DNA of 64,000 bases from Paenibacillus sp. MMS20-IR301 (GTDB lineage Bacteria > Bacillota > Bacilli > Paenibacillales > Paenibacillaceae). Below are positions 1 to 64,000 of this stretch, piece by piece. Under the pieces are notes generated by a model, which ran no database searches, was not told the origin of the DNA, and saw only the letters and a program-made list of their open reading frames with translations. Every line of letters starts with the position of its first letter. Within the stretch, counting starts at the first letter, position 1. The stretch covers positions 1,922,001 to 1,986,000 of the forward strand of contig NZ_CP135275.1 in the NCBI RefSeq assembly GCF_032302195.1. Reading direction: 5' to 3'. The translations under genes were made by a program, and so were the position numbers.

Positions 1-100
1 ACATCCTTCTGTAAGAATTCAGAATAAATACCTGTTCACAAATTTATGTACTTCTATTGCTGTTAATAATTGTATATCAAATCGTCCAAAAGATAAACAA

Positions 101-139
101 AGCGCAGACGCCTTCCAAATAGCGGAAGAACCCTGCGCT
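101..139 (-). terminator. Probable terminator of the Gfo/Idh operon
   Basis: Arms AGCGCAG and CTGCGCT, with an inner CTTCC/GGAAG pair, form a hairpin just after the stop of the minus-strand oxidoreductase at 161. Read on the minus strand it is followed by a T-rich tract (TTGTTTATCTTTT). The plus-strand side is also T-rich, so it could work in both directions. Nothing else is visible in bases 1-160. Confidence 0.6.
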
Positions 140-160
140 TTATTTATATATCTCGCCTGC

Positions 161-1153
161 TTAATTCTTGCAGTCCTTACCAAACACCAGTCCGGCGCTG
201 CGCTTCGCCTGCTCCACCACCATCATCACGCGTTCGCTGTGTGCGAGCCGCTCCGCAGCCTGCGGGTGATCCTGCTCCGCGATCATCTGCTCGAAGGCAA
301 GGAACTCATCATACATCCGGTGGGGATGGTCCTTCCGGTCAACACGGACGGGCTTCTGCTGATGTGCTGCATATTCGAAGGCGTCACATACATTTGCCGA
401 ACCAGCCATGTATATGTAGCCCTCCGTCCCCTGAATATTCACTGAGCTGACAGCCGAGCTGTCCTTGGCGCCGATGCAAGCGCAGTGGAAGTCCCCGTAA
501 TCAAGCAGCAGCAGGCCCGAGGTATCAATGCCCCGCTCGATATTGGCCCGGTACTCTACCTTCTGCGGGCTGCCGAAGCAGCCGACGATCAGATGGATAT
601 TATAGATATTAATATCCATCAGGGCTCCGCCGGACATCAGCGGATCAAACGCCGGCAAGACCACGCCCTGCTTGAATGCATCATACCGCGATGAATATTG
701 CGAATAGTTGCAGGAGACCATTTTGATGACACCAAGCCCGGACAAGTGCTCCTTCAGCAGCGCAGCATTGACCAGATATTGATTCGAGATCGCTTCGAGC
801 AGGATCAGCTCCCGCTCCTTGGCAAGCTGTTCCAGCTCCTGAAGCTCCTGCAGGCTGGAAGTGAACGGCTTTTCACAGATAACATGCTTACCCCCTAAAA
901 GCGCATCCTTAGTATAGGAATAATGCAAGTGATTCGGGACGGCCACATATACGGTATCCACTTCCACGTCCTGCAGCATCGCACTGTAATCTGTGTATAT
1001 TCTAGAAATCCCATGCTGTGCCTGCAGCCGCTGCAGCGCTTCCTCTCTGCCGGGTCTTGAACAGATTGCGCTCAGACTGATTCCCGGAATCTCACCGACG
1101 AAGCTCAGCAGATCTTTAACAATATTTCCCGCTCCTGCAATACCAAGTCTCAT
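161..1153 (-). CDS. Gfo/Idh/MocA family NAD(P)-dependent oxidoreductase
   Basis: This 330-residue protein has an N-terminal Rossmann fold (GIAGAGNIV at residues 4-12) and the family EKPF motif near residue 95, where the lysine contacts cofactor and substrate. The C-terminal half is the alpha/beta domain that binds the sugar. Members usually oxidise or reduce sugars, inositols or their derivatives in the cytosol. The ATG follows directly after the stop of the upstream paralogue (TAG then ATG), and its Shine-Dalgarno GGAGGGG lies inside that gene's last codons, so the two are translationally coupled. The substrate cannot be told from sequence. Confidence 0.9.
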   Translation of the reverse strand: MRLGIAGAGNIVKDLLSFVGEIPGISLSAICSRPGREEALQRLQAQHGISRIYTDYSAMLQDVEVDTVYVAVPNHLHYSYTKDALLGGKHVICEKPFTSSLQELQELEQLAKERELILLEAISNQYLVNAALLKEHLSGLGVIKMVSCNYSQYSSRYDAFKQGVVLPAFDPLMSGGALMDINIYNIHLIVGCFGSPQKVEYRANIERGIDTSGLLLLDYGDFHCACIGAKDSSAVSSVNIQGTEGYIYMAGSANVCDAFEYAAHQQKPVRVDRKDHPHRMYDEFLAFEQMIAEQDHPQAAERLAHSERVMMVVEQAKRSAGLVFGKDCKN

Positions 1154-2170
1154 CTAATGACACCCCTCCATGCCCTGCTCCAGAATCTGCATCACCAGCG
1201 TCGTTTCCTCATCCTTAATTACTTTGTTCTTGCCCAGTACAATAGCATCATAAATCCCGTCATACACCCGCGCATAATCACCTTTGGCGGAGATTACCTT
1301 CTCTTCATGATACTTGCCCTCAGCATCAAGATACGTTAGAATACCATAATGCTCGGGCAGATCAATACCGAAATCCGGATGCCCCTGCGGCAGGTAGAAC
1401 AGCTTCAGATGCTCCTCCTGGCGGTCCTTCGTTTGCTTGACGAACACACCTTTTGTACCGTATATTACGAAGCTTGGCCGTTCCTTTAAGCGGTGGTAAC
1501 TGGATTTAACCGATACCTTAAGTGCGGGGTAGCTGAAATCCAGATCAAAGTAATCATTCATCCGTCCGGGACCCAGCAGCTGGCGCACATCATAATGAAT
1601 GTGATCCGGCTTGCCGAAATAAGACAGGACCTGGTCGATCGTGTGACAGCCGTGCCCGTATAAATAACTGTTGTATTTGGAGTATGGCAGCGCAGCCGGA
1701 ACCTCAGGACGGTAGTAATCATAATGCATCTCCACCTCAAGCAGATCACCAAGCTTACCGGAAGCAATGACTTGCTGTGCTGTCAGGAAATCCGCATCAT
1801 ACCTCCGGTTCTGGTAACACTGGATGATCAGATTCCGCTCCTTGGCATACTGGAATATAGATATCGCTTCCTCTTCAGTCAGCATAAACGGCTTCTCCAC
1901 CAGTACATGCTTGCCGTGATCAAGCGCCATTTTGGCATAATGGTAATGGGAGTCCGTGTGGGTGCAGACCACAATCAGTCCGATTTCCGGATCGTTCATT
2001 ACAGCTTCAAGATCGTCTGTATACGTTACACCAGGGATGGCATCCCATTCTTTTTTACCCAGGGTGCGCGCATAAATGGTCTTTACCTTCAAGTGATCGC
2101 GGTTGAGTGCAAATGGAAGATGGTAGCGGTTTGTGCTTTTGCCGTTGCCGATGTATCCGAGTGTCAGCAT
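1154..2170 (-). CDS. Gfo/Idh/MocA family oxidoreductase, first gene of the pair
   Basis: The 338-residue product has the Rossmann motif GYIGNGKSTNRYH at the N-terminus and VEKPF near residue 95, the same architecture as its downstream neighbour but clearly diverged from it. The GNGKSTNRYHLPF start resembles the YdgJ/YvaA-like subgroup (family knowledge, not checked). The start is supported by GGGGAGGAATAATT before ATG. It is divergent from an RpiR regulator that probably controls the pair. Two consecutive paralogues often share one sugar-modifying pathway, but this is inference. Confidence 0.9.
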   Translation of the reverse strand: MLTLGYIGNGKSTNRYHLPFALNRDHLKVKTIYARTLGKKEWDAIPGVTYTDDLEAVMNDPEIGLIVVCTHTDSHYHYAKMALDHGKHVLVEKPFMLTEEEAISIFQYAKERNLIIQCYQNRRYDADFLTAQQVIASGKLGDLLEVEMHYDYYRPEVPAALPYSKYNSYLYGHGCHTIDQVLSYFGKPDHIHYDVRQLLGPGRMNDYFDLDFSYPALKVSVKSSYHRLKERPSFVIYGTKGVFVKQTKDRQEEHLKLFYLPQGHPDFGIDLPEHYGILTYLDAEGKYHEEKVISAKGDYARVYDGIYDAIVLGKNKVIKDEETTLVMQILEQGMEGCH

Positions 2171-2349
2171 AATTATTCCTCCCCTTCTTATTCATTCATT
2201 ATAGAAAAAAAACGCCTGCTGTGAAGCCATTGCAGGCATTACGGTACAATTATCCGCTGTTCCATCCGGTCTGATCGTTTTCTCTGAACATAATGTTCAG
2301 GCGGCCGGAGCGGAGCAGGCAACTGAAATTTAGGGTCTGAGGTGAATCC

Positions 2350-3216
2350 ATGAAATTGATGCAGCAGCTGTCGGGAATGAATCATTTTACCGCCAATGAA
2401 ATCAGTATTGCCACATACATTCTGGCCCATAAGGACAAGGTTCTGCCGATGTCGATTCAGGAGCTGGCCAAAGCCACTTATACTTCACACTCCGCGATCA
2501 ACCGTCTGATCCGCAAGCTCGGACTGGCCGGTTATAAGGACTTCATTCTGACCCTGTCCCGCGAGTTCCAGCTGGAGGCCCATGCTATTTCAAATGTGGA
2601 TGCCAATTATCCGTTCGGGCACGGTGAATCCCCGCTCCAGGTGGCCAGAGAAATTGCAGAATTAATGAAGGAAACGATTGAGAAAAATTTCGCTTATCTG
2701 GAGAATGCCCAGCTGGCGGAGGCAGCGGATGTGCTGAACCGGGCGGGCAGAATATTCATATATGCGCTGGGCGACTCGGAGATCCGGGCGAAGAGCTTTC
2801 AGAACAAGCTGATCAAAATTAATAAATATCCTATTATCGCTACAGAGCTGTCCGAATGGGAATACCACACAGTGAATGCTTCGCAGCAGGATTGTGCTTT
2901 GTTCCTGACCTACCACGGCCTGACGGCCAATGATTTGAAGGCTGCGCAGGTGCTCTCCCGCAAACATATCCCGTTCATCACAATTACGGCAGCACATGAA
3001 ACACAACTCGCCAAGCTCAGTACACTGTGTATCCAGGTGCCTAAGGATGAAGTGAAGCATGCCAAGATCGGTACCTTCTCCTCGCAGATTGCCTTCGAAT
3101 ATGTACTGAATGTGATCTATTCCTGTATCTACACAATCAACTACGCAGAGAATAAGGAAGCCTCGCGGCAGGTACTGCAGGATTTCTATTCCGGTGAACC
3201 GGACCCTGGGCTATAA
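2350..3216 (+). CDS. RpiR/MurR family transcriptional regulator (HTH plus SIS)
   Basis: The 288-residue protein has an N-terminal RpiR-type helix-turn-helix (residues about 1-75, with TSHSAINRLIRKLGLAGYK as recognition region) and a C-terminal SIS sugar-phosphate isomerase-like domain (about 110-255) that in this family senses a phosphosugar. GAGGTGA sits 4 bases before the ATG. It is transcribed away from the two oxidoreductases across a 179-bp gap, the usual place for a local repressor or activator of such genes. The ligand is unknown. Confidence 0.9.
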   Translation: MKLMQQLSGMNHFTANEISIATYILAHKDKVLPMSIQELAKATYTSHSAINRLIRKLGLAGYKDFILTLSREFQLEAHAISNVDANYPFGHGESPLQVAREIAELMKETIEKNFAYLENAQLAEAADVLNRAGRIFIYALGDSEIRAKSFQNKLIKINKYPIIATELSEWEYHTVNASQQDCALFLTYHGLTANDLKAAQVLSRKHIPFITITAAHETQLAKLSTLCIQVPKDEVKHAKIGTFSSQIAFEYVLNVIYSCIYTINYAENKEASRQVLQDFYSGEPDPGL

Positions 3217-3267
3217 GCTAGTTGAGCAAGATTGCCGGCGGGACCGTAGCCCATCTCCTGAACTGGC

Positions 3268-3309
3268 AGAAGGCCCGGTGTATGCTCTGCCGCATACGCC
3301 GGGCCTTCT
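3268..3309 (+). terminator. Terminator after the RpiR gene
   Basis: A long stem (AGAAGGCCCGG... with GTATGC/GCATAC next to the loop) is followed by GTTATTCATT on the plus strand. It lies between the convergent RpiR gene and the AI-2E family gene and may stop both. Confidence 0.75.
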
Positions 3310-3314
3310 GTTAT

Positions 3315-4424
3315 TCATTCTGCTGAGTCTGCGGACAGCTGCGGCGGCTCTTCTCCCCGGCGCTGGCGGATGAACAGCTGATACAGCTTAACTGTAATTA
3401 TCTTAAGCATCATATATACCGGGATAATCAGCAGAATGCCAATGATTCCGCCGAAATCCCCTCCGGCCAGCACCAGGATGATAGTGGTCAGCGGATGGAT
3501 ATCCAGACTTTTTCCGAATATATATGGCGCCACCACATTATCCTGGATCTGCTGGGCGACCAGCACGACAACAATCGACCAGACTGCTGTAGACGGTGAT
3601 TCAATCAGGCCGAAGATAAAGATCGGCACGGCTGAGAGTATCGCTCCGATAAACGGGATAAAGTTCATAAGTACCGCTACGATAGTCAGCAGCAGCGCGT
3701 AAGGCAGACCGATCATCAGGAATCCGGCATACATGAGCACGCCAAGGGCCAGATTCACCAGCACTCTGCCAACGATGAAGCCGCTCATCGCCTCGTCAAT
3801 TTCTGCGACCACCCCGGCTCCCTCTTCATGATAACTCCGGGGGAAGATTCTAATCACTCTGTCTCCGAACTTGCCGCCTTCCTTCAGCATATAGAACAGC
3901 AGAATCGGGAATGTAAACAGTACAACAGCGAAGTTGGAGACAAAGGAGATCAGCTCCGAGACCGATGATGTAATCAGTGAGAAGCCCTTGTTCAAATACT
4001 CCATCAATTGGCCGGCCGGATTCATATCTGCGGGAATCAGCGACGACAGCAGCTGGCTGTCCTCCAGCTTTGTCAGCTGCTCACCGACAGATTTGAAGAT
4101 ACTCGGCATGTTGTTGACCAGATTCATCAGCTGATTCTGCAGCGATGGCCATACCCCGACGCTGAAGCCGAGCAGCAATATGGCAATACACACATACACC
4201 AGCAGAATAGCTGCTGAGCGGTTCAGCCTGCGGGCAGCCAGCAGATCAATCAGCGGCCTCAGCAAATAATAGAAGAACACCGCCAGCATCAGCGGTACAA
4301 TCACCACACGGAACAGTGACAGCACCGGTGTGAAGATGAACTTGACCTGTGAGCCGACATAGATAATGCCGAGCACCAGCAGCACCGCAATACAGATACG
4401 GATAAACAGATTCAATTTGGCCAT
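3315..4424 (-). CDS. AI-2E family transporter (UPF0118), polytopic membrane protein
   Basis: The 369-residue protein has two N-terminal hydrophobic segments, a soluble stretch near residues 80-150 and a cluster of C-terminal membrane helices with the family-typical run NFIPFIGA. Such proteins have been linked to autoinducer-2 export or Na+/H+ exchange, but most are uncharacterised. The C-terminus is hydrophilic (RQRRGEEPPQ). It follows a response regulator and kinase on the same strand with only a 45-bp gap and is probably in the same operon, so the two-component system may control it. The ATG is preceded by CAGGAGACGCTC. Confidence 0.85.
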   Translation of the reverse strand: MAKLNLFIRICIAVLLVLGIIYVGSQVKFIFTPVLSLFRVVIVPLMLAVFFYYLLRPLIDLLAARRLNRSAAILLVYVCIAILLLGFSVGVWPSLQNQLMNLVNNMPSIFKSVGEQLTKLEDSQLLSSLIPADMNPAGQLMEYLNKGFSLITSSVSELISFVSNFAVVLFTFPILLFYMLKEGGKFGDRVIRIFPRSYHEEGAGVVAEIDEAMSGFIVGRVLVNLALGVLMYAGFLMIGLPYALLLTIVAVLMNFIPFIGAILSAVPIFIFGLIESPSTAVWSIVVVLVAQQIQDNVVAPYIFGKSLDIHPLTTIILVLAGGDFGGIIGILLIIPVYMMLKIITVKLYQLFIRQRRGEEPPQLSADSAE

Positions 4425-4469
4425 GAGCGTCTCCTGTCTCAGATTCTATCCGGCAGCAGCAGCTGCATA

Positions 4470-5888
4470 CTAACGCGGAATACGGATAGTGAATATCGTC
4501 GGCTCCCCGCCGCTGCTCTCAAGCAGCAGTGTGCCGCCCATTTTCTCCACGTTTTTCTTGGCAATCGATAACCCGAGGCCCGTCCCGCCGCTGGTCGACC
4601 GGGCTTCATCACCGCGTACAAACGGATCGAAGATCGTGGACCAGAGCTCCCGGGGAATTCCCACCCCATTATCGGCAATCTCAATCCGTACCTCTGTATC
4701 CTCAGGAATGACAGTTACGCGGATGCAGGTGCCTTCAGGATTATAAGCTAATGCATTTCCAATCAGATTATTGATTACACTGGCGAACAGCTCCGGATCA
4801 TAGCGGGCATAGACCTCTTCTTCCGGCAGCTGAAGCTGCAGCTCGAATGATTTCTGTTCGATATCCCCGTAAGTATCAGCAATAATCTCCCGCAGCTGGT
4901 CACCCAGCTCCAGCCGCTCCACACGGACAATGAAATCCGGTGAATCCAGCTTGAGCAGGTCCAGCATATGCTGAATCAGCTTCGTTACCTGCACCGACTT
5001 CGTATAGATATAATTCAGATATTTGGTCTGCCGCTCCTGGTCCGTAACCCGTCCTTCAATGAGCGCCTGCGCATAGCCTTGAATGCTCGTAATTGGTGTC
5101 TTAAGGTCATGGGACAGATCCATCATCAGCCGCTGCTTGCTTCGCTCAGCCATCCGCTTCTCTTCTGTAGTCTTCTGTATCACATCGGCCATATAGTTGA
5201 AGCTGTTGCCGATCCGCAGAAATTCCGTCTCGGCGTAGAGGGCAATCCGCGTATTGTAATGCCCTTCCATCATCCGCGTCATCCCCAGATTGAGCACCCG
5301 CAGAGGGCGCTTGATGCGTCTCGATACCCAATAGCTGTATACGAAGATCAGCAGCAGAATCAGACCGCTGACTACGAACACATAGAAAAATACCGAATGG
5401 TTCAAGTAGGAAACCAGCAGTTCGTTATTAATGGATACTTTGATTATATGCCGCGGAATTTTGAGCAGAAGGAAGGCCGCTTCACTGCCTTCTTCCAGGC
5501 GGGTAATGGAGTAGTAATAAGGCTGATCACTCCGGTTCTCCAGCCCGAGAAACAGGCTGTCCTCATCATATCCCATGGCCGTATCCTGCTTGTCGCCAAC
5601 AACCCGGATAACCTGCTTGCCGGAATCAAGCAGCTCCAGCCAGCCGCCGCTTTGCAGCAGACGTTCGCTTTCCGGCCCTTCGCCCAGCTCCCTGCTGTAA
5701 TCGACAGCTTCTACTGACAGCTCGGGATCGGGGATCATTTTATCCATAATGACGTGGGTAATATCTTTCTGAACGAACAGGTACACGCCGAGGACCAGCA
5801 TCAGCAGCATACAGTTAAACAGCAGAAAATCTATGGTCAGCGACGTCTGCAGCGGGCGGTTGTCCCTACTTTTCCACGGGTGCTTCAA
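4470..5888 (-). CDS. Sensor histidine kinase (HAMP, HisKA, HATPase)
   Basis: The 472-residue membrane kinase has TM1 near 18-38, an extracytoplasmic sensor of about 125 residues, TM2 near 165-188, then HAMP, and the phospho-acceptor His in DLSHDLKTP (about 258). The ATP-binding domain shows NLIGNALAYN, DNGVGI and GTGLGLSI. The reading frame begins at a TTG inside the last codons of the response regulator (overlap about 23 bp), with GGGG 7 bases upstream, so translation is probably coupled. The partner is the regulator at 5866-6573; the signal is unknown. Confidence 0.9.
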   Translation of the reverse strand: MKHPWKSRDNRPLQTSLTIDFLLFNCMLLMLVLGVYLFVQKDITHVIMDKMIPDPELSVEAVDYSRELGEGPESERLLQSGGWLELLDSGKQVIRVVGDKQDTAMGYDEDSLFLGLENRSDQPYYYSITRLEEGSEAAFLLLKIPRHIIKVSINNELLVSYLNHSVFFYVFVVSGLILLLIFVYSYWVSRRIKRPLRVLNLGMTRMMEGHYNTRIALYAETEFLRIGNSFNYMADVIQKTTEEKRMAERSKQRLMMDLSHDLKTPITSIQGYAQALIEGRVTDQERQTKYLNYIYTKSVQVTKLIQHMLDLLKLDSPDFIVRVERLELGDQLREIIADTYGDIEQKSFELQLQLPEEEVYARYDPELFASVINNLIGNALAYNPEGTCIRVTVIPEDTEVRIEIADNGVGIPRELWSTIFDPFVRGDEARSTSGGTGLGLSIAKKNVEKMGGTLLLESSGGEPTIFTIRIPR

Positions 5889-6573
5889 TTTTGTACCCCA
5901 ATCCCCTGATCGTCTTCAGGTATTCCGGTTTCTTGGAATCACGTTCGATCTTGTCGCGGATATTGCTGATATGCACCATAATGCTGTTATCCTCATAGAC
6001 GTAGAAATCTTCCCAGACCGTTTCATAAATCTTCTTGCGCGTGAACACCCGGCCTGGCTGCTCCATGAGCAGCTCGAGAATTTTGTATTCAGTTGAGGTC
6101 AGGGCAACAGGCTGCCCGGCTACTTCCACCTGGCAGCTGCTCCGGTCCAGGGTCAGCCGTCCGAGTACAATCTGCTCCTTCACCTGTTCTTCTGCCGGAG
6201 CCTGGGCATCGAACTGATGCACCCGCCGCAGCAATGCCCCGACACGGGCTACAATCTCCAGCGGATTGAAGGGCTTCGAGATATAATCGTCGGCCCCCAG
6301 CTCCAGACCGAGAATTTTATCATGATGCTGGCTCTTGGCCGACAGGAATAACACCGGGAAATGCTCATGCTCGCGGATCCGCTTCAGCAGCTGCAGCCCG
6401 TCCATCCCCGGCATCATAATGTCGAGAATCGCCAAATCTACCTTGTTGCTCTGCATGAGCTTCAGGGCTTCCGTTCCGCTGTGTGCCTGCAGAATGTTAT
6501 ACTCCTTCTCCAGATACAGCTGCAGAAGCTCTACAATCTCCGACTCATCATCAGCAATGAGAATGGTATACAT
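5866..6573 (-). CDS. OmpR/PhoB-type response regulator
   Basis: The receiver domain (residues 1-115) has the acidic pair DDE near the start, the phosphorylation Asp in LAILDIMMPG and the conserved Lys in YISKPF. A C-terminal winged helix follows (GRVFTRKKIYETVW, IRDKIE, TIRGLGYK). The start MYTILIADDE is preferred over an upstream in-frame codon because GAGGGGGAT lies directly before it. It precedes and overlaps its cognate kinase gene. Confidence 0.93.
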   Translation of the reverse strand: MYTILIADDESEIVELLQLYLEKEYNILQAHSGTEALKLMQSNKVDLAILDIMMPGMDGLQLLKRIREHEHFPVLFLSAKSQHHDKILGLELGADDYISKPFNPLEIVARVGALLRRVHQFDAQAPAEEQVKEQIVLGRLTLDRSSCQVEVAGQPVALTSTEYKILELLMEQPGRVFTRKKIYETVWEDFYVYEDNSIMVHISNIRDKIERDSKKPEYLKTIRGLGYKIEAPVEK

Positions 6574-6733
6574 GGTGAATCCCCCTCTGTCTATTCTTAC
6601 AAACAGCACTAATTGTAACTATAGCCTGCCATTCTTAATCCAGTCTAAACCAAATCTAAGGAAAAGCTAAAGAATTAATTAAGCTTATCAGGAAATTTCA
6701 TAATATAACCCCTCTTATTCCATCTGCTGCACG

Positions 6734-6768
6734 AAAAGCGGTCTCCGTAAGTAGATACAGAGCCGCTC
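6734..6768 (-). terminator. Possible terminator of the MFS gene
   Basis: The arms AGCGGTCTC and GAGCCGCT are imperfectly complementary. On the minus strand they are followed by TTTTCG, 46 bases after the MFS stop. The stem is weak. Confidence 0.4.
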
Positions 6769-6813
6769 TTATTGGTGCTATCGGTCTGATATTATTCCAA
6801 TTAATCATTCGGC

Positions 6814-8028
6814 TTAACTAATGGTGTCCGTCTGCAGCTTAGCCTGATTCTCCTTACGGGGGAACAGCCGCGCGGGTGACAGCAGATATACAATGCTGAT
6901 GATCCCGAACAGGCAGGCGCTGACCTGGAACGGGAGCAGCTCGTTCCCGAAGCTCACCAGCCAGCTGCCGATCAGCGGACCGATGACTACGCCCAGCCCC
7001 TCTATTGAGAACAGGATTCCCCAGCTTACACTGGCGGATTCCTGCGGGATATACCGGGCCATCAGTGCATTCCATGACGGCAGCAGGGCAGCATAGCCGC
7101 TTCCAAGCAGAACCGCTAATACAATTGCCCCGGTGAACGAACTGACTGAGGTAAGCCCGAATAAGCCAAGCGCAAACATGGCGAACCCCAGAACAAGAAA
7201 CCATCTGCCGCCGACCCGGTCAAACCATTTGCCCATGGGAACCAGGAGCAGAATGACACCGGCACCGCCCGTCAGCATAACAACCGATAACTGGGAATGG
7301 GACAGGCCCAGATGCTTCACAGCAAAGCTCGTCAGCAGCGGCACCAGCATCCCGCCTGCCATTGTTTGCAGGAACATGCCCGGTACGAGGAATCCGCCGC
7401 GTTTTATTTTGTGCCAAAGGGTATTGAACTGCTTCCCGAGTGAGCTCTTCACCTGCGGAACTACAATCTGATCCAGCTGAATGAAGGCTGCGACCATCCA
7501 CCCGGCAGCAAGAAACAAGATGATGAACAGCAGGGATAACTCCACGCTTCTGCCCAGAATGAAGTTCATCATGACGGGTCCGAGACCCAGCCCCGCCATC
7601 CAGTATACGTACAGCATGCCCATCCGCTGCGCCCGGTTCTCTTGCTCAATCTGACTCATGCAGAGAATCCAGATCGGTGAGAAGCCGGCCCCGAGACACG
7701 CTGAGGCCCCGATCAGCACCCACGGGTTATGTGTAGTAATCATAAGCAGGATCCCGGCTACCCCGATGATGAAACCGATATGAAGAATAAGCTTGCCGGA
7801 GAACCGGTCCAGCAGATAGCCGACGAAGCCTTTGATAATGCTGTCAGTCAAATAATGCACGGATACTGCCACACCGACGACGGAGACCGACAATCCTGTC
7901 CCGCTTAATGCTGTGGCCGGCAAGAAGGCAACCAGCACTGCTCCACGAATCCACTCGATAAAGAATACAATGACGGCAAGCCGGGTAAAGGCCTGCTTCG
8001 CCCCTGATTTAGATTTAGTTATATCCAT
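6814..8028 (-). CDS. MFS transporter, possible glycolipid flippase (LtaA-like position)
   Basis: The 404-residue protein has about twelve hydrophobic segments and MFS loop features (YLLDRFSGK after TM2, KWFDRVGGR in the second half). It overlaps the end of the UgtP-like glucosyltransferase by 14 bp. In Staphylococcus aureus, ypfP (ugtP) is followed by ltaA, an MFS protein that flips diglucosyl-diacylglycerol for lipoteichoic acid anchoring. The same arrangement here suggests the same job, but the sequence alone would also fit a drug exporter. Start: ATG with AGGTGA upstream. Confidence 0.85.
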   Translation of the reverse strand: MDITKSKSGAKQAFTRLAVIVFFIEWIRGAVLVAFLPATALSGTGLSVSVVGVAVSVHYLTDSIIKGFVGYLLDRFSGKLILHIGFIIGVAGILLMITTHNPWVLIGASACLGAGFSPIWILCMSQIEQENRAQRMGMLYVYWMAGLGLGPVMMNFILGRSVELSLLFIILFLAAGWMVAAFIQLDQIVVPQVKSSLGKQFNTLWHKIKRGGFLVPGMFLQTMAGGMLVPLLTSFAVKHLGLSHSQLSVVMLTGGAGVILLLVPMGKWFDRVGGRWFLVLGFAMFALGLFGLTSVSSFTGAIVLAVLLGSGYAALLPSWNALMARYIPQESASVSWGILFSIEGLGVVIGPLIGSWLVSFGNELLPFQVSACLFGIISIVYLLSPARLFPRKENQAKLQTDTIS

Positions 8029-9199
8029 GAACTCTTGTCACCTGCCCCTCTTTCAGCTGTTGCTTGGCTTGCATAGTGAATGGATGCTGCAGGCTAAAGG
8101 CCTCAATTGCCTCGGAGACGATCCGCTCAGCCGGTGAATCCGGCTTGACCTCCCGCAGCCTCCGCTGCCAGTCCTCCCTGTAGCCCTGCTGCTGCAGCTG
8201 CTGAAGCCGCGAGATCAATTCAGCCTCATCCTGGACTACATCAATGATCCTCCGGCTGGCAAGCGCTGCAGCATTTCCCGCTTCCTGGCCGGGCAGCGGC
8301 TTGTATACAATGACGGGCAGCGTCTGGGCAATGGCTTCGGAGAGCGTAATTCCCCCTGCTTTGGTCAAGATGCAGGAAGACATTGCCATCAGCTCGTGCA
8401 TTTTATCTGTGTAGCCAAGGATATGAACCCGCTCGTGATTGCCGTAGGCTTCTTCAATAACAGAGCGCAGCTTGTGATTATTCCCGCACACCACGATCAG
8501 ATCCAGCTCTGTATGCTCCAGGACATTCTGGATCAGGCCGCTGATATTGGACAGCACCCCGTACGCACCGGCTGCGAGCAGCAAATGCTGCCTGGCAGGG
8601 TCCAGCCCGTACTGCTGCATCAGCTCCTCGCGCGGCTGGGGCTGACTGAACCCGCGGCGGACAGGAATTCCGCTGACCACAATCCGCTCTTCCGGGACCT
8701 CCGCAGCGAGTAAGAACTGCTTCAGCTCCTCCGTTGCAATGAAATATTTCGTTGTATTCGGATGCAGCCATCTGCCGTGAAGCACGTAGTCAGTCATCAC
8801 AGTATAAATAGGCACTTGAGCAGCAGTTTCCTTGACCAGCTGTGCTGCTGCTAAATACGGAAAGGTATGAATAATGATATCCGGGCGGATCTCCTCCAGC
8901 AGCTGTAAGACCCGCATTTTTCCCATTGAATGGAGAAGCTTGCCCAGTGCCTGACCCGGCTTCATCATCCGGGTGGCTTCGTACAGCAGGCCGTAGAACT
9001 CCTGGGCAAGATAGGTGCTGTTCAGATAGAATTTCCGGGACAGCCCGTTCAGGCGGGGATGCACCTCAGCAAACAGATCAACAACATGAACATTCTGAAC
9101 CCCTCTGGACTCAAAGGACTGGCTGATGGCTTCAGAGACTTTGAGATGCCCGTCCCCGAACTTGGATGTCACAATAAGCACAACAGGATTCTGTTTCAT
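8015..9199 (-). CDS. UgtP/MGDG-synthase-like glycosyltransferase (diacylglycerol glucosyltransferase family)
   Basis: The 394-residue protein starts with the MGDG-synthase N-terminal motif (VTSKFGDGHLKVSEAI, equivalent to S-x-G-x-G-H) and has the GT28-type C-terminal nucleotide-sugar region with TKAGGITLSEAIA and PLPGQEAGNA. This family adds glucose from UDP-glucose to diacylglycerol at the inner membrane face, making glycolipids and lipoteichoic acid anchors. AGGAGCTTTCAGA precedes the ATG. The coupled downstream MFS gene supports a glycolipid role. Confidence 0.88.
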   Translation of the reverse strand: MKQNPVVLIVTSKFGDGHLKVSEAISQSFESRGVQNVHVVDLFAEVHPRLNGLSRKFYLNSTYLAQEFYGLLYEATRMMKPGQALGKLLHSMGKMRVLQLLEEIRPDIIIHTFPYLAAAQLVKETAAQVPIYTVMTDYVLHGRWLHPNTTKYFIATEELKQFLLAAEVPEERIVVSGIPVRRGFSQPQPREELMQQYGLDPARQHLLLAAGAYGVLSNISGLIQNVLEHTELDLIVVCGNNHKLRSVIEEAYGNHERVHILGYTDKMHELMAMSSCILTKAGGITLSEAIAQTLPVIVYKPLPGQEAGNAAALASRRIIDVVQDEAELISRLQQLQQQGYREDWQRRLREVKPDSPAERIVSEAIEAFSLQHPFTMQAKQQLKEGQVTRVHGYN

Positions 9200-9316
9200 T
9201 CTGAAAGCTCCTTTTTGGAAGACTGTCTCTGGCTAGAGTCTTATAAGACTTATCACCTACCTCTAAATTTGATCCCTTTTTGTTTTCGTAAGATAAAAAA
9301 CCAAGCCTAAAATAAC

Positions 9317-9648
9317 AACTATATAGATAGAACTAAAAAACTTTAGAAAAAAGAGAGTCGGGGGGATATGTAGGGGCACTAGCGACCTCCTGAGTTACAG
9401 AATGTTCACCATAAATAGTAGTAATCAGCCAGCCACGCAACGGTTATTCAAGTGACTAGCTTAGCGTTACGGACATGAGGGACGTTAAGCCTGAGGAACG
9501 GTACCGGAGTGTCGGACTTGCGGACATGAGAGACGTTATTTCACCGGAAAAGTGGAGTTTGCCCATGAAAAGCGGCGGATAAGGGCCGTCGTGTCCGTAA
9601 GCCCGCCCAAATGACCTTTTTTGAGCGAATAAAGGCTGTGGTGTCCGT
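9317..9648. repeat. Dispersed intergenic repeat, copy 1 (inverted copy at 34981-35341)
   Basis: The core 9426-9648 matches the reverse complement of 34981-35204 over most of its length (for example TTAGCGTTACGGAC, AAAAGTGGAGTT, GCCCATGAAAAGCGG and TAAGGGCCGTCGTGTCCGTAA). Looser similarity continues outward to AACTATATA at 9317. Inside, the motif CGGACATGAG-GACGTTA occurs twice and GTGTCCGT occurs in opposite orientation, so the element can fold. One end abuts an ABC ATPase gene remnant. No transposase or convincing open frame is present. Confidence 0.7.
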
Positions 9649-9866
9649 CCCTCGTCAATCCGCTTTGATCTCGCCTCCGGATAAAAGCTGGCGCTAAGCT
9701 TCAAATACTGGACGGCTGTAATGTAAGCGTAGAAATCAGCCGATTCGATCATGCAGCCAACCTTCCGCATGATGGCCGGAAACGACTGCTCCAGGTTAAT
9801 TCCGCTCACTCCCCGGCCATTGTGAAATTCTTTACTGATTCCGGTTAATCTGACCACGCTATCCAT
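9649..9866 (-). pseudogene. Remnant of a bacitracin-type ABC transporter ATP-binding gene
   Basis: The frame begins MDSVVRLTGISKEFHNGRG, a normal ABC ATPase start, then jumps after SGINLEQS to AIMRKVGCMIESADFY and ends at RIDE. In intact relatives about 45 residues including the Walker A loop separate these blocks, and the Q-loop to Walker B half follows (family knowledge). So there is an internal deletion and a 3' truncation, the latter exactly where the dispersed repeat starts. A good ribosome site (AGGAGGAACC) remains before the ATG. It cannot encode a working ATPase. Confidence 0.75.
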
Positions 9867-10002
9867 CCCGGTTCCTCCTTATTGCAAATCACTTTGCACA
9901 CCGCTTATAATTTCAACTTTGCAATTGTAGAGTAACGGGTAAATCTGAATTGCCTATGAACTGACCCTTAAATTATTCTTAACTCCCGGGCACAAGTAGA
10001 AA

Positions 10003-10045
10003 CGGCTACGCCGTCCTTGAGGACGGGGTGTTTCAGCGAGAAATA
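10003..10045. other. IS200/IS605-end-like hairpin (possible scar)
   Basis: CCGTCC-TTGA-GGACGG followed by GGTGTTTCAGC resembles the subterminal hairpin found at right ends of IS200/IS605 elements. No TnpA or TnpB sequence lies nearby. It may be a decayed element end or a chance hairpin. Confidence 0.3.
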
Positions 10046-10089
10046 GAAGGATAAATTATCTTGTGCTACATATAAATTCTTATATTTTG

Positions 10090-10134
10090 AAAAAAAGCCA
10101 AAGCATCCGCGTGTGGTACGCATCAGCTTTGGCT
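10090..10134 (-). terminator. Terminator of the kinase/regulator operon
   Basis: Stem GCCAAAGC/GCTTTGGC (10097-10104 and 10126-10133) is followed on the minus strand by a run of T residues. It lies about 30 bases after the response regulator stop. Confidence 0.85.
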
Positions 10135-10162
10135 TGAGTAAGGTAAACTTGTCTTGCAGCAT

Positions 10163-10852
10163 TCAGGAACGGAAGCGGTATCCCGCCCCCCATAACGTCT
10201 CGATATAGAGCGGATTCGCGGAATCCTCCTCAATTTTCTCACGCAGCTTGCGGATATGCACGGTGACGGTCTGCGAATCGCCTAAGGAATCCACCCCCCA
10301 CAGCCGCTCGAACAGCTGATCCTTACTGAATACGAAATTAGGATGTCTCGCCAGGAAATAGAGCAGATCAAACTCTTTGGTCGTCAGTGTAATCTCCTCA
10401 TCCCTGATATAAGCACGGCGGGAATCCGGGTTCAGCCGTAGACCCTTAACCTCCAGCTCATTCGTAGCCGGGCTATTCCCCTTCAGCCGGTCGTAGCGTG
10501 AGATGTGGGCCTTCACCCTGGCGACCAGCTCTGCCGGCTTAAACGGCTTAGTCAGATAGTCATCTGCCCCCAGCCCAAGACCGCGGACAATATCAATATC
10601 CTCACGCCTTGCGGTTACCATGAGAACCGGGATATCGAGTTCATCGCGGATTCTCCGGCATACCTCGAACCCGTTCAGCTTAGGCAGCATAACATCGAGT
10701 ACGATCAGCTCAAATCTCCCGCTAAGAGCAAGCTCCAGGCCCAGTTCGCCATCGACGGCAATCTCCGTCCGATATCCGTTCATCTCCAGGTAATCCCGCT
10801 GCAGCTCAGCGATCGACGGTTCATCCTCAACAATTAGAATATTGCCTTTCAT
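10163..10852 (-). CDS. OmpR/PhoB-type response regulator
   Basis: The 229-residue protein has a receiver with EDE near the N-terminus, the phospho-Asp in LIVLDVMLPK and Lys in YLTKPFKP, then a winged-helix domain (KDQLFERLWG, TVHIRKLREKIE, TLWGAGYRF). It is second in a kinase-first operon: its ATG overlaps the kinase stop (ATGA). A strong terminator follows, so the transcript ends here. Confidence 0.93.
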   Translation of the reverse strand: MKGNILIVEDEPSIAELQRDYLEMNGYRTEIAVDGELGLELALSGRFELIVLDVMLPKLNGFEVCRRIRDELDIPVLMVTARREDIDIVRGLGLGADDYLTKPFKPAELVARVKAHISRYDRLKGNSPATNELEVKGLRLNPDSRRAYIRDEEITLTTKEFDLLYFLARHPNFVFSKDQLFERLWGVDSLGDSQTVTVHIRKLREKIEEDSANPLYIETLWGAGYRFRS

Positions 10853-12315
10853 CCTGCTGTTCCTCCTTTACTGGCCGGCAGCACAATGCGGATCGTTGTA
10901 CCTTGGCCTTCCTGAGAATCGGCATAGATGTCTCCGCCATGCCCGGCAATAATCTGCTTGGCTATAGCCAGACCCAGTCCGCTGCCGCCGGTGCTTGTAT
11001 TTCTGGACTGCTCCGCCCGGTAGAAACGTTCAAAAATATGCTCCACAGCTTCTGCAGGGATACCCGGACCGTTATCTGTAACCGCCAGTGTAATGCTGTC
11101 CGCCTCCACCCAGGTCCGGAGCGAAATCCGTTTCACCGCTTTATCCATATATTTCAGGCTGTTCTGAATGATATTGCCCAGCACACGCTTGAAGGAATCA
11201 CGGTCAACTGAGACAAACACATCAACGCCGCCGGTCATTTCCATCTCCAGCTCTATCGTCTGCTTTTCCAGCTCCACCGCAAGCTCCTCCGCCCAATCCT
11301 GCAGGAATGGCAGAAAGGGAACCTGCTCGAAGGTAAAGGGGAGCTTCTGCATATCCAGCTTCGAGTAGAGGAACAGCTCATTGATTAAATGATCCATTTC
11401 GCCGGCTTTGGCGGCTATGGTCCGCATGTATTTCTCATACTTCTCCGGTGAATCAGCAACACCTTCCAATATTCCGTCAACATAACCTTTAATCGCCGTG
11501 ATCGGCGTCTTCAAATCATGTGAAATATTCGTTATCAGCTCTTTACGGTTGTTCTCATACTGCTGCTGGACATGAAGCGACTCCTGCAGTCTGAATCTCA
11601 TTTCTTCAAAAGCATTGCCAAGCTGGCCCAGCTCATCCCTGCTGCTGATCTCCACACGGAAATCCAGATTTCCTTCGGTTACCTTACGGGCAGCCTTACG
11701 CAGCTCCAGCAGCGGGCGGATGATCCTGCGTGACATATAGGTGGTCAGCAGAATATGAGTCAATATAAGGACAATCAGCGTAGAGATGAACAAAACAGGG
11801 AAAAAGGTGCGGATAAAATTGACGAGCGGATCGACCGCGTTGATCAGGAAAATGCTGGCCGGCTTATTCGCGGAATCCATGAGATCAAACTGGGCAACCT
11901 CGTACCATTCATTATCCGCGTGATCCCGATAGGGCTCTATACGCGCTCCTGCTTTCTTGAATGCCGGTAACCTGTCGATGATTTCTTGTTTGAGTACAAG
12001 CTTATCAGAGGCATAGGATGTGACACCGTTTGAGCGGATCAGCACCGAAGTGTTTTTCTTCAGCATATCTGCGGATAATTCATCAAGGAATGCCGTATCT
12101 GTCAGCAGCTCAGGATTCTGCACGAAGGTATGCTTGATCAGATTCCGGGTATCCTCCTCTTCGAGGCCCTCAAATTTCTTCTCATAGGCGCTCTTCAGGC
12201 TCTGGACATCCCCGCGGTAGACGACTGTCAGCAGCATAGCCGTCAAGATCAGAAGCAGCAGCGGAACGACAAGCATTGCCGCATATGATAATAATAATTT
12301 CATTCGTATGGACAT
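10849..12315 (-). CDS. Sensor histidine kinase
   Basis: The 488-residue protein has TM1 near 8-30, an extracytoplasmic domain of about 140 residues, TM2 near 170-192, HAMP, and the acceptor His in ITNISHDLKTP (about 270). Its ATPase motifs are NIIQNSLKY, DNGPGIP and GSGLGLAI. It is the cognate of the regulator at 10163 (4-bp overlap). YuiD lies 85 bp upstream on the same strand, but co-transcription is uncertain. The ligand cannot be predicted. Confidence 0.9.
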   Translation of the reverse strand: MSIRMKLLLSYAAMLVVPLLLLILTAMLLTVVYRGDVQSLKSAYEKKFEGLEEEDTRNLIKHTFVQNPELLTDTAFLDELSADMLKKNTSVLIRSNGVTSYASDKLVLKQEIIDRLPAFKKAGARIEPYRDHADNEWYEVAQFDLMDSANKPASIFLINAVDPLVNFIRTFFPVLFISTLIVLILTHILLTTYMSRRIIRPLLELRKAARKVTEGNLDFRVEISSRDELGQLGNAFEEMRFRLQESLHVQQQYENNRKELITNISHDLKTPITAIKGYVDGILEGVADSPEKYEKYMRTIAAKAGEMDHLINELFLYSKLDMQKLPFTFEQVPFLPFLQDWAEELAVELEKQTIELEMEMTGGVDVFVSVDRDSFKRVLGNIIQNSLKYMDKAVKRISLRTWVEADSITLAVTDNGPGIPAEAVEHIFERFYRAEQSRNTSTGGSGLGLAIAKQIIAGHGGDIYADSQEGQGTTIRIVLPASKGGTAG

Positions 12316-12400
12316 CGGCCTGGCTCCTTGCTTTCTGTTGTATTCCGGATGTGCCTATTGTACAGCATTTCAGCCTTATGAAGACAAGGCTCTATAGGGA

Positions 12401-12847
12401 TTATAGAATAAAGTTCAAGGTAACACTGGTTAAGACCCCTAATATCAGACCAGCCATGACTTCAAGCGGGCGGTGTCCCAGCAGCTCCTTTAACTGTCCG
12501 GCCTGCGCCTCGCCCCTTGCGCTTTCAGGCAAATGATGAGTGATCCGGTTGAGCAGCACTGCATGCATACCGGCATGACGGCGGATTCCTGCTGCATCAT
12601 AGGCAGTAATGGTACAGACCACAGCGGCGATTGCAAAGAGCGAGGAGCCGAAGCCGTTGACAATGCCTACTGATGCCGCAAGGGCTGCTGCTGCTGCGGA
12701 ATGTGAACTTGGCATTCCTCCGGTGCTGAAGCAGAGTCCCGGGTTCCATGTCCGGCGGGCAACCAGCTGTAAGGGGGCCTTGATCACTTGCGCCATAAGC
12801 ATTGCAACTAAGGCGGAGAGGAGCGGAAAATTCATGATATTGTGCAA
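12401..12847 (-). CDS. yuiD: YuiD family (DUF212) membrane phosphatase-like protein
   Basis: This small hydrophobic protein carries the family motif STGGMPSSHSA and later GIRRHAG and ELLGHRPLEV, as in Bacillus YuiD (acid phosphatase/vanadium haloperoxidase-related, function unproven). I place the start at the TTG at 12847, giving 148 residues, because AGGAGG lies 8 bases before it and the family starts near NFPLL; an upstream in-frame start at 12901 has no good ribosome site. Confidence 0.85.
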   Translation of the reverse strand: MHNIMNFPLLSALVAMLMAQVIKAPLQLVARRTWNPGLCFSTGGMPSSHSAAAAALAASVGIVNGFGSSLFAIAAVVCTITAYDAAGIRRHAGMHAVLLNRITHHLPESARGEAQAGQLKELLGHRPLEVMAGLILGVLTSVTLNFIL

Positions 12848-12921
12848 AGTAATAAGCCTCCTATGCATGTTTTGCTTGCTCTTCTTCACTTTAATGCCCA
12901 AGTATAAACTCTAAGTGAAAC

Positions 12922-12942
12922 ATTTCTTAACGAAATATTAAT
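12922..12942. promoter_or_regulatory. Putative operator shared with 15078-15098
   Basis: TTTCTTAA-N2-AA-N-TATTAAT occurs here, between yuiD and the divergent polytopic protein, and again at 15078 between the winged-helix regulator and its divergent neighbour (about 17 of 21 positions equal). It could be the binding site of the orphan regulator at 14489, but chance in AT-rich promoters is possible. Confidence 0.35.
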
Positions 12943-13031
12943 TTCACGCTAACCTGTCCTTTCTTACCGTCATTTAAGATTAAGCAGGTATAGTGGAGCC
13001 AGTCACAGCTATAACCCGGAGGATAACCATT

Positions 13032-14480
13032 ATGAGATTCAGCAAATCCGCAGCTCTGTACAGTATTTTGATTGTGTGTATTGTCTTGCTCATGTTCCCT
13101 AAATATTCCTTCAATGATCCTGATACCTTCTGGCATATTGAGGTCGGCAAGTATATGATTCAGCACGGCCAGATTCTTCATCATGCAATCCACACGTTCT
13201 ACGGCGACAAGCTGCCTTATGTGCCGCATGAAGCCGGCTTTCAGATTATCGTTGCCCTGCTCTATACGGGACTGGGCTGGCCGGGAATTTATATCCTGAC
13301 CGCTGTATGCTTTTACATACTGATTCTCGGTCTAATCCGGCTCGGACATACTGCACGCAAGGAATCCGGACAACGCCAGGAGCATGCACTTCTGCTGCCG
13401 TTTGTCCTGCTTATTTCCTGCTGGATTTATTATAACTACTTCAAAGGCCGGCCGCAGATGATCTCCTCCGGTATGATTGTCTGGTTCTTCGTGTACTTGC
13501 GTGAGTATCAGCTGGAGCCCCGGCGGAAGTATGCGCTGCTTCTGGTTGCACTCTCCTGGGGTATTGCTAACTTCCACACCGGAGTCTGGCTGGTGATTGC
13601 TGTTTTTACAGGCATGGCCCTGCTGGAATCTATACTGAACCGGAGTGTGCGTTTACACCAAATCATCGTGTTCTGCCTGGTATGGACGATCGGTATTCTC
13701 AATCCGGGCGGGCTGAAGAGCCTGCTGTACATTTTGACAGTGACCCGTAACAACTTCAATCTGCTGATCAATGAATGGCAGCCTATTCAATTTAACAGCC
13801 TGGAGAATCTGCCTATTCTGCTCCTGCTGCTATTCTTTGCCTGCACCCTGCCGCTCTCCCTTCAAGGAAAGCCGTTTCGTTATTTCTTCATGCTTGGCAT
13901 CCTCTATTTAGGAGTTTCTAACTTTAAGCAAAATCTGTTCATGTGGCTGTTTATTCCCTACTTCGCTGCTATATTCTTCGACTCTATTCCCATAAACCGC
14001 CTGCAGCTCTCTAAGAGTCTGGTCCGGTGGACGGTGCTGAAGCTCTGCCTCGCAGCCGGCCTCTCGGTGAATATAGCCTATCTGTTCCTTTTCCCTCCGG
14101 CTATAGACAGCCGTAACTATCCGGTGGACGAGATGAATTACATCCTTCAGCTGACTGAACCGGGAGTGCGTCCCAAGGTGCTCAGCCGGTACGGTTCCTC
14201 CGGTTACGTCATGTTCCGGGGCGGTGATGTGCTCTGTGACGGACGGCAGGATCCATTTATTACAAAAGCTTCAACCGGAGCGCTGGGCTGGACTGCCTTC
14301 GAACGCTCCATGTACGGATTCTCGGAATATCTCCCGGATATTGTGAAATATGACCAGCCGGATTATGTGATCGTGCATAGCAGTACGTCTCAAAAGCTGC
14401 TCAGCGGCTGGACCCGGGAGTTCGGACAGCCTGCCTTCAAAGGAACATATGGCAGCGTATTTGCTATTAAGCACAAGTAG
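13032..14480 (+). CDS. Polytopic membrane protein, GT-C glycosyltransferase-like
   Basis: The 482-residue product has about ten membrane segments. The first extracytoplasmic loop holds acidic and aromatic residues (FNDPDTFWHIEVG) reminiscent of GT-C/PMT-type transferases that use lipid-linked sugars. A C-terminal soluble part contains GGDVLCDGRQDPF and ends with a small alpha/beta region (DYVIVHSS). The ATG at 13032 is chosen over 12993 because GGAGG precedes it by 9 bases. Family assignment is tentative; no specific substrate is suggested by neighbours. Confidence 0.6.
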   Translation: MRFSKSAALYSILIVCIVLLMFPKYSFNDPDTFWHIEVGKYMIQHGQILHHAIHTFYGDKLPYVPHEAGFQIIVALLYTGLGWPGIYILTAVCFYILILGLIRLGHTARKESGQRQEHALLLPFVLLISCWIYYNYFKGRPQMISSGMIVWFFVYLREYQLEPRRKYALLLVALSWGIANFHTGVWLVIAVFTGMALLESILNRSVRLHQIIVFCLVWTIGILNPGGLKSLLYILTVTRNNFNLLINEWQPIQFNSLENLPILLLLLFFACTLPLSLQGKPFRYFFMLGILYLGVSNFKQNLFMWLFIPYFAAIFFDSIPINRLQLSKSLVRWTVLKLCLAAGLSVNIAYLFLFPPAIDSRNYPVDEMNYILQLTEPGVRPKVLSRYGSSGYVMFRGGDVLCDGRQDPFITKASTGALGWTAFERSMYGFSEYLPDIVKYDQPDYVIVHSSTSQKLLSGWTREFGQPAFKGTYGSVFAIKHK

Positions 14481-14488
14481 CAGGACAA

Positions 14489-15013
14489 TCAGTTACGGAT
14501 AACATAACCGAGACCGCGGACAGTCTGGATAATACTTGGTTGTCCTGCGGCATCAATCTTGCTCCGCAGATAGCTGATATAGACATCAACGGCTTTGATA
14601 TCCACCTCCGAGTCATATCCCCAGACGGATTCCAGCAGCAATTCCCGTGTCATTACCCGTCCTTTGTTCTTCAGCAGTGCTGCAAATATTTCAAACTCGC
14701 GTTTGGTCAGGCTGATTGGCTCTTCCCCCTTCATCAGCAGCCATCCGTCCGGATCGAGAACGATATCCCGGACAACGAGCAGACTGCTCTCCGGCAGAGC
14801 TCCGACTTTGCCCAGCAGGGAACGCATCCGTCTGAGCAGCTCTTCCAGGGCATGGGAATGCTCTATAACCGCTTCACTCCCGGTTGCACCGATTCTTTCC
14901 TCAAGAGCTACAGTTATTGAATATAACTCATGATGCAGCTCGGGTTCCGCGAACCGTACTGAATTCTGCCCTCTGCTGGCAGGCCCGCCAGTGACCGCTG
15001 GTAAATTGTTCAT
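14489..15013 (-). CDS. Winged-helix (OmpR C-terminal) regulator without receiver domain
   Basis: The C-terminal 95 residues are a full Trans_reg_C domain (SLTKREFEIFAALL, TRELLLESVWGYDSEVD, YISYLRSKID, TVRGLGYVI). The first 80 residues form an amphipathic, probably helical segment, with no receiver fold and no phospho-Asp site, so it is not an ordinary response regulator. It has no kinase beside it. Control by dimerisation, by a ligand or by the N-terminal segment is possible. A candidate operator lies in its own promoter region. Confidence 0.85.
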   Translation of the reverse strand: MNNLPAVTGGPASRGQNSVRFAEPELHHELYSITVALEERIGATGSEAVIEHSHALEELLRRMRSLLGKVGALPESSLLVVRDIVLDPDGWLLMKGEEPISLTKREFEIFAALLKNKGRVMTRELLLESVWGYDSEVDIKAVDVYISYLRSKIDAAGQPSIIQTVRGLGYVIRN

Positions 15014-15077
15014 ATTCGTCCTTTCCTGCTTCCTCTTAATGGTTTATTGATCTGTTTGTATAGCCAGTTTACTTGGC

Positions 15078-15098
15078 GTTTCTTAAAAAATTATTAAT
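15078..15098. promoter_or_regulatory. Putative operator, second copy of the 12922 motif
   Basis: TTTCTTAA-A2-AA-T-TATTAAT lies in the divergent region between the receiver-less regulator and the anchored protein at 15210. Further TTCTTAA-type words occur near 15148. It fits autoregulation, but this is inference. Confidence 0.35.
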
Positions 15099-15209
15099 CC
15101 TTAGCTCTTCTTCACCCGAACCGGCATTTATCAGGCAATTCTAACGGATTCTTAATCTAGCGGTGCTATACTTTGCGGCGAAAGAGTACAGAAGAAGGAA
15201 GTGAATACA

Positions 15210-16004
15210 ATGCCTCAAACAGCAAAGCCCGGCCCGCGCGGCAAACATAAAAAGGGATGGATTCTTCTCCTGATCCTTCTACTGCTCACGGCGCTGGCCG
15301 GTTTGTATTGGAAACCTGTAACGAAGCTTGCAGCTTCTATGCTGGACAAGGCTGCCAATGCCGCAGCAACTCCTCCGCCAGTTAACCAGGCTGCGGCGGA
15401 TGCTGCATCTGTGCCGCCTGGTCCAAGCCCTACAGCTGGCGTCAAACCGTCACCGTCTGCGTCCGTAAGTCCGGCAGCTGCGGCAACAGCTCCGGCCAAG
15501 GCCAAGACAAGCACTGCGGTCAGCGAAGCCGTTGAAATCGCCAAAAGCTATGCCGCCATGCCGCCGGCCAAAGCAGCGGCAGTACTTCAGGCCCAAACAC
15601 CTGAAGAAATCGTATATGCTATGGCTGAGATGCAGTCTATTGAAAGGGCACATATCTGGAGTAAGATGGACCCGGGAACCGTGGCAGATGTTGCCTACCG
15701 GCTGAAACGGTACTCCGAATGGACTGAAGAGGAGATTGCCCGGCTGAAGCAGCAGGTGTATGCCATCAAGCAGCAGGAGCTTCTTAAGACTCCTTCTAAG
15801 AACCTGGCCTTAACCTATGCACAGATGCCCCCGGCAGCCGCAGCCAAGCTTATAGATCAAATGCTGCAGACAGACAGCTCTCATACACTTGCGGTTATTG
15901 GCAATATGGAGAATGCGGCCCGAACACGGATTTTAACGGTTATGATTCAAGACCCGTCGCTGATGGATTCAGCGATTTCGATTACTGATTCACTATCGAA
16001 ATAA
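15210..16004 (+). CDS. Membrane-anchored protein with MgtE-N/MotE-like repeats
   Basis: The 264-residue protein has a short basic N-terminus, one membrane helix (WILLLILLLLTALAGLYW), a Pro/Ala/Ser-rich linker of about 80 residues, then two copies of a helical motif: AKSYAAMPPAKAAAVLQ and ALTYAQMPPAAAAKLID. Repeats with MPP-xxAA-x-L followed by helices are typical of MgtE N-terminal domains and MotE/YlxF-like proteins. It is probably an extracytoplasmic scaffold. ATG 15210 is preferred over GTG 15201 because GAAGGAAG gives better spacing. It is divergent from the winged-helix regulator. Confidence 0.65.
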   Translation: MPQTAKPGPRGKHKKGWILLLILLLLTALAGLYWKPVTKLAASMLDKAANAAATPPPVNQAAADAASVPPGPSPTAGVKPSPSASVSPAAAATAPAKAKTSTAVSEAVEIAKSYAAMPPAKAAAVLQAQTPEEIVYAMAEMQSIERAHIWSKMDPGTVADVAYRLKRYSEWTEEEIARLKQQVYAIKQQELLKTPSKNLALTYAQMPPAAAAKLIDQMLQTDSSHTLAVIGNMENAARTRILTVMIQDPSLMDSAISITDSLSK

Positions 16005-16014
16005 CTTATACGCC

Positions 16015-16059
16015 AAAAAGGGGTGTTCCTCCAGCCGGTTCTGGCTGTGGAATACCCCT
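16015..16059 (-). terminator. Terminator of the GH2 operon
   Basis: A long stem (AGGGGT-TTCC with inner CAGCC/GGCTG) is followed on the minus strand by TTTTTGG. It lies between convergent genes, 20 bases after the GH2 stop. Confidence 0.75.
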
Positions 16060-16078
16060 ATCAAATTGCTATTATCCC

Positions 16079-18883
16079 TTAACGGATCAGTCTGTTAACC
16101 TCTTCCGCCGTTGCCGTATATCCCGGCTTGAACTCTGCAGAATTCATATAAGTTGCAACGCTGGCCAAGAATTGTCTGCCCTCAGGAGTTTCGCCTACCT
16201 TAGCAGCATCCAGTGCGCAGATCAGCAGCTTGCCCGGTCCGACGCTGCATTCACTCAGGAAGCTCAGCTTATGGTTGCGCTCGAAATTATCGATCGTCTG
16301 CACAACCGGCATCCAGCGATGGTCCGCGTCATCCATGATAATGGATTTCGAGTTCTCGACAATAGTCCACCATGGATAGGTGGAATAGGCTTCACTCGGG
16401 AATTCCCGGAGCACCGGATGGGTATTATCAATTAACAGTCCCATCGTGCCGACCGGCACAGGCCGGTTCATGCTCTCTGAGATGGAACGGAACATCGGAT
16501 AACACCAGAAGTCTGTGCAATAGTAGCCTTCCACTGCATTCTGCAGCAGCTCCGGCTGCGGCATAAGCAGCACATTTGCCCCTAGATCAAGCAGGGCCGT
16601 TGCTTCAGCAGTCAGCTTCTTGAACACGTGGATGCCGGCCAGCGGATTGCTGTTTTGCTCCGGGTAGATCCACAGGTCATAGCTCTTGCGGATATCGCTT
16701 CCCGCAATCTGCAGGGACAGCGTAGCCTTCTGCATGGTCTGCACCACCGGAAGGCTAACCTCCAGATCACAGATATCAATATAATGTGTCCCGGCCGGAA
16801 CCGCAGCTTCGGCAGAACCTTCCGCATACGTATTTCCTTCTACAGCCAGCTCCCATTGAAGCTTGACCGTCTCCGGCATCCCGCTGCGGAAGCAGCTTAG
16901 CTCCACATGGGCAGTGAAGGCTTCGCCGGCGGCATAATTGAATTTCGGGAACCGCGCCAGCAGAACGGCATCATTACAGAAGGTGCGCCATTCCTCAGGA
17001 CTGATCAGCCCTTTGGAATCCATGAAGGCATCCAGCACACCAACCAGCGCTGTACCCTGGCCGCTGAAATCCTGCAGGTCAAGCAGCTGGAAGCCGGCGA
17101 GTCTGCGTGAGCGGAAGGCCGCTTCCAGCTCTTCCTTGTAGCAGGCTACAGCCAGCTGGCCGGAGCTGGCGAAGAATTCGGCAGCCTGGTGGCCCATGCC
17201 CTTGCTCTCGAGCCGCTCCCTGAAGATAACGAAATTCTCCGCTTTAAGCGGGCCTGTATATTTCCCGATTTCTTCGAAATTAGGGAAGGTCGCATATTGT
17301 CCAATTTCGTGCGAGACCACCGGCACCTGCGGAATCCATTCCCCGGATTCTCCGCCAGCCTGTACAGCCTTGGCTTCGGTACCATACTGGATCAGAATTT
17401 CGCCGCCTGCCCCGGCTGCTCCCCCTTCGCCGTTCTGGAAGCCAGCAGGAACAATCTGATCATCATAATCCTTCATCGTGCCCGGAAGCGCCGTCTGGAC
17501 ATGGCCCAGCGGAGCATCGCACATGGCATAGGAGCCTCTGAACAGCCGGTCGCGGGTGAAGCGTACGCCGCTGAAGAAGTCATCATGCTCCAATACTTCA
17601 GGCACCCACTGATGGTTATTGGAGCCTTGGGTATAGAGCGGGCGGTCGTCGAACGCCTTATAATCTGCCAGGAAGGAATCAATCCGCTCCTTGCTGCCCC
17701 ACAGCTCATTGCCGAGCGACATCATTACGAAGGACGGATGATTGCCGAATTCCCGGAGAATGGCATAGCCTTCGCTGATCAGGTAATCCTGCTCGGCCTG
17801 ATTATGGCCTTCATCCGTTTCTACTGTAATTGTGCCCCAGAACGGCAGCTCCGGCTGCATGTAGATGCCAAGCAGATCCGCAGCAGTGAAGGCCGCTTCC
17901 GGCGGACAGCAGGTATGGAAGCGGTAATGGTTAATGCCGTACGATTTCGCAATCCCCAGAATCCGCAGCCATTCTTCAACATCTGTCGGAGCATATCCTG
18001 TGAGCGGGAAAATCAGGCCGTCATGCTTGCCGCGCAGGAAGGTCTGCTCGCCGTTGATGGAGAACTTGTCGCCATCAGCGCGGAAATCCTTCAGGCCGAA
18101 GAGAATCTCCTGCCGGTCGGCCGGAAGTCCGGCGCCGTTTCTCAGCTCCAAAGTTACAGTGTATAGACGGGGAGCAAATTCACTCCAGAGCAGTGCGTCT
18201 GCGCCAAGCTCATAACCAATCGAGAATTCACCTGGTGTAACGGCGTATTCACGCTCCTCCACCGTATGGGCAGTATCGCTGTTCAAGCTCTTGGCGGAGA
18301 CGACAAGTACAGCCTCCTGCTCACTTTCCAGCGTTGCCGAGATCTGTACCAAGCGGGCAGGCAGATCGGACTTCAGCCGGATGCCGCTAAGCCTGGATTC
18401 CCCGTAGAACTGCAGCTCGATCCGGCCGGTAATCCCGTTCCAGTTGGTCTGGGTATCCGGCGAGGTCATATGTCCGCCCTTCGTCGGATAACCAGTGTTG
18501 TTCACCCGGATAGTAAGCGTATGGGTTCCCGGCAGCAGCTGCGGCAGCTCATATACATGCGCGGTGTTCAGGCTGTCACGGCTGCCGATCTCCCGGCCGT
18601 CCAGCCAGACTGTAGTAAGTCTTGTGCGTTCCAGGTATAACGAACCATTCTTGCCGGCCTGCTCCTCCGTAATCACAAACTCTCTGGAGTACCAGACCGG
18701 GCCTTCGAACAAATATTCATCCGTTAGAGCACCTACGAGCACCTCACGGTTCTTAGGTCCTTTGCGTGCATGGGATGTAGTTCCCGGCAGCGTAATCACA
18801 TCGGTAAAAGGCAATACGAGTCCTTGCCCGTTCTCTTCCAGCTGCAGCTTCCATTCGCCTTCAAGGCTGATCTTTGACAGCAC
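16079..18883 (-). CDS. Glycoside hydrolase family 2 enzyme
   Basis: The 934-residue enzyme has an N-terminal GH2 sugar-binding sandwich (residues about 5-165), an immunoglobulin-like domain, and a TIM barrel with acid/base Glu in SLGNELWG (about 395) and nucleophile-like Glu in SHEIGQY (about 520). It has an extra C-terminal beta-rich part. No signal peptide is seen, so it probably acts in the cytosol on imported oligosaccharides. GTG at 18883 is preferred because GGAG lies 8 bases upstream; the GTG at 18892 overlaps that site. It is the last gene after the importer and YesM/YesN. Specificity (beta-galactoside, glucuronide or other) is not determined. Confidence 0.85.
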   Translation of the reverse strand: MLSKISLEGEWKLQLEENGQGLVLPFTDVITLPGTTSHARKGPKNREVLVGALTDEYLFEGPVWYSREFVITEEQAGKNGSLYLERTRLTTVWLDGREIGSRDSLNTAHVYELPQLLPGTHTLTIRVNNTGYPTKGGHMTSPDTQTNWNGITGRIELQFYGESRLSGIRLKSDLPARLVQISATLESEQEAVLVVSAKSLNSDTAHTVEEREYAVTPGEFSIGYELGADALLWSEFAPRLYTVTLELRNGAGLPADRQEILFGLKDFRADGDKFSINGEQTFLRGKHDGLIFPLTGYAPTDVEEWLRILGIAKSYGINHYRFHTCCPPEAAFTAADLLGIYMQPELPFWGTITVETDEGHNQAEQDYLISEGYAILREFGNHPSFVMMSLGNELWGSKERIDSFLADYKAFDDRPLYTQGSNNHQWVPEVLEHDDFFSGVRFTRDRLFRGSYAMCDAPLGHVQTALPGTMKDYDDQIVPAGFQNGEGGAAGAGGEILIQYGTEAKAVQAGGESGEWIPQVPVVSHEIGQYATFPNFEEIGKYTGPLKAENFVIFRERLESKGMGHQAAEFFASSGQLAVACYKEELEAAFRSRRLAGFQLLDLQDFSGQGTALVGVLDAFMDSKGLISPEEWRTFCNDAVLLARFPKFNYAAGEAFTAHVELSCFRSGMPETVKLQWELAVEGNTYAEGSAEAAVPAGTHYIDICDLEVSLPVVQTMQKATLSLQIAGSDIRKSYDLWIYPEQNSNPLAGIHVFKKLTAEATALLDLGANVLLMPQPELLQNAVEGYYCTDFWCYPMFRSISESMNRPVPVGTMGLLIDNTHPVLREFPSEAYSTYPWWTIVENSKSIIMDDADHRWMPVVQTIDNFERNHKLSFLSECSVGPGKLLICALDAAKVGETPEGRQFLASVATYMNSAEFKPGYTATAEEVNRLIR

Positions 18884-18894
18884 AATTATCACTC

Positions 18895-20499
18895 CTAATA
18901 ATGGTAATCTCTATACTCTTGCGGGGTAGTGCCGGTATTTTTCTTAAACAGGAAAGTGAAATAAGCCGCGGTCTGAAAGCCTACCCGCTCTGCAACCTCG
19001 TACACCTTGATGCCCGGGTCCCGGAGCAGCTCCTTCGCCTTATTCATGCGCGTTTCCTGGACATAATCGGAGATCGTCTGGCCGGTTTCTTTTTTGAACA
19101 ACACGCTTAGATAACTGGAATTCAGATGAAACTGCTCAGCCAGCTGCTTAACCGTCAGATTCTCCTGCAGATGTTCAGCCAGCTGCTGGCGGACCTGCTG
19201 GATCAGATGATGCTCCTTCACAGTCTGCTCCTGCTGCTTATGCAGTGTATAACGGGCGACATATTCCAGAACCACCTTCCGGACCTCCTCCATTCCCGTG
19301 CAGTCAATTAAGCGCTGCCACATCTGAATGTTCATTTCGGTGTCCGTCTCCTTGTTCCGTTTGAGCTTACGGGCAAGCTCACTGAGCAGACCCATTCCGA
19401 ACGCCTGCACATAAGAGAAAGAGACAGGCTCTCCGGCCAGCATCACCTCAAACGCGTGAGCTGCATAAGCAGAAGCCTTACTGTTCTCTCCAAGCTCCAG
19501 CAGCTTGACAATTTCCGGGATGTATTCCTCACGCAGCCTGAAATCATGATATTCGTTCATCAGATGCCGGTCAAAATACACGATCTGCCCGAAGCCGGCC
19601 AGCCGCGCATCGGCAATCATATGCCGCACTTCCTTGTACAGGAGCGGAATTTCTGTCCAGCTGCGCGCTTCTCTGCTGATGCCTATCGTAACGGAAGTAT
19701 GATACTGCTCCCGCAGTACTTCCTGAATGAAGCCCAGCTGCTTCTCCAGCCTGGCCCGTACCTGCGGAACCTCCTCCAGCACCAGCACGGCGGCTTCACC
19801 CGCGCCTGCCTTCCCGGTGTATACGCCGGAGAACCCGCCCAGCCCGAGCTTCACCGCATTCAGCAGTCCTTCGTCGAGCAGAATCTGCTCCTTGGCATCA
19901 TGACTATTATGCAGGAAAAGACGGTCACAGTCGAACAGGAACAGCGTAGCCTGCCAATCCCCTGCCGGGAGATCGAGCAGACGCCGCCATGAATCGAGCA
20001 GCTCCTCACTGTGGACGGAGCCTCCGGTCAAATCCTTAACGAAACGCTCCAGCAGCACTTCCCGGCTCTCCGTTACTTTCTCCCTGAGCAGGGCGGTTTC
20101 CTGCTCCAGCTGTTTTTTCTTCTCGGCGGCTTCACGGATTGCCGTAAGCTTAAGCTCCAGTTCGTCTGTCTTCACCGGCTTAAGCACATAGGCTTTGGCT
20201 CCGAGGTGAATGGCCTCCTGCACGAATTCGAATTCATCGAAGCCGCTGATCATTATCGTCTGCAAGGACTGCTGCTGCGGATAATCAGTCTGGACTCTGG
20301 CCAGCAGCTCAATGCCGGTCATCCCGGGCATCGCCACATCGGTAATCAGTACATCCACTGAATTCGCCTGGAGTACAGCTAGCGCCTCCTCCCCGGAGCG
20401 GGCGGTCAGCGGCGGCTCATAGCCAAGCATCTCCCAGCGGATATGGCGGAGCAGGCCCTGAATTTGCATAGGTTCATCATCAACAATCAACGCGCGCAT
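18895..20499 (-). CDS. YesN-type response regulator with AraC DNA-binding domain
   Basis: The 534-residue protein has an N-terminal receiver (VDDEP, phospho-Asp in LITDVAMPG near residue 54, Lys in VLKPVK), a long central helical region, and two AraC helix-turn-helices at the C-terminus (LTVKQLAEQFHLNSSYLS and YEVAERVGFQTAAYF). It starts one base after the YesM-type kinase gene and is its partner. In Paenibacillus such pairs activate the neighbouring sugar importer and glycosidase genes. Confidence 0.92.
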   Translation of the reverse strand: MRALIVDDEPMQIQGLLRHIRWEMLGYEPPLTARSGEEALAVLQANSVDVLITDVAMPGMTGIELLARVQTDYPQQQSLQTIMISGFDEFEFVQEAIHLGAKAYVLKPVKTDELELKLTAIREAAEKKKQLEQETALLREKVTESREVLLERFVKDLTGGSVHSEELLDSWRRLLDLPAGDWQATLFLFDCDRLFLHNSHDAKEQILLDEGLLNAVKLGLGGFSGVYTGKAGAGEAAVLVLEEVPQVRARLEKQLGFIQEVLREQYHTSVTIGISREARSWTEIPLLYKEVRHMIADARLAGFGQIVYFDRHLMNEYHDFRLREEYIPEIVKLLELGENSKASAYAAHAFEVMLAGEPVSFSYVQAFGMGLLSELARKLKRNKETDTEMNIQMWQRLIDCTGMEEVRKVVLEYVARYTLHKQQEQTVKEHHLIQQVRQQLAEHLQENLTVKQLAEQFHLNSSYLSVLFKKETGQTISDYVQETRMNKAKELLRDPGIKVYEVAERVGFQTAAYFTFLFKKNTGTTPQEYRDYHY

Positions 20500-20500
20500 G

Positions 20501-22288
20501 CTATCCCTCCCCTTTTCTCAGCTCAGGACGCTCGTGACAGACTGGAATGGTAACCGTCACTGCGGTCCATTCCTCTTCTGCACTGTCGATTTCAAGACAG
20601 CCCTCCGGCCCGAAATACAGTGCAAGGCGTTCCCTGATATTTTTCATGCCGAACCCGTTTTTGGTCCCGCTGTACGTACCCGCCCGGATCTGCTCCAGCT
20701 TCTCTTTGCCGATGCCTTTCCCGTTATCAAAAATCTGCAGGCGCACCTTGTCGCCCCTGGCTTCAACTGTGATCTGAATGAACGCATCTGTCCTCGCCGT
20801 AATACCGCCATGCAGATAGCAGTTTTCCACAATCGGCTGCAGAATCAGCTTAATCGTGTAGAGATTCAGCACCTCCGGCTCCACCTGCCATTCAACCGAC
20901 ACCTGGCCGGGATACCGGAGCTGCTGAATGTCCAGATAAGCCCTCACATGCTCCAGCTCTTCGCTGAACCGGGTCACATTCACCTGATTGCTCAGGGCCA
21001 GCCGGTAAAAGGTCGTCAATGCGTCAATCGTGCGGATTTGCAGCTCATCCTGCAGATCCAGCGCCCGCCAGCGGATCAGGCTGAGTGAATTGTAGATGAA
21101 ATGCGGGTTAATCTGCGCCTGGAGTGCCCGGAACGATTGCTCACGCTCTTTAAGCAGTGCATCAGTATGCTCTTCTACCAGCTTCCGGAGCCGCCCGGAC
21201 ATGGAATTGAACAACAGCTCCAGCTCACCCAGCTCATCATTATCGCGGTTCTTCACCTTTGCTTCGAAATACCCTTCAGAAATATCAGTCATCCGGGTCC
21301 CCAGCTTGCGGATACGCCAGATTACATTCTTCAGGACAATCATGATCAGGAAAATCGACAGCAGCAGGAAGAATGCGATACCGGCTGCGATATAATACAG
21401 AATGCGCCGGGACTGTTCCTCCAGCCGGTCAAGATGCACCAGCGCACCTACACGCCAGCCGGATTTGATCTCCTGTGTAATCAATACCGTCCCGTTATTC
21501 GTCCGTACGGTTCCGTCCGCCCTGCCCCAGTATTCGCTGAGCGAAGAGGAGGACAGGGGCGTGCCGATCTCGGACGGTTCTGAAGAGGCGATAATCCGCT
21601 CGTTGCCGTCTACGATATACATTTCTCCGGCCCCGTCAAAGGGATGGTCGAATGATTCGGCGAACACGCTTTTATAATTCAGCAGCAGATAGACAATTCC
21701 GTATACATCGCCGCTGCTGCTGAGGATTTTGTGTGATACCACCAGCTTATTCCGGTCATCTCCCGCGTTGGTCCATACCAGATTATCCGGTGAAGCCAGC
21801 CGCTCCGCGTACCAGTCCCGCTCAAGCATGCCTGAGAGCTTGCGGTCCTCCGGCTTCCACAGCAGTCCGCCGTCCTGCACAAGGCTGTCATTGGTATGGT
21901 AAATGCGGAAGTTCTCAATGCCCGGCAAATACTTGCTCGTCAGCAGGAAGGATCTGTCCACGTAATTAACGGTTCCCAATTGCTCAGTAATGTCTTCGTA
22001 GCTGCGGGAGATTCTGGAGATCAGCTCCCCGTCGGTCGCTGTCCGGGTTGCCAGCAGATCATAGCTTTGCTTGCGGAACTCAATGCTCTGGGCGCTCTGG
22101 CGCACCGCTTCCCTGATCGTCAGAATATAATTGGCCCTGACTGTCTGCAGCATCATGTAGCCGGCTCCTGCCGCCAGCAGCACTGTAGGAAGGAATACGA
22201 TCAAGCCGTAGAACAGCACGATCTTGCTTCTCAGGTTCAGGGACCGGGTCATACGAATGATCCCTTTCTCTATACTTTGCTTAATCAT
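20501..22288 (-). CDS. YesM-type sensor histidine kinase
   Basis: The product has TM1 (IVLFYGLIVFLPTVLLAAG), a large extracytoplasmic dCache-like sensor, TM2 near residue 310, HAMP, the His_kinase motif with acceptor His in INPHFIYNSL, and an HATPase (IVENCYLHGG, DNGKGI, GFGMKNI). I take ATG 22288 as start because GGGAGGGGC precedes it; an upstream in-frame start at 22399 would overlap the lipoprotein gene. It probably senses the sugar carried by the adjacent importer. Confidence 0.92.
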   Translation of the reverse strand: MIKQSIEKGIIRMTRSLNLRSKIVLFYGLIVFLPTVLLAAGAGYMMLQTVRANYILTIREAVRQSAQSIEFRKQSYDLLATRTATDGELISRISRSYEDITEQLGTVNYVDRSFLLTSKYLPGIENFRIYHTNDSLVQDGGLLWKPEDRKLSGMLERDWYAERLASPDNLVWTNAGDDRNKLVVSHKILSSSGDVYGIVYLLLNYKSVFAESFDHPFDGAGEMYIVDGNERIIASSEPSEIGTPLSSSSLSEYWGRADGTVRTNNGTVLITQEIKSGWRVGALVHLDRLEEQSRRILYYIAAGIAFFLLLSIFLIMIVLKNVIWRIRKLGTRMTDISEGYFEAKVKNRDNDELGELELLFNSMSGRLRKLVEEHTDALLKEREQSFRALQAQINPHFIYNSLSLIRWRALDLQDELQIRTIDALTTFYRLALSNQVNVTRFSEELEHVRAYLDIQQLRYPGQVSVEWQVEPEVLNLYTIKLILQPIVENCYLHGGITARTDAFIQITVEARGDKVRLQIFDNGKGIGKEKLEQIRAGTYSGTKNGFGMKNIRERLALYFGPEGCLEIDSAEEEWTAVTVTIPVCHERPELRKGEG

Positions 22289-22311
22289 ATGCCCCTCCCA
22301 TGAACTATAAA

Positions 22312-22342
22312 GGGAGCCCCCCTCTCTGATGAAGGGCGCTCC
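22312..22342 (-). promoter_or_regulatory. Intercistronic hairpin between binding protein and kinase genes
   Basis: Arms GGAGCGCCC and GGGGGGCTCC form a stem followed by CTTTATAG on the minus strand. Its position suggests partial termination or RNA stabilisation, so that the binding protein is made in excess over the regulators. Confidence 0.5.
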
Positions 22343-22350
22343 GTAATAGA

Positions 22351-24045
22351 TTATTGCTGACCGCTGGCCTGCATTTCTTCCTGGTAGACAGTAAGCCACT
22401 CGGCCTTGACTTCACTCCAGTGTCCGCGTTTCTCCAGTGCTTCCTGGAACTCATTCCACTCCGCTTCGAACTTGGCATCATCTTTGGCCATGAGTACCTT
22501 AGCCCGGTATTCCTTGCGGATGTTCTCCAGCTCCAGCGTATATTTCTCCCATAATCCGCCCTGCTTTACCTCGACCAGATCATACGGCTCAGCTACACGG
22601 ATGGTTCCCATCTTCCCGATAGCTTCGGTGAACTGAATCGTCTTGGCCGCACCTGCTTTTCCTCCGTCCTCCGTATTCCACCACGGATACCACTCGTTGC
22701 TGTAGGAGGAGGCCATGTACAGCTCCGGCGTAACCTTCGCCTTCTGGGCAGTATCACCGGAATTGCGTCCCTCTTTGTAGGTCTCATCCGTGAACTTCCA
22801 TTTGCCCAGCGGCTGATCCACCCAGTCCCAGTACAAACCGGCCGGACCTTCATTAATCACCTGCTGCTGTTCAGGCTTCGGCTGCAGCGTGTAATCGAGG
22901 AATTTCAGAATGGCCTCCAGGTTCTTCGTCTTCTGGCTGATGTAGACATCGTAACCCGGATTCGGATTCGTCACCTGGTTGATGCCGAGCTTCTCTACCC
23001 CCGGTACTTGCGGAAAAGGAATAACCTCATAGAACCAGCCCGGCTCTGTAGGACCGTCCAGTGTCTCCCAGGCTGAGGCGTTAATGTTCCAGAAGCTGCC
23101 TACATTCAGTGCGACCCGGCCGGATTTATTCTTCTCCATATACTGCTCGGCCTTGTTCGTTACTACCTCAGGATCGATCAGCTTCTCCCGGTACAGCTTA
23201 TTCATCCATTGATAGGCTGCCTTATAGTTCGGATCATCATATGCGAAGACAAATTGATCGCCCTGCTTCTGGATGCCGTTGCCGCCGGTGCTGACTCCGA
23301 ACGCTGTCAGAATCGCATTCTCATCACTCCAGCCGAGGGAATCATTCGTATCCATCAGAAAGGACATCGGGAGAAGGGCTTTGCCTGAGGCATCCTTCTG
23401 TTCTGCCGCTTTCTTCAGGAAGGTCTCGATTCCATCCAGCGTGGACAAATCAGCCTTGGTCATACCCGCTTTCTCCAGCACATCCGTTCTGACGATCCAG
23501 CCTTGAGAGGCCCAGCCCGGCCAAGGGTCTTCCGGATTCTGGTCGAACCAGGTCGGGATGGACCAGATATGACCGTCTTCATCCTTCATCAGCTCGAGAT
23601 ATGGCTTCGGAATTGCAGCCAGGCCCGGATATTTATCCGGCATCTCGAAGTATTGCTCTACCGGCAGCACCTGTTTGGAGCGCCGCATCGCGCTTTTTAC
23701 CGTTTCGTTCCGGCTGAAGATCGCTGCATCCTCAAATCCGCCTGTATTGATCTTCAGGTTAAGCGCTGTCATTGCATCGCCCTGAGTGCCCTCCAGCTTC
23801 ACATCAACCCCGGGCTCCTGCTCCCGCCAATATTTCTGCACCAGACTGTCGTTATTGATGGTAGCCGTCCAGCCAAGCCAGAGATTGAAGGCGGTAGAAC
23901 TGCTGGACGTCTGTGGAGCCGCCGTTTCATTCGCTGTACCGCTGTCGTTGACCGCCGCATTCCCTCCGGAACCGGAACATCCGCTGACGATGGCCAGCAT
24001 GGCCGTCATAGTTAGAGCTGCAAGCCGGACTTGTTTGATTTTCAC
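22351..24045 (-). CDS. Extracellular sugar-binding lipoprotein of an ABC importer (LplA/YtcQ type)
   Basis: The 564-residue protein has a lipoprotein signal peptide ending in the lipobox IVSGC (Cys near residue 23), a Ser/Thr/Ala-rich tether and a large type-1 solute-binding fold of the LplA/YtcQ group, which binds oligosaccharides outside the membrane. GTG start with GGGGGAG upstream. It follows the two permease genes; no ATPase gene is in the operon, as is common when a shared MsmX-type ATPase serves many importers. Confidence 0.9.
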   Translation of the reverse strand: MKIKQVRLAALTMTAMLAIVSGCSGSGGNAAVNDSGTANETAAPQTSSSSTAFNLWLGWTATINNDSLVQKYWREQEPGVDVKLEGTQGDAMTALNLKINTGGFEDAAIFSRNETVKSAMRRSKQVLPVEQYFEMPDKYPGLAAIPKPYLELMKDEDGHIWSIPTWFDQNPEDPWPGWASQGWIVRTDVLEKAGMTKADLSTLDGIETFLKKAAEQKDASGKALLPMSFLMDTNDSLGWSDENAILTAFGVSTGGNGIQKQGDQFVFAYDDPNYKAAYQWMNKLYREKLIDPEVVTNKAEQYMEKNKSGRVALNVGSFWNINASAWETLDGPTEPGWFYEVIPFPQVPGVEKLGINQVTNPNPGYDVYISQKTKNLEAILKFLDYTLQPKPEQQQVINEGPAGLYWDWVDQPLGKWKFTDETYKEGRNSGDTAQKAKVTPELYMASSYSNEWYPWWNTEDGGKAGAAKTIQFTEAIGKMGTIRVAEPYDLVEVKQGGLWEKYTLELENIRKEYRAKVLMAKDDAKFEAEWNEFQEALEKRGHWSEVKAEWLTVYQEEMQASGQQ

Positions 24046-24120
24046 TGTAATACTCCCCCTGTACTGTTATTGTACTGCATTATAGAACTATGGCTAGCTA
24101 TTGCGGGTTGCCTAACCGGC

Positions 24121-25017
24121 TCACCCTTTCACCGATCCCAGGAGAACGCCCTTGACGAAATATTTCTGCAGAAAAGGATATACACAGAGGATCGGCAGTG
24201 CGCTGACCATCACAACGGCCATTTTGATCGACATCAGCGTAATATTCTTCATCTGCGAGCTGCGGGCCAGTGCCTCCTGATTGTTGTTGGAGCCGAGCAC
24301 CGCCGACAGGTCCTGCGCCGAGAGCAGCTGCTGCAGGAAGGTCTGCACGGGAATCAGATCCTGCTTGGTGACGAAGAACGCTCCGGCGAACCAGTCATTC
24401 CAATGGCCCACTGCGGTGAACAGGCCGAGAGCGGCAAGCATCGGTTTGGATAACGGGACAATAATCTGCATAAGGATGCGCACCGGCCCTGCCCCATCCA
24501 GCTCCGCCGATTCCACAAGCGCTTCCGGAATGCCCTGAATGAATTTCAGCATGACGAACATATTCCAGACGGAGAACAGTCCCGGCAGAATATATACCCA
24601 GAACGTATTGATCAGACCGAGATGATTCAGCTGGATGTAAAAGGGTACCAGCCCGCCGCTGAACAGCATCGTCAGCAGAATGTAGCTGAGTATCGTACTC
24701 CGCAACGGAAGCCCCCGGTAAGAGAGGCCGAAGGCCACCAGCAGGGTAACCAGCAGTCCGCCTATGGTGCCGATAACAGTTCTGCCCACGGTAATCAGAT
24801 AAGAATGGCGGATGGTCTCGTTGCCGAGCACGATCTCGTAGTTGATCAGTGTGAAATTGCGCGGCCAGAGGTACACTCCGCCTTTGGCGGCGTCGGCCCC
24901 GTCATTCAGCGAGATGGCCAGCATGTACAGGAACGGATACAACACCGATATACACAATAAGGCGAGCAGTGCAACAATGATGTATTCCGCTATTTTTTCA
25001 CCTCGGCTTGCCTTCAT
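24121..25017 (-). CDS. Carbohydrate ABC transporter permease (LplC/YtcP type)
   Basis: The 298-residue protein has six membrane helices and the EAA loop (EALVESAELDGAGPVRILMQIIVPLSKP), which docks the ATPase. The end LLGSVKG is typical of the family. It forms a heterodimeric channel with the upstream permease, 6 bp away. Start ATG follows GGTGACAACAA. Confidence 0.92.
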   Translation of the reverse strand: MKASRGEKIAEYIIVALLALLCISVLYPFLYMLAISLNDGADAAKGGVYLWPRNFTLINYEIVLGNETIRHSYLITVGRTVIGTIGGLLVTLLVAFGLSYRGLPLRSTILSYILLTMLFSGGLVPFYIQLNHLGLINTFWVYILPGLFSVWNMFVMLKFIQGIPEALVESAELDGAGPVRILMQIIVPLSKPMLAALGLFTAVGHWNDWFAGAFFVTKQDLIPVQTFLQQLLSAQDLSAVLGSNNNQEALARSSQMKNITLMSIKMAVVMVSALPILCVYPFLQKYFVKGVLLGSVKG

Positions 25018-25023
25018 TTGTTG

Positions 25024-25917
25024 TCACCACAGTCCTTCCCCGTTAAGTTTTCTGGATAGCTGATTTGTGGATACGACCAGCGTCAGGCTGATTAGCGATG
25101 ACAGGAGGCCTACAGCCGTCGCCATTCCGAAGTACCCCTGCTGTAAGCCGTTGCGGAGAATATAAGTATCGAGGACATCCGCAACACTCTGGTTGGCAGA
25201 GTTCATCAGCGGATAGATCTGATCCATTCCCACTGTGATTAAGCTGGGAATACTTAGAATCAGCACGATGGAGATCGTCGGCATAATTCCCGGAAGCGTG
25301 ATATGGCGGATCTGGGCCAGCTTGCCGGCACCTTCAACCTTGGCCGATTCATACAGCTGCGGATCAATCGTTGTAATAGCCGCCAGATATAGGATCGTAT
25401 TCCAGCCGGTTTCTTTCCATAGTCCGCTGAACACGACCATTGGCCGGAACCACTCTGTTGAGCCCAGGAAAAAGACCGGTTCGCCCCCTGCCTTCCCGAT
25501 GAACTGATTGACCAGTCCCCCGTCCAGCGTCAGAAAGGACTGTAGGATATAGGCGACTACAATCCACGAGAAGAAATGCGGCAAATAGCTGACCGACTGG
25601 ACAAAACGCTTGAACACCGGACGGGTAACCTCATTGATCAGAAGCGCCAGCAGAATCGGAGCCGGGAAGCCGAAGATGAACTTCAGCACCGAAATATACA
25701 GCGTATTCTGGACTACGGTCAGAAACTGCGGGTCTTCCAGGAATGAGAAGTTGCCGAAGCCCACCCACGCGCTGTTCCAGATCGAGGTGCCGATTTGGAA
25801 ATCCTTGAAGGCAACCTGAATCCCGGCCATGGGGATATAACTGAACAGAAACAGCAGGATTACCCCGGGCAGGATCATCAAATATTGCCACCGGTACTTG
25901 TAGAATTTGTTGTACAA
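25024..25917 (-). CDS. Carbohydrate ABC transporter permease (LplB type), first gene of sugar operon
   Basis: The 297-residue protein has six predicted membrane helices and an EAA loop (QLYESAKVEGAGKLAQIRHITLPG). It begins MYNKFYKYRW, typical of LplB-like permeases. The start codon is TTG with GGGGGGAG four bases upstream. It heads the operon permease-permease-lipoprotein-YesM-YesN-GH2. Confidence 0.92.
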   Translation of the reverse strand: MYNKFYKYRWQYLMILPGVILLFLFSYIPMAGIQVAFKDFQIGTSIWNSAWVGFGNFSFLEDPQFLTVVQNTLYISVLKFIFGFPAPILLALLINEVTRPVFKRFVQSVSYLPHFFSWIVVAYILQSFLTLDGGLVNQFIGKAGGEPVFFLGSTEWFRPMVVFSGLWKETGWNTILYLAAITTIDPQLYESAKVEGAGKLAQIRHITLPGIMPTISIVLILSIPSLITVGMDQIYPLMNSANQSVADVLDTYILRNGLQQGYFGMATAVGLLSSLISLTLVVSTNQLSRKLNGEGLW

Positions 25918-26008
25918 TTGTCTCCCCCCTTGATACTTCTATCATATTAGGAATGCTGGAGGCCGCCTATATAACAACGGTTGGATATCTATCGCTCTGA
26001 TTTGATCT

Positions 26009-26023
26009 TTTGAAGCGCTTACT
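26009..26023 (-). promoter_or_regulatory. cre-like site upstream of the sugar operon
   Basis: TTTGAAGCGCTTACT has the core AAGCGCTT and one mismatch to the relaxed CcpA consensus WTGNAANCGNWNNCW. It lies about 90 bases before the first permease codon, so catabolite repression, or a LacI-family regulator, could act here. Confidence 0.45.
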
Positions 26024-26204
26024 ATTGGGATGAGGGACAGAACACAATCGCCCTCAGGGCGTGTTCGCCCGGATGCCCTACGTTAGTTTGGCTGCTGCTC
26101 GATGTGCCAGCGATGGTGCTCCTGCTGTTTAACTGCTTCATCGTGCTGGCTGATGTTATCCGGCACACTGGTTGACGTTGTTCGGGTAGCTGTGGAGATG
26201 ACTT

Positions 26205-26345
26205 TAAGTGGACAAACGTATCTTAATTTTTTGATTTTGGCTTCTTTTAGTATATTAAGTGGATAAATGTCATTTAATTTCTCACGTTTCCCCTACTTTG
26301 GGCGCTTTGCCGCAAATTAAGTGCTCTTTTTCCACCTGCTGTTTG
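26205..26345. repeat. AT-rich intergenic repeat with two direct units
   Basis: TTTAAGTGGACAAACGT at 26209 and ATTAAGTGGATAAATGT near 26264 are two related units of about 27 bp, each ending near TTAATTT and weakly palindromic; a third partial ATTAAGTG follows near 26317. Bases 25918-26576 otherwise hold no convincing gene: only this repeat, the cre-like site and the terminator at 26500. Confidence 0.55.
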
Positions 26346-26499
26346 ACTGTCACCCCGCTGATGGCGCAGCAAGTGTAGAAAATCCAATTATTTCAGTGAA
26401 TCCGGACTTCAGGCACCAGACGCTACTGTCCTTAAATTCTTAAGCCGTCTCTTCACTGTTAGTCACATTTTGGGCATTGTATTATTTTCTGTATAATGC

Positions 26500-26533
26500 A
26501 AAAAGCACGCACCGGAATCATACCGGCACGCGC
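26500..26533 (-). terminator. Terminator of the aldo/keto reductase pair
   Basis: Arms GCGCGTGCCGG and CCGGTGCGTGC with loop TATGATT are followed by TTTTTGC on the minus strand, 45 bases after the reductase stop. Confidence 0.85.
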
Positions 26534-26576
26534 TCAATGTAATGTTCTGATTAAGTTGTCTGCTGAAGGATTGCGC

Positions 26577-27557
26577 TTATAGGGCTCCTACAACCGGATG
26601 CGGCACGTAATGCTCTTCCAGCCGTGTAATTTCTTCAGGTGTCAGCTGAATATCGAGAGCTCCTACCGCATCAGTAAGATGCGACAGCTTCGTTGCCCCG
26701 ATAATCGGCGCCGTCACTGGCTGCTTCTGCAGCACCCAGGCCAGTGCAACATGGATGCGCGGAATCCCGCGCTCCGCAGCAATGGCAGCCACCTGCTCGA
26801 CGATCAGGCGGTCCGTATCTGCGGTAGCATCATATTTGGATTTCTGCACCTGGTCAGTTTCCGAACGCAAAGTGGATTCTGCCCAGTCCCGGGTCAGCCG
26901 GCCGGAAGCCAGCGGACTGTAAGGAATTACAGCGATGCCCTCCTCCTTGCATAGCGGCAGCATCTCACGTTCCTCTTCCCGGTAGATGAGATTCAGATGG
27001 TTCTGCATCGAGACGAACCTGGTCCAGCCATTCATTTCTGCAACATGCAGCGCCTTCTGGAACTGCCAGGCATACATCGCCGAAGCGCCAATGTAGCGGG
27101 CTTTGCCGGCTTTTACAACATCATGCAGGGCTTCCATCGTTTCCTCAATCGGCGTATTATAATCCCACCGGTGAATCTGGTACAGATCGACGTAATCCGT
27201 TCCCAGCCGTTTCAGGCTGTTGTCAATTTCACTCATAATCGCCTTACGGGACAGACCTGCTCCATTCGGCCCTTCATGCATACGGAAGAATACTTTGGTC
27301 GCCAGGACAATCTCATCACGGTTAGCCATATCCTTCAAGGCCCGTCCAACCATTTCTTCACTGGTTCCGTCTGCGTAGACATTCGCTGTATCAAAAAAGT
27401 TAATGCCGCTGTTCAGCGCTTCCTTGATGATGGTCCGGCTCGTCTCCTCTTCCAGCAGCCATGGATGATTCCAGCGCTTGGCATCGCCAAAGCTCATACA
27501 GCCCAGACACAGTCTGGAGACATCAAGACCGGTATTACCAAGTTTCGTATATTCCAA
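26577..27557 (-). CDS. Aldo/keto reductase, second of a tandem pair
   Basis: The 326-residue TIM-barrel enzyme has the catalytic tetrad in FFDTANVYADG (Asp and Tyr), ATKVFF (Lys) and YQIHRWD (His). The NADPH-binding C-terminus has IIGATK. It reduces aldehydes or ketones in the cytosol; the natural substrate is unknown. It is a close paralogue of the gene 37 bp upstream, sharing long identical blocks, which indicates recent duplication. The start is TTG with AGGAGGG 7 bases upstream. Confidence 0.93.
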   Translation of the reverse strand: MEYTKLGNTGLDVSRLCLGCMSFGDAKRWNHPWLLEEETSRTIIKEALNSGINFFDTANVYADGTSEEMVGRALKDMANRDEIVLATKVFFRMHEGPNGAGLSRKAIMSEIDNSLKRLGTDYVDLYQIHRWDYNTPIEETMEALHDVVKAGKARYIGASAMYAWQFQKALHVAEMNGWTRFVSMQNHLNLIYREEEREMLPLCKEEGIAVIPYSPLASGRLTRDWAESTLRSETDQVQKSKYDATADTDRLIVEQVAAIAAERGIPRIHVALAWVLQKQPVTAPIIGATKLSHLTDAVGALDIQLTPEEITRLEEHYVPHPVVGAL

Positions 27558-27594
27558 TGTCGTTCCCTCCTAAATTTGCCGGCATTCCGGCTTC

Positions 27595-28578
27595 TTAGCT
27601 TAGATTCCCCATAATCGGATGCGGTACATAAGGCTCTTCCAGACTTGCTGTTTCCTCTGCGTCCAGCTTCACAGTAAGTGCAGCGGCCGCGTCCTCCAGA
27701 TGCTGCAGCTTGGTAGCGCCGATGATTGGCGCAGTAACACCCTCCTGCTGCAGCACCCAGGCCAGCGCGACCTGTGCACGCGGAATATTCCGCCCTGCGG
27801 CAATTTCAGCAGCCCGTTCAATAATGAGCCGGTCCGCTTCAGCCATCTGCGAGTAAAAGGCCTTACCCACCTGATCCAGCTCGGAACGGGCGGTCTGTTC
27901 GTTATAGTCCCGGGTCAGCCGGCCTCGGGCCAGCGGACTCCAGGGGATAACGCCAACCCCCTCTTCACGGCAGAGCGGCAGCATCTCCCGTTCTTCTTCC
28001 CGGTAGAGCAGATTGAGCAGATTCTGCATGGAGACGAATTTCGTCCAGTTGTTGCTCCCGGCTACATGCTGTGCCTTCTGGAACTGCCAGGCATACATGG
28101 AGGATGCGCCAATGTAGCGGGCTTTGCCGGCCTTCACCACATCATGCAGGGCTTCCATCGTCTCTTCAACTGGTGTAGCCTGATCAAAGCGGTGAATCTG
28201 ATACAGATCGACGTAGTCGGTTCCAAGCCGTTTCAGGCTGTGATCGATTTCGCTCATAATGGCCTTGCGGGACAATCCGCCGCCGTTCGGTCCAGGACGC
28301 ATCCGGAAGAACACCTTGGTCGCAATGACCACTTCATCCCGGCTTGTCATTTCCTTCAGGGCCCGTCCCACAATTTCCTCACTGGTTCCGTCTGAGTAGA
28401 TATTGGCCGTATCAAAGAAGTTAATCCCAAGCTCCAGCGCCCGCTTGATGAACGGCCGGCTCTCTGCTTCATTAAGCGACCACGGGGCCATTCCGCGTTC
28501 CGGCACCCCGTAGCTCATACAACCGAGGCATATCCGTGAGACGTCCAGCCCGCTGCGGCCAAGCTTTACATAATCCAT
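27595..28578 (-). CDS. Aldo/keto reductase, first of a tandem pair
   Basis: The 327-residue protein shows the same tetrad (FFDTANIYSDG, ATKVFF, YQIHRFD) and NADPH motif IIGATK as its downstream copy. The ATG start is clear. A divergent AraC regulator 303 bp away probably controls both genes. Confidence 0.93.
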   Translation of the reverse strand: MDYVKLGRSGLDVSRICLGCMSYGVPERGMAPWSLNEAESRPFIKRALELGINFFDTANIYSDGTSEEIVGRALKEMTSRDEVVIATKVFFRMRPGPNGGGLSRKAIMSEIDHSLKRLGTDYVDLYQIHRFDQATPVEETMEALHDVVKAGKARYIGASSMYAWQFQKAQHVAGSNNWTKFVSMQNLLNLLYREEEREMLPLCREEGVGVIPWSPLARGRLTRDYNEQTARSELDQVGKAFYSQMAEADRLIIERAAEIAAGRNIPRAQVALAWVLQQEGVTAPIIGATKLQHLEDAAAALTVKLDAEETASLEEPYVPHPIMGNLS

Positions 28579-28755
28579 GATCTCAGTCCCCGCCTTCCAC
28601 CATACAATTTGAAGGCTGTAACTTCTTTCGACACAGTTGTGATCGACCAGAACTTACAGCAACTTGATGAATTACTCTTCTCTTATTGTGCATGCAGATA
28701 GCAGAAACCCGTTATCACAATAGTTGCAGATGATTGCCTATTCCTCCTGCTCCCA

Positions 28756-28785
28756 TTAACACTTCCGCCGCAAATGCCCTATAAT
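28756..28785 (+). promoter_or_regulatory. Sigma-A promoter of the AraC gene
   Basis: TTAACA, an 18-base spacer and TATAAT form a good vegetative promoter, leaving a leader of about 90 bases that contains a GCTAAG/CTTAGC hairpin. The rest of the 303-bp divergent region (28579-28881) shows no gene. Confidence 0.7.
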
Positions 28786-28881
28786 GAAACCATGTTAAGC
28801 TAAGTCGGCGCTTCCGAAGAGCACTCTGGCTTAGCCCAATTGAAGAAGAATAGGTTATCCAGACGTTGAGGAGGCTCCCCA

Positions 28882-29799
28882 GTGACCGAAGAAATTGTTA
28901 CGAAAAAGAATGAGCTGTGCCGGCTGATTGAGCAGCACACCGGCCGGGACGGGGCTTTCGAGACCGCTGTTCCCGCGCTGTTTTTCATCCGTTACTCCAA
29001 GGCGAGTGAGCCGGCTTACAGAGTATATAATCCCTGCATGTGCTTTATAGCGCAAGGCGTGAAGGAGATCATGCTGGCACAGGAGCATTTTGTCTACACC
29101 CCTGCCGACTTCCTGGTAGCTTCCATGAATCTGCCTGTAGTCGGCCAGGTAATCAAGGCATCTCCCGAGATCCCATATTTAAGCTTCAAGCTGGAGTTCA
29201 CGCAGAGTCAGATTCTGGAGGTTCTGCATGAAACACAGCTGCAGATTGTTACCCGGGAGAACGCCCGGCGGGCGCTGTTTGTCGGCTACATCGGCACCTC
29301 GCTGCTGGATGCCATTCTCCGGCTGGCCCGATTGCTTGATACTCCCAAAGACATTCCGTTCCTTGCTCCGCTGTATACGAAGGAAATACTATATAAGCTG
29401 CTTCAAGGCCCTTACGGTGTAACCCTCGCCCAGATTGCCATGGAAGGCAGCAGCACTTACCGGATCAGAGAAGCCATTGAGCAGATCATCAGCCATAGTG
29501 CCGAGGCGCTGCGGATAGACGAGTTGGCCGACATTGCTAATATGAGTGTATCCGCATTCCACCGGCATTTCAAAGAGGTTACAGCGATGAGCCCGATCCA
29601 GTTCCAGAAGCAGCTGCGCCTGCAGGAAGCCCGCCGCCTGCTGCTCGCAGAGTCAGCAGATGCTGCCGATGTGGCCTTCCGCGTCGGTTACGAAAGCGCC
29701 TCACAGTTCAGCCGTGAATATTCCCGGATGTTCGGCGCTCCTCCGCGGACAGACATCAAACGCCTGAAGGAGAAGTACGAGCTTCCGGTACAGATTTGA
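28882..29799 (+). CDS. AraC family transcriptional regulator (AraC_N type)
   Basis: The 305-residue protein has an N-terminal AraC_N cupin-like domain (YRVYNPCMCFIAQGVKE, typical of regulators beside alcohol/aldehyde reductases) and two C-terminal helix-turn-helices (LRIDELADIANMSVSAFHRHFK and DVAFRVGYESASQFSREY). Start GTG with GAGGAGG seven bases upstream. It is divergent from the two aldo/keto reductases, so an aldehyde-responsive switch is a reasonable inference. Confidence 0.92.
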   Translation: MTEEIVTKKNELCRLIEQHTGRDGAFETAVPALFFIRYSKASEPAYRVYNPCMCFIAQGVKEIMLAQEHFVYTPADFLVASMNLPVVGQVIKASPEIPYLSFKLEFTQSQILEVLHETQLQIVTRENARRALFVGYIGTSLLDAILRLARLLDTPKDIPFLAPLYTKEILYKLLQGPYGVTLAQIAMEGSSTYRIREAIEQIISHSAEALRIDELADIANMSVSAFHRHFKEVTAMSPIQFQKQLRLQEARRLLLAESADAADVAFRVGYESASQFSREYSRMFGAPPRTDIKRLKEKYELPVQI

Positions 29800-29805
29800 A
29801 AGGGT

Positions 29806-31287
29806 CTAGTCTAAACTATAATGCTTGGTAGCTATATTCCCGCAGAATTCCCGGTCATGCTCCACGAACAGAATCGTCGGCTCATATTCCAGCAGCAGCT
29901 CTTCAATCTGCATCCGGGAGATGACATCGACAAAGTTCAGCGGCTCATCCCACACATGCAGATGCACTTTCTCGCTGAGGCTGGCGGCAATCAGTACCTT
30001 CTTCTTCTGCCCGCCGCTGTATGTGGACATGTCTTTCTCGAACTGCAGCCGCGAGAAATCCAGCTTGCGCAGAATCGATTTGAACAGGCTCTCGTCAATC
30101 CCCTGCTCATAGGCGTATTCGCTCAGGCTGCCCTGCAGATGGGAAGTATCCTGGGATACATAGGAGATTGCAAGCTGGCTGTCCTTCCGCAGGCTGCCTG
30201 TATGGGTGATATTCTCCCCGCAGATCAGCTTCAGCAGACTTGATTTCCCTGAACCGTTAATGCCGGACAGGGCAATCCGGTCACCCTGCTCAATCGTAAA
30301 GCTTACATGCTCACACGCTGTCCGGCCGCCATACTGAACAGATATGTCATCCAGCTCCACGAGCTGCTGTTTATGATACGGAAGCTGCGAGATTTCCAGG
30401 CTGTCGGAGCTTTCCAGATTGCGGAGCAGCTTCGACTTCTCGGCAATAGCCGACTCCTGCCGCTGCTGGATGGATTTCGAGCGCTTCATCATTTTTGCCG
30501 CCTTGTGGCCGACATATCCCTTATCCAGCTTGGAGCCGGAGTTACGTGTGCCGTTCTTGGACTTCTCCACCTCATGCGCCCAGCCGCCGGTCCGCTTCGA
30601 AGAACCTGCTAACCGCTTGATATCTTTCCGCAGCTTCTCGTCTTCTGCCAGCTCGAAGTTATCCTGACGCGTCTTATTCTCCCACCAGCTGCTGAAATTT
30701 CCCTTTTGAATCTCGATATTCGTCTTGTTGATTGACAGAATATGGTCTACGCAGTTATCAAGGAAGGCCCGGTCATGCGAGACCAGAATATACCCGCTCT
30801 TCGTGCTGAGATAGTCACTGACCAGCTGGCGCGCCTTCATATCGAGATGGTTGGTCGGTTCGTCAATCAGCAGGAAGCTGTTCTCCTTAATGAACAATGC
30901 CGCCAGCAGCACCTTCGTCTGCTCTCCGTTCGACAAGGAATCAAACGGCCGGTACAGCACATCCTCGGCAACCTTCAGCAGATTAAGCTCACGCAGCAGC
31001 TGCCAGTGCACATAATCCGGATCAATCTCACTAATGACATCGATAGTCAGGCTCGATTTGTCCGCAACCGGAAACGGGAAGTATTCAAAGCTCACCTTCG
31101 CGGAGATCGTTCCGCTGTATTCGTATTTACCAAGCAGCAGATTCAGGAAGGTCGTCTTGCCCCGCCCGTTCCGGCCGGTGAAGCCCAGCTTCCAATCCGT
31201 ATCCAGCTGGAAATTCACCTGTTCAAAAATATTATCGTATGTGCCCTCATAGGCAAACGTCAGATTGCTCACATTGATCAAAGACAT
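29806..31287 (-). CDS. ABC-F ribosome protection ATPase (Lsa/Vga/Vml-like)
   Basis: The 493-residue cytosolic protein has two ABC ATPase domains and no membrane segments. Domain 1: Walker A GRNGRGKTT, signature SNGEQ, Walker B LLIDEPTNHLD. Domain 2: Walker A GINGSGKSS, signature YSGGQ, and WDEPLNFVD, the form seen in antibiotic-resistance ABC-F proteins. The basic linker (about 200-300) would reach the ribosome's peptidyl-transferase centre and dislodge lincosamides, streptogramins A or pleuromutilins. The upstream attenuator strongly supports inducible resistance. The exact drug spectrum is not predictable. Confidence 0.9.
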   Translation of the reverse strand: MSLINVSNLTFAYEGTYDNIFEQVNFQLDTDWKLGFTGRNGRGKTTFLNLLLGKYEYSGTISAKVSFEYFPFPVADKSSLTIDVISEIDPDYVHWQLLRELNLLKVAEDVLYRPFDSLSNGEQTKVLLAALFIKENSFLLIDEPTNHLDMKARQLVSDYLSTKSGYILVSHDRAFLDNCVDHILSINKTNIEIQKGNFSSWWENKTRQDNFELAEDEKLRKDIKRLAGSSKRTGGWAHEVEKSKNGTRNSGSKLDKGYVGHKAAKMMKRSKSIQQRQESAIAEKSKLLRNLESSDSLEISQLPYHKQQLVELDDISVQYGGRTACEHVSFTIEQGDRIALSGINGSGKSSLLKLICGENITHTGSLRKDSQLAISYVSQDTSHLQGSLSEYAYEQGIDESLFKSILRKLDFSRLQFEKDMSTYSGGQKKKVLIAASLSEKVHLHVWDEPLNFVDVISRMQIEELLLEYEPTILFVEHDREFCGNIATKHYSLD

Positions 31288-31307
31288 ATAAATATCCTCC
31301 TGTATCC

Positions 31308-31345
31308 AAAAATAAAAGCTGCAAGAAGGTTATCTTCTTACAGCT
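31308..31345 (-). terminator. Attenuator terminator ahead of the ABC-F gene
   Basis: A 12-bp stem (AGCTGTAAGAAG with CTTCTTGCAGCT, one U-G pair) and loop ATAAC are followed by TTTTATTTTT on the minus strand, only about 20 bases before the ABC-F start. The 3' part of the stem can instead pair with 31425-31437. Confidence 0.85.
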
Positions 31346-31448
31346 CAAATAAATACAGCAAACCCGGTCCAGCAAAATAAACGGACCCCGGGTAAGGATA
31401 TATTGGTCTGAGTGATAAGATGTAGTAACCTTCCTGCATATAAAGCAT
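31338..31448 (-). CDS. Possible leader peptide of the ABC-F attenuator
   Basis: A 36-codon frame starts ATG CTT TAT ATG and is rich in Tyr, Pro and Leu (for example IYPYPGS). Its stop codon lies in the 5' arm of the terminator, as expected for ribosome-controlled attenuation. No strong Shine-Dalgarno precedes the ATG, and an alternative longer frame starts at a TTG (31462), so translation is unproven. Confidence 0.4.
   Translation of the reverse strand: MLYMQEGYYILSLRPIYPYPGSVYFAGPGLLYLFEL
31425..31437 (-). promoter_or_regulatory. Antiterminator arm
   Basis: On the minus strand GCAGGAAGGTTAC is complementary, with one U-G pair, to 31321-31333 inside the terminator loop and 3' arm. Pairing would destroy the terminator. 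A second hairpin (31362-31370 with 31383-31393) lies between. Confidence 0.7.
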
Positions 31449-31514
31449 AAAACGCGCGCCAAATAAACTGCGCCGAACGGTTTTATTCTTTTATATCCTG
31501 CAAGAAAATTCTAC

Positions 31515-31542
31515 ACTATACTGCTCAGCTCCATTCGTTCAA
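31515..31542 (-). promoter_or_regulatory. Sigma-A promoter of the ABC-F leader
   Basis: TTGAAC, 16 bases and TATAGT read on the minus strand. The predicted transcript starts near 31508 and carries a leader of about 220 bases to the ABC-F start. Confidence 0.65.
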
Positions 31543-31606
31543 TTACTTGCATTCTACCATTCGTTCATCCTTAAGGCAACCCGTTTGAAAGCAATCAATG
31601 GATGAA

Positions 31607-32464
31607 TCAGGCGGAGATCAGCCCGTATTTCAAGAAGCAATTATAGAGTCCGTCCGCTTCTATGCTGTCTGTTACATCGTCGGCGATGGCTTTGAGCTGT
31701 TCCCGGGCATTGCCCATTGCAACCCCCACCCGGCAAAATCCCAGCATCTCCAGATCGTTAAGACCGTCGCCGATGGCCATACTGTCTTCAACCGGAATGT
31801 TCAAGTGGACCAGCAAATCGGCAATAGCTGACGCCTTATGGATGCCCGGAATCATCAGTTCTCCGCTGTCCGCGCCAAAGATTGGAATGGAACACTGAAT
31901 CGCCGTGAAGCGCTCTGCCAACTCCGCCTCAATCTGGCTGAAGGGCAGGCTGCTTTCGAGGAAGCACACTTTGTTGACATCATCCACTACCATACTCTCT
32001 TCCCCGTAAACCAAGGTGGCAATGTACGGATGCGGCGACTGCAGCTTTCTCTCCTGTGCTGCCGGATCATTCAGCAGGTCCCCGTAAATTCTGCGCTCCA
32101 GATGCGGCTGCAGATTACGGCTTCCGTAAAGGCCGTTGTTGGATTCCAGAATGAAATCCACGTTGTTTGCGTTGAAGTAATCGACCAGGTATCTTACATT
32201 TTCCGGAGTAACCTTTTTGTGATACAGCATTTCATTGCCGGTCTCGACATAACCGCCTGCGGCGCCGATCAAGCCATCGAACCCGATCTCCCAGATGGAA
32301 TCATAGATTTCAGCTTTCGAGCGGCCCGTACACAGGTACAGCAAATGTCCGTTCGCCCGTGCTTGCCTGCACGCCAGCTGTGCTGATTCCGGTACAATTC
32401 CGTCCTCTGTGAGTAATGTTCCGTCAATATCGATGAAGACAATTTTTCTGTGATTTGTATTCAT
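31607..32464 (-). CDS. HAD superfamily hydrolase (Cof-type phosphatase)
   Basis: The 285-residue protein has HAD motif I DIDGTLL at residues 11-17, motif II CTGRS, and motif III with Lys in IHKAS then IGDGLNDLEM, with a type IIB cap between. Such enzymes dephosphorylate sugar phosphates or flavin precursors in the cytosol. It is monocistronic between the ABC-F leader and a terminator. Confidence 0.9.
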   Translation of the reverse strand: MNTNHRKIVFIDIDGTLLTEDGIVPESAQLACRQARANGHLLYLCTGRSKAEIYDSIWEIGFDGLIGAAGGYVETGNEMLYHKKVTPENVRYLVDYFNANNVDFILESNNGLYGSRNLQPHLERRIYGDLLNDPAAQERKLQSPHPYIATLVYGEESMVVDDVNKVCFLESSLPFSQIEAELAERFTAIQCSIPIFGADSGELMIPGIHKASAIADLLVHLNIPVEDSMAIGDGLNDLEMLGFCRVGVAMGNAREQLKAIADDVTDSIEADGLYNCFLKYGLISA

Positions 32465-32571
32465 TTATGTCCAGCCCCTTTGTGTAATGTTCCTCTGTAC
32501 TATAATTTGTGAAACGCATTACACGTCAAGCTGAACTTTGCGATAATAATGAAATGCCGCTCATATGGGCG

Positions 32572-32629
32572 TAAAAAATCGCCTGCTATCTGGAATGGAA
32601 GCAGAATCTGCCATTCCAATAGAGGCGAC
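32572..32629 (-). terminator. Strong terminator of the amidohydrolase operon
   Basis: A long stem (TCGCCT / AGGCGA outside, TGGAATGG / CCATTCCA inside) is followed by TTTTTT on the minus strand. It ends the large catabolic region. Confidence 0.9.
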
Positions 32630-32635
32630 TACTTG

Positions 32636-32677
32636 GTGTAGCGCTACGGACAGGAGAGCCGTTAAGATGCAGAAAGC
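32636..32677. repeat. Short fragment of the dispersed repeat
   Basis: TAGCGCTACGGAC-AGGAGAGCCGTTAAG matches the segment TTAGCGTTACGGACnTGAGrGACGTTAAG of the repeats at 9317 and 34981. It lies at the 3' end of the amidohydrolase gene and contains that gene's stop codon. Confidence 0.45.
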
Positions 32678-33795
32678 GCCCCGGTGATCACCGTGACGAT
32701 GCTCTTCCGCAGCTCCTCCGCATTCCGCGCTTCATACGGATCAGCGGTATAGATGACCGCATCGGCCAGATAGCCTTCAGCGATCCGGCCCAGCTCATTG
32801 CCGCTGCCGAGGATAACTGCAGCGTCCTCTGTGGCCGAACGCCAGGCCTCCGTCCGGCTGAGACCGTATTCGAACAGCGTATCGAATTCCTGCAGATTAT
32901 AGCCGTGCAGCGAAGGGGTGGCATAGTCTGTCCCGAAGCCGAGACGGACGCCTGCCCGCTGCGCATGCCCGATTGCAGCGGCATGTGCATCAGAAGCCCG
33001 GGCGGCCCGCTCACAGATGACCGGGGGCAGCCCGAGCACCCCCTTCGGATCGGCAGCGATCCGGTAGATGGAAGCGGTCGGCACGTAAGCTACTCCCGCT
33101 TCGGCCAGCCGGCCAGCCTGACCGGCGGTCAGGAACATCCCGTGCTCAATGGACTCTACCCCAGCCGCGCTGGACCAGTCGATGGTTACACCGCCCCAGG
33201 TATGGACGAGCACCTTCTTCCCGTGTGCATGGGCATGCCGGACAATGAACGTGAATTCCTCCTCAGAGAAATTCGGGTCCGTGACCTTCTCGGTAGGTGA
33301 GCCTAAGCCGCCTGTCGCCATAATCTTGATCCAGCCTGCTCCCGTTGCATAGATTCCGTTCAGCCGCTGCTCCAGATGCTTAACGCCGAGGGCGTCCGCT
33401 GCTCCCAGCATTTCACTGCTGGTCTGCACCCGCAGCGGCTGCTGATAATGCTGCACGAGATGCCGGATGGTGACGGGAAGAATCCCGCCGGCATCACGCG
33501 CCGTAGTCACCCCGGTGCGCAAGGTAGCAGCAAAGGCCTCGGCCTGCATCTGTTCAACCTCACGGCTGTCCCGCTTCAGCTGGTCAGCGTGGTCAAAGTC
33601 GGTCCAGGCCAGATGGGTATGCAGATCAATAATCCCCGGGCTGATCCACAATTCCTGCAGTGCCCCCGCTCCCGTGCCGGCTTCACTAATGGCTGAGAAC
33701 CGTCCCTGCTTAATCTCGATGTCAAAGCGTTTGCCTGCTATGCCAGCGATATATATACCGCTGTAGCTTAGGGATTCCGGCTGCTTGAGGATCAT
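32662..33795 (-). CDS. Amidohydrolase (imidazolonepropionase/Xaa-Pro dipeptidase-like)
   Basis: The metal-dependent TIM-barrel hydrolase has the HxH metal motif in IIDLHTHLAW, the probable bridging Lys in KIMATGG, further His ligands in VLVHTWGG and IEHGMFL, and the catalytic Asp in GFGTDYATPS. This subgroup often cleaves dipeptides or cyclic amides. I choose ATG 33795 (378 residues) because GGGGGG lies 7 bases upstream. It is coupled to the aminotransferase before it. The final residues come from repeat-like sequence. Confidence 0.88.
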   Translation of the reverse strand: MILKQPESLSYSGIYIAGIAGKRFDIEIKQGRFSAISEAGTGAGALQELWISPGIIDLHTHLAWTDFDHADQLKRDSREVEQMQAEAFAATLRTGVTTARDAGGILPVTIRHLVQHYQQPLRVQTSSEMLGAADALGVKHLEQRLNGIYATGAGWIKIMATGGLGSPTEKVTDPNFSEEEFTFIVRHAHAHGKKVLVHTWGGVTIDWSSAAGVESIEHGMFLTAGQAGRLAEAGVAYVPTASIYRIAADPKGVLGLPPVICERAARASDAHAAAIGHAQRAGVRLGFGTDYATPSLHGYNLQEFDTLFEYGLSRTEAWRSATEDAAVILGSGNELGRIAEGYLADAVIYTADPYEARNAEELRKSIVTVITGALSAS

Positions 33796-33797
33796 GC

Positions 33798-34856
33798 TCA
33801 TTCCCCCCATGCCGTGCGGACCGCCAGGACAGCCGGGCCTGCATCCTGTGCAAGCAGTCCGGCCAATGTCTGAACAGCTGTCTCCACACTTTCCCGGCTG
33901 GCATTCTGCCCGAAATGATTAATCCGCAGCAGTTGGCCGTATAGCTCTCCGTCTCCCGGTGCTACGATACCGATGGGCTGTTTAATCAGCAGCTTGTCTG
34001 CACCCTGAATACGCACGGTAGTTGTCAGCGTGGAGTAATGACTGCTGTTCTTCTGCCACGGCTCAAGCCCTAATGCTCTAATCCCGGCTACAGCCGCAGA
34101 AGCTGCGCGTTCATGCCGGGTGATGACTTGCGGCAAGCCCTCATCTTCCACCTGCGCCAGCGCCTGAATCAATGCTCTGGCTTCCAGTACAGGGATGTTC
34201 GGCGGCACACGCAGCGGCGGGGCACCATCCGGCGCTGGCTGCAAATCCAGCAGCGACAGAATAGAATTACGCGGTGCCCGTTCATTCGAGGCAAGGAACT
34301 GCCAGCCGCGCGGGGAAATGCTGACCGCACTGATGCCGTTCGGCCCGGCGAGCGCTTTTTGTGCACCGATTACAGCGAAATCCACGGCCCATTCATCGAC
34401 AAGCAGCGCCTCCCCGCCAACAGCCGAGACGGAATCGGTCACCGTGATCAGATTATGCTGACGGGCCAGCCGGAAGATTGCCTCTGCGGGATTAGAGCCG
34501 CCTGTAACCACTTCGGCCTGCACGAAGGAGATAGCGACTGGCTGGAATTGTTCAATGGCTGCAGCTACCTTCTCTATAGTGACTACCTCATCAAAGCTTA
34601 CTTTCACCTCAGCCACTGCCGCCCCGCCGCGTTCAAGCCATTGCCCAAATAAGCTGCCGTACGGGCCGGTCACCACATTCAATATTGTCCGGCCTGGCGC
34701 AGCAATACCCGCAGCAACTGCTTCAATCCCCAGAATGGCTTCACCCGGGATAATAACCGCAGGATGCTCAGTAGCTAAGAGTACGGAAAGCTGCTCTGTT
34801 AATTGATTGAACTCCGCTAAAGTCAGCGGGACATAACCTTTATATTGTTGGCTCAT
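33798..34856 (-). CDS. Class V PLP aminotransferase (alanine-glyoxylate type)
   Basis: The 352-residue enzyme has TGPYGSLFG for phosphate binding, SVSAVGG with the Asp before it (TVTDSVS) and the PLP Lys in GAQKALAGPNG (about 195). It would transaminate small amino acids with a 2-oxo acid in the cytosol. AGGAGGTAATT precedes the ATG. It is coupled to the amidohydrolase, suggesting the hydrolase releases an amino acid for it. Confidence 0.88.
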   Translation of the reverse strand: MSQQYKGYVPLTLAEFNQLTEQLSVLLATEHPAVIIPGEAILGIEAVAAGIAAPGRTILNVVTGPYGSLFGQWLERGGAAVAEVKVSFDEVVTIEKVAAAIEQFQPVAISFVQAEVVTGGSNPAEAIFRLARQHNLITVTDSVSAVGGEALLVDEWAVDFAVIGAQKALAGPNGISAVSISPRGWQFLASNERAPRNSILSLLDLQPAPDGAPPLRVPPNIPVLEARALIQALAQVEDEGLPQVITRHERAASAAVAGIRALGLEPWQKNSSHYSTLTTTVRIQGADKLLIKQPIGIVAPGDGELYGQLLRINHFGQNASRESVETAVQTLAGLLAQDAGPAVLAVRTAWGE

Positions 34857-34980
34857 AATTACCTCCTGATGGAATTAGATAAGCTGAACTTAAGATACGT
34901 ACTCAACCCTGCATGAAATAATAGAAGGATAGTTGACGATTCCCATCTCTTCGGGTGAAATAAAACCTAATTCTTACCCT

Positions 34981-35341
34981 TATGGACATCACAGCCCTTA
35001 TTCGCTCAAAATAGGCCATCTGGGCGTTTTTACGGACACGACGGCCCTTATCCACCGCTTTTCATGGGCTAACTCCACTTTTTCGGTGAAATAACGGCGC
35101 TGGTGTCCGCAAGGACTGGCACTCAGGTACTTTCCGCAAGCTTAACGTCTCTCAGGTCCGTAACGCTAAGCTGAGTCACTTGAACAAGCGTTACGTGACT
35201 GGCTTCTTTCTTAGCAGGGGGCTACTGGCTGCGGTTGAAATCCGGTGACAAAGGCTGACGCTACTGCTCCATCCAGTTCCCATTTCCCCCCTCCGATCCT
35301 TTTTGCTTTTCGTTAGTTACTTTATTGCTACTTATATAGTT
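34981..35341. repeat. Dispersed intergenic repeat, copy 2 (inverted relative to copy 1)
   Basis: Bases 34981-35204 are the reverse complement of 9426-9648 with scattered differences; weaker similarity extends to TATATAGTT at 35341. The copy fills most of the 533-bp gap between the aminotransferase and the peptide importer. No gene is seen in that gap. Confidence 0.7.
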
Positions 35342-35389
35342 TCCCGCAGAAACGGGATGTCCTCTAATGGTATGCCAAGCCGTGTCTGC

Positions 35390-36139
35390 TTAAAGCGGCA
35401 TCTTCGGAACCGCTGACAGCAGCTCCCGGCTGTATTCATGCCCCGGACGGCGGAAGAACTGTTCTTTAGCGTTAACCTCCACCAGCTGCCCCTGCCGCAT
35501 AACTGCAACAGTATCGCTCACTGCATGAATCACCCCCAGATCATGGGAGATGAACAGTACGGTCAGCGCAAGCTCAGACTTAAGTGTATGGAATAATTCC
35601 AGAACACTCCGCTGCACAGATACATCAAGCGCACTGGTCGGCTCATCGGCAATCAGCAGGCTGGGCTCAACACTTAACGCCCGGGCGATGGCAATCCGCT
35701 GGCGCTGGCCGCCGGAGAATTCATGCGGATACCGGTCCAGCGCCTTCGCTTCCAGCTGAACCCGGCTGAGCAGCTCTTGGCATCTCTTCTCAACCTGTGA
35801 ACGGTCAACAATCCGGTGGAACAATAAAGCCTCGGACAGGATCTGGCGGATAGAATGCTTGGGATTCAGCGAAGCATCCGGATTCTGGAAGATCATCTGA
35901 ATTTGCTTATACTGCTCCCGGCTTCGCTTCTTGCGCAGCTCCTGCGGGCCGAGCAGAATTCTGCCTTCATCCGGAGCAATCAATCCGGCAATTACCCGGG
36001 CCAGCGTAGATTTCCCGGAACCTGACTCGCCTACCAGTCCGAGTGTGGTATGCTGCTCCAGCTTCAGCTGAATCCGGTCCAGCGCCGTAAAGGCGCCGTA
36101 ACGAACCGTCAAATCCTGCACATGCAATGCTAATTCCAT
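35390..36139 (-). CDS. ABC transporter ATP-binding protein (DppF/OppF type)
   Basis: The 249-residue ATPase has Walker A GESGSGKST, signature FSGGQRQR and Walker B LLIADEPTSALD, with the oligopeptide-importer pattern NPKHSIRQIL. It lacks the long C-terminal extension of many DppF proteins. It overlaps the companion ATPase gene by 10 bp and energises the importer. Confidence 0.92.
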   Translation of the reverse strand: MELALHVQDLTVRYGAFTALDRIQLKLEQHTTLGLVGESGSGKSTLARVIAGLIAPDEGRILLGPQELRKKRSREQYKQIQMIFQNPDASLNPKHSIRQILSEALLFHRIVDRSQVEKRCQELLSRVQLEAKALDRYPHEFSGGQRQRIAIARALSVEPSLLIADEPTSALDVSVQRSVLELFHTLKSELALTVLFISHDLGVIHAVSDTVAVMRQGQLVEVNAKEQFFRRPGHEYSRELLSAVPKMPL

Positions 36140-36894
36140 GCCTGTCCGCCCCCTTCAAGCTCCGGCAGCGGAAGCACCGAATCAATCAACATCCGGGTAT
36201 AAGCATCCGCCGGATGCCGCAACAGATCAAGCGTCTCGCCATGCTCCACGATCTGTCCCCGCTTCATGACATACAATCTTGAACACAGATTAGCAGCTAT
36301 CGCCAGATTGTGGGTGACAAAGACCATTGCAAAGCCCAGCTCCTGCTGCAGACTGGTAATAGTCTCAATGATTTGCCGCTGAACGGTCACATCGAGTGCC
36401 GTTGTCGGCTCGTCACAGAGCAGAATGCCTGGCTTGCAGGCCAGGGCCAAGGCGATCACAACACGCTGGCACTGGCCGCCTGACAGCTGGCTCGGATACC
36501 TGTCCGACCGTTGTAACGATTCCGGCAGGCCGAGCCGCTCCAGCAGCTCCAGCGCAACCGTCCGCGAAGCCTTTCGGCTTAGCTTTTGCCTGTAATAGAC
36601 GACCTCCGTAAGCTGCTTCACTACCGGACAGAGCGGGTCCAGCGCACCGCGCGGGTCCTGGAACACCATTGCGCTGCTGACAGTGCTGCGGATTACCCCG
36701 CCGGTTTGTTCCACTCCGCGCGGAAGCAGGCCGAGGATAGCGCGCAGCGTAAGCGACTTGCCGGAGCCGGATTCCCCGACCAGCCCCAGGCTTTCCCCGC
36801 GGGCAAGCGAGAAGCTTACATTGTTAACCAGAATTTCTTTAGATTTGGCTGCGAGTGTCAGTGAATCTATTGCGAGAACAGGTTGTGTAGACAT
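36130..36894 (-). CDS. ABC transporter ATP-binding protein (DppD/OppD type)
   Basis: It has Walker A GESGSGKSL, signature LSGGQCQR and Walker B LLCDEPTTALD. The start MSTQ at 36894 is chosen because GGAGG precedes it and it overlaps the permease stop (TAATG). It is shorter than the usual 320-residue OppD because the C-terminal oligopeptide extension is reduced. Confidence 0.92.
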   Translation of the reverse strand: MSTQPVLAIDSLTLAAKSKEILVNNVSFSLARGESLGLVGESGSGKSLTLRAILGLLPRGVEQTGGVIRSTVSSAMVFQDPRGALDPLCPVVKQLTEVVYYRQKLSRKASRTVALELLERLGLPESLQRSDRYPSQLSGGQCQRVVIALALACKPGILLCDEPTTALDVTVQRQIIETITSLQQELGFAMVFVTHNLAIAANLCSRLYVMKRGQIVEHGETLDLLRHPADAYTRMLIDSVLPLPELEGGGQAWN

Positions 36895-37760
36895 TATTTT
36901 TTCCTCCAAAAATCAGCCAGACCGTCCCCGAGCAGCGACAGGGCAATTCCCGTGTATACAACGGCAAACCCCGGCACGGCCGACAGCCACCAGGCTGTTG
37001 TAATGAACGGCTGTCCATCCGAGATCATCGTTCCCCAGTCCGGAGTCGGCGGGGCAATCCCGATCCCCAGATACCCGAGTGTTACAATGGCAACCAGCAG
37101 CCCCACCATGTCGGTCATCAGCACAACCACCGCCTGCGGCAGCACATTAGGCAGCAGATGACGCAGCAGAATCCGGATACCCGGCAGTCCCAGCGTCTTG
37201 GCGGAAGCCACCCATTCCTGTTCACGGAAAGAAGCGCTGAGTCCTCTGACCACACGGGCGAACACAATCCAGCCGACCAGAATGAAAGTGATATAGATGC
37301 CCCGCTCCCCGGCACCGCTGGCGAAGGCGACAATAATAACGATCAGATAAAAAGGGAATGCGATAAAAGTATCCGTCACTAGCGATATCACCCGGTCAGT
37401 CCATTTGCCGTAATACCCCGATACCATTCCCAGAAAGACACCGGTACAGAAAGGAATAATCTCCGCCAGCACCATTATGGTCAGGTCGGTACGGGCGGCG
37501 TAGATCAGTCTCGTGAACAAGTCACGTCCCAGCTGATCCGTTCCAAGCCAGTGAGCAGCAGACGGCGGCTGGAGAAAGGCGCTCAAATTCTGCTCAGACG
37601 GATGATAAGGGCTTAAGTAGGGTATGAACAAGGCGAGAAGAATAAGCACTGCAAACATAAGGATCCCGATCAGAAGTGTTGGAATGCTCCAGATCCGGCT
37701 CAGCTTAGCTTTGTTCCCTCCGCCTTCCGGCAGTTGCGGGTCTATGGTTATTGGTTTCAT
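36894..37760 (-). CDS. ABC transporter permease (DppC type)
   Basis: The 288-residue protein has an N-terminal helix, a conserved extracytoplasmic segment (HWLGTDQLGRDLFTRLIY) and five more helices with the EAA loop (EWVASAKTLGLPGIRILLRHLLPN). All are typical of dipeptide/nickel-type importers. It is coupled by ATGA to the preceding permease. Confidence 0.93.
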   Translation of the reverse strand: MKPITIDPQLPEGGGNKAKLSRIWSIPTLLIGILMFAVLILLALFIPYLSPYHPSEQNLSAFLQPPSAAHWLGTDQLGRDLFTRLIYAARTDLTIMVLAEIIPFCTGVFLGMVSGYYGKWTDRVISLVTDTFIAFPFYLIVIIVAFASGAGERGIYITFILVGWIVFARVVRGLSASFREQEWVASAKTLGLPGIRILLRHLLPNVLPQAVVVLMTDMVGLLVAIVTLGYLGIGIAPPTPDWGTMISDGQPFITTAWWLSAVPGFAVVYTGIALSLLGDGLADFWRKK

Positions 37761-38746
37761 TGGGGTCCCTTCGTTCTGGGATCAAGCCACCAGGAGATAA
37801 TTTCAATCAGCAGGCTGATAATCACAACGGACAAAGCGCAATATAGCGCTATTCCTTGGATCACAGGGAAGTCCCGGTTCGATATGGAGGTGAACAGGAG
37901 GCTGCCGATGCCCTTGATCCCGAATACCTGCTCTACCACAAGTGTACCTCCGATGAGATAAGAGATGTTGACCCCCAGCAGCATTAATGTCGGCAGTGCA
38001 GAGTTACGCAGAACATGCTTAAACAGAATCACCCGCGCAGGGATTCCGGCAGCCTTCAGGGTGACAACAAAGTCAGACTCCAGCACCTCCAGCATCTGGG
38101 CTCTTAATGAGCGGACCAGTGTAGGAATCTGCGAAAAAGCAACGGTGACCGCCGGAAGCGCCAGACTGTGCAGCGTCCCCCGCCAGCCCTGCCCCACTCC
38201 CCCGACCGGAAACCAGCCTAACCGGACACTGAAGAACAAAATCAAAAGGATGCCAACCCAGAAGATTGGCATACCCAGAGTGATTGCCGGAAAGATCCGG
38301 ATCAGATGATCCAGTAACCGGTCCTTATGTGTAGCAGCGGCGGCTGCAAGCAACAAAGCGATGATAATCGCCAGTACACTGGCCAGCAGAATCAGCAGCA
38401 GAGTAACAGGCGCACGCTCAGCAATCAGTTCTCTAGTTGATATACCTGTAGTAATGGAGTTGCCGGTATCGCCTTGAGTGAACAGCGTCTTCATGAACCG
38501 GATGAACTGCTCCCAGAGCGGGAGGTCCAGCCCCAGTATATGGTGCATGTTCTTAAGCGCTTCAGGTGTACTGTATTCCCCGAGAATCATTTTGGCGGGA
38601 TCGCCGGGTACAATCCGGATCAGGAAAAAGACTGCCGTCATTACGCAGAGGATAACAAGCAAGGCTCTTACAAGGGCTGTCCCCAGCCACTTGTAAGAAC
38701 CGTTGTTTCCAGCTGCACCTGTTAAGGTTAGCCTGGATTTCCTCAT
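37757..38746 (-). CDS. ABC transporter permease (DppB type)
   Basis: The 329-residue protein has six membrane helices, RIVPGDPAKMILG in the first loop and the EAA-like segment VVTLKAAGIPARVILFKHVLRN. It pairs with the DppC-type subunit and overlaps the binding-protein stop by ATGA. Confidence 0.93.
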   Translation of the reverse strand: MRKSRLTLTGAAGNNGSYKWLGTALVRALLVILCVMTAVFFLIRIVPGDPAKMILGEYSTPEALKNMHHILGLDLPLWEQFIRFMKTLFTQGDTGNSITTGISTRELIAERAPVTLLLILLASVLAIIIALLLAAAAATHKDRLLDHLIRIFPAITLGMPIFWVGILLILFFSVRLGWFPVGGVGQGWRGTLHSLALPAVTVAFSQIPTLVRSLRAQMLEVLESDFVVTLKAAGIPARVILFKHVLRNSALPTLMLLGVNISYLIGGTLVVEQVFGIKGIGSLLFTSISNRDFPVIQGIALYCALSVVIISLLIEIISWWLDPRTKGPQ

Positions 38747-40368
38747 TTGCTGATGCGGACATCTTCCAGACGGATGCTGCCGTTAGGCAGAACTACAAGA
38801 CCGTCTACCGAAGACCGGGCACCGATCAGAATATCCGGGTAGTACAGCGGAATGTAAGGAACCTCATCCGCCAGAGTCTGCAGAAGCTTGCTGTAGATCT
38901 CCGCACGGGCGTCGCCGTCTGCGGTTTTTTGGCCTTCATACAGCAGCTTAGTTACATCGTCATTCGTGTAATGCGTCCAGTAAGATTTGCTGAAGCCTTC
39001 CGGATCGGTCTGGAAGGCCAGAATGGAATTGGCTTCCGGTGAATCGGCCTGGCCGCTGTTCAGCATGGCTGCGAAATCGTAAGCGAAGAAGCGTTCACGG
39101 AAGGTAGCCAGCTCAATGGACTCAATCTCAATCTTGATGCCGATCTGTTGTCCGGCTGCCTGAATAATCTGGGCTTCCTGAGCTCTTGTGCTGTTGCCGG
39201 AAGCTACCAGCAATTTCGTGGTGAAGCCGTTAGGGAAGGCGGACTTCGCAAGCTCTTCCTTCGCTGCGGCTACATCAAAGTTCAGCGCTTTGATTGTATC
39301 ATTGGCATTGTAAGGAATAGTCGTCGGCAGCAGCGAATTAGCGGTCTGGGCATACCCGAAGGTCAGTGCCTTGGTCAGGCCGTCACGGTCCAGAGCCAGC
39401 GCCAGGGCGCGGCGGACATGGATATCGGAGAAATGCTCATCCAGGGTGTTAAAGAACAACTGCTCTGTTACCCAGCTGCCATTAGTGACAACAGTAGTAT
39501 CCGTGCCGTCTTTGATTTCCCCGGCATTCTGCAGAGACAGGGCTTCAACCGCATCCACTTCTCCAGCCTTCAGCTGGTTGATGGCCTGGCTGTCATCCTG
39601 AATCAGCTTGTATACGAGCTTATCGAGATAGGGTTTGCCTTCCTGCCAGTAGTTTGTGTTCTTCGTGAAGGTTACATCCCCTGCCGGATCCCAGCTCTCA
39701 ATTACGAAAGGTCCCGTACCTACAGGCTTCTTGAAGAACTCCTCTTCCGTTACACCGCCGAAGTTATTCGGGATAATCCCATTCGAGAAGTTCGACAACT
39801 CGGAGATGAAGGGTGTATAAGGCTCTTTAAGCGTAATTACCAGTGTCTTGTCATCCTGTGCCTTAACAGAATCGACCTTCGCCGAGATTGCCAGCGGTCC
39901 GCCGACAGTCAAATGACGGTTCAGAGAGAACACTGCATCCTCTGCGGTTACAGGTGTACCGTCCGAGAATTTCAGCCCGTCACGTAAAACGAAGGTATAC
40001 GTTAAGCCGTCCTCGCTGATGGTATGTGAGGCTGCAAGGAAATCCTTAATTTCTCCCTTGCTGTCAAAAGCGACCAAAGATTCAAACACTTTATCAATCG
40101 CAAATGCGTTATTCGAAGTGATCTGGTTGTGCAGATCAAACGAGGTTACGGACGCCGGACGGCCATAGGTAAACGTACCTCCTGCGGCCGGCTCTGCTGT
40201 ACTTGTGCTTTCGGTTGCAGCAGGACTGGCACTTGGGCTGGCGGAATTACCGCTATCCGCGTTATTGTTCGACCCGGCACAGCCTGCAAGCGTCATTGCA
40301 AACAGCACTGTCAGAGTCCCCATTCCAATTGTCTTCTTCAAAGCAGCATTTAACTTTAACTTGGTCAC
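38743..40368 (-). CDS. Peptide/opine-type substrate-binding lipoprotein (SBP_bac_5)
   Basis: The protein has a lipoprotein signal with lipobox LAGC followed by an Asn/Ser/Ala-rich tether, then a cluster C solute-binding fold (SFDLHNQITSN, FSDGTPVTAEDAVFSL). The start is a GTG at 40368 with GGGTGGATC upstream. It delivers peptides or related small molecules to the importer; ligand type is unknown. Confidence 0.92.
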   Translation of the reverse strand: MTKLKLNAALKKTIGMGTLTVLFAMTLAGCAGSNNNADSGNSASPSASPAATESTSTAEPAAGGTFTYGRPASVTSFDLHNQITSNNAFAIDKVFESLVAFDSKGEIKDFLAASHTISEDGLTYTFVLRDGLKFSDGTPVTAEDAVFSLNRHLTVGGPLAISAKVDSVKAQDDKTLVITLKEPYTPFISELSNFSNGIIPNNFGGVTEEEFFKKPVGTGPFVIESWDPAGDVTFTKNTNYWQEGKPYLDKLVYKLIQDDSQAINQLKAGEVDAVEALSLQNAGEIKDGTDTTVVTNGSWVTEQLFFNTLDEHFSDIHVRRALALALDRDGLTKALTFGYAQTANSLLPTTIPYNANDTIKALNFDVAAAKEELAKSAFPNGFTTKLLVASGNSTRAQEAQIIQAAGQQIGIKIEIESIELATFRERFFAYDFAAMLNSGQADSPEANSILAFQTDPEGFSKSYWTHYTNDDVTKLLYEGQKTADGDARAEIYSKLLQTLADEVPYIPLYYPDILIGARSSVDGLVVLPNGSIRLEDVRISK

Positions 40369-40415
40369 TTGTGATCCACCCTTCCAATAAATCATATATG
40401 TTTAGTATGGATTGT

Positions 40416-40444
40416 ATTATGGATCACACTTTAGCATCTGTCAA
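40416..40444 (-). promoter_or_regulatory. Sigma-A promoter of the peptide importer operon
   Basis: On the minus strand, consensus TTGACA, a 17-base spacer and CATAAT precede the binding-protein start by about 50 bases. Confidence 0.75.
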
Positions 40445-40557
40445 ACAAAAATTCATTTCTGTTCAGCTGTTCCTACTATTATATCCAGCAGAGGAAATGA
40501 ATTCGTTTGCTTCAGCGGTTTGACCCATAGCTTACTGTTCACCAGGTATATTCTTCC

Positions 40558-41682
40558 TTATTCTTCAAGTGCTGAACGTACATCGTAATCACTCAGGTCT
40601 ATGTCCGGGTCATGGCCGAGTGCCAGCTTGGCCAGCTGGCTGCCGATAAACGGGCCCATGGTTAATCCCGAAGCGCCCAAGCCGTTAGCTGTGAATAGCC
40701 CCTTCCAGCCGGGAAGCGCGCCGATGACCGGAAGAAATCCCGGTGTAAACGGGCGGAAACCGGTTCTTACTTCGGCCAAGGTACAGGCCTCAAGCGCCGG
40801 AGCCACCTCCAGCCCCTTGTTCAGCACTTCCTGCATCCCGCCGGCGGTTACATGGGTAGCATATCCTGCCACATTATTCTCATGCGTAGCTCCGATCACA
40901 AGCTTGCCATGAGCAAACGCAAGCAAATACTGGTCACTGGGCGGAATGACAACCGGCCACTTCTCCGTACCCTTCTGATCCGCAGCATGCAGATGCATAA
41001 TCTGCCCCTTTTGCGAGGTGACCTTGAAGGTAATGCCTAATGGCTGCAGCAGCTCCGCAGCCCAGGCACCGGCACAGACAATGATCTCATCTGCGACATG
41101 GATCTCCGCACCTATAGAAACTCCTATTACGCGCCCAGCCTCATATTGCAGTGCGGCCTCGCCATGAATCAGTCTGGCGCCGTAATGCTGTGCAGCATGC
41201 AGCAAAACGTCACGCAGCGCACGCCCGTCAACCCGGGCCGCCCCGCTAATATGTACAGAAGCATATTCCTCTGCAAGCAGCGGGAACAATTCCCGGGTTG
41301 CTCCGGCGCTAAGCCGGGTTATCTCACCGATCTCCGGGGCATCAGAGAGCCGCATGCTTGCACGCGCTTCTATCTTGTCCAGCTTCGTCTCATCGTTATG
41401 AATACTAAGCGCACCCACCCGGGCATAGCCCGTTTCGGACGCCCCGCCGCGCTCAAGCTCCTCAATCAGCTGCGGATAGAACCGTGCACCCGCCTTGGCC
41501 AGCCTGTACCAGGCCTGGTTGCGCCGCTGTGACAGCCACGGGCAAATAATGCCGGCGGCGGCGTCTGTTGCCTGTCCCTGATCTTTACGGTCAACAACAA
41601 GAACTTCAGTGCCAAGCTTTGCTAACTGATAGGCTGTGGAGGCCCCAAGGATTCCTGCTCCGATCACGATGACTTTCTTCAC
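40558..41682 (-). CDS. FAD-dependent amine oxidase (DAO family, DadA/ThiO-like)
   Basis: The 374-residue flavoprotein starts with the dinucleotide motif GAGILGASTAYQLAK and ends with the DAO signature GLGASGLTMGP. It would oxidise glycine, D-amino acids or N-alkyl amino acids. A GTG start overlaps the stop of the alpha/beta hydrolase (GTGA), with GGGAGGG upstream. It is followed by the importer promoter. Confidence 0.9.
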   Translation of the reverse strand: MKKVIVIGAGILGASTAYQLAKLGTEVLVVDRKDQGQATDAAAGIICPWLSQRRNQAWYRLAKAGARFYPQLIEELERGGASETGYARVGALSIHNDETKLDKIEARASMRLSDAPEIGEITRLSAGATRELFPLLAEEYASVHISGAARVDGRALRDVLLHAAQHYGARLIHGEAALQYEAGRVIGVSIGAEIHVADEIIVCAGAWAAELLQPLGITFKVTSQKGQIMHLHAADQKGTEKWPVVIPPSDQYLLAFAHGKLVIGATHENNVAGYATHVTAGGMQEVLNKGLEVAPALEACTLAEVRTGFRPFTPGFLPVIGALPGWKGLFTANGLGASGLTMGPFIGSQLAKLALGHDPDIDLSDYDVRSALEE

Positions 41683-42455
41683 CGGTACATCCCTCCCTGG
41701 ACAAGTGCAGAATTAGCTTTCAGGAAATCAAGAATTGCATCATTGACCAGAACCGGCTGTTCTCTGCCCATATGCGGACCATGGCCTGCTCCGGGGACGA
41801 CCAGTACCTCAGCACCTCTGAGAAGTGAAGCCAGGACTATAACTCTGTCGGTTGTAGCGTATGTATCGTGCTCTCCGGCAATAATGAACACAGGACAGCC
41901 GATGCCGGACAGCTGGGCTGCCGTAAGATCCGGGTAGCTCCGCCAATCCCCGGCAGACTGCCGCATGAATTCCTGCCAGTTGCCCTGATGTGCCTCGGCA
42001 TGCCGCTCCAGCATCTGGCCGATGAAGGCATGCTCGCCCGCTTGCTCCAGCCTGTCCGGTTCGTACGCCTCTGCACCTGCCGGATTACAGAACCCTCCAG
42101 TTCCGATCACAGTAAGTGTGGCCACTCTCTCCGGATTCTGCACGGCAAGATATAATCCAACATTAGCCCCTGTACTGTAGCCGACGATATGCGCTCTGCC
42201 AATTTCCATCTGATCCATGAAATCTATGATATCTGCAGCCAGTTGCGGTGTAGACCACCGGAGACTGGCGCATCTGGTTCTGCCATGCCCCCTGAAATCA
42301 GGGAAATAACAGGTATATGTATGCTGGAAGTCGAGCAGCTGGCTCGAAAAGGCCAATATTCCGCGGGAGTAGCTGCTGTGCAGAAAAATCACGGGATCGC
42401 CGGTACCCAGCTTTTCATAATAAATCTGCAGATCATTACAATTCACGTACGGCAT
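41679..42455 (-). CDS. Alpha/beta hydrolase
   Basis: The 258-residue protein has an oxyanion region HSSYSRG, the nucleophile elbow GYSTGAN (Ser near residue 95), Asp in GEHDTYAT and His in GAGHGPH. GGAGGCGG lies 6 bases before the ATG. It is coupled to the FAD oxidase; its ester or amide substrate is unknown. Confidence 0.9.
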   Translation of the reverse strand: MPYVNCNDLQIYYEKLGTGDPVIFLHSSYSRGILAFSSQLLDFQHTYTCYFPDFRGHGRTRCASLRWSTPQLAADIIDFMDQMEIGRAHIVGYSTGANVGLYLAVQNPERVATLTVIGTGGFCNPAGAEAYEPDRLEQAGEHAFIGQMLERHAEAHQGNWQEFMRQSAGDWRSYPDLTAAQLSGIGCPVFIIAGEHDTYATTDRVIVLASLLRGAEVLVVPGAGHGPHMGREQPVLVNDAILDFLKANSALVQGGMYR

Positions 42456-42531
42456 TAATATCCGCCTCCATTCCTGTAATATAGCTGAATATTCCTATTT
42501 CCCTACACAGCTTAGCACAGGTTGCCCTGTC

Positions 42532-42570
42532 AAAAAAAGCAGCAACTCTCCCTTTACAGGAGAATCACTG
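42532..42570 (-). terminator. Terminator after the cupin gene
   Basis: An interrupted stem (GCAG...TCTCC / GGGAGA...CTGC) followed by TTTTTTT on the minus strand lies just after the cupin stop, separating the 47-42.6 kb unit from the hydrolase unit. Confidence 0.7.
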
Positions 42571-42581
42571 CCCTTAATTAA

Positions 42582-43016
42582 TTATTCCAGCGGCAAAAGC
42601 TGCTCCGGCGGCAAATGCCTGGTCAGAACATCCAGCTCCGGAGAAGCATGCCAGTCATTGTCCTGAGCCTTACCGTATTTAATCGTGTGAATAACCGAAT
42701 CCGCAGACAAATAGATGTTGTGCGGCACAAGCGGCTTAACCGTAACACTGCCTCCCTCTGCTAATAAATGCAGTTTGAGCTCTTCCTGCTGCAATTCCGC
42801 ATATACCATCCAGCCGGATTGTACGACATACAGCTCCGAAACGGAGTTGTGATAATGGCTGTTCTGCCAGGCGCCTTCAGCGGATGCAACAGTCCGGCAA
42901 TAAGAGCTTCCATCCGCCGCACAGTTCAGTCTGAACCTGCGTTCCCCGCTGTCCATCAGGTCATGCCTGGTCTCTATTCCAGCCCTGCGGGCTTCTTCAT
43001 CCGTAATGGTACGCAT
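42582..43016 (-). CDS. Cupin-fold small protein
   Basis: The 144-residue protein has a beta-rich body with HYHNSVSELYVVQSG and a distal VPHNIYLS, resembling the two cupin motifs with possible metal ligands His-His-Glu and His. It starts 3 bases after the upstream amidohydrolase stop, so translation is coupled. Enzyme or sensor role is open. Confidence 0.75.
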   Translation of the reverse strand: MRTITDEEARRAGIETRHDLMDSGERRFRLNCAADGSSYCRTVASAEGAWQNSHYHNSVSELYVVQSGWMVYAELQQEELKLHLLAEGGSVTVKPLVPHNIYLSADSVIHTIKYGKAQDNDWHASPELDVLTRHLPPEQLLPLE

Positions 43017-43019
43017 GGC

Positions 43020-43901
43020 TTACGCTTCCGCCGGATGCAGTCCGCTGATCAGCTGTTCCAGCTTCGGGAATACGCGGAGAGCATTATTGTAGAACACATC
43101 CTCCCAGTGACTCACGGGAATCAGATGCTTCACAAACTTGATGTAAGCCTCAAGCGGAATCAGCGGCCAGTCGGTGCCGAAGACAAGCCGGTCATATTTC
43201 TCGGCGAATACAATCGCCCGGCGGAAATGATCCGTATAAGTCTGCTCTGTGAGCAGCCGGTCCACCTTGGCTTCATCTCCGACAATCCACCCGGACAGAT
43301 CGGTGTAGAGATTCGGGTTCTTCTCCAGCAGCGCCGCCGTATCCATTACCCAGGGATCCCCCAGATGACAAAGCATGAAGGTCAGATCACGGTGCTTCAG
43401 GAAAGTCTCTTCCATTGACAGGGGATGGGAATATTTCAGCAGGCCCCGGTCGGAATAAGTCAGTCCGCCATGGATAACTATAGGCATCCCGTAGGCTGAA
43501 GCCAGCTTATAGACCGGATCGTAGATTGCATCCCCCACATTGAAGTGGTAGTAGCCGGCATAGAGCTTAATACCAACCACATCCTTCTGCTGCAGCGCTG
43601 CCTCCAGCGCCTCCAGCTGTCCGTCCAAATGAAGCGTCAGCGGATTGATACCTACACAGGTGAACAAATTGTGCGGTAGCGTGTCACTCAGATCCAGCAG
43701 CATCGGATTAAGGGCAGCGGAATCCGGAAAAGCGCCGGGAACCGTTTCCGTAACGCCCATCCCGACCCCGGCAATGATTCCTGCACGGCTGAATTCTTCC
43801 TGGAGTCCCTTACCGGTATAATCAATCTTCGCAAGGTCCTGTGCAGTTTCGTGAAAGGCTTCGATATTGGAATAATGAACATGTGCATCTATGATTTTCA
43901 T
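43020..43901 (-). CDS. Amidohydrolase_2 family metal-dependent hydrolase
   Basis: The 293-residue TIM-barrel protein begins IIDAHVHYS (HxH metal ligands), with later VIHGGL, MLCHLGDPW and FGTDWPL (Asp). The family hydrolyses or decarboxylates small molecules. AAAGGAAAT precedes the ATG. It lies between the GNAT fusion and the cupin gene in one apparent operon. Confidence 0.88.
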   Translation of the reverse strand: MKIIDAHVHYSNIEAFHETAQDLAKIDYTGKGLQEEFSRAGIIAGVGMGVTETVPGAFPDSAALNPMLLDLSDTLPHNLFTCVGINPLTLHLDGQLEALEAALQQKDVVGIKLYAGYYHFNVGDAIYDPVYKLASAYGMPIVIHGGLTYSDRGLLKYSHPLSMEETFLKHRDLTFMLCHLGDPWVMDTAALLEKNPNLYTDLSGWIVGDEAKVDRLLTEQTYTDHFRRAIVFAEKYDRLVFGTDWPLIPLEAYIKFVKHLIPVSHWEDVFYNNALRVFPKLEQLISGLHPAEA

Positions 43902-43937
43902 GCGGATTTCCTTTCTGCAGTTAACTGTTGTTCCATC

Positions 43938-46900
43938 TCAGAAGCGGATCGTCAGCAAATCTCCATATGCCTGCTCCGGAACCTTAAGCTCCGAGAGGAT
44001 AAAGAACTGCGGCTTACCGAATAGGGAGCGGCCGTCCTTAAGCTGCAGCGGCTCAATGGCATAGGAGAGGATAGCATGCGTATTGGCCATCAGCGCTGTA
44101 CCGGAAAGATCGGGTTGTGTCAGCACCGTCAGCCGTTCTTTCCGCTCCTTAGACCCGTATTGTATCAACCCGTTATGGCTTTTTACGCCAAGCTGTACTT
44201 TTCCTGCCTTGTAGACCAGCTCATCTCCGCTGCTGTTAGTGATGTACGCCCGGCTGTCTGTGAGCACTTCTGCTGCATGGTAGAAACCCGAGGTCTCCAG
44301 CTTCAGATCATACATCGGCGCTCCGGCGTTCAGTTCGGCCTGAACAACAGAGACCAGCACAGGCACACCAGGGAGCAGCAGGTAATATTGATGCAGGGTC
44401 AGTCCCTTGAACTTGGGATTATGCTCGAAGGTTACACTCACCCGTAAGCCTGACCACAGATTCCCTTTATTGTCCCGTAATTCGGCAAAAGCAGCTGCCC
44501 GCGGCTCCTCCAGCAGACCGCGCGGAGAAGTATCTTCAGGGAAGGACCCGAGTCCGCCGATCCACGGATTCCACCAGGATTTGGCTACCGGCTGCGGGAA
44601 GGAGGAGTCCAGCCACTCATGGCCGTGATGCTTCAGGGAGAACAGTCCTGCCGAGAAATCACTGCTCGCCTGGATCTGCAGGACTCCATTATCTGCCGAT
44701 AATACTTCAGCCTGCTCCACTTGCAGCTTCTGCTGCAGAACCGGCTGCCCTGCAACCGGAAAGATCAGGAACGGTACAGCCAGCTCATATACATCCATGT
44801 CCAGGCGAAGGCTGATTATATCGGCTTCCGGATTCGCGGAACGCGTCAACGGGATACTGATCTCTGCTAATCTGTCTTCGCTATCCACGTTAATGAACCG
44901 TTCCGCTATACTGCCAGCCAGGGATACCGCATGAATCTCCCCGTCCAGGAAGCTGTTCTTCTGCTCCAGCAGCCGGGCTTCCAGTTCTCCGCTGACAAAC
45001 GGATTGCCGGCATTCAGGCTGACTGTCAGCGGCTGCGACAGCTTCTGCTCCTGCGTGCTGCCCTGAAGCAGCGCATAGTCACGGAAGTCCTGCCATTTAC
45101 TCCAGGTCCCGAGCGCAAGCCGCAGCGGCTCTGTCACTACGGTGCTTCCGGCTGGAATTCTGCCAAGCTGATGCTCTACGGCATGCTGCCACGAATCCTG
45201 AATCAAGGCTAATCCGGCGGGCCAGGTTAATCCGATAGCGTGTTCCTTGTGTGCTGTAAACATCCAGTTCTCCGTAAATTTATCCACCGTCCAGTAATCC
45301 GGAACTCCGGCCTCAGCCCCTCTGCTTAAATCCATGTACTCCCCGTTATAAGGGAGAACCGCCCCGGACAGAGGGAATTGGAAGCTTTCCATGAGGACCA
45401 GTTCCGCTTCCTGCGCTGTTTCCAGCCCGTTATGCAGCTTGAAATGCCGGCTGAACAGGCCGCTGCCCTGCAGCTTGATTACCATCGTCAGCTGAAGTCC
45501 TTCTCTGCCGGTGATATTATATTTAGCTTCAAGCACCATGGCCCCATGCTCTTTATACTGCTGCACATCAAGTGCCGTCTGTTTGCTGAATGCGTTCGAA
45601 TACGGCAGGCCTGCCTTGGGGTACGGGAGGCTGATTGCTTTTTTCCGGCCGCTTACAAGCGTAATTGTATTCGTGGATTTATTCAGATAAGCTGTATGCT
45701 TACCGCTGCTGATGATCCATTCCTTATCCATATTACCGCCGAAGGCCGCAAGTGCGCCCGGGAAGACCAGACTTAAGTTCTGCTGAAGAACTGCAGATTC
45801 TGCACCGTCCAGCACTTTGCGGATATCCGCCTGATGATGCCAAATCCCATAGTCCAGCAGCTTGGCTGCTATTGAGAGAGTCTTGCGGCCCTTGGCCGGA
45901 ACCAGCAGCTGCACAGCAGGCTGTTCAAATTCCAGCACAGCATCCGAAGACAGCTCTAATGCAAACACAGTATCAGTGCTGTATTCATTCTCCACCGTAA
46001 CATCCAGCTCAAGCTTCTCACCCGCAAACAGTGTCCGGTCCGGCAGCGCAAGCTTCACCTTCACCGGGTATTTCGGCTCAATTCCCAGCTTGAATACAGC
46101 AGGCAGGCCGTTAATCAGCAGCTCAGCCTCCACCACCGGATGTGTACGGAACGCATTCTGCTCCTCTTCAGCCGGCTGGACGAAGAAGCTGCCTTCGATT
46201 ACAGTCTCGGAAGTAACCTCACAGCTCTCATTCAGTTCAAAGCTGATTTGCGGATTGCCGGTTCCGGTAATTTGCAGCGACAAGGGGCGTCCGCTTTTAT
46301 TAACAGCTCTATAAACAACAGGATAGCTCTGCCCGAACGGCAGCTGATGCTGCACCGGAATTGCGGCCGAGATCAGATAATCCTCCGTTTCAATCAGGCG
46401 CAGCCCGCGGCCGGTCCGCTCATATTCCATAGTCAGCTGCAGGTCATCCTTGACCCATTCATATGTAAAATAATCGAACCCGTCTTCCTTCCGCCCGTCC
46501 GGCTGGACCACAATCTTCCGGGTGCTGTCGTTATACCAGTCAATCTTCTCGAAATAAGGCTTAACCGCAGCGGTCTGCAGCACTGACGGGATAAAGTTCA
46601 TCAGATGGGTCGTTTCGTCGCGTTTTTCCCAGAAAAATCCGCTTTTCTTATAAGTCGGAACCGCTTTGACATTTCCCGGCCAGGTGTATAGATCGAGGCG
46701 CGGCCAGCCAAGCTGAATCGTCTCTTCAACAGCGCGTCTTACCAGCATTTTGCCGACCTTGCGTCCGTGATAATCAGGCCGTACATTCAGCAGCGGTATA
46801 TAGAGCGCGCCGGTATCTTCCCGGTAATGGGAAAAGCTGCAATACCCGATCACTTCACCGCCTGTCACAGCGAGAAACACCTTGAGATGACTGCTGTTCT

Positions 46901-47045
46901 GATGTTCACTTAGCACACTCTGCTCCGTGCGGTATGAGTTGTCCCCGCCCCAGCTCTCGTAGCTGCGGTTCCACATCTCGGCAATCGATTTCGCGTGCTT
47001 GTCCGGAACGTATTCTTCAATTACAATTTCCTGTGTATCCAGCAT
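43938..47045 (-). CDS. Giant fusion: GNAT acetyltransferase plus long beta-rich region
   Basis: Of 1035 residues, the first 150 or so form a GNAT domain with the acetyl-CoA loop VRPDYHGRKVGKMLV (about 88-102) and a C-terminal VPTYKKSGF. The remaining 880 residues look like consecutive beta-sandwich modules (alternating hydrophobic strands; LDVTVENEYSTD; later blocks similar to glycan- or peptide-processing beta domains), with no signal peptide and no recognised catalytic motif. GGAGGT lies before the ATG. It is the first gene of the unit with the amidohydrolase and cupin. Whether the long part is an enzyme or binding scaffold is unknown. Confidence 0.7.
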   Translation of the reverse strand: MLDTQEIVIEEYVPDKHAKSIAEMWNRSYESWGGDNSYRTEQSVLSEHQNSSHLKVFLAVTGGEVIGYCSFSHYREDTGALYIPLLNVRPDYHGRKVGKMLVRRAVEETIQLGWPRLDLYTWPGNVKAVPTYKKSGFFWEKRDETTHLMNFIPSVLQTAAVKPYFEKIDWYNDSTRKIVVQPDGRKEDGFDYFTYEWVKDDLQLTMEYERTGRGLRLIETEDYLISAAIPVQHQLPFGQSYPVVYRAVNKSGRPLSLQITGTGNPQISFELNESCEVTSETVIEGSFFVQPAEEEQNAFRTHPVVEAELLINGLPAVFKLGIEPKYPVKVKLALPDRTLFAGEKLELDVTVENEYSTDTVFALELSSDAVLEFEQPAVQLLVPAKGRKTLSIAAKLLDYGIWHHQADIRKVLDGAESAVLQQNLSLVFPGALAAFGGNMDKEWIISSGKHTAYLNKSTNTITLVSGRKKAISLPYPKAGLPYSNAFSKQTALDVQQYKEHGAMVLEAKYNITGREGLQLTMVIKLQGSGLFSRHFKLHNGLETAQEAELVLMESFQFPLSGAVLPYNGEYMDLSRGAEAGVPDYWTVDKFTENWMFTAHKEHAIGLTWPAGLALIQDSWQHAVEHQLGRIPAGSTVVTEPLRLALGTWSKWQDFRDYALLQGSTQEQKLSQPLTVSLNAGNPFVSGELEARLLEQKNSFLDGEIHAVSLAGSIAERFINVDSEDRLAEISIPLTRSANPEADIISLRLDMDVYELAVPFLIFPVAGQPVLQQKLQVEQAEVLSADNGVLQIQASSDFSAGLFSLKHHGHEWLDSSFPQPVAKSWWNPWIGGLGSFPEDTSPRGLLEEPRAAAFAELRDNKGNLWSGLRVSVTFEHNPKFKGLTLHQYYLLLPGVPVLVSVVQAELNAGAPMYDLKLETSGFYHAAEVLTDSRAYITNSSGDELVYKAGKVQLGVKSHNGLIQYGSKERKERLTVLTQPDLSGTALMANTHAILSYAIEPLQLKDGRSLFGKPQFFILSELKVPEQAYGDLLTIRF

Positions 47046-47148
47046 TACAGTTTATACCTCCTGCCACTTGCATGTTTTTACCATTATATATTAGAAGGAT
47101 CTTCCAGATAAACACCTACTTTAATTATAAAAAAACATTACCTATGCG

Positions 47149-47643
47149 CTAAGTAAAAGACAGTCTCGCGCCTACGAAGTAACCGATCGACACAAACAGC
47201 AGTGACCAGGTAAGTGCACCGGCTGTGCTGACCGCCAGATATTTTTTGAATGACATGGCACTAATGCCTGAAATATAGCTGGTCACATGCCTGACTCCCG
47301 GAATGAAATATGCGATGAAAATGGTCCAGTTCCCGAACCGGCAGAACCACCCTTTGACACTGGCAAAGCGCTTCGGCGTAAGCCCGACCCATTTGCCGAA
47401 CCGGTCCACCACCGGCTGTCCCAGCCGCAGGCCTATCGTATAGCTGATCAGCATCCCCGTCATTGAGCCTATGAAGGATACCAGAACCGCCAGTGAGAAA
47501 TCCAGCACCATCGTAGAGGTCAGATAACCGACGAACAGCATCAGCAGCTCATCCGGTACAGGCAGGCCAATAATCCCCAGTGCCAAAAGGGCAAAGATGG
47601 CGATATATCCGTATTGTGAGATCAGCTCCATAATCCATGGCAT
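47149..47643 (-). CDS. DedA family membrane protein
   Basis: The 164-residue protein has the DedA pattern GLPVPDELLMLFVGYL, GSMTGMLISYTIG and the Arg-rich FIPGVRHVTSYISG. DedA proteins act in lipid flipping or membrane homeostasis. I choose ATG 47643 because AGGAAG lies upstream with good spacing. It overlaps nothing but directly follows pssA, so it is the last gene of the regulator-kinase-pssA operon. Confidence 0.88.
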   Translation of the reverse strand: MPWIMELISQYGYIAIFALLALGIIGLPVPDELLMLFVGYLTSTMVLDFSLAVLVSFIGSMTGMLISYTIGLRLGQPVVDRFGKWVGLTPKRFASVKGWFCRFGNWTIFIAYFIPGVRHVTSYISGISAMSFKKYLAVSTAGALTWSLLFVSIGYFVGARLSFT

Positions 47644-47648
47644 GGTGT

Positions 47649-48173
47649 TCACTTCCTGTTGACGAATTTTTTGAGCGAGGGAAAGGGGATTCTGCTAATC
47701 ATTAACAGCGACAGCAGGCCCATTAACAGGATAACCAATTCCGGCTTCATCCGATCATTGCCAAGCGCAATCAGGGATAAAATAACGCCTGCCGCGGTAA
47801 TCGGCATCCCTGTGAAACCGGTCGAAGGTGCGGACAGATTATATCTCGCCAGGCGCAGAGCGCCGCAAATCAGAAAAACGATGGCAGCTAACGGCCCAAG
47901 CCACGCTGCATTCTCCAGTCTGTAGAGCAGTGTAAGAAAAGCCGGGGCCAGTCCAAAGGAAATAATATCCGCTAATGAATCCAGCTGCTTGCCGAATTCG
48001 CTGGTGCAATGAAGCAGCCTCGCCAGCAAGCCGTCCAGTACATCGCATACAGCGGCAAGCAAAATCATTAATAGTGCAAGCTCATAACGCTCTTGAATGG
48101 TAAACAGCAGGGAGATTGAGCCGAGGCCCAAATTCCCCAGTGTGCACATTGAAGGCAGAAAGTTCCATTTCAT
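47649..48173 (-). CDS. pssA: CDP-diacylglycerol-serine O-phosphatidyltransferase
   Basis: The 174-residue polytopic enzyme carries the CDP-alcohol phosphotransferase signature D-G-x2-A-R-x8-G-x3-D-x3-D in DVLDGLLAR...GKQLDSLAD. The length and FTGMPITAAG fit Gram-positive PssA, which makes phosphatidylserine for phosphatidylethanolamine. It starts 31 bases after the kinase stop, with AAGAAAGGA upstream, so the two-component pair may regulate membrane lipid composition. Confidence 0.9.
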   Translation of the reverse strand: MKWNFLPSMCTLGNLGLGSISLLFTIQERYELALLMILLAAVCDVLDGLLARLLHCTSEFGKQLDSLADIISFGLAPAFLTLLYRLENAAWLGPLAAIVFLICGALRLARYNLSAPSTGFTGMPITAAGVILSLIALGNDRMKPELVILLMGLLSLLMISRIPFPSLKKFVNRK

Positions 48174-48204
48174 ACTGTATCCATCCTTTCTTTAAAAATA
48201 AGAA

Positions 48205-49974
48205 TCAATATTGGCCGGGGTTGCCTTCAAAGGTCACATAGAAACAGACGCCGCCCGCAGTGTTTTTCACTGCATACCGGCAGCCGTGCATATCCAGAAT
48301 TACCTTCGCAATGGACAAACCCAGCCCGTTACCGCCATTCTGGCGGCTGCGTGAAACCTCTGCCCGGTAGAACCGCTCCCAGATCTGCTCCTGCTGATCT
48401 TCGGGGATAGGCTCCCCCAGATTGTGAATAGAGAACATTAGAGCTGTGTTCCGGCTCTCTATATTAATGGTTATCGTACTGCTGTCCTCTGCATGCCGGA
48501 TGGCATTGGTCAGGAAGTTGCTGATTACCTGCTCCATCCGGGCGGCGTCGGCATACAGCGGCCTTTCGTTCGCCGGAATAATGACGACCTTCAGTTCTTT
48601 TGCCTGGAGCAGATGAATCAGCTTGTCCGATACCTTCTCCGTCAGCTCGCTGAGCATGAATGAGCTTCTGCGCAGCTTGACGGTACCGGATTCCAGCTTG
48701 GCCAAGTCCAGCATATCTTTGACCAGCAGCTCCATCTTGTCCGCTTCTTCAATAATCACCTTGATATAATGGTCCTGCTTGCCCATGTTGACACCGTCCT
48801 CCAGCCCTTCGGCAAAGCCCTTAATAATACTGAGCGGTGTCTTCAATTCATGGGAGGCGCTGGCAAAAAACTCCTGCTGGATCCCCTCCATTCTGCGCTT
48901 GTCCTCCATCTCTTCAACAAGCTGGCGGTTCGCTTCCCGCAGCTCTCCGAGCGCCGCATCCAGGCTTTGGGATAAGGTGAACATGCTGCTGGACAGGCTG
49001 CCCAGCTCATCCTTTTGCCGGATCGGAGGTCCGCCGGTGAAGTCCAGGGACACCATGCGTCCCGCTATATCATTCAGCTTAATCAGCGGACGGGTGACCA
49101 GCTTGGAGAAGAAGAGCGACAGTACAAGAATCAGGATAAACCCGCCGATCCCCAGGTACAAAAAGAACCAGCGCAGCGCTTGATTCGAATCCTTCACATC
49201 CTGCAGTGAGGTTACTGTGAACAACAGTTCAATTCCCCCGTCAGCCTGCTGCACGGGCAGAACAATGACAGAGTTACGGATGCCGCTCCACGGTGCGGTC
49301 CACTCTTCCTTCAGCAGATGCAGCTGCTCCAAGTCCTCTGTCTGGGCTGCTGTAAGCGGGAACCAGTCATCAAGCGCTTCAAGCAAAATGCCTTGACGCG
49401 GATTCCAGATTCTCTGCTCCGGCAGGACCAGCTCAATTACCGTTCCGGATACAGTAGCCAGCCCGTTCATTTCGCCTTCACCTACGGTAGCTTCTCCCTG
49501 CTTCTTAATGGAGAACGGGTAGATTTGTGCATCAGCAGCCCCGTCTTCTTCATCCCGTTCGCCCTGAACAGTCACCTGGTCCCCTTCTGCAATATCTGCT
49601 GCTCTAAGGATATCGCCATACTGGTTCATAAACAGGGATAACGGAATCACCTGAAGCTTGCCGCTTTCATCCATCAGCTTCATCCGGAACGGATCCTCCG
49701 ACTTCAACCGCCCGCTAAGATCCACAATGACCATCTGCGTCTTGTTGCTCAGCATGAAGCTGACCAGCTCGCGTGAAGTCCGGCTGTTCCCCCAGGCTCC
49801 GCTGGTGTAGTCTGCTCCGAAGCTCTTCAGATGCTTTTCCACTCTGGATTCCTTCTGGTTCTGGTAGAAGCTGTCGAAGAACAGCAGCTGGCCCAGAATT
49901 ACCATGCCGTAGAAGCAGACAAAGAAGATCACCGTCATAATAAACAGCTTGAGGGTTATCCCGCGTCTTCTCAT
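48205..49974 (-). CDS. Sensor histidine kinase of the lipid operon
   Basis: The 589-residue protein has TM1 near 8-32, a large extracytoplasmic domain of about 240 residues, TM2 near 275-297, HAMP, the acceptor His in SASHELKTP (about 372), and HATPase motifs NFLTNAIRH and GNGLGLSI. Its ATG overlaps the response regulator stop (ATGA). Confidence 0.92.
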   Translation of the reverse strand: MRRRGITLKLFIMTVIFFVCFYGMVILGQLLFFDSFYQNQKESRVEKHLKSFGADYTSGAWGNSRTSRELVSFMLSNKTQMVIVDLSGRLKSEDPFRMKLMDESGKLQVIPLSLFMNQYGDILRAADIAEGDQVTVQGERDEEDGAADAQIYPFSIKKQGEATVGEGEMNGLATVSGTVIELVLPEQRIWNPRQGILLEALDDWFPLTAAQTEDLEQLHLLKEEWTAPWSGIRNSVIVLPVQQADGGIELLFTVTSLQDVKDSNQALRWFFLYLGIGGFILILVLSLFFSKLVTRPLIKLNDIAGRMVSLDFTGGPPIRQKDELGSLSSSMFTLSQSLDAALGELREANRQLVEEMEDKRRMEGIQQEFFASASHELKTPLSIIKGFAEGLEDGVNMGKQDHYIKVIIEEADKMELLVKDMLDLAKLESGTVKLRRSSFMLSELTEKVSDKLIHLLQAKELKVVIIPANERPLYADAARMEQVISNFLTNAIRHAEDSSTITINIESRNTALMFSIHNLGEPIPEDQQEQIWERFYRAEVSRSRQNGGNGLGLSIAKVILDMHGCRYAVKNTAGGVCFYVTFEGNPGQY

Positions 49975-50651
49975 TCGGCATCCTCAAACATATATCCGGT
50001 GCCGATTACCGTGCGGATGAAGCGGGATTCATACCCCAGCTTGCTGCGCAGCTTCTTGATGTGGCTGTCCACCACCCTGGAATCTCCGGCAAATTCTATT
50101 CCCCACACCCGGCTGAGGATATTGTCCCGGGAAATTACAATTCCCTGATTACGGATCAGCAGCCACAGAAGATCATATTCCTTCGGGGCCAGCTCGACAT
50201 CTGCACCTTCTACTTCAAGGCGGTGCGCCAGCGGGTTGAAGCTCGCTGAACCAAACCGGATGATTCCGGTCTCCGGCAGATGAGCGCCCTCTACCCGTTT
50301 CATCAGCGCATTCGCCCGGGCCACCAGCACCTTCGGGCTGAAGGGCTTGGTAACGTAATCATCCGCACCCAGCTCAAACCCGTGTATTTTATCATCATCT
50401 GCCGACTTGGCGGTCAGGAGGATCACCGGAATCGCCGATCTCCTGCGGATCTCCCGGCAGACGGTGAACCCGTCCATCTTCGGCAGCATAATATCCAGGA
50501 TAAGCAGATCCGGCTGAAGCGCATCGAACCAGATCAGTGCATCCTGGCCGTTATCCGCCTCGCGCACTTCCCAGCCGTCCCCGGTGAAATAGTCCGCAAT
50601 CAGCTCGCGGATCCGCAGCTCATCTTCAACGATCAGAACCTTTTTCTTCAT
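49971..50651 (-). CDS. OmpR/PhoB-type response regulator of the lipid operon
   Basis: The 226-residue protein MKKKVLIVEDE has phospho-Asp in LLILDIMLPK, Lys in YVTKPF and a winged helix (SRDNILSRVWG, HIKKLRSKLG, TVIGTGYMF). The start at 50651 is fixed by GGGAGCAC and by homology. The frame stays open upstream into the hairpin array up to 51206, but the array-encoded residues (repeating MRKTAYN and similar) are not part of a real protein. Confidence 0.92.
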   Translation of the reverse strand: MKKKVLIVEDELRIRELIADYFTGDGWEVREADNGQDALIWFDALQPDLLILDIMLPKMDGFTVCREIRRRSAIPVILLTAKSADDDKIHGFELGADDYVTKPFSPKVLVARANALMKRVEGAHLPETGIIRFGSASFNPLAHRLEVEGADVELAPKEYDLLWLLIRNQGIVISRDNILSRVWGIEFAGDSRVVDSHIKKLRSKLGYESRFIRTVIGTGYMFEDAE

Positions 50652-50747
50652 GTGCTCCCTGCTTTCAGACTCTTTATGCCTACCAGCATAACAGAGTGAT
50701 ATGTCTTTTGTGTGCCCTGGGCCGAAATTGATATACTGCGGACAATC

Positions 50748-51230
50748 GGCCCGGCGGGCCTCGCGGTGGCGCATTGTATGCGGTTTTCCGCATACAATTG
50801 GGGCCGGGGCCCTCGCGGTGGCGTATTGTATGCGGTTTTCCGCATACAATTGGGGCCGGGGCCCTCGCGGTGGCGCATTGTATGCGGTTTTCCGCATACA
50901 ATTGGGGCCGGGGCCTCGCGGTGGCGCATTGTATGCGGTTTTCCGCATACAATTGGGGCCGGGGCCTCGCGGTGGCGTATTGTATGCGGTTTTCCGCATA
51001 CAATTGGGGCCGGGGCCCTCGCGGTGGCGTATTGTATGCGGTTTTCCGCATACAATTGGGGCCGGGGCCCTCGCGGTGGCGCATTGTATGCGGTTTTCCG
51101 CATACAATTGGGGCCGGGGCCCTCGCGGTGGCGTATTGTATGCGGTTTTCCGCATACAATTGGGGCCGGTCCCTCGCGGTGGCGCATTGTATGCGGTTTT
51201 CCGCATACAATTGGGGCCGGGGCCCTCGCA
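50748..51230. repeat. Tandem array of nine perfect palindromes
   Basis: Nine identical 26-bp palindromes (arm ATTGTATGCGG, loop TTTT, arm CCGCATACAAT) start at 50773, 50825, 50877, 50928, 50979, 51031, 51083, 51135 and 51186, with a 51- or 52-bp period. The 25/26-bp GC-rich spacers (TGGGGCCGGGGCCC, TCGCGGTGGCG and C or T) vary in length and at single bases, while all nine palindromes are identical. It sits between a response regulator on the minus strand and an AT-rich gene pair on the plus strand. It is not CRISPR, since spacers are not unique. Bases 50652-51375 hold no other gene. Confidence 0.95.
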
Positions 51231-51375
51231 TAGGGATAGGGACTTGCTGCCGCTTTTTTATCTGCTCTATTATCTGTTCCACTTTTTTCTTATTCAAAAC
51301 CAATGCTATATGTTAACTGTACAGATAGCTGGATTACATTTCATGGTAAAATACACGTAACAGATTTCGGCTAAG

Positions 51376-51672
51376 GTGGTGGCAGAAAAGGTGAATCAGC
51401 AGTGGCTGGCATATCGAATATATCCAGGAGCATCCGGGACAGAGTACCGGCAATACGATTTAACAGATACAACTGAAGTTGAGCGTTTATTCGATTACTG
51501 TCAGATATTAGAAGCGGTAATTTCAAGAGCTGGTTGGAAGGTATTAATTGAATATCATAATTATCAAGGATTATATGAGATCAATGAGCGAAGCGGTTGG
51601 TTTGACTGCAACAACCTTGAAGAATTTATCTCTGAAGTGGAGTCTCACATTGATTCATTAACTGAATATTAA
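51376..51672 (+). CDS. Small hypothetical protein in AT-rich islet
   Basis: This soluble protein of up to 98 residues is acidic and rich in Tyr, Glu and Ile, with no recognised domain. GTG starts at 51376 and 51391 are both possible, neither with a perfect ribosome site. Its base composition is clearly more AT-rich than the flanking genes, suggesting transfer. It is followed 37 bp later by the EF-Tu-like gene. Its size and character would fit an immunity or antitoxin-type protein, but this is speculation. Confidence 0.6.
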   Translation: MVAEKVNQQWLAYRIYPGASGTEYRQYDLTDTTEVERLFDYCQILEAVISRAGWKVLIEYHNYQGLYEINERSGWFDCNNLEEFISEVESHIDSLTEY

Positions 51673-51709
51673 ATCAATGTTAAACTCTTCAGAACGGAAG
51701 GTGGTATGC

Positions 51710-52132
51710 ATGTTACCTCATATTGAAGCCAAAATAACATTATTTAAAAGTGATGGACAAGGAAATGGCCGGCTTACCTCTGCTTGCTCAGGCTACCGTC
51801 CGGCTCATTTAATAAAAGATGATTATTTAACAACAGGAATACATCAATACTACGGAGATGTTTTCGCTCAACCAGGTGAGACTGTGATGGGAACTATTAC
51901 TTTCATCACTCCGGAGTATTATCCTCGGACATTATGGATCGGTAAATGCATCCGAATTCAGGAGGGAGCCAGAATAGTCGGCCAAGCAGAGGTTACACAA
52001 ATTTTCAATGAACTATTGATAAAAGCTGAAGGTTTCGAAGCAGACGACAGTTTTATAGATTATTACCAGCCCGGTAATTTACTGTCTCGCCTAAAAGGAG
52101 CACTATTACAAAAAAAAGCAAAGCTCCCATAG
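51710..52132 (+). CDS. Stand-alone EF-Tu domain III-like protein
   Basis: The 140-residue protein reads IEAKITLFKSDGQGNGR at the start, SGYRPAHLI in the middle and IQEGARIVGQAEVTQIF near residue 105, patterns that match the EF-Tu C-terminal beta barrel (RPQF..., LREGGRTVGAGVV). There is no GTPase domain. It may mimic or bind EF-Tu partners. ATG 51710 is supported by GGAAGGTGG, better than the upstream frame start. It shares low GC with its upstream neighbour. Confidence 0.65.
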   Translation: MLPHIEAKITLFKSDGQGNGRLTSACSGYRPAHLIKDDYLTTGIHQYYGDVFAQPGETVMGTITFITPEYYPRTLWIGKCIRIQEGARIVGQAEVTQIFNELLIKAEGFEADDSFIDYYQPGNLLSRLKGALLQKKAKLP

Positions 52133-52144
52133 CTGGAGCTTTGC
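52110..52144 (-). terminator. Terminator of the ABC exporter operon
   Basis: Stem GCAAAGCTCC/GGAGCTTTGC followed by TTTTTTTT on the minus strand. It overlaps the last codons of the plus-strand EF-Tu-like gene. Confidence 0.85.
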
Positions 52145-52186
52145 CTTAGTGTATTAAGCATTCAAAAATATTATGAACAGCAGATG

Positions 52187-54025
52187 TTACCCTGCTTGGA
52201 TCGCATGCCTGAACTGGCTGTCGTACAGCTCATGGTATACCCCGTTCAAGGCAAGCAGCTGTTCATGGCTGCCCTGCTCAGCGATCTGCCCGCCCTGGAT
52301 CACCAGAATCCGGTCCGCATCCTGAATCGTGCTGAGCCTGTGGGCGATTACGAAGCTGGTCCGGCCCTTCATCAAGGTACGCATGGCCTGCTGGATATGC
52401 ATCTCAGTCCGCGTATCCACGCTGCTCGTCGCTTCATCCAGAATCAGGATCGCCGGATCAGCCAGGATCGCCCGGGCAATGGTCAGCAGCTGGCGCTGCC
52501 CGTGGCTTAAGGTCGTCCCCTCTGTGCCTAGCAGCGTATCATAACCCTGAGGAAGCCTAGCGATGAAGCCGCTGACGTTAGCCAGCCTAGCGGCCTCCTC
52601 TACCTCACGGTCCGTAGCCTCCAGCCGGCCGAACCGGATGTTCTCGCGGATCGTTCCCGAGAAGACGTGGGCATCCTGCAGTACCATGCCGAGCTGGCTG
52701 CGCAGCTCATTCTTGTTCAGGCTGCGGATGTCCTGCCCGTCAATCAGCAGCTCCCCGCTGCTGATCTCATAGAAGCGGGTCAGCAGGTTGACGATCGTCG
52801 TCTTCCCTGCTCCGGTCGGCCCGACGAGCGCGATCTTCTCGCCCGGCCGGGCCGTGAAGCTGACGCCGCTTAAGATAGGCGAATCGGCCTGGTACCCGAA
52901 ATGTACATCGCGGAAAACAACCTCCCCGCGAAGCCGCGGCAGCGCCTGAGGCTGCTCACCCGCATACTCCGAAGGCATATCCATCACTTCGAACACCCGC
53001 TCTGCACCGGCAATGGCCGATTGGATCAGATTATACTGGTTCGCAAGCTCGGCGATCGGACGGCTGAACTGCTTGGCATAATTCAGCATACTGACGATAA
53101 CCCCGACGGTGGCCAGCTCCTTATAGGCCATCCATCCGCCGGCCGCCGCAATCAGCGCGAAGTCCAAATTGTTGATCATGTTCATCACCGGGCCTACCAG
53201 TCCGGAGACGATCTGCGCTTTGATGCTGACTTTGTTCAGCTCTCCGCTAAGCCCGCGGAAGCGGACGGTTTCCGCCTCTTCCCGGCGGTATTGCTTAATG
53301 ACCTTCTGTCCGCTGATCGCTTCTTCAATATAGCCGTTCAGCTCTCCGAGATGCTTTTGCTGGTTCTTGAAATAGATCCGGCTGAGGCTTGTAATCCGGC
53401 GGCTGGCCAGCAGCACGAGCGGAATAGTAACCAGTGCAATAAGCGTCAGCGGGACATTCAGCAGCAGCATAATGACCAGTGACCCGCTTAGCGAAATCAG
53501 ACTGTTGAGCAGCTGGGTTACACTTTGGTTCAATGAATTCGACACATTGTCGATATCATTGGTTGCCCGGCTCATTAATTCCCCGTTAGCCCGGGTATCG
53601 AAGAAGCTGACTGGCAGCTCCTGATACTTAGCGAAGAGATCGCGCCGCAGCTCAAATACGGTCCGCTGCGAGACGGAGGTCATCACGTATGCCTGCACCC
53701 AGGATACACAGCTGCCGAGCAGATAGATGCCGCCCAGCAGGATGCAGAACCGGACCAGCAGTCCATAATCCTGGGGAATGATTGCCGAATCAATAGCCTT
53801 GCCCAGCAGGTACGGGCCGGTCAGGGCAACAACAGCGTTCAGGACTGTAAACAGGTAGACCATGATCAGCCCTGCACGCTGACGGTTCAAATAGCTCCAG
53901 ATCCGTTTAATTGTGGCCGCAGTATTCTTGGCCCTGACCTTGGGCACTGTTCCGCGGCCAAACGGACCGCCGCCGAAGCCGCCGGGACGTCCGGGTGCCT
54001 GCGCCTGATTAGGATGACTGGACAT
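52187..54025 (-). CDS. ABC exporter half-transporter with canonical ATPase site (YfiC-like)
   Basis: The 612-residue protein has an N-terminal Gly/Pro/Arg-rich tail, six membrane helices (about 55-345) and an ATPase domain with Walker A GPTGAGKTT, an unusual signature LSHGQ, and Walker B ILILDEATSSVD with catalytic Glu. It overlaps its partner gene by 17 bp. Together they form a heterodimeric multidrug or lipid exporter. Confidence 0.92.
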   Translation of the reverse strand: MSSHPNQAQAPGRPGGFGGGPFGRGTVPKVRAKNTAATIKRIWSYLNRQRAGLIMVYLFTVLNAVVALTGPYLLGKAIDSAIIPQDYGLLVRFCILLGGIYLLGSCVSWVQAYVMTSVSQRTVFELRRDLFAKYQELPVSFFDTRANGELMSRATNDIDNVSNSLNQSVTQLLNSLISLSGSLVIMLLLNVPLTLIALVTIPLVLLASRRITSLSRIYFKNQQKHLGELNGYIEEAISGQKVIKQYRREEAETVRFRGLSGELNKVSIKAQIVSGLVGPVMNMINNLDFALIAAAGGWMAYKELATVGVIVSMLNYAKQFSRPIAELANQYNLIQSAIAGAERVFEVMDMPSEYAGEQPQALPRLRGEVVFRDVHFGYQADSPILSGVSFTARPGEKIALVGPTGAGKTTIVNLLTRFYEISSGELLIDGQDIRSLNKNELRSQLGMVLQDAHVFSGTIRENIRFGRLEATDREVEEAARLANVSGFIARLPQGYDTLLGTEGTTLSHGQRQLLTIARAILADPAILILDEATSSVDTRTEMHIQQAMRTLMKGRTSFVIAHRLSTIQDADRILVIQGGQIAEQGSHEQLLALNGVYHELYDSQFRHAIQAG

Positions 54026-55754
54026 ACGGCACCTCCTCTTCCTTCAGCTGTGACTGGCGGATATCACGGTAAATTTCACTGCCTGCCATTAGCTCAGAAT
54101 GGGTGCCCTGGGCTGCAATCCGGCCGTTCTCCAGGATCAGAATCCGGTCTGCATCAATAATGGAGGAGACACGCTGGGCGATCATTACGACCGTGCAGCC
54201 CCGCAGCTGCGTCTTCAGCAGCTGCCGGATCCGGGACTCGGTAACGGCATCCAGCGCGCTGGTGCTGTCATCCATAATCAGGATGGCCGGCTTGATCAGC
54301 AGCGCGCGGGCTATGGACAAGCGCTGCTTCTGCCCGCCGGACAGGTTGACACCGCGCTGCCCGAGCAAGGTGTCGTACCCGCCTGGAAGTGTGCTGATGA
54401 AGCTATGCGCCTCGGCGGATATCGCGGCCTGCTCCACTTCCGCATCGGTAGCATCCGGGCGTCCGTACCGGATATTGTCCCGGATGCTGCCGCTGAACAG
54501 CAGCGACTGCTGCATTACGAAGCCGATCCGGCTGCGCAGATGATCAAGGCCAATCTCCCGGATATCCGTACCGTCGATGGTAACCGAACCGGACAGCACC
54601 TCGTAGAACCGGGGGATTAGGCTGACTAGCGTTGTTTTTCCGGAACCGGTTGCCCCCAGAATAGCAATGGTCTCACCCGGGCTGGCCGCAAAGCTGACCT
54701 CTTCCAGCACCAGATTAGCATCCGCAGAATTGTACGCGAAGGCAACATTATTAAACTCAATCGCTCCGCGGGTAATCCCTTCATTGTCTGCTGAAGGAGC
54801 TTCAGTAATCTCGCTTGTGGTGGCGAATACTTCATTCACCCGGTCACCTGAGACTTTAGCCCGTGATACGAAGGTAAGCATATTGCTCAGCATCATCATT
54901 GACATCAGCAGCTGGGTAACATAGTTGATGAACGCGATCAGCTCACCGACCGGAAGCTTCCCGCTCCAGTTCTGCATTCCTCCGAACCACAGCACCGAAA
55001 CAATGCTTGCATTCAGGATAAGCATCATCAGCGGCATATTCAGTGCCATCAGGCGGATCGCCCGGATCCCGGTATCCGTATACTCTGTGTTTGCGGTATT
55101 AAACCGCTTCTGCTCATGCTTCGTACGGACAAAAGCTTTGATTACCCGGATTCCGCTCAGATTCTCCTGCAGCACATTACTCACGCTATCCAGCTTCTCC
55201 TGCATCCGGGCAAACAGCGGAAACGACAGCCGGATCAGAACATACAACAGAATGAACAGCAGCGGCACCGCAGCCAGCAGAATCAGAGCCAGCGACGGGC
55301 TGATGCGGATAGCCATGACCAGACTGCCGATTAAGAGCAGCGGCGAACGGACAAAGGTCCGCAGAATCATTTGCATAAAAGTCTGCAGCTGCACTACATC
55401 GTTCGTTAACCGCGTAATCAGTGAGCCGGTCTTCAGCCGGTCAAGATTGCGGCTTGAGAAGGTCTGAATATGCTCAAACAGCTTAATCCGCAGATCATTA
55501 CCGAAATTCTGTGAAGCAATACTTGAAAAAACTGTACACCCCACACCGCCAACCATCCCCACCACGGCTACACCCAGCATTATTCCCCCGGTCGAGAGGA
55601 TATGCGGCAAGTCATTCATCATCAGGCCTTTATCTACAATGCTGGCCATTAAGGCCGGCTGCAGCAGGTCCATTATGACTTCTATGATCATCAGCAGCGG
55701 GGCAAGCACACACCATAGTAAATAGGGTTTCATGAACCCCCTAAGTTTCCACAA
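54009..55754 (-). CDS. ABC exporter half-transporter with degenerate ATPase site (YfiB-like)
   Basis: The 581-residue protein has six membrane helices then an ATPase domain with Walker A GATGSGKTT, signature LSGGQKQR and Walker B ILIMDDSTSALD, in which Asp replaces the catalytic Glu. Such a degenerate site is standard for one half of heterodimeric exporters (as in TM287/288 or BmrCD), with the other half carrying LSHGQ. Confidence 0.92.
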   Translation of the reverse strand: MWKLRGFMKPYLLWCVLAPLLMIIEVIMDLLQPALMASIVDKGLMMNDLPHILSTGGIMLGVAVVGMVGGVGCTVFSSIASQNFGNDLRIKLFEHIQTFSSRNLDRLKTGSLITRLTNDVVQLQTFMQMILRTFVRSPLLLIGSLVMAIRISPSLALILLAAVPLLFILLYVLIRLSFPLFARMQEKLDSVSNVLQENLSGIRVIKAFVRTKHEQKRFNTANTEYTDTGIRAIRLMALNMPLMMLILNASIVSVLWFGGMQNWSGKLPVGELIAFINYVTQLLMSMMMLSNMLTFVSRAKVSGDRVNEVFATTSEITEAPSADNEGITRGAIEFNNVAFAYNSADANLVLEEVSFAASPGETIAILGATGSGKTTLVSLIPRFYEVLSGSVTIDGTDIREIGLDHLRSRIGFVMQQSLLFSGSIRDNIRYGRPDATDAEVEQAAISAEAHSFISTLPGGYDTLLGQRGVNLSGGQKQRLSIARALLIKPAILIMDDSTSALDAVTESRIRQLLKTQLRGCTVVMIAQRVSSIIDADRILILENGRIAAQGTHSELMAGSEIYRDIRQSQLKEEEVPYVQSS

Positions 55755-55785
55755 TCAGTTCACCTTCATCTCATCTGTCATTCAT

Positions 55786-56271
55786 CTAAGGCAGGTAAGT
55801 CATTTTGCCAGCAATCGGTGTTCTCTCCTTGATGGCAGGACCATCCGCCGGATACCCGATCCCGAGCACGGCAATCACATCATAATCCTGCGGCACGCCA
55901 AGCAGCTCACGGTTGCGGGCAGACGCGCCCATCGAAGACCAGAATACACCGGCGCCGGCTGCATGGGCAGCGAGCATCAGATTCTGGATATAACAGGAGA
56001 CCGCCATCACATGCTCATCACGTTCAAACGGGGTCGGCGCAGGTTTGGATAACACCCCAATCACTACCGGGGCTCCTCCGAAATCAGTCTTATGCTGCAG
56101 CGCCGCCCGGGTAACCGGTCCGATGGAGAGCAGCTCCCATGGCTCTGTCATCCGGTGATTCGGAGCATAGCTTGCGGCTGTAAGCCACTTGTGCAGATCA
56201 GCTTCGCTGACCGGATCAGGCTTGAATGCCTTAATTGTTCTGCGTGTCTCTATTGCATTAATGATCGTCAT
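55786..56271 (-). CDS. Nitroreductase family flavoprotein
   Basis: The 161-residue enzyme starts IETRRTIKAFKPD (FMN phosphate contacts) with APNHRMTEPWEL, and GIGYPADG near the C-terminus. It would reduce nitro or quinone compounds with NAD(P)H. ATG 56271 has GGAGGAG upstream, and the gene overlaps the 3' end of the small His-rich protein gene, so both share one operator. Confidence 0.88.
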   Translation of the reverse strand: MTIINAIETRRTIKAFKPDPVSEADLHKWLTAASYAPNHRMTEPWELLSIGPVTRAALQHKTDFGGAPVVIGVLSKPAPTPFERDEHVMAVSCYIQNLMLAAHAAGAGVFWSSMGASARNRELLGVPQDYDVIAVLGIGYPADGPAIKERTPIAGKMTYLP

Positions 56272-56587
56272 GTTTCTTGTCTCCTCCTTCGGTTGTGTTC
56301 TCCTGTTCAGCCAGCACCTCACGCAGTTCGAACGCCTGGATGAATTCCTGAATCACGGCCTCCGTCGCCTTCAGCTCTCCGCTGATTACCTGCTGAATGG
56401 AAGCAAACTCCGGCTGATTAAGCTGCTGCAGCAAGGTATCGCGCTTCACATGGAGCCGTTCCAGAAAAGCAATAGCCCGGCCGCGGCGGAAGGTCTGCGC
56501 ACTCTGGAAATTCCTTCTCCCGTCATCAGGCGGCCCCCATCCCCTGTGCTCCTTATGGCCCCGGTGTTCATGCTTGCCTTCGCACAT
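56258..56587 (-). CDS. Small His/Gly-rich protein, unknown function
   Basis: The 109-residue protein begins MCEGKHEHRGHKEHRGWG (possible metal-binding cluster) followed by an Arg-rich patch (FRRGRAIAFLERLHVKRD) and two helices (FASIQQVISGELKATEAVI). No helix-turn-helix is recognised. AAGGAGGAG precedes the ATG. It overlaps the nitroreductase gene by 14 bp and lies under a strong palindromic operator. It could be a redox or metal sensor partner of a regulator encoded elsewhere. Confidence 0.65.
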   Translation of the reverse strand: MCEGKHEHRGHKEHRGWGPPDDGRRNFQSAQTFRRGRAIAFLERLHVKRDTLLQQLNQPEFASIQQVISGELKATEAVIQEFIQAFELREVLAEQENTTEGGDKKHDDH

Positions 56588-56608
56588 GCCTGTTCTCCTC
56601 CTTCTAAC

Positions 56609-56651
56609 GTATACATTTGTATACGAGTGTCTCATGTATACAAATGTATAC
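56609..56651 (-). promoter_or_regulatory. Nested palindromic operator
   Basis: GTATACATTTGTATAC (56609-56624) and GTATACAAATGTATAC (56636-56651) are each palindromic and also reverse complements of each other, making a 43-bp dyad 27 bp centre to centre. It sits just upstream of the His-rich protein/nitroreductase pair. PadR or MarR-type repressors use similar sites. Confidence 0.75.
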
Positions 56652-56779
56652 CCTGAATCAGGAAATTGTCAAGCTTCCAGAAGCAGCGGCCGGAAGAACA
56701 ATGTTTCACTGATTCAGCGGCCGAGCCTCAAATTCACACGGAACCTAATTGTTTCTGGCTGATTAGTTCTAGATCAATA

Positions 56780-56807
56780 CAAAAACAGCAGCGCAAGGCG
56801 CTGCTGT
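56780..56807 (-). terminator. Terminator of the GH1 gene
   Basis: Perfect stem ACAGCAGCGC/GCGCTGCTGT followed by TTTTTG on the minus strand, 39 bases after the GH1 stop. Confidence 0.9.
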
Positions 56808-56845
56808 CATACTTCCTGCGTATCTATTCTCTCACCCTACACGCT

Positions 56846-58126
56846 TCAGCTTAAAGCCCGGACCGTATTCCTCCTGGCGATCGCACCGAGCAGATGCGCG
56901 CTTTCTTTTACATGACGTTCCTGCGTATCCCTGTTCACTGCAATTACACCGAAATGCGGGCCATAGCCAAAGGTCCATTCAAAGTTATCAAATGCCGACC
57001 AGTACATATAACCAAGGACAGGAATTCCATCGGCAATACAGCCCTCAAGCCCTTGCAGCCCCCTGCTTATGAACCGGATACGCTGTGAATCATCCTCCGT
57101 AGCAATTCCATGCTCTGTAACCATGATTGGCAGCGTCAGCTCAGACGCCACCCGGCGGATGCTTCCGGCCAGTGCTTCGGGGTAAAATTCTGTTCCCATC
57201 CCCGTTATTTCTTCAGCAGTGTCTGCAGTCTGGATCAGCCCTTGCGGTCCGTACACTTCCCTCGCGTAGTTCTGAACACCAAGGAAGTCATCCCCTGCGA
57301 TAGCGTCCTTGTACTGTCCGAAATAGTCGTACCACTTCCCGGCTGCATATGCTTCTCCGCCCGCAACCGACTGCACATCCGGGAGCGCAAGCGACAGGCC
57401 CACCTTCGCAGCCGGCTGCAGCGCTTTGATCGCTGTCCGTGCTTTCTTATGCGCATCCATTACAATAGGCAGCGATTGCTCATCTGAGGCCATATGAAAG
57501 GTGAAATACTTATCAATCGTCGTTCCGCAGCGCAGGGCGGCGGCTTCCCGCCAGCCGGGTGCCGTCCAGGCTGCACCGTCAATCCCCACCGGCGGCATGA
57601 AATCGAGATTCACGAACAGCTCCTTCAGCAGAACAGGCAGATTCGCCTCGTTCATCGTTACAACATAGGGAATATCCTGTCCCAGCTCACTGAACACTGT
57701 TTCACAATATTGTGCGAACCGGTCTGCTGTCTGCGGATTCTTCCACCCGCCGAAGCGCATCAGCCAGCGCGGTGAAGTGAAATGATGCATCGTAACAACC
57801 GGGGTAATTCCGTTCTCCTTACACGCCTGTAGCACATCACGGTAATGGCCGATCTCCGCACTGGAGTAGATACCCGGTTCAGGCTCAATTCTGGCCCACT
57901 CGATGGAGAAGCGGTAGCTGTTCAGGCCAAGCCCGGCAAGCAGCAGGATATCTTCACGGTACAGCTGATAATGGTTAATAGCGTCACCCGAGTAGTCACG
58001 GTACGGCGAGCCCTCTGCATGCTCTTCCGCCCATAAATCAGCATTAATATTATTCCCTTCCACCTGATGCGCTGAGGTCGCTGTTCCCCATAGGAAATTT
58101 TCCGGATAGGATTGCGGCAAGATCAT
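56846..58126 (-). CDS. GH1 family glycosidase with altered active-site motifs
   Basis: The product has the GH1 start FLWGTATSAHQVEG, and GYMYWSAFDNFEW near the C-terminus. The acid/base motif reads TMNEAN (usual TFNEP) and the nucleophile motif MVTEHG (usual TENG), both Glu retained. It probably hydrolyses beta-glucosides or a related sugar in the cytosol. ATG 58126 sits close to its GAGGAG, and a TTG two codons on has better spacing, so the exact start is open. No importer is adjacent. Confidence 0.85.
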   Translation of the reverse strand: MILPQSYPENFLWGTATSAHQVEGNNINADLWAEEHAEGSPYRDYSGDAINHYQLYREDILLLAGLGLNSYRFSIEWARIEPEPGIYSSAEIGHYRDVLQACKENGITPVVTMHHFTSPRWLMRFGGWKNPQTADRFAQYCETVFSELGQDIPYVVTMNEANLPVLLKELFVNLDFMPPVGIDGAAWTAPGWREAAALRCGTTIDKYFTFHMASDEQSLPIVMDAHKKARTAIKALQPAAKVGLSLALPDVQSVAGGEAYAAGKWYDYFGQYKDAIAGDDFLGVQNYAREVYGPQGLIQTADTAEEITGMGTEFYPEALAGSIRRVASELTLPIMVTEHGIATEDDSQRIRFISRGLQGLEGCIADGIPVLGYMYWSAFDNFEWTFGYGPHFGVIAVNRDTQERHVKESAHLLGAIARRNTVRALS

Positions 58127-58368
58127 CTCTCCTCTGTAATCTGATATGTATATCGTTCTCGGGTTTAATGGTAACAAACGTACCCGCTTGATATAATGGT
58201 AGAATAACAGGGATTGATTGCTCGAATCGAAGATTTAATTAAACTAATGAATACAAGTGAATATGCTGTGATCCAGTTGTTATACCCTATGAACATATCC
58301 GAATCAAATAACTCCTTCAGCCGCAGAAAAATGGATTTCAGAATAAATTTATCAGAGGAGGAATTGCG

Positions 58369-59364
58369 GTGCAGCGTTCGGAACTGATCCTTTTTTTACA
58401 AAATCACCGCCTGGGGAATCTGGATACTGAGGCGGTCCGGCAGGAGCGTAATCCAGAATCCGTATTAATCGGAGGCCTTCCTGTATTTCTGTTTAACCTC
58501 AGCTTTGATATTCATGATTCGCCGGTGGACGAGAGTATTTCCATTTCACAGGTGCCGTACGGAACAGAAATTCCGCTGCATATGCATAATTATATTGAGA
58601 TGATGTTCGTATACAGGGGCCGGTGTGACGTTACTGTCGGGGGGATGGAGCGGATGCTGATGGCGGGGGATCTCCTGATTATTGACAAAGAGACGCCTCA
58701 TGCCGTAAAGCAGACAACGCAGGATGATTACGTGGTTAACATTATTTTGAAACAGGATTTTTTGTCTCCGGCCTTCCTGGGACGGCTCAGCGGACAGAGT
58801 ATCATTTCGCGCTTTATGGTGGAGTCGTTAATCAGCAGCCGCAGGCATAATCATTATCTGCTGTTTGCTTCCGCCGGTGTGGAACGGATTGCAGAGATGG
58901 TGGAGAATATGATGTGTGAGTTTTTTGAGCGGGATCTCTTGTCGGGGGAGCTGATTGATTCGTATCTCCTTGTCCTCTTCTCGCTTCTTATCCGCTGCAC
59001 GCCATTGCAGGAAGAGCGAGCAATCCGGCAACCCGGCAGCCATACCTGCTCGATTATTGAGTTCATGCAGTACATTGAAGCGAATTATGAGCACTGCACT
59101 CTGCCTGAGATGGGCCAAGCGTTCGGCTTCCATCCGAATTACCTGTCTTCTCTGCTCAAAAAAGGAACCGGAAGGTCGTTCAAGCAGCTGCTGCAGCTGC
59201 AGCGGCTAAGCCAGGCCAGCCTGTTCTTAACCAGCTCCGACCTCCCGGTTCCGGACATTGCCGAGCAGGTGGGCTATTCGAGCCTCACCTTCTTTTACAA
59301 AAAATTCAAAGAAATCTACAAGGTCACGCCCTCGGAATACCGTGAAGCGAATAAACGCTTCTGA
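58369..59364 (+). CDS. AraC family regulator with cupin sensor
   Basis: The 331-residue protein has an N-terminal cupin (PLHMHNYIEMMFVYRG, then GDLLIIDKETPHAV) that probably binds a sugar, and two C-terminal helix-turn-helices (TLPEMGQAFGFHPNYLSSLLK and VPDIAEQVGYSSLTFFYKKFK). The GTG start has GAGGAGGAA upstream. It lies between the GH1 gene and a GH5-like gene and may control either or both. Confidence 0.9.
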   Translation: MQRSELILFLQNHRLGNLDTEAVRQERNPESVLIGGLPVFLFNLSFDIHDSPVDESISISQVPYGTEIPLHMHNYIEMMFVYRGRCDVTVGGMERMLMAGDLLIIDKETPHAVKQTTQDDYVVNIILKQDFLSPAFLGRLSGQSIISRFMVESLISSRRHNHYLLFASAGVERIAEMVENMMCEFFERDLLSGELIDSYLLVLFSLLIRCTPLQEERAIRQPGSHTCSIIEFMQYIEANYEHCTLPEMGQAFGFHPNYLSSLLKKGTGRSFKQLLQLQRLSQASLFLTSSDLPVPDIAEQVGYSSLTFFYKKFKEIYKVTPSEYREANKRF

Positions 59365-59368
59365 ATGC

Positions 59369-60709
59369 TCAGGAGTTCAGGATGAAGTTATTCCATTTCT
59401 GCTGCCAGGCAGTATCGCTCCAGAACGGATGATGCGGCGCACAGTTAGAGCACAGCGTCATACCCCAGAAGCCAAGCTGCATGCCTTTGCGCAGGGCATA
59501 TTCAGCAATGAATTTCCCGACAGGCCCTTCCTCGAAGCCGGCCAGCAGCGGCGTGTAGCCTACATAACCTTCTCCGATAACCACCGGAATTCCTACTTTG
59601 GCCGCCCATTCGTGCGTTTCTTCAAACCGCAGATCTGCCTTCTGCAGCATCGCAAGCTTGTGCGCACTGTACCGGTCATACAGAAACAGATCCCACTGCT
59701 CAGGGTCAACCCAGTCGTGGAGATACAGCAGCCTTAGTCCAACGGGGTTGCCCTCCATCCGCCATTCCTGTCCGGCCGGGAGGGTCCACTCTGCGAATGG
59801 TGGCGCATCCTCACGCAGGATCGAAGTCACGAATTCACCGGGAAAAGGCAGCAGCGGATCATCCAGTCCTGCAGCTGCGGTAAGTTCATTTAACACACCT
59901 TTGATATACAGATGGAAATGCGCCACCTGGAGATTGCGGGCTACATAAGCCTTCGGATAGGCCTCATTTAAGGTATAACTGGCCGTAATCAGCACATCGG
60001 GATGGGCTGCCCGGAGATAACCCGCCGCTTCCTCAATATATGGCTGCATCGCCGCAACCAGGCCCGGAACATCACCGGCATCAATGCCTTGCGCGGTTCC
60101 GACGGCTGTCAATTGCCCGAACTCCACTTCATTGTGCAGCTCTGCGTAGACAATCTGCTCCCCGTAGCCCGCTTCCTTAACAAAGCGGATCAGCTGGTTC
60201 AGCGACCCCGCAATCGCCATAAACCGGTCCTCCGGGGCAATTGCAGCCAGTTCGTCCCGCAGTGCAGGGTGGGCCAGAAAGCTTGGACTTTGCTGGTATT
60301 CCCATGAGGAGAGCATAATATAGCAGCCGTGTGCTTTGGCTTGTCTGAACAGCTCCAGCAGACGGGCATGACCGTCCAGCTCTGCACCGCCGCGGCAGTT
60401 ATACCATCTTGTCCGCTGGCCGATTGACCCGAGGCTGCCGAACTGCAGCGGTCCCGGACGTCTGCCCTCCGCCGTGAACAGCAGAAACGGCATGGCGCAG
60501 ATACGGATTGTATTATAGCCCCGCTCCACTGCCTCCGCAAACCGTGCCTGCAGATCATGATAAGGCTCACCTGGCAGTGTCATCGTATACCAGGAGAAAT
60601 CCCACATGGTAATGGTTAGTTTCCTTGGCAGTCCTGGATGCAGGCCGGCATTCTGCAGATCATCTGCATCGGCTTCTTCGGGTACCCTCTCTTTCACATC
60701 ATCCATCAT
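59369..60709 (-). CDS. GH5-like clan A glycosidase
   Basis: The TIM-barrel protein has the acid/base Glu in YAELHNEVEF (about 195) and a likely nucleophile Glu in VVIGEGYVGYTP (about 400). The strand start MWDFSWY fits a cellulase-like fold. No signal peptide, so cytosolic. GGGA lies 7 bases before the ATG chosen at 60709. A cre-like site lies just upstream. Substrate unknown. Confidence 0.75.
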   Translation of the reverse strand: MMDDVKERVPEEADADDLQNAGLHPGLPRKLTITMWDFSWYTMTLPGEPYHDLQARFAEAVERGYNTIRICAMPFLLFTAEGRRPGPLQFGSLGSIGQRTRWYNCRGGAELDGHARLLELFRQAKAHGCYIMLSSWEYQQSPSFLAHPALRDELAAIAPEDRFMAIAGSLNQLIRFVKEAGYGEQIVYAELHNEVEFGQLTAVGTAQGIDAGDVPGLVAAMQPYIEEAAGYLRAAHPDVLITASYTLNEAYPKAYVARNLQVAHFHLYIKGVLNELTAAAGLDDPLLPFPGEFVTSILREDAPPFAEWTLPAGQEWRMEGNPVGLRLLYLHDWVDPEQWDLFLYDRYSAHKLAMLQKADLRFEETHEWAAKVGIPVVIGEGYVGYTPLLAGFEEGPVGKFIAEYALRKGMQLGFWGMTLCSNCAPHHPFWSDTAWQQKWNNFILNS

Positions 60710-60734
60710 CCACATATCCCTTCCCGGATCTCAT

Positions 60735-60748
60735 TGTAAATGCTTACA
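60735..60748 (-). promoter_or_regulatory. cre site upstream of the GH5-like gene
   Basis: TGTAAATGCTTACA differs at one position from the CcpA consensus TGWAANCGNTNWCA and is nearly perfectly palindromic, about 25 bases before the start codon, where bound CcpA would block transcription. Confidence 0.6.
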
Positions 60749-60864
60749 TCAAGCTAAAGCTTACAGGATCTTCCGGTAGCGGACAATTGACAATAGCCTG
60801 TTTATGATGGATTATTCTCTGATTAGCAAGCACTCTTATCCTGCTCCCAAAGAATGATAGATCA

Positions 60865-61806
60865 TCAGCGTTTCTCCGCTGTGTATCTGGCAGAGGTCTC
60901 CTTACGGAAATGATCCCATGCCGGTGCAGGCAGCTTAGCCTTCTTCTTCAAGCCTTCGAAGGAATGAAGCAGCGCCTCAATCTCGCTGAAGGAGCCGTCA
61001 ATCAGCTTCATGAAAGGCAGCTTATGGATAAGCCTCAGCCCGTGGTATGTCCATTTCGGATGCCGGCGGACCGCTGTCAGCGGTGCAGCAGGAATAATGC
61101 GGTACCCCAGCTTCTCCAGCACGGCGAACCCTTCATCCATCACCGTTACAGCCTGCTTCAGCCGGACCTTGTCCCGGAAGATTTTTGAGAGATTACCTTC
61201 GTGTAGATAGGTCAGAGAATTGAGCGCTACAATGGGCACAATATGGCTGAGCAGCCAGGCATTCATATCCGCTTCATAGAGCAGCTTATATTTCGTTCCT
61301 TTGAAGGCCTGGTCCAGCACCGGTTTGAACGTCACCTCCCCTGTAAGGCTGCCCAGCACCATCTGTCCGCCTGCGCGGATACAAATCACCCGCCCGTCAG
61401 TCTCCCGCATACCGCCGCTGAGCTGGAAGCCGAAGATTATATTTTGCGGAACCCGGCTGTGCTCTTGGAAATACTGAAGCATGCCATGCGCATCCGCGTT
61501 ATTGCCGACAAGCACAATATTTCTGCTCAGATTCTCCGCCAGCACCGGCAGCACCGCCCGGAAATCATTGTACTTCATCACCACGAAGATCAGATCATAC
61601 ACATCGCCTGACTCCAGCGTTTCAATGACCTTCACTTGATCAACCGTAGTTTTACGCTGAAAATAATGCCGGATCACCAGTCCGTCCTGCCGCAATTGCT
61701 CCGCTCTTGCAGTTCTGGCCAGCACTGTTACTTCATTTCCGCCCCTTACCAGCACATGGGCCAGATAACTGCCCAGAACTCCTGCTCCCAATACTAATAT
61801 CCGCAT
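60865..61806 (-). CDS. Ketopantoate reductase family protein (PanE/ApbA-like)
   Basis: The protein starts with GAGVLGSYLAHVL (NADP-binding) and has VVMKYND and VGNNADAHG, then a C-terminal helical domain with the substrate Lys/Asn pattern less clear than in true PanE. AAAGGGGAA precedes ATG 61806. It may be a paralogue with another 2-oxo acid or unknown substrate. Palindromes in the upstream region suggest TetR-type control. Confidence 0.8.
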   Translation of the reverse strand: MRILVLGAGVLGSYLAHVLVRGGNEVTVLARTARAEQLRQDGLVIRHYFQRKTTVDQVKVIETLESGDVYDLIFVVMKYNDFRAVLPVLAENLSRNIVLVGNNADAHGMLQYFQEHSRVPQNIIFGFQLSGGMRETDGRVICIRAGGQMVLGSLTGEVTFKPVLDQAFKGTKYKLLYEADMNAWLLSHIVPIVALNSLTYLHEGNLSKIFRDKVRLKQAVTVMDEGFAVLEKLGYRIIPAAPLTAVRRHPKWTYHGLRLIHKLPFMKLIDGSFSEIEALLHSFEGLKKKAKLPAPAWDHFRKETSARYTAEKR

Positions 61807-61834
61807 CTGCCATTCCCCTTTGCTATCTAACATT

Positions 61835-61857
61835 TGTTCGTTTATGAACATCTGTTC
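61835..61857 (-). promoter_or_regulatory. Overlapping TGTTC/GAACA palindromes (TetR-type operator)
   Basis: TGTTC-GTTTAT-GAACA and GAACA-TC-TGTTC share the middle GAACA. A further TGAACA lies near 61919. They sit about 30 bases before the PanE-like start. No TetR gene is in the window near here. Confidence 0.5.
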
Positions 61858-61992
61858 AATAGATTATCAGCAGAGCAGCTGCTCAGCAATTGCCAATGAG
61901 GTACGGTATGTCAAGTTATGAACAAATGGCAGGTAATTGTCTAGTAAATGTGCTACAAGCATGAACTTCAGCGCCTGGCGGGCAACGGATAA

Positions 61993-64000
61993 TCAATCCG
62001 TAATCGGCGTATGACCAGCAACAATCAGCATATCCATATGCCGGGCATGGCGGAGCAGATAATGGACGAAGCTCTGCTTGATCAATGAACGCCACAGGGA
62101 CTTGCGTGATTGGCCGATGATCAGCTGTGTCGCCCCGGTCTCATTCATCCGCTGCAGCAGATGCTTATGCAGGTGCTTTGGGCTGCCCGCCTCCGTAATT
62201 TCCATCACTCCGCCCAGCCGCTCCGTGAGCTGCCGTAACGTCTCCAGCCGCTTCTCTTCGTCATCACTTTGCTTGTAAGCGCAGTGCACATAATGTACAC
62301 GCCACTGCGCCTTCAGCCGGTGGGCAAGCCGGAAGCCGCGGCGGATCAGCCGCTCTGCCTGCGGTCCCGTGTCCACGCAGACGAAGATCATCTCGCGCCG
62401 GCTCCAGGGCCCGCGCAGCGAGGTCTCGCGGTCCCAGGCTTCGAGCCGCTCATCCACATCATCGGCAATCTCGCGGAGAGCAAGCTCCCGCAGCGCGATC
62501 AGATTGCCTAGCTTGAAGAACGACTCCAGCGCCTGGTTCACCTTCTCGCTGGCGTAGATTTTCCCTTCCCGCATCCGCTGCTGCAGCATCTGCGGGGTCA
62601 CGTCGATCAGCTCCACCTCGCTGGCCATCCGCAGAATCGCGTCCGGTACCGTCTCCCGGACCCGCACCCCGGTCAACTGCTGTACCGCATCGTTCAGACT
62701 CTCCAGATGCTGCACGTTGACCGTGGTGATGACGGAGATGCCGTGCTCCAGCAGCCGGATAACATCCTCATACCGCTTCTTCGTCCGGCTGCCGGGAACA
62801 TTGGTATGGGCCAGCTCATCCACCAGTACGACCTCAGGTTGCCGGGCAATGATGGCTTCAGTATCCATTTCCGTCAGTCCGGCTGACTGATACTGAATCC
62901 GGGCCCGCGGGATCATCTCCAGTCCACCGATTTGTCCTTGTGTCTCCAGCCTGCCGTGGGTTTCCAGCAGGCCGATAACAACATCTATGCCCTTGTTCAG
63001 GAGCAGGTTGCCTTCCTGGAGCATTTTGTAGGTTTTGCCGACTCCGGGAGCAGCGCCGATATAGACCTTGAACGTCCCCCGGCGGATTGTCTCGATCCGC
63101 TGCTCCAGCTCCCTGCCGGTCAGGCGGTGGAACGGCTCTGCTGCCTTCTCCGCTGCCGGCCGGACCGGCAGAATCCGTTCCCCCTCCTGCTCCGCCCGGT
63201 CAGCCATCAGGAAGATATCGATATTCCTGGTCTTGCGCAGGACACGGCTGGTGATCGGGCCCTGCCACTTCTCCTGCCAGCGGCTCTTCTGTGAATGGCC
63301 CATCACAATCCGGGTGACATTGTTCTGAGTCGCGTATTGCACGAGCTTAGCGGGCAGCTGCCGCAGGCGAAGCAGCTCCAGCTCTTCAAATCTGGCACTG
63401 ATCCGCTCTGTCAGCTTGAGAATCGAACGCTTGAACACCTGCTGCTCTTTCGTCAGCGGGCGGCTGCGCAAGACGAAGGTAACGATGACCAGATCCCCGG
63501 AGAGCCGCTTGGCAATCTGCTGGCCTCTGCGGATATAGAGCGAGCCGTTCCAGTGATACTGGGCTGAGACAAGAATCCGCTCTGCTGCTCCGGACGGGCC
63601 AAGCAGCCCTTCCGCTTCACGGTGCTTCTCCAGCGAGTCATTGACGCCCTCCGCCATGAGCCGCAGCGCCAGCTCACGGAGCACCCCAAGATTTCCCCGG
63701 CGTAGGAGCGCCGGATGCACGCCATCTCCAAGCACCCCCTCCTCCATCCGCTTCAGGATCGTTTCCGGGGAGACATCTATCAGCCTTACTTCATCGGCGA
63801 GCTCCAGCGTATTCAGCGGCACCGTTTCGCCCGCACGGATACCCGTCATCTCATAGATCAGTTCACCAACTCCGGCCAGCTCATACACATTAACTGTTGT
63901 AATGACACTGATGCCATGATCCATCAGATAATGGATGTCCTCCAGCCGGGTCGGGTAAGCTGCTCCCTCCCGGTTGCGGTGCGCCAGCCCGTCGACCAGC
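61993..64000 (-). CDS. KdpD-type sensor protein with duplicated module, no kinase (partial)
   Basis: The frame runs past the window end. It holds the tail of one KdpD sensor module (ends with VSVIT-like HGISVITTVNV and a UspA-like domain with IVMGHSQKS), then a second complete module: Walker A GAAPGVGKTYK, LLETHGR, VDELAHTNVPGS, VQHLESLND, and a UspA domain with LIIGQSRKS. The protein ends at ITD without HAMP, HisKA or ATPase. In KdpD these parts sense K+ and c-di-AMP. Stand-alone forms may act on a partner kinase or on a KdpABC pump outside the window. Confidence 0.85.
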   Translation of the reverse strand, partial: LVDGLAHRNREGAAYPTRLEDIHYLMDHGISVITTVNVYELAGVGELIYEMTGIRAGETVPLNTLELADEVRLIDVSPETILKRMEEGVLGDGVHPALLRRGNLGVLRELALRLMAEGVNDSLEKHREAEGLLGPSGAAERILVSAQYHWNGSLYIRRGQQIAKRLSGDLVIVTFVLRSRPLTKEQQVFKRSILKLTERISARFEELELLRLRQLPAKLVQYATQNNVTRIVMGHSQKSRWQEKWQGPITSRVLRKTRNIDIFLMADRAEQEGERILPVRPAAEKAAEPFHRLTGRELEQRIETIRRGTFKVYIGAAPGVGKTYKMLQEGNLLLNKGIDVVIGLLETHGRLETQGQIGGLEMIPRARIQYQSAGLTEMDTEAIIARQPEVVLVDELAHTNVPGSRTKKRYEDVIRLLEHGISVITTVNVQHLESLNDAVQQLTGVRVRETVPDAILRMASEVELIDVTPQMLQQRMREGKIYASEKVNQALESFFKLGNLIALRELALREIADDVDERLEAWDRETSLRGPWSRREMIFVCVDTGPQAERLIRRGFRLAHRLKAQWRVHYVHCAYKQSDDEEKRLETLRQLTERLGGVMEITEAGSPKHLHKHLLQRMNETGATQLIIGQSRKSLWRSLIKQSFVHYLLRHARHMDMLIVAGHTPITD

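Follow-up and report, generated by a model that had tools for sequence, protein, structure and literature searches.

The window, by which is meant the whole stretch of 64,000 nucleotides that was analysed, carries a tandem array of palindromes between a response regulator gene and a pair of AT-rich open reading frames (ORFs), just where the initial annotation had located it. The features concerned are as follows.

48205-49974, minus strand: histidine kinase gene, beyond the response regulator
49971-50651, minus strand: response regulator gene, on one side of the array
50751-51229, plus strand (the strand of the TTTT loop): tandem array of 9.2 units of 51-52 bp (TRF, R1 model)
50773-50798, plus strand: palindromic core 1, exact match
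50825-50850, plus strand: palindromic core 2, exact match
50877-50902, plus strand: palindromic core 3, exact match
50928-50953, plus strand: palindromic core 4, exact match
50979-51004, plus strand: palindromic core 5, exact match
51031-51056, plus strand: palindromic core 6, exact match
51083-51108, plus strand: palindromic core 7, exact match
51135-51160, plus strand: palindromic core 8, exact match
51186-51211, plus strand: palindromic core 9, exact match
51212-51235, plus strand: last, truncated spacer, which diverges past CCCTCGC (unit comparison)
51376-51672, plus strand: AT-rich ORF 1, on the other side of the array, without Pfam match
51677-52132, plus strand: AT-rich ORF 2, without Pfam match

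An exact search, TRF (50751-51229, period 52, 9.2 copies) and a comparison of the units all bear out the nine identical 26-bp palindromes, recurring every 51-52 bp, that had originally been described. Each has the form ATTGTATGCGG-TTTT-CCGCATACAAT, the nine exact copies following one another head to tail with core-to-core steps of 52, 52, 51, 51, 52, 52, 52 and 51 bp; when up to three mismatches are tolerated the same nine copies, and only these, are found in the window, as against none in 100 shuffles. The spacers differ by one C/T exchange, a one-base deletion and a change of GGGGCCC to GGTCCC while the nine cores are invariant, so that the original contrast between identical palindromes and drifting spacers stands to this extent, but it must be remembered that the units are also near-identical as wholes. 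Because complete units are so alike over their full length, recent duplication of whole units did happen in this array, and the proposal that selection or gene conversion had acted instead of unit duplication finds no support, whole units having been duplicated too. A CRISPR array was considered and rejected, as the spacers are near-identical within the array and not unique.

As to the neighbouring genes, of the 30 orthologous regulator loci examined (fetched out of 43 rows) 27 lack any core-like site in the 1.5 kb before the regulator gene, and there is therefore no conserved regulation of the window operon; the idea of a regulatory array retained along with the response regulator was rejected on this ground, and the regulator beside the window array is probably an incidental neighbour. 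The distance in the window from the regulator to the ABC-transporter gene, which lies past both AT-rich ORFs, is 1,535 bp; in G084, G063 and G095 these two genes are only about 150 bp apart and the ORF pair is absent, so that array and ORF pair were either gained in the window or lost in those other genomes. G111 and G086 have an array at the same regulator locus and in the same orientation, its unit being related but different. No duplication could be read out of the empty-site comparison at the regulator locus, and neither a target-site duplication nor a clean insertion was caught. An origin of the array from a plasmid or phage was likewise discarded, there being no match among plasmids or phages, and the canonical core (see below) is absent from the viral contigs searched. 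Some minor observations belong here: AT-rich ORF 2 weakly matches the C-terminal portion of EF-Tu; upstream of the regulator in L234 and L241 two core types lie adjacent (TGTATGTGG/CAGCATACA and TGTAATCGG type), a pair similar to the cores found at gene lines A1 and A2; and an unrelated second sequence, of TTTATATGTTGCACACGATAACTTATCC...CGGCATAGCCGTTTCTGCTTG type, is found at about 1070-1170 of L241 and upstream of the gene in L375, in different species.

A query of two units hit some 28 places in the 7.69-Mb genome to which the window belongs, and a covariance model built from 81 aligned units gave at least 99 rows at E ≤ 1, and at least 34 loci at E ≤ 0.01, in that genome. Across the genus the model has matches in at least 34 of 100 genomes, at least 26 of them with eight or more (the definition of repeat-rich used here, a threshold set after the data had been seen). 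This search of the host and related genomes agrees with the earlier expectation, for a functional element, of a palindrome at many loci with variable copy number, while its absence outside the locus, which had been associated with a neutral satellite, was not what was found. At one and the same site there are four units in G088 and one in G112. Contigs with the canonical core belong to Paenibacillus species, one Cohnella and one Paenibacillaceae MAG; this core, TGTATTCGG/CCGCATACA, has one mismatch, the window version being perfect. When 16 arrays of the host genome were compared, identity was 0.86 for the cores and 0.53 for the spacers, the former figure being biased upwards by the picking of cores for their likeness (at most 4 mismatches of 22); since the cores are more alike between loci than the spacers, the palindrome is taken to be the conserved part of the unit. 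Outside the window, core spacing in the host genome is 51 or 52 bp in 35 of 37 steps.

Around the arrays of the host genome only a few short flank matches between loci were found, with no common module that would indicate a larger element. In the distant species G007 the arrays are mostly central in a longer element, with about 200 bp conserved on the 5' side and about 160 bp on the 3' side; modules of this type were also found in loci of G093 and G110, and have no match in the host-genome loci. The BOX elements of Streptococcus pneumoniae have a boxA-boxB(n)-boxC structure, which the G007 arrays recall, their central units varying in number and being framed by conserved 5' and 3' modules; here, however, such modules were not found in the host-genome loci, and there is an associated protein family. 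The MIRU minisatellites of Mycobacterium tuberculosis are dispersed intergenic tandem units, and the present arrays resemble them, by architecture only, in intergenic position, unit length (about 50-100 bp) and differing copy number, but the unit here is built around a palindrome whose sequence goes with that of a cognate protein.

The largest arrays pointed to a gene for a protein of 227 residues (G000:C1:2240806-2241489, minus strand, about 267 kb from the window array), at whose stop codon one array of the host genome (2240574-2240805) ends; the minus strand of the window array is the counterpart of this gene's coding strand. Folded as single-stranded DNA, this array gives -6.7 and -8.0 kcal/mol, less stable than the window cores at -11.8 and -12.2 kcal/mol. 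Homologous genes adjoin arrays in other genomes too. Among 27 fetched loci of group A, to which the gene belongs (orthologues being defined by at least 64% identity, again a threshold set after the data had been seen), an R1 match lies within 50 bp of the gene in 24 and at 273 bp in one. Such orthologues occur in 28 of the 100 genomes of the genus and, among the matches listed, in 25 of the 26 repeat-rich ones (one of these copies being truncated and one having a stop) as against 3 of the 74 others, though the Fisher test of this co-occurrence treats genomes as independent, which is untrue of related genomes. The exceptions are G101, with at least 68 R1 matches and no group-A gene; G023 (72% complete), which has the gene and one R1 match among the matches listed; G067, with a gene fragment and no R1 match among the matches listed; and G105, where the gene is accompanied by a 51-bp array of another palindrome, TTTGTACGA-AAAA-TCGTACAAA. 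Tandem arrays of other sequences, with periods of 41-45 bp, lie near nuclease genes in L286, L291, L305, L309 and L316.

A gene accompanied by its own palindromes brings to mind REP elements mobilised by a RAYT, an IS200/IS605-type HUH transposase. The palindromes are indeed short, intergenic and dispersed, with gene-less copies elsewhere, and the dedicated gene is flanked by them in the manner of a REPtron, where a cognate gene is described as flanked by its repeats (PMC3733652). Nevertheless, the copies run head to tail in arrays of a fixed 51-52-bp unit and are not paired in inverted fashion, the GTAG tetranucleotide at one end of a REP palindrome is absent from the consensus of the 81 aligned units, and the protein, with its Vsr/EDxHD-like domain and winged helix, belongs to a family unrelated to HUH tyrosine transposases. 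Moreover, 12 of the 26 repeat-rich genomes, including the host genome (G000, with 0 matches), lack any match to Y1_Tnp (PF01797), which is present in 56 of the 100 genus genomes; RAYT/IS200 was accordingly rejected as mobiliser, and this explanation has practically no chance of being right.

The architecture common to the homologues is a period of 51-52 bp and a palindrome with a four-nucleotide, mostly A-rich loop on the gene strand. In group B (43-50% identity) 19 of 23 fetched loci have 51-bp arrays that begin at -1 to +90 bp relative to the stop codon, with a single core at that place in two further loci; examples of the cores are AATCAGAGGTA-CTTA-TACCTCTGATT, AACAACGGCA-GAAA-TGCCGTTGTT and AGGGGCA-GAAG-TGCCCCT. 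Searched genome-wide in ten genomes, the group-B unit gave at least 148, 124, 64, 43 and 31 matches in five, and 0 to 9 among the matches listed in the other five. In group C just one of 37 fetched loci (L391) has a 51-bp array no more than 110 bp from the stop codon, L330 having two 51-bp palindrome units 338 bp off. Across the order Paenibacillales, 219 of 296 genomes contain a match to the protein family, as do 40 of 48 genera, and in other genera of the order TRF found such an array at two of three group-A/B loci and one of 17 group-C loci; at L384, the third A locus there, a palindrome lies on both sides.

To compare palindromes with proteins, one consensus core per locus was used (42 loci, 33 distinct cores), leaving out L267, L279, L300 and L371, for which the automatically chosen centre did not lie in the core, and L284, which has no array within the place limits; the register of the core is fixed by an outer ATG...AT-like frame common to most loci. 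For group A 125 of 160 arm cells are complementary and for group B 125 of 170, more than in any of the 5000 shuffles within each group, in a test somewhat favoured by the choice of core centre for complementarity. Within groups A and B, core distance correlates with winged-helix distance once the nuclease domain has been controlled for (r = 0.50 and 0.53, p = 0.0005), the reverse comparison, with the winged helix held constant, giving r = -0.18 and -0.11. When the two groups are pooled, partial Mantel tests give 0.38 for the HTH and 0.29 for the nuclease, both with p = 0.0005; as both are positive, it is by the within-group tests only that the winged helix is singled out.

Given the array at the gene's stop codon, the co-occurrence across the genus, the arrays of the same architecture beside homologues and the palindromes that track the winged helix, the window array is probably a dispersed, gene-less set of cognate sites for the two-domain protein encoded about 267 kb away. 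Among the roles that had been suggested at the outset, a binding array for a dimeric protein is now the best supported, because the analysis turned up a candidate protein whose DNA-binding domain coevolves with the palindromes. A neutral satellite of the MIRU or BOX kind, produced by slippage and unequal recombination and spread by general mobile elements with no dedicated protein, would fit the different copy numbers in G088 and G112, the near-identity of the window units and the composite element of G007, but in view of the strong co-occurrence with and adjacency to one gene, and of cores that follow that gene's winged-helix domain within groups, we regard it as very improbable.

Arrays that begin directly past a stop codon, with arms that co-vary across homologues, could also suggest hairpins acting in RNA, whether as a 3'-UTR stabiliser, a terminator or a decoy by which the protein would bind its own mRNA, and group-C proteins do have weak, sub-threshold matches to the Pfam RAP domain, which is linked to RNA binding. 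Taken within one core type, however, covariation of the hairpin is weak (its score was reached by 14 of 500 shuffles), emerging only when homologues are compared; stem columns 10:21 are unpaired in 72 of the 81 aligned group-A units, and the consensus RNA fold is a helix of only five pairs at -0.28 kcal/mol. Rfam gave no match above gathering score for positions 49000-53000 of the window and, for four G007 loci, only a sub-threshold T-box match, with mir-16 elsewhere. Since, in addition, most copies in the host genome are remote from the gene and may point either way, an RNA role is unlikely. A strand preference deduced from G:U-type asymmetry of the stem was dropped, the signal being mixed.

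Turning to the protein, the 227 residues are predicted to form an N-terminal Vsr/EDxHD (homing-endonuclease)-like domain and a C-terminal winged helix. The top ranks from Foldseek were Bax1 (E = 2e-4) and an R2 retrotransposon protein (E = 1e-3), with low TM-scores; the match to the EDxHD homing endonuclease I-Bth0305I (PDB 3r3p), with which the predicted Vsr-type nuclease fold would be shared, arises from re-alignment and not from Foldseek's own top ranks. In comparison with that enzyme (PMC3943268), the candidate DNA reader here differs in being the C-terminal winged helix; the putative sites also form tandem arrays and group A is without Lys84. D69, E82 and H89 are conserved in all 85 aligned proteins, and D92 in 84. 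Residue 84 is Lys in 59 of 59 proteins of groups B and C and Met in 26 of 26 of group A, residues 84-85 being Lys-Gly in the former and Met-Asp in the latter; the D...ExK motif is thus intact in groups B and C, and nuclease activity in group A, the host's own, must be considered doubtful from its residues because Met replaces the usual catalytic Lys. Against Pfam, the host's group-A protein gives only AbiEi_4, below cut-off, and fails the DUF559 (PF04480) cut-off, as does the group-B protein tested (14.1 against a gathering cut-off of 20.6), whereas the three group-C proteins tested pass it with 22.6, 25.9 and 25.8. Several homologues are named DUF559 or 'very-short-patch-repair endonuclease' in databases, and no association of the DUF559 family with repeats is apparent in the records consulted. 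In different species the A1 and A2 gene copies have long flanks in common, whereas copies inside one genome have no more than leader and gene in common, a pattern that favours vertical inheritance over an active transposon.

The absence of the catalytic Lys from all 26 aligned group-A proteins raises the question of a host-domesticated array, in which a DNA-binding protein that is not a nuclease would use clustered sites to organise the nucleoid, to insulate convergent gene ends or to regulate neighbours such as the response regulator. With gaps between genes classed by a simple purpose-written gene caller, 18 of 34 host-genome arrays among the loci listed lie in convergent gaps, against a background of 90 of 621 gaps (counted over every fetched locus of G000 and G007, the array gaps among them), and the 51-52-bp spacing has been kept though spacers diverge. 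Three array neighbourhoods of the host genome, that of the nuclease gene included, are common to the distant G007 in the same orientation, and some arrays are therefore probably old. Set against this, the window array is itself one of only two among the 34 in a divergent gap, most orthologous regulators are without a core, as noted above, and groups B and C keep the D...ExK motif. We would call domestication possible, but somewhat unlikely.

The arrays could also be polar elements for pausing or termination, met by replication forks in one orientation. In G007 all 23 fetched arrays, nine of them in convergent or divergent gaps, are on the strand opposite the local leading strand as judged by GC skew (a 24th, at 4742146-4742405 and outside the fetched set, is probably an exception). 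With orientation taken relative to the chromosome midpoint and listed rows grouped into loci by eye, agreement is 14 of 14 in G063, 28 of 29 in G022 and 23 of 24 in G096, each of which has a DnaA-like motif at the contig start; sampled skew flips past the midpoint, however (at 4.3-5.5, 3.7-4.3 and 3.8-4.15 Mb respectively), making calls ambiguous for arrays near the midpoint or flips. In the host genome, with its origin placed by GC skew between 5.71 and 6.02 Mb, such a bias is absent (18 of 34 listed arrays), and insertion coupled to the lagging strand predicts the same bias, so that a fork element is again improbable.

If the cognate-site reading is right, two protein subunits would read the two arms of each palindrome through their C-terminal winged helices, the sites recurring about every five helical turns. 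Less certainly than this binding, the system may be a repeat-propagating element: the nuclease would cut or nick at the core, whole units would be gained or lost when the site is repaired from the unit next to it, and the same process might now and then start arrays at other places, coupled in some hosts to replication. With Met for Lys in group A, the arrays of the host genome may now be bound but uncut, and that in the window would be a gene-less, recently homogenised colony of the nuclease-linked system. There is perhaps an even chance that this amounts to a new class, in which a homing-endonuclease-derived nuclease with a winged helix spreads its own palindromes as 51-52-bp arrays, in some hosts along the direction of replication, with specificities of protein and site switching together as lineages of the Paenibacillales diverge and the window holding a gene-less colony. 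Palindromic repeat families are common in bacteria, and to our knowledge dedicated proteins have been established mainly for REP/RAYT; here an unrelated protein is linked to repeats by place, phyletic pattern and coevolution, in several sequence versions. The joint change of winged helix and DNA site amounts to a natural experiment, the spread and upkeep of bacterial palindromic repeats become testable in soil Paenibacillus, and the labels 'DUF559 / very-short-patch-repair endonuclease' would seem to hide a repeat-associated system. A search of open-access PMC literature found nothing on these repeats or their link to this protein, and a term search of PMC12306157 and PMC3733652 gave no mention of Paenibacillus.

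Two further features were noticed by eye. In G007 loci (e.g. L223-L231) the 5' and 3' modules are complementary in short stretches, GCTTACGGAC/GTCCGTAAGC and GGGACGGACCG/CGGTCCGTCCC, in crossing order, possibly reflecting a structured RNA or old inverted ends. In groups A and B (L262-L291) roughly the last 150 bp before the nuclease gene form a conserved leader, in which a small hairpin with an AAGAA loop (GGCA-AAGAA-TGCC type) is followed by a terminator-like GC-rich hairpin and a T run, an arrangement that looks like transcription attenuation of the nuclease gene.
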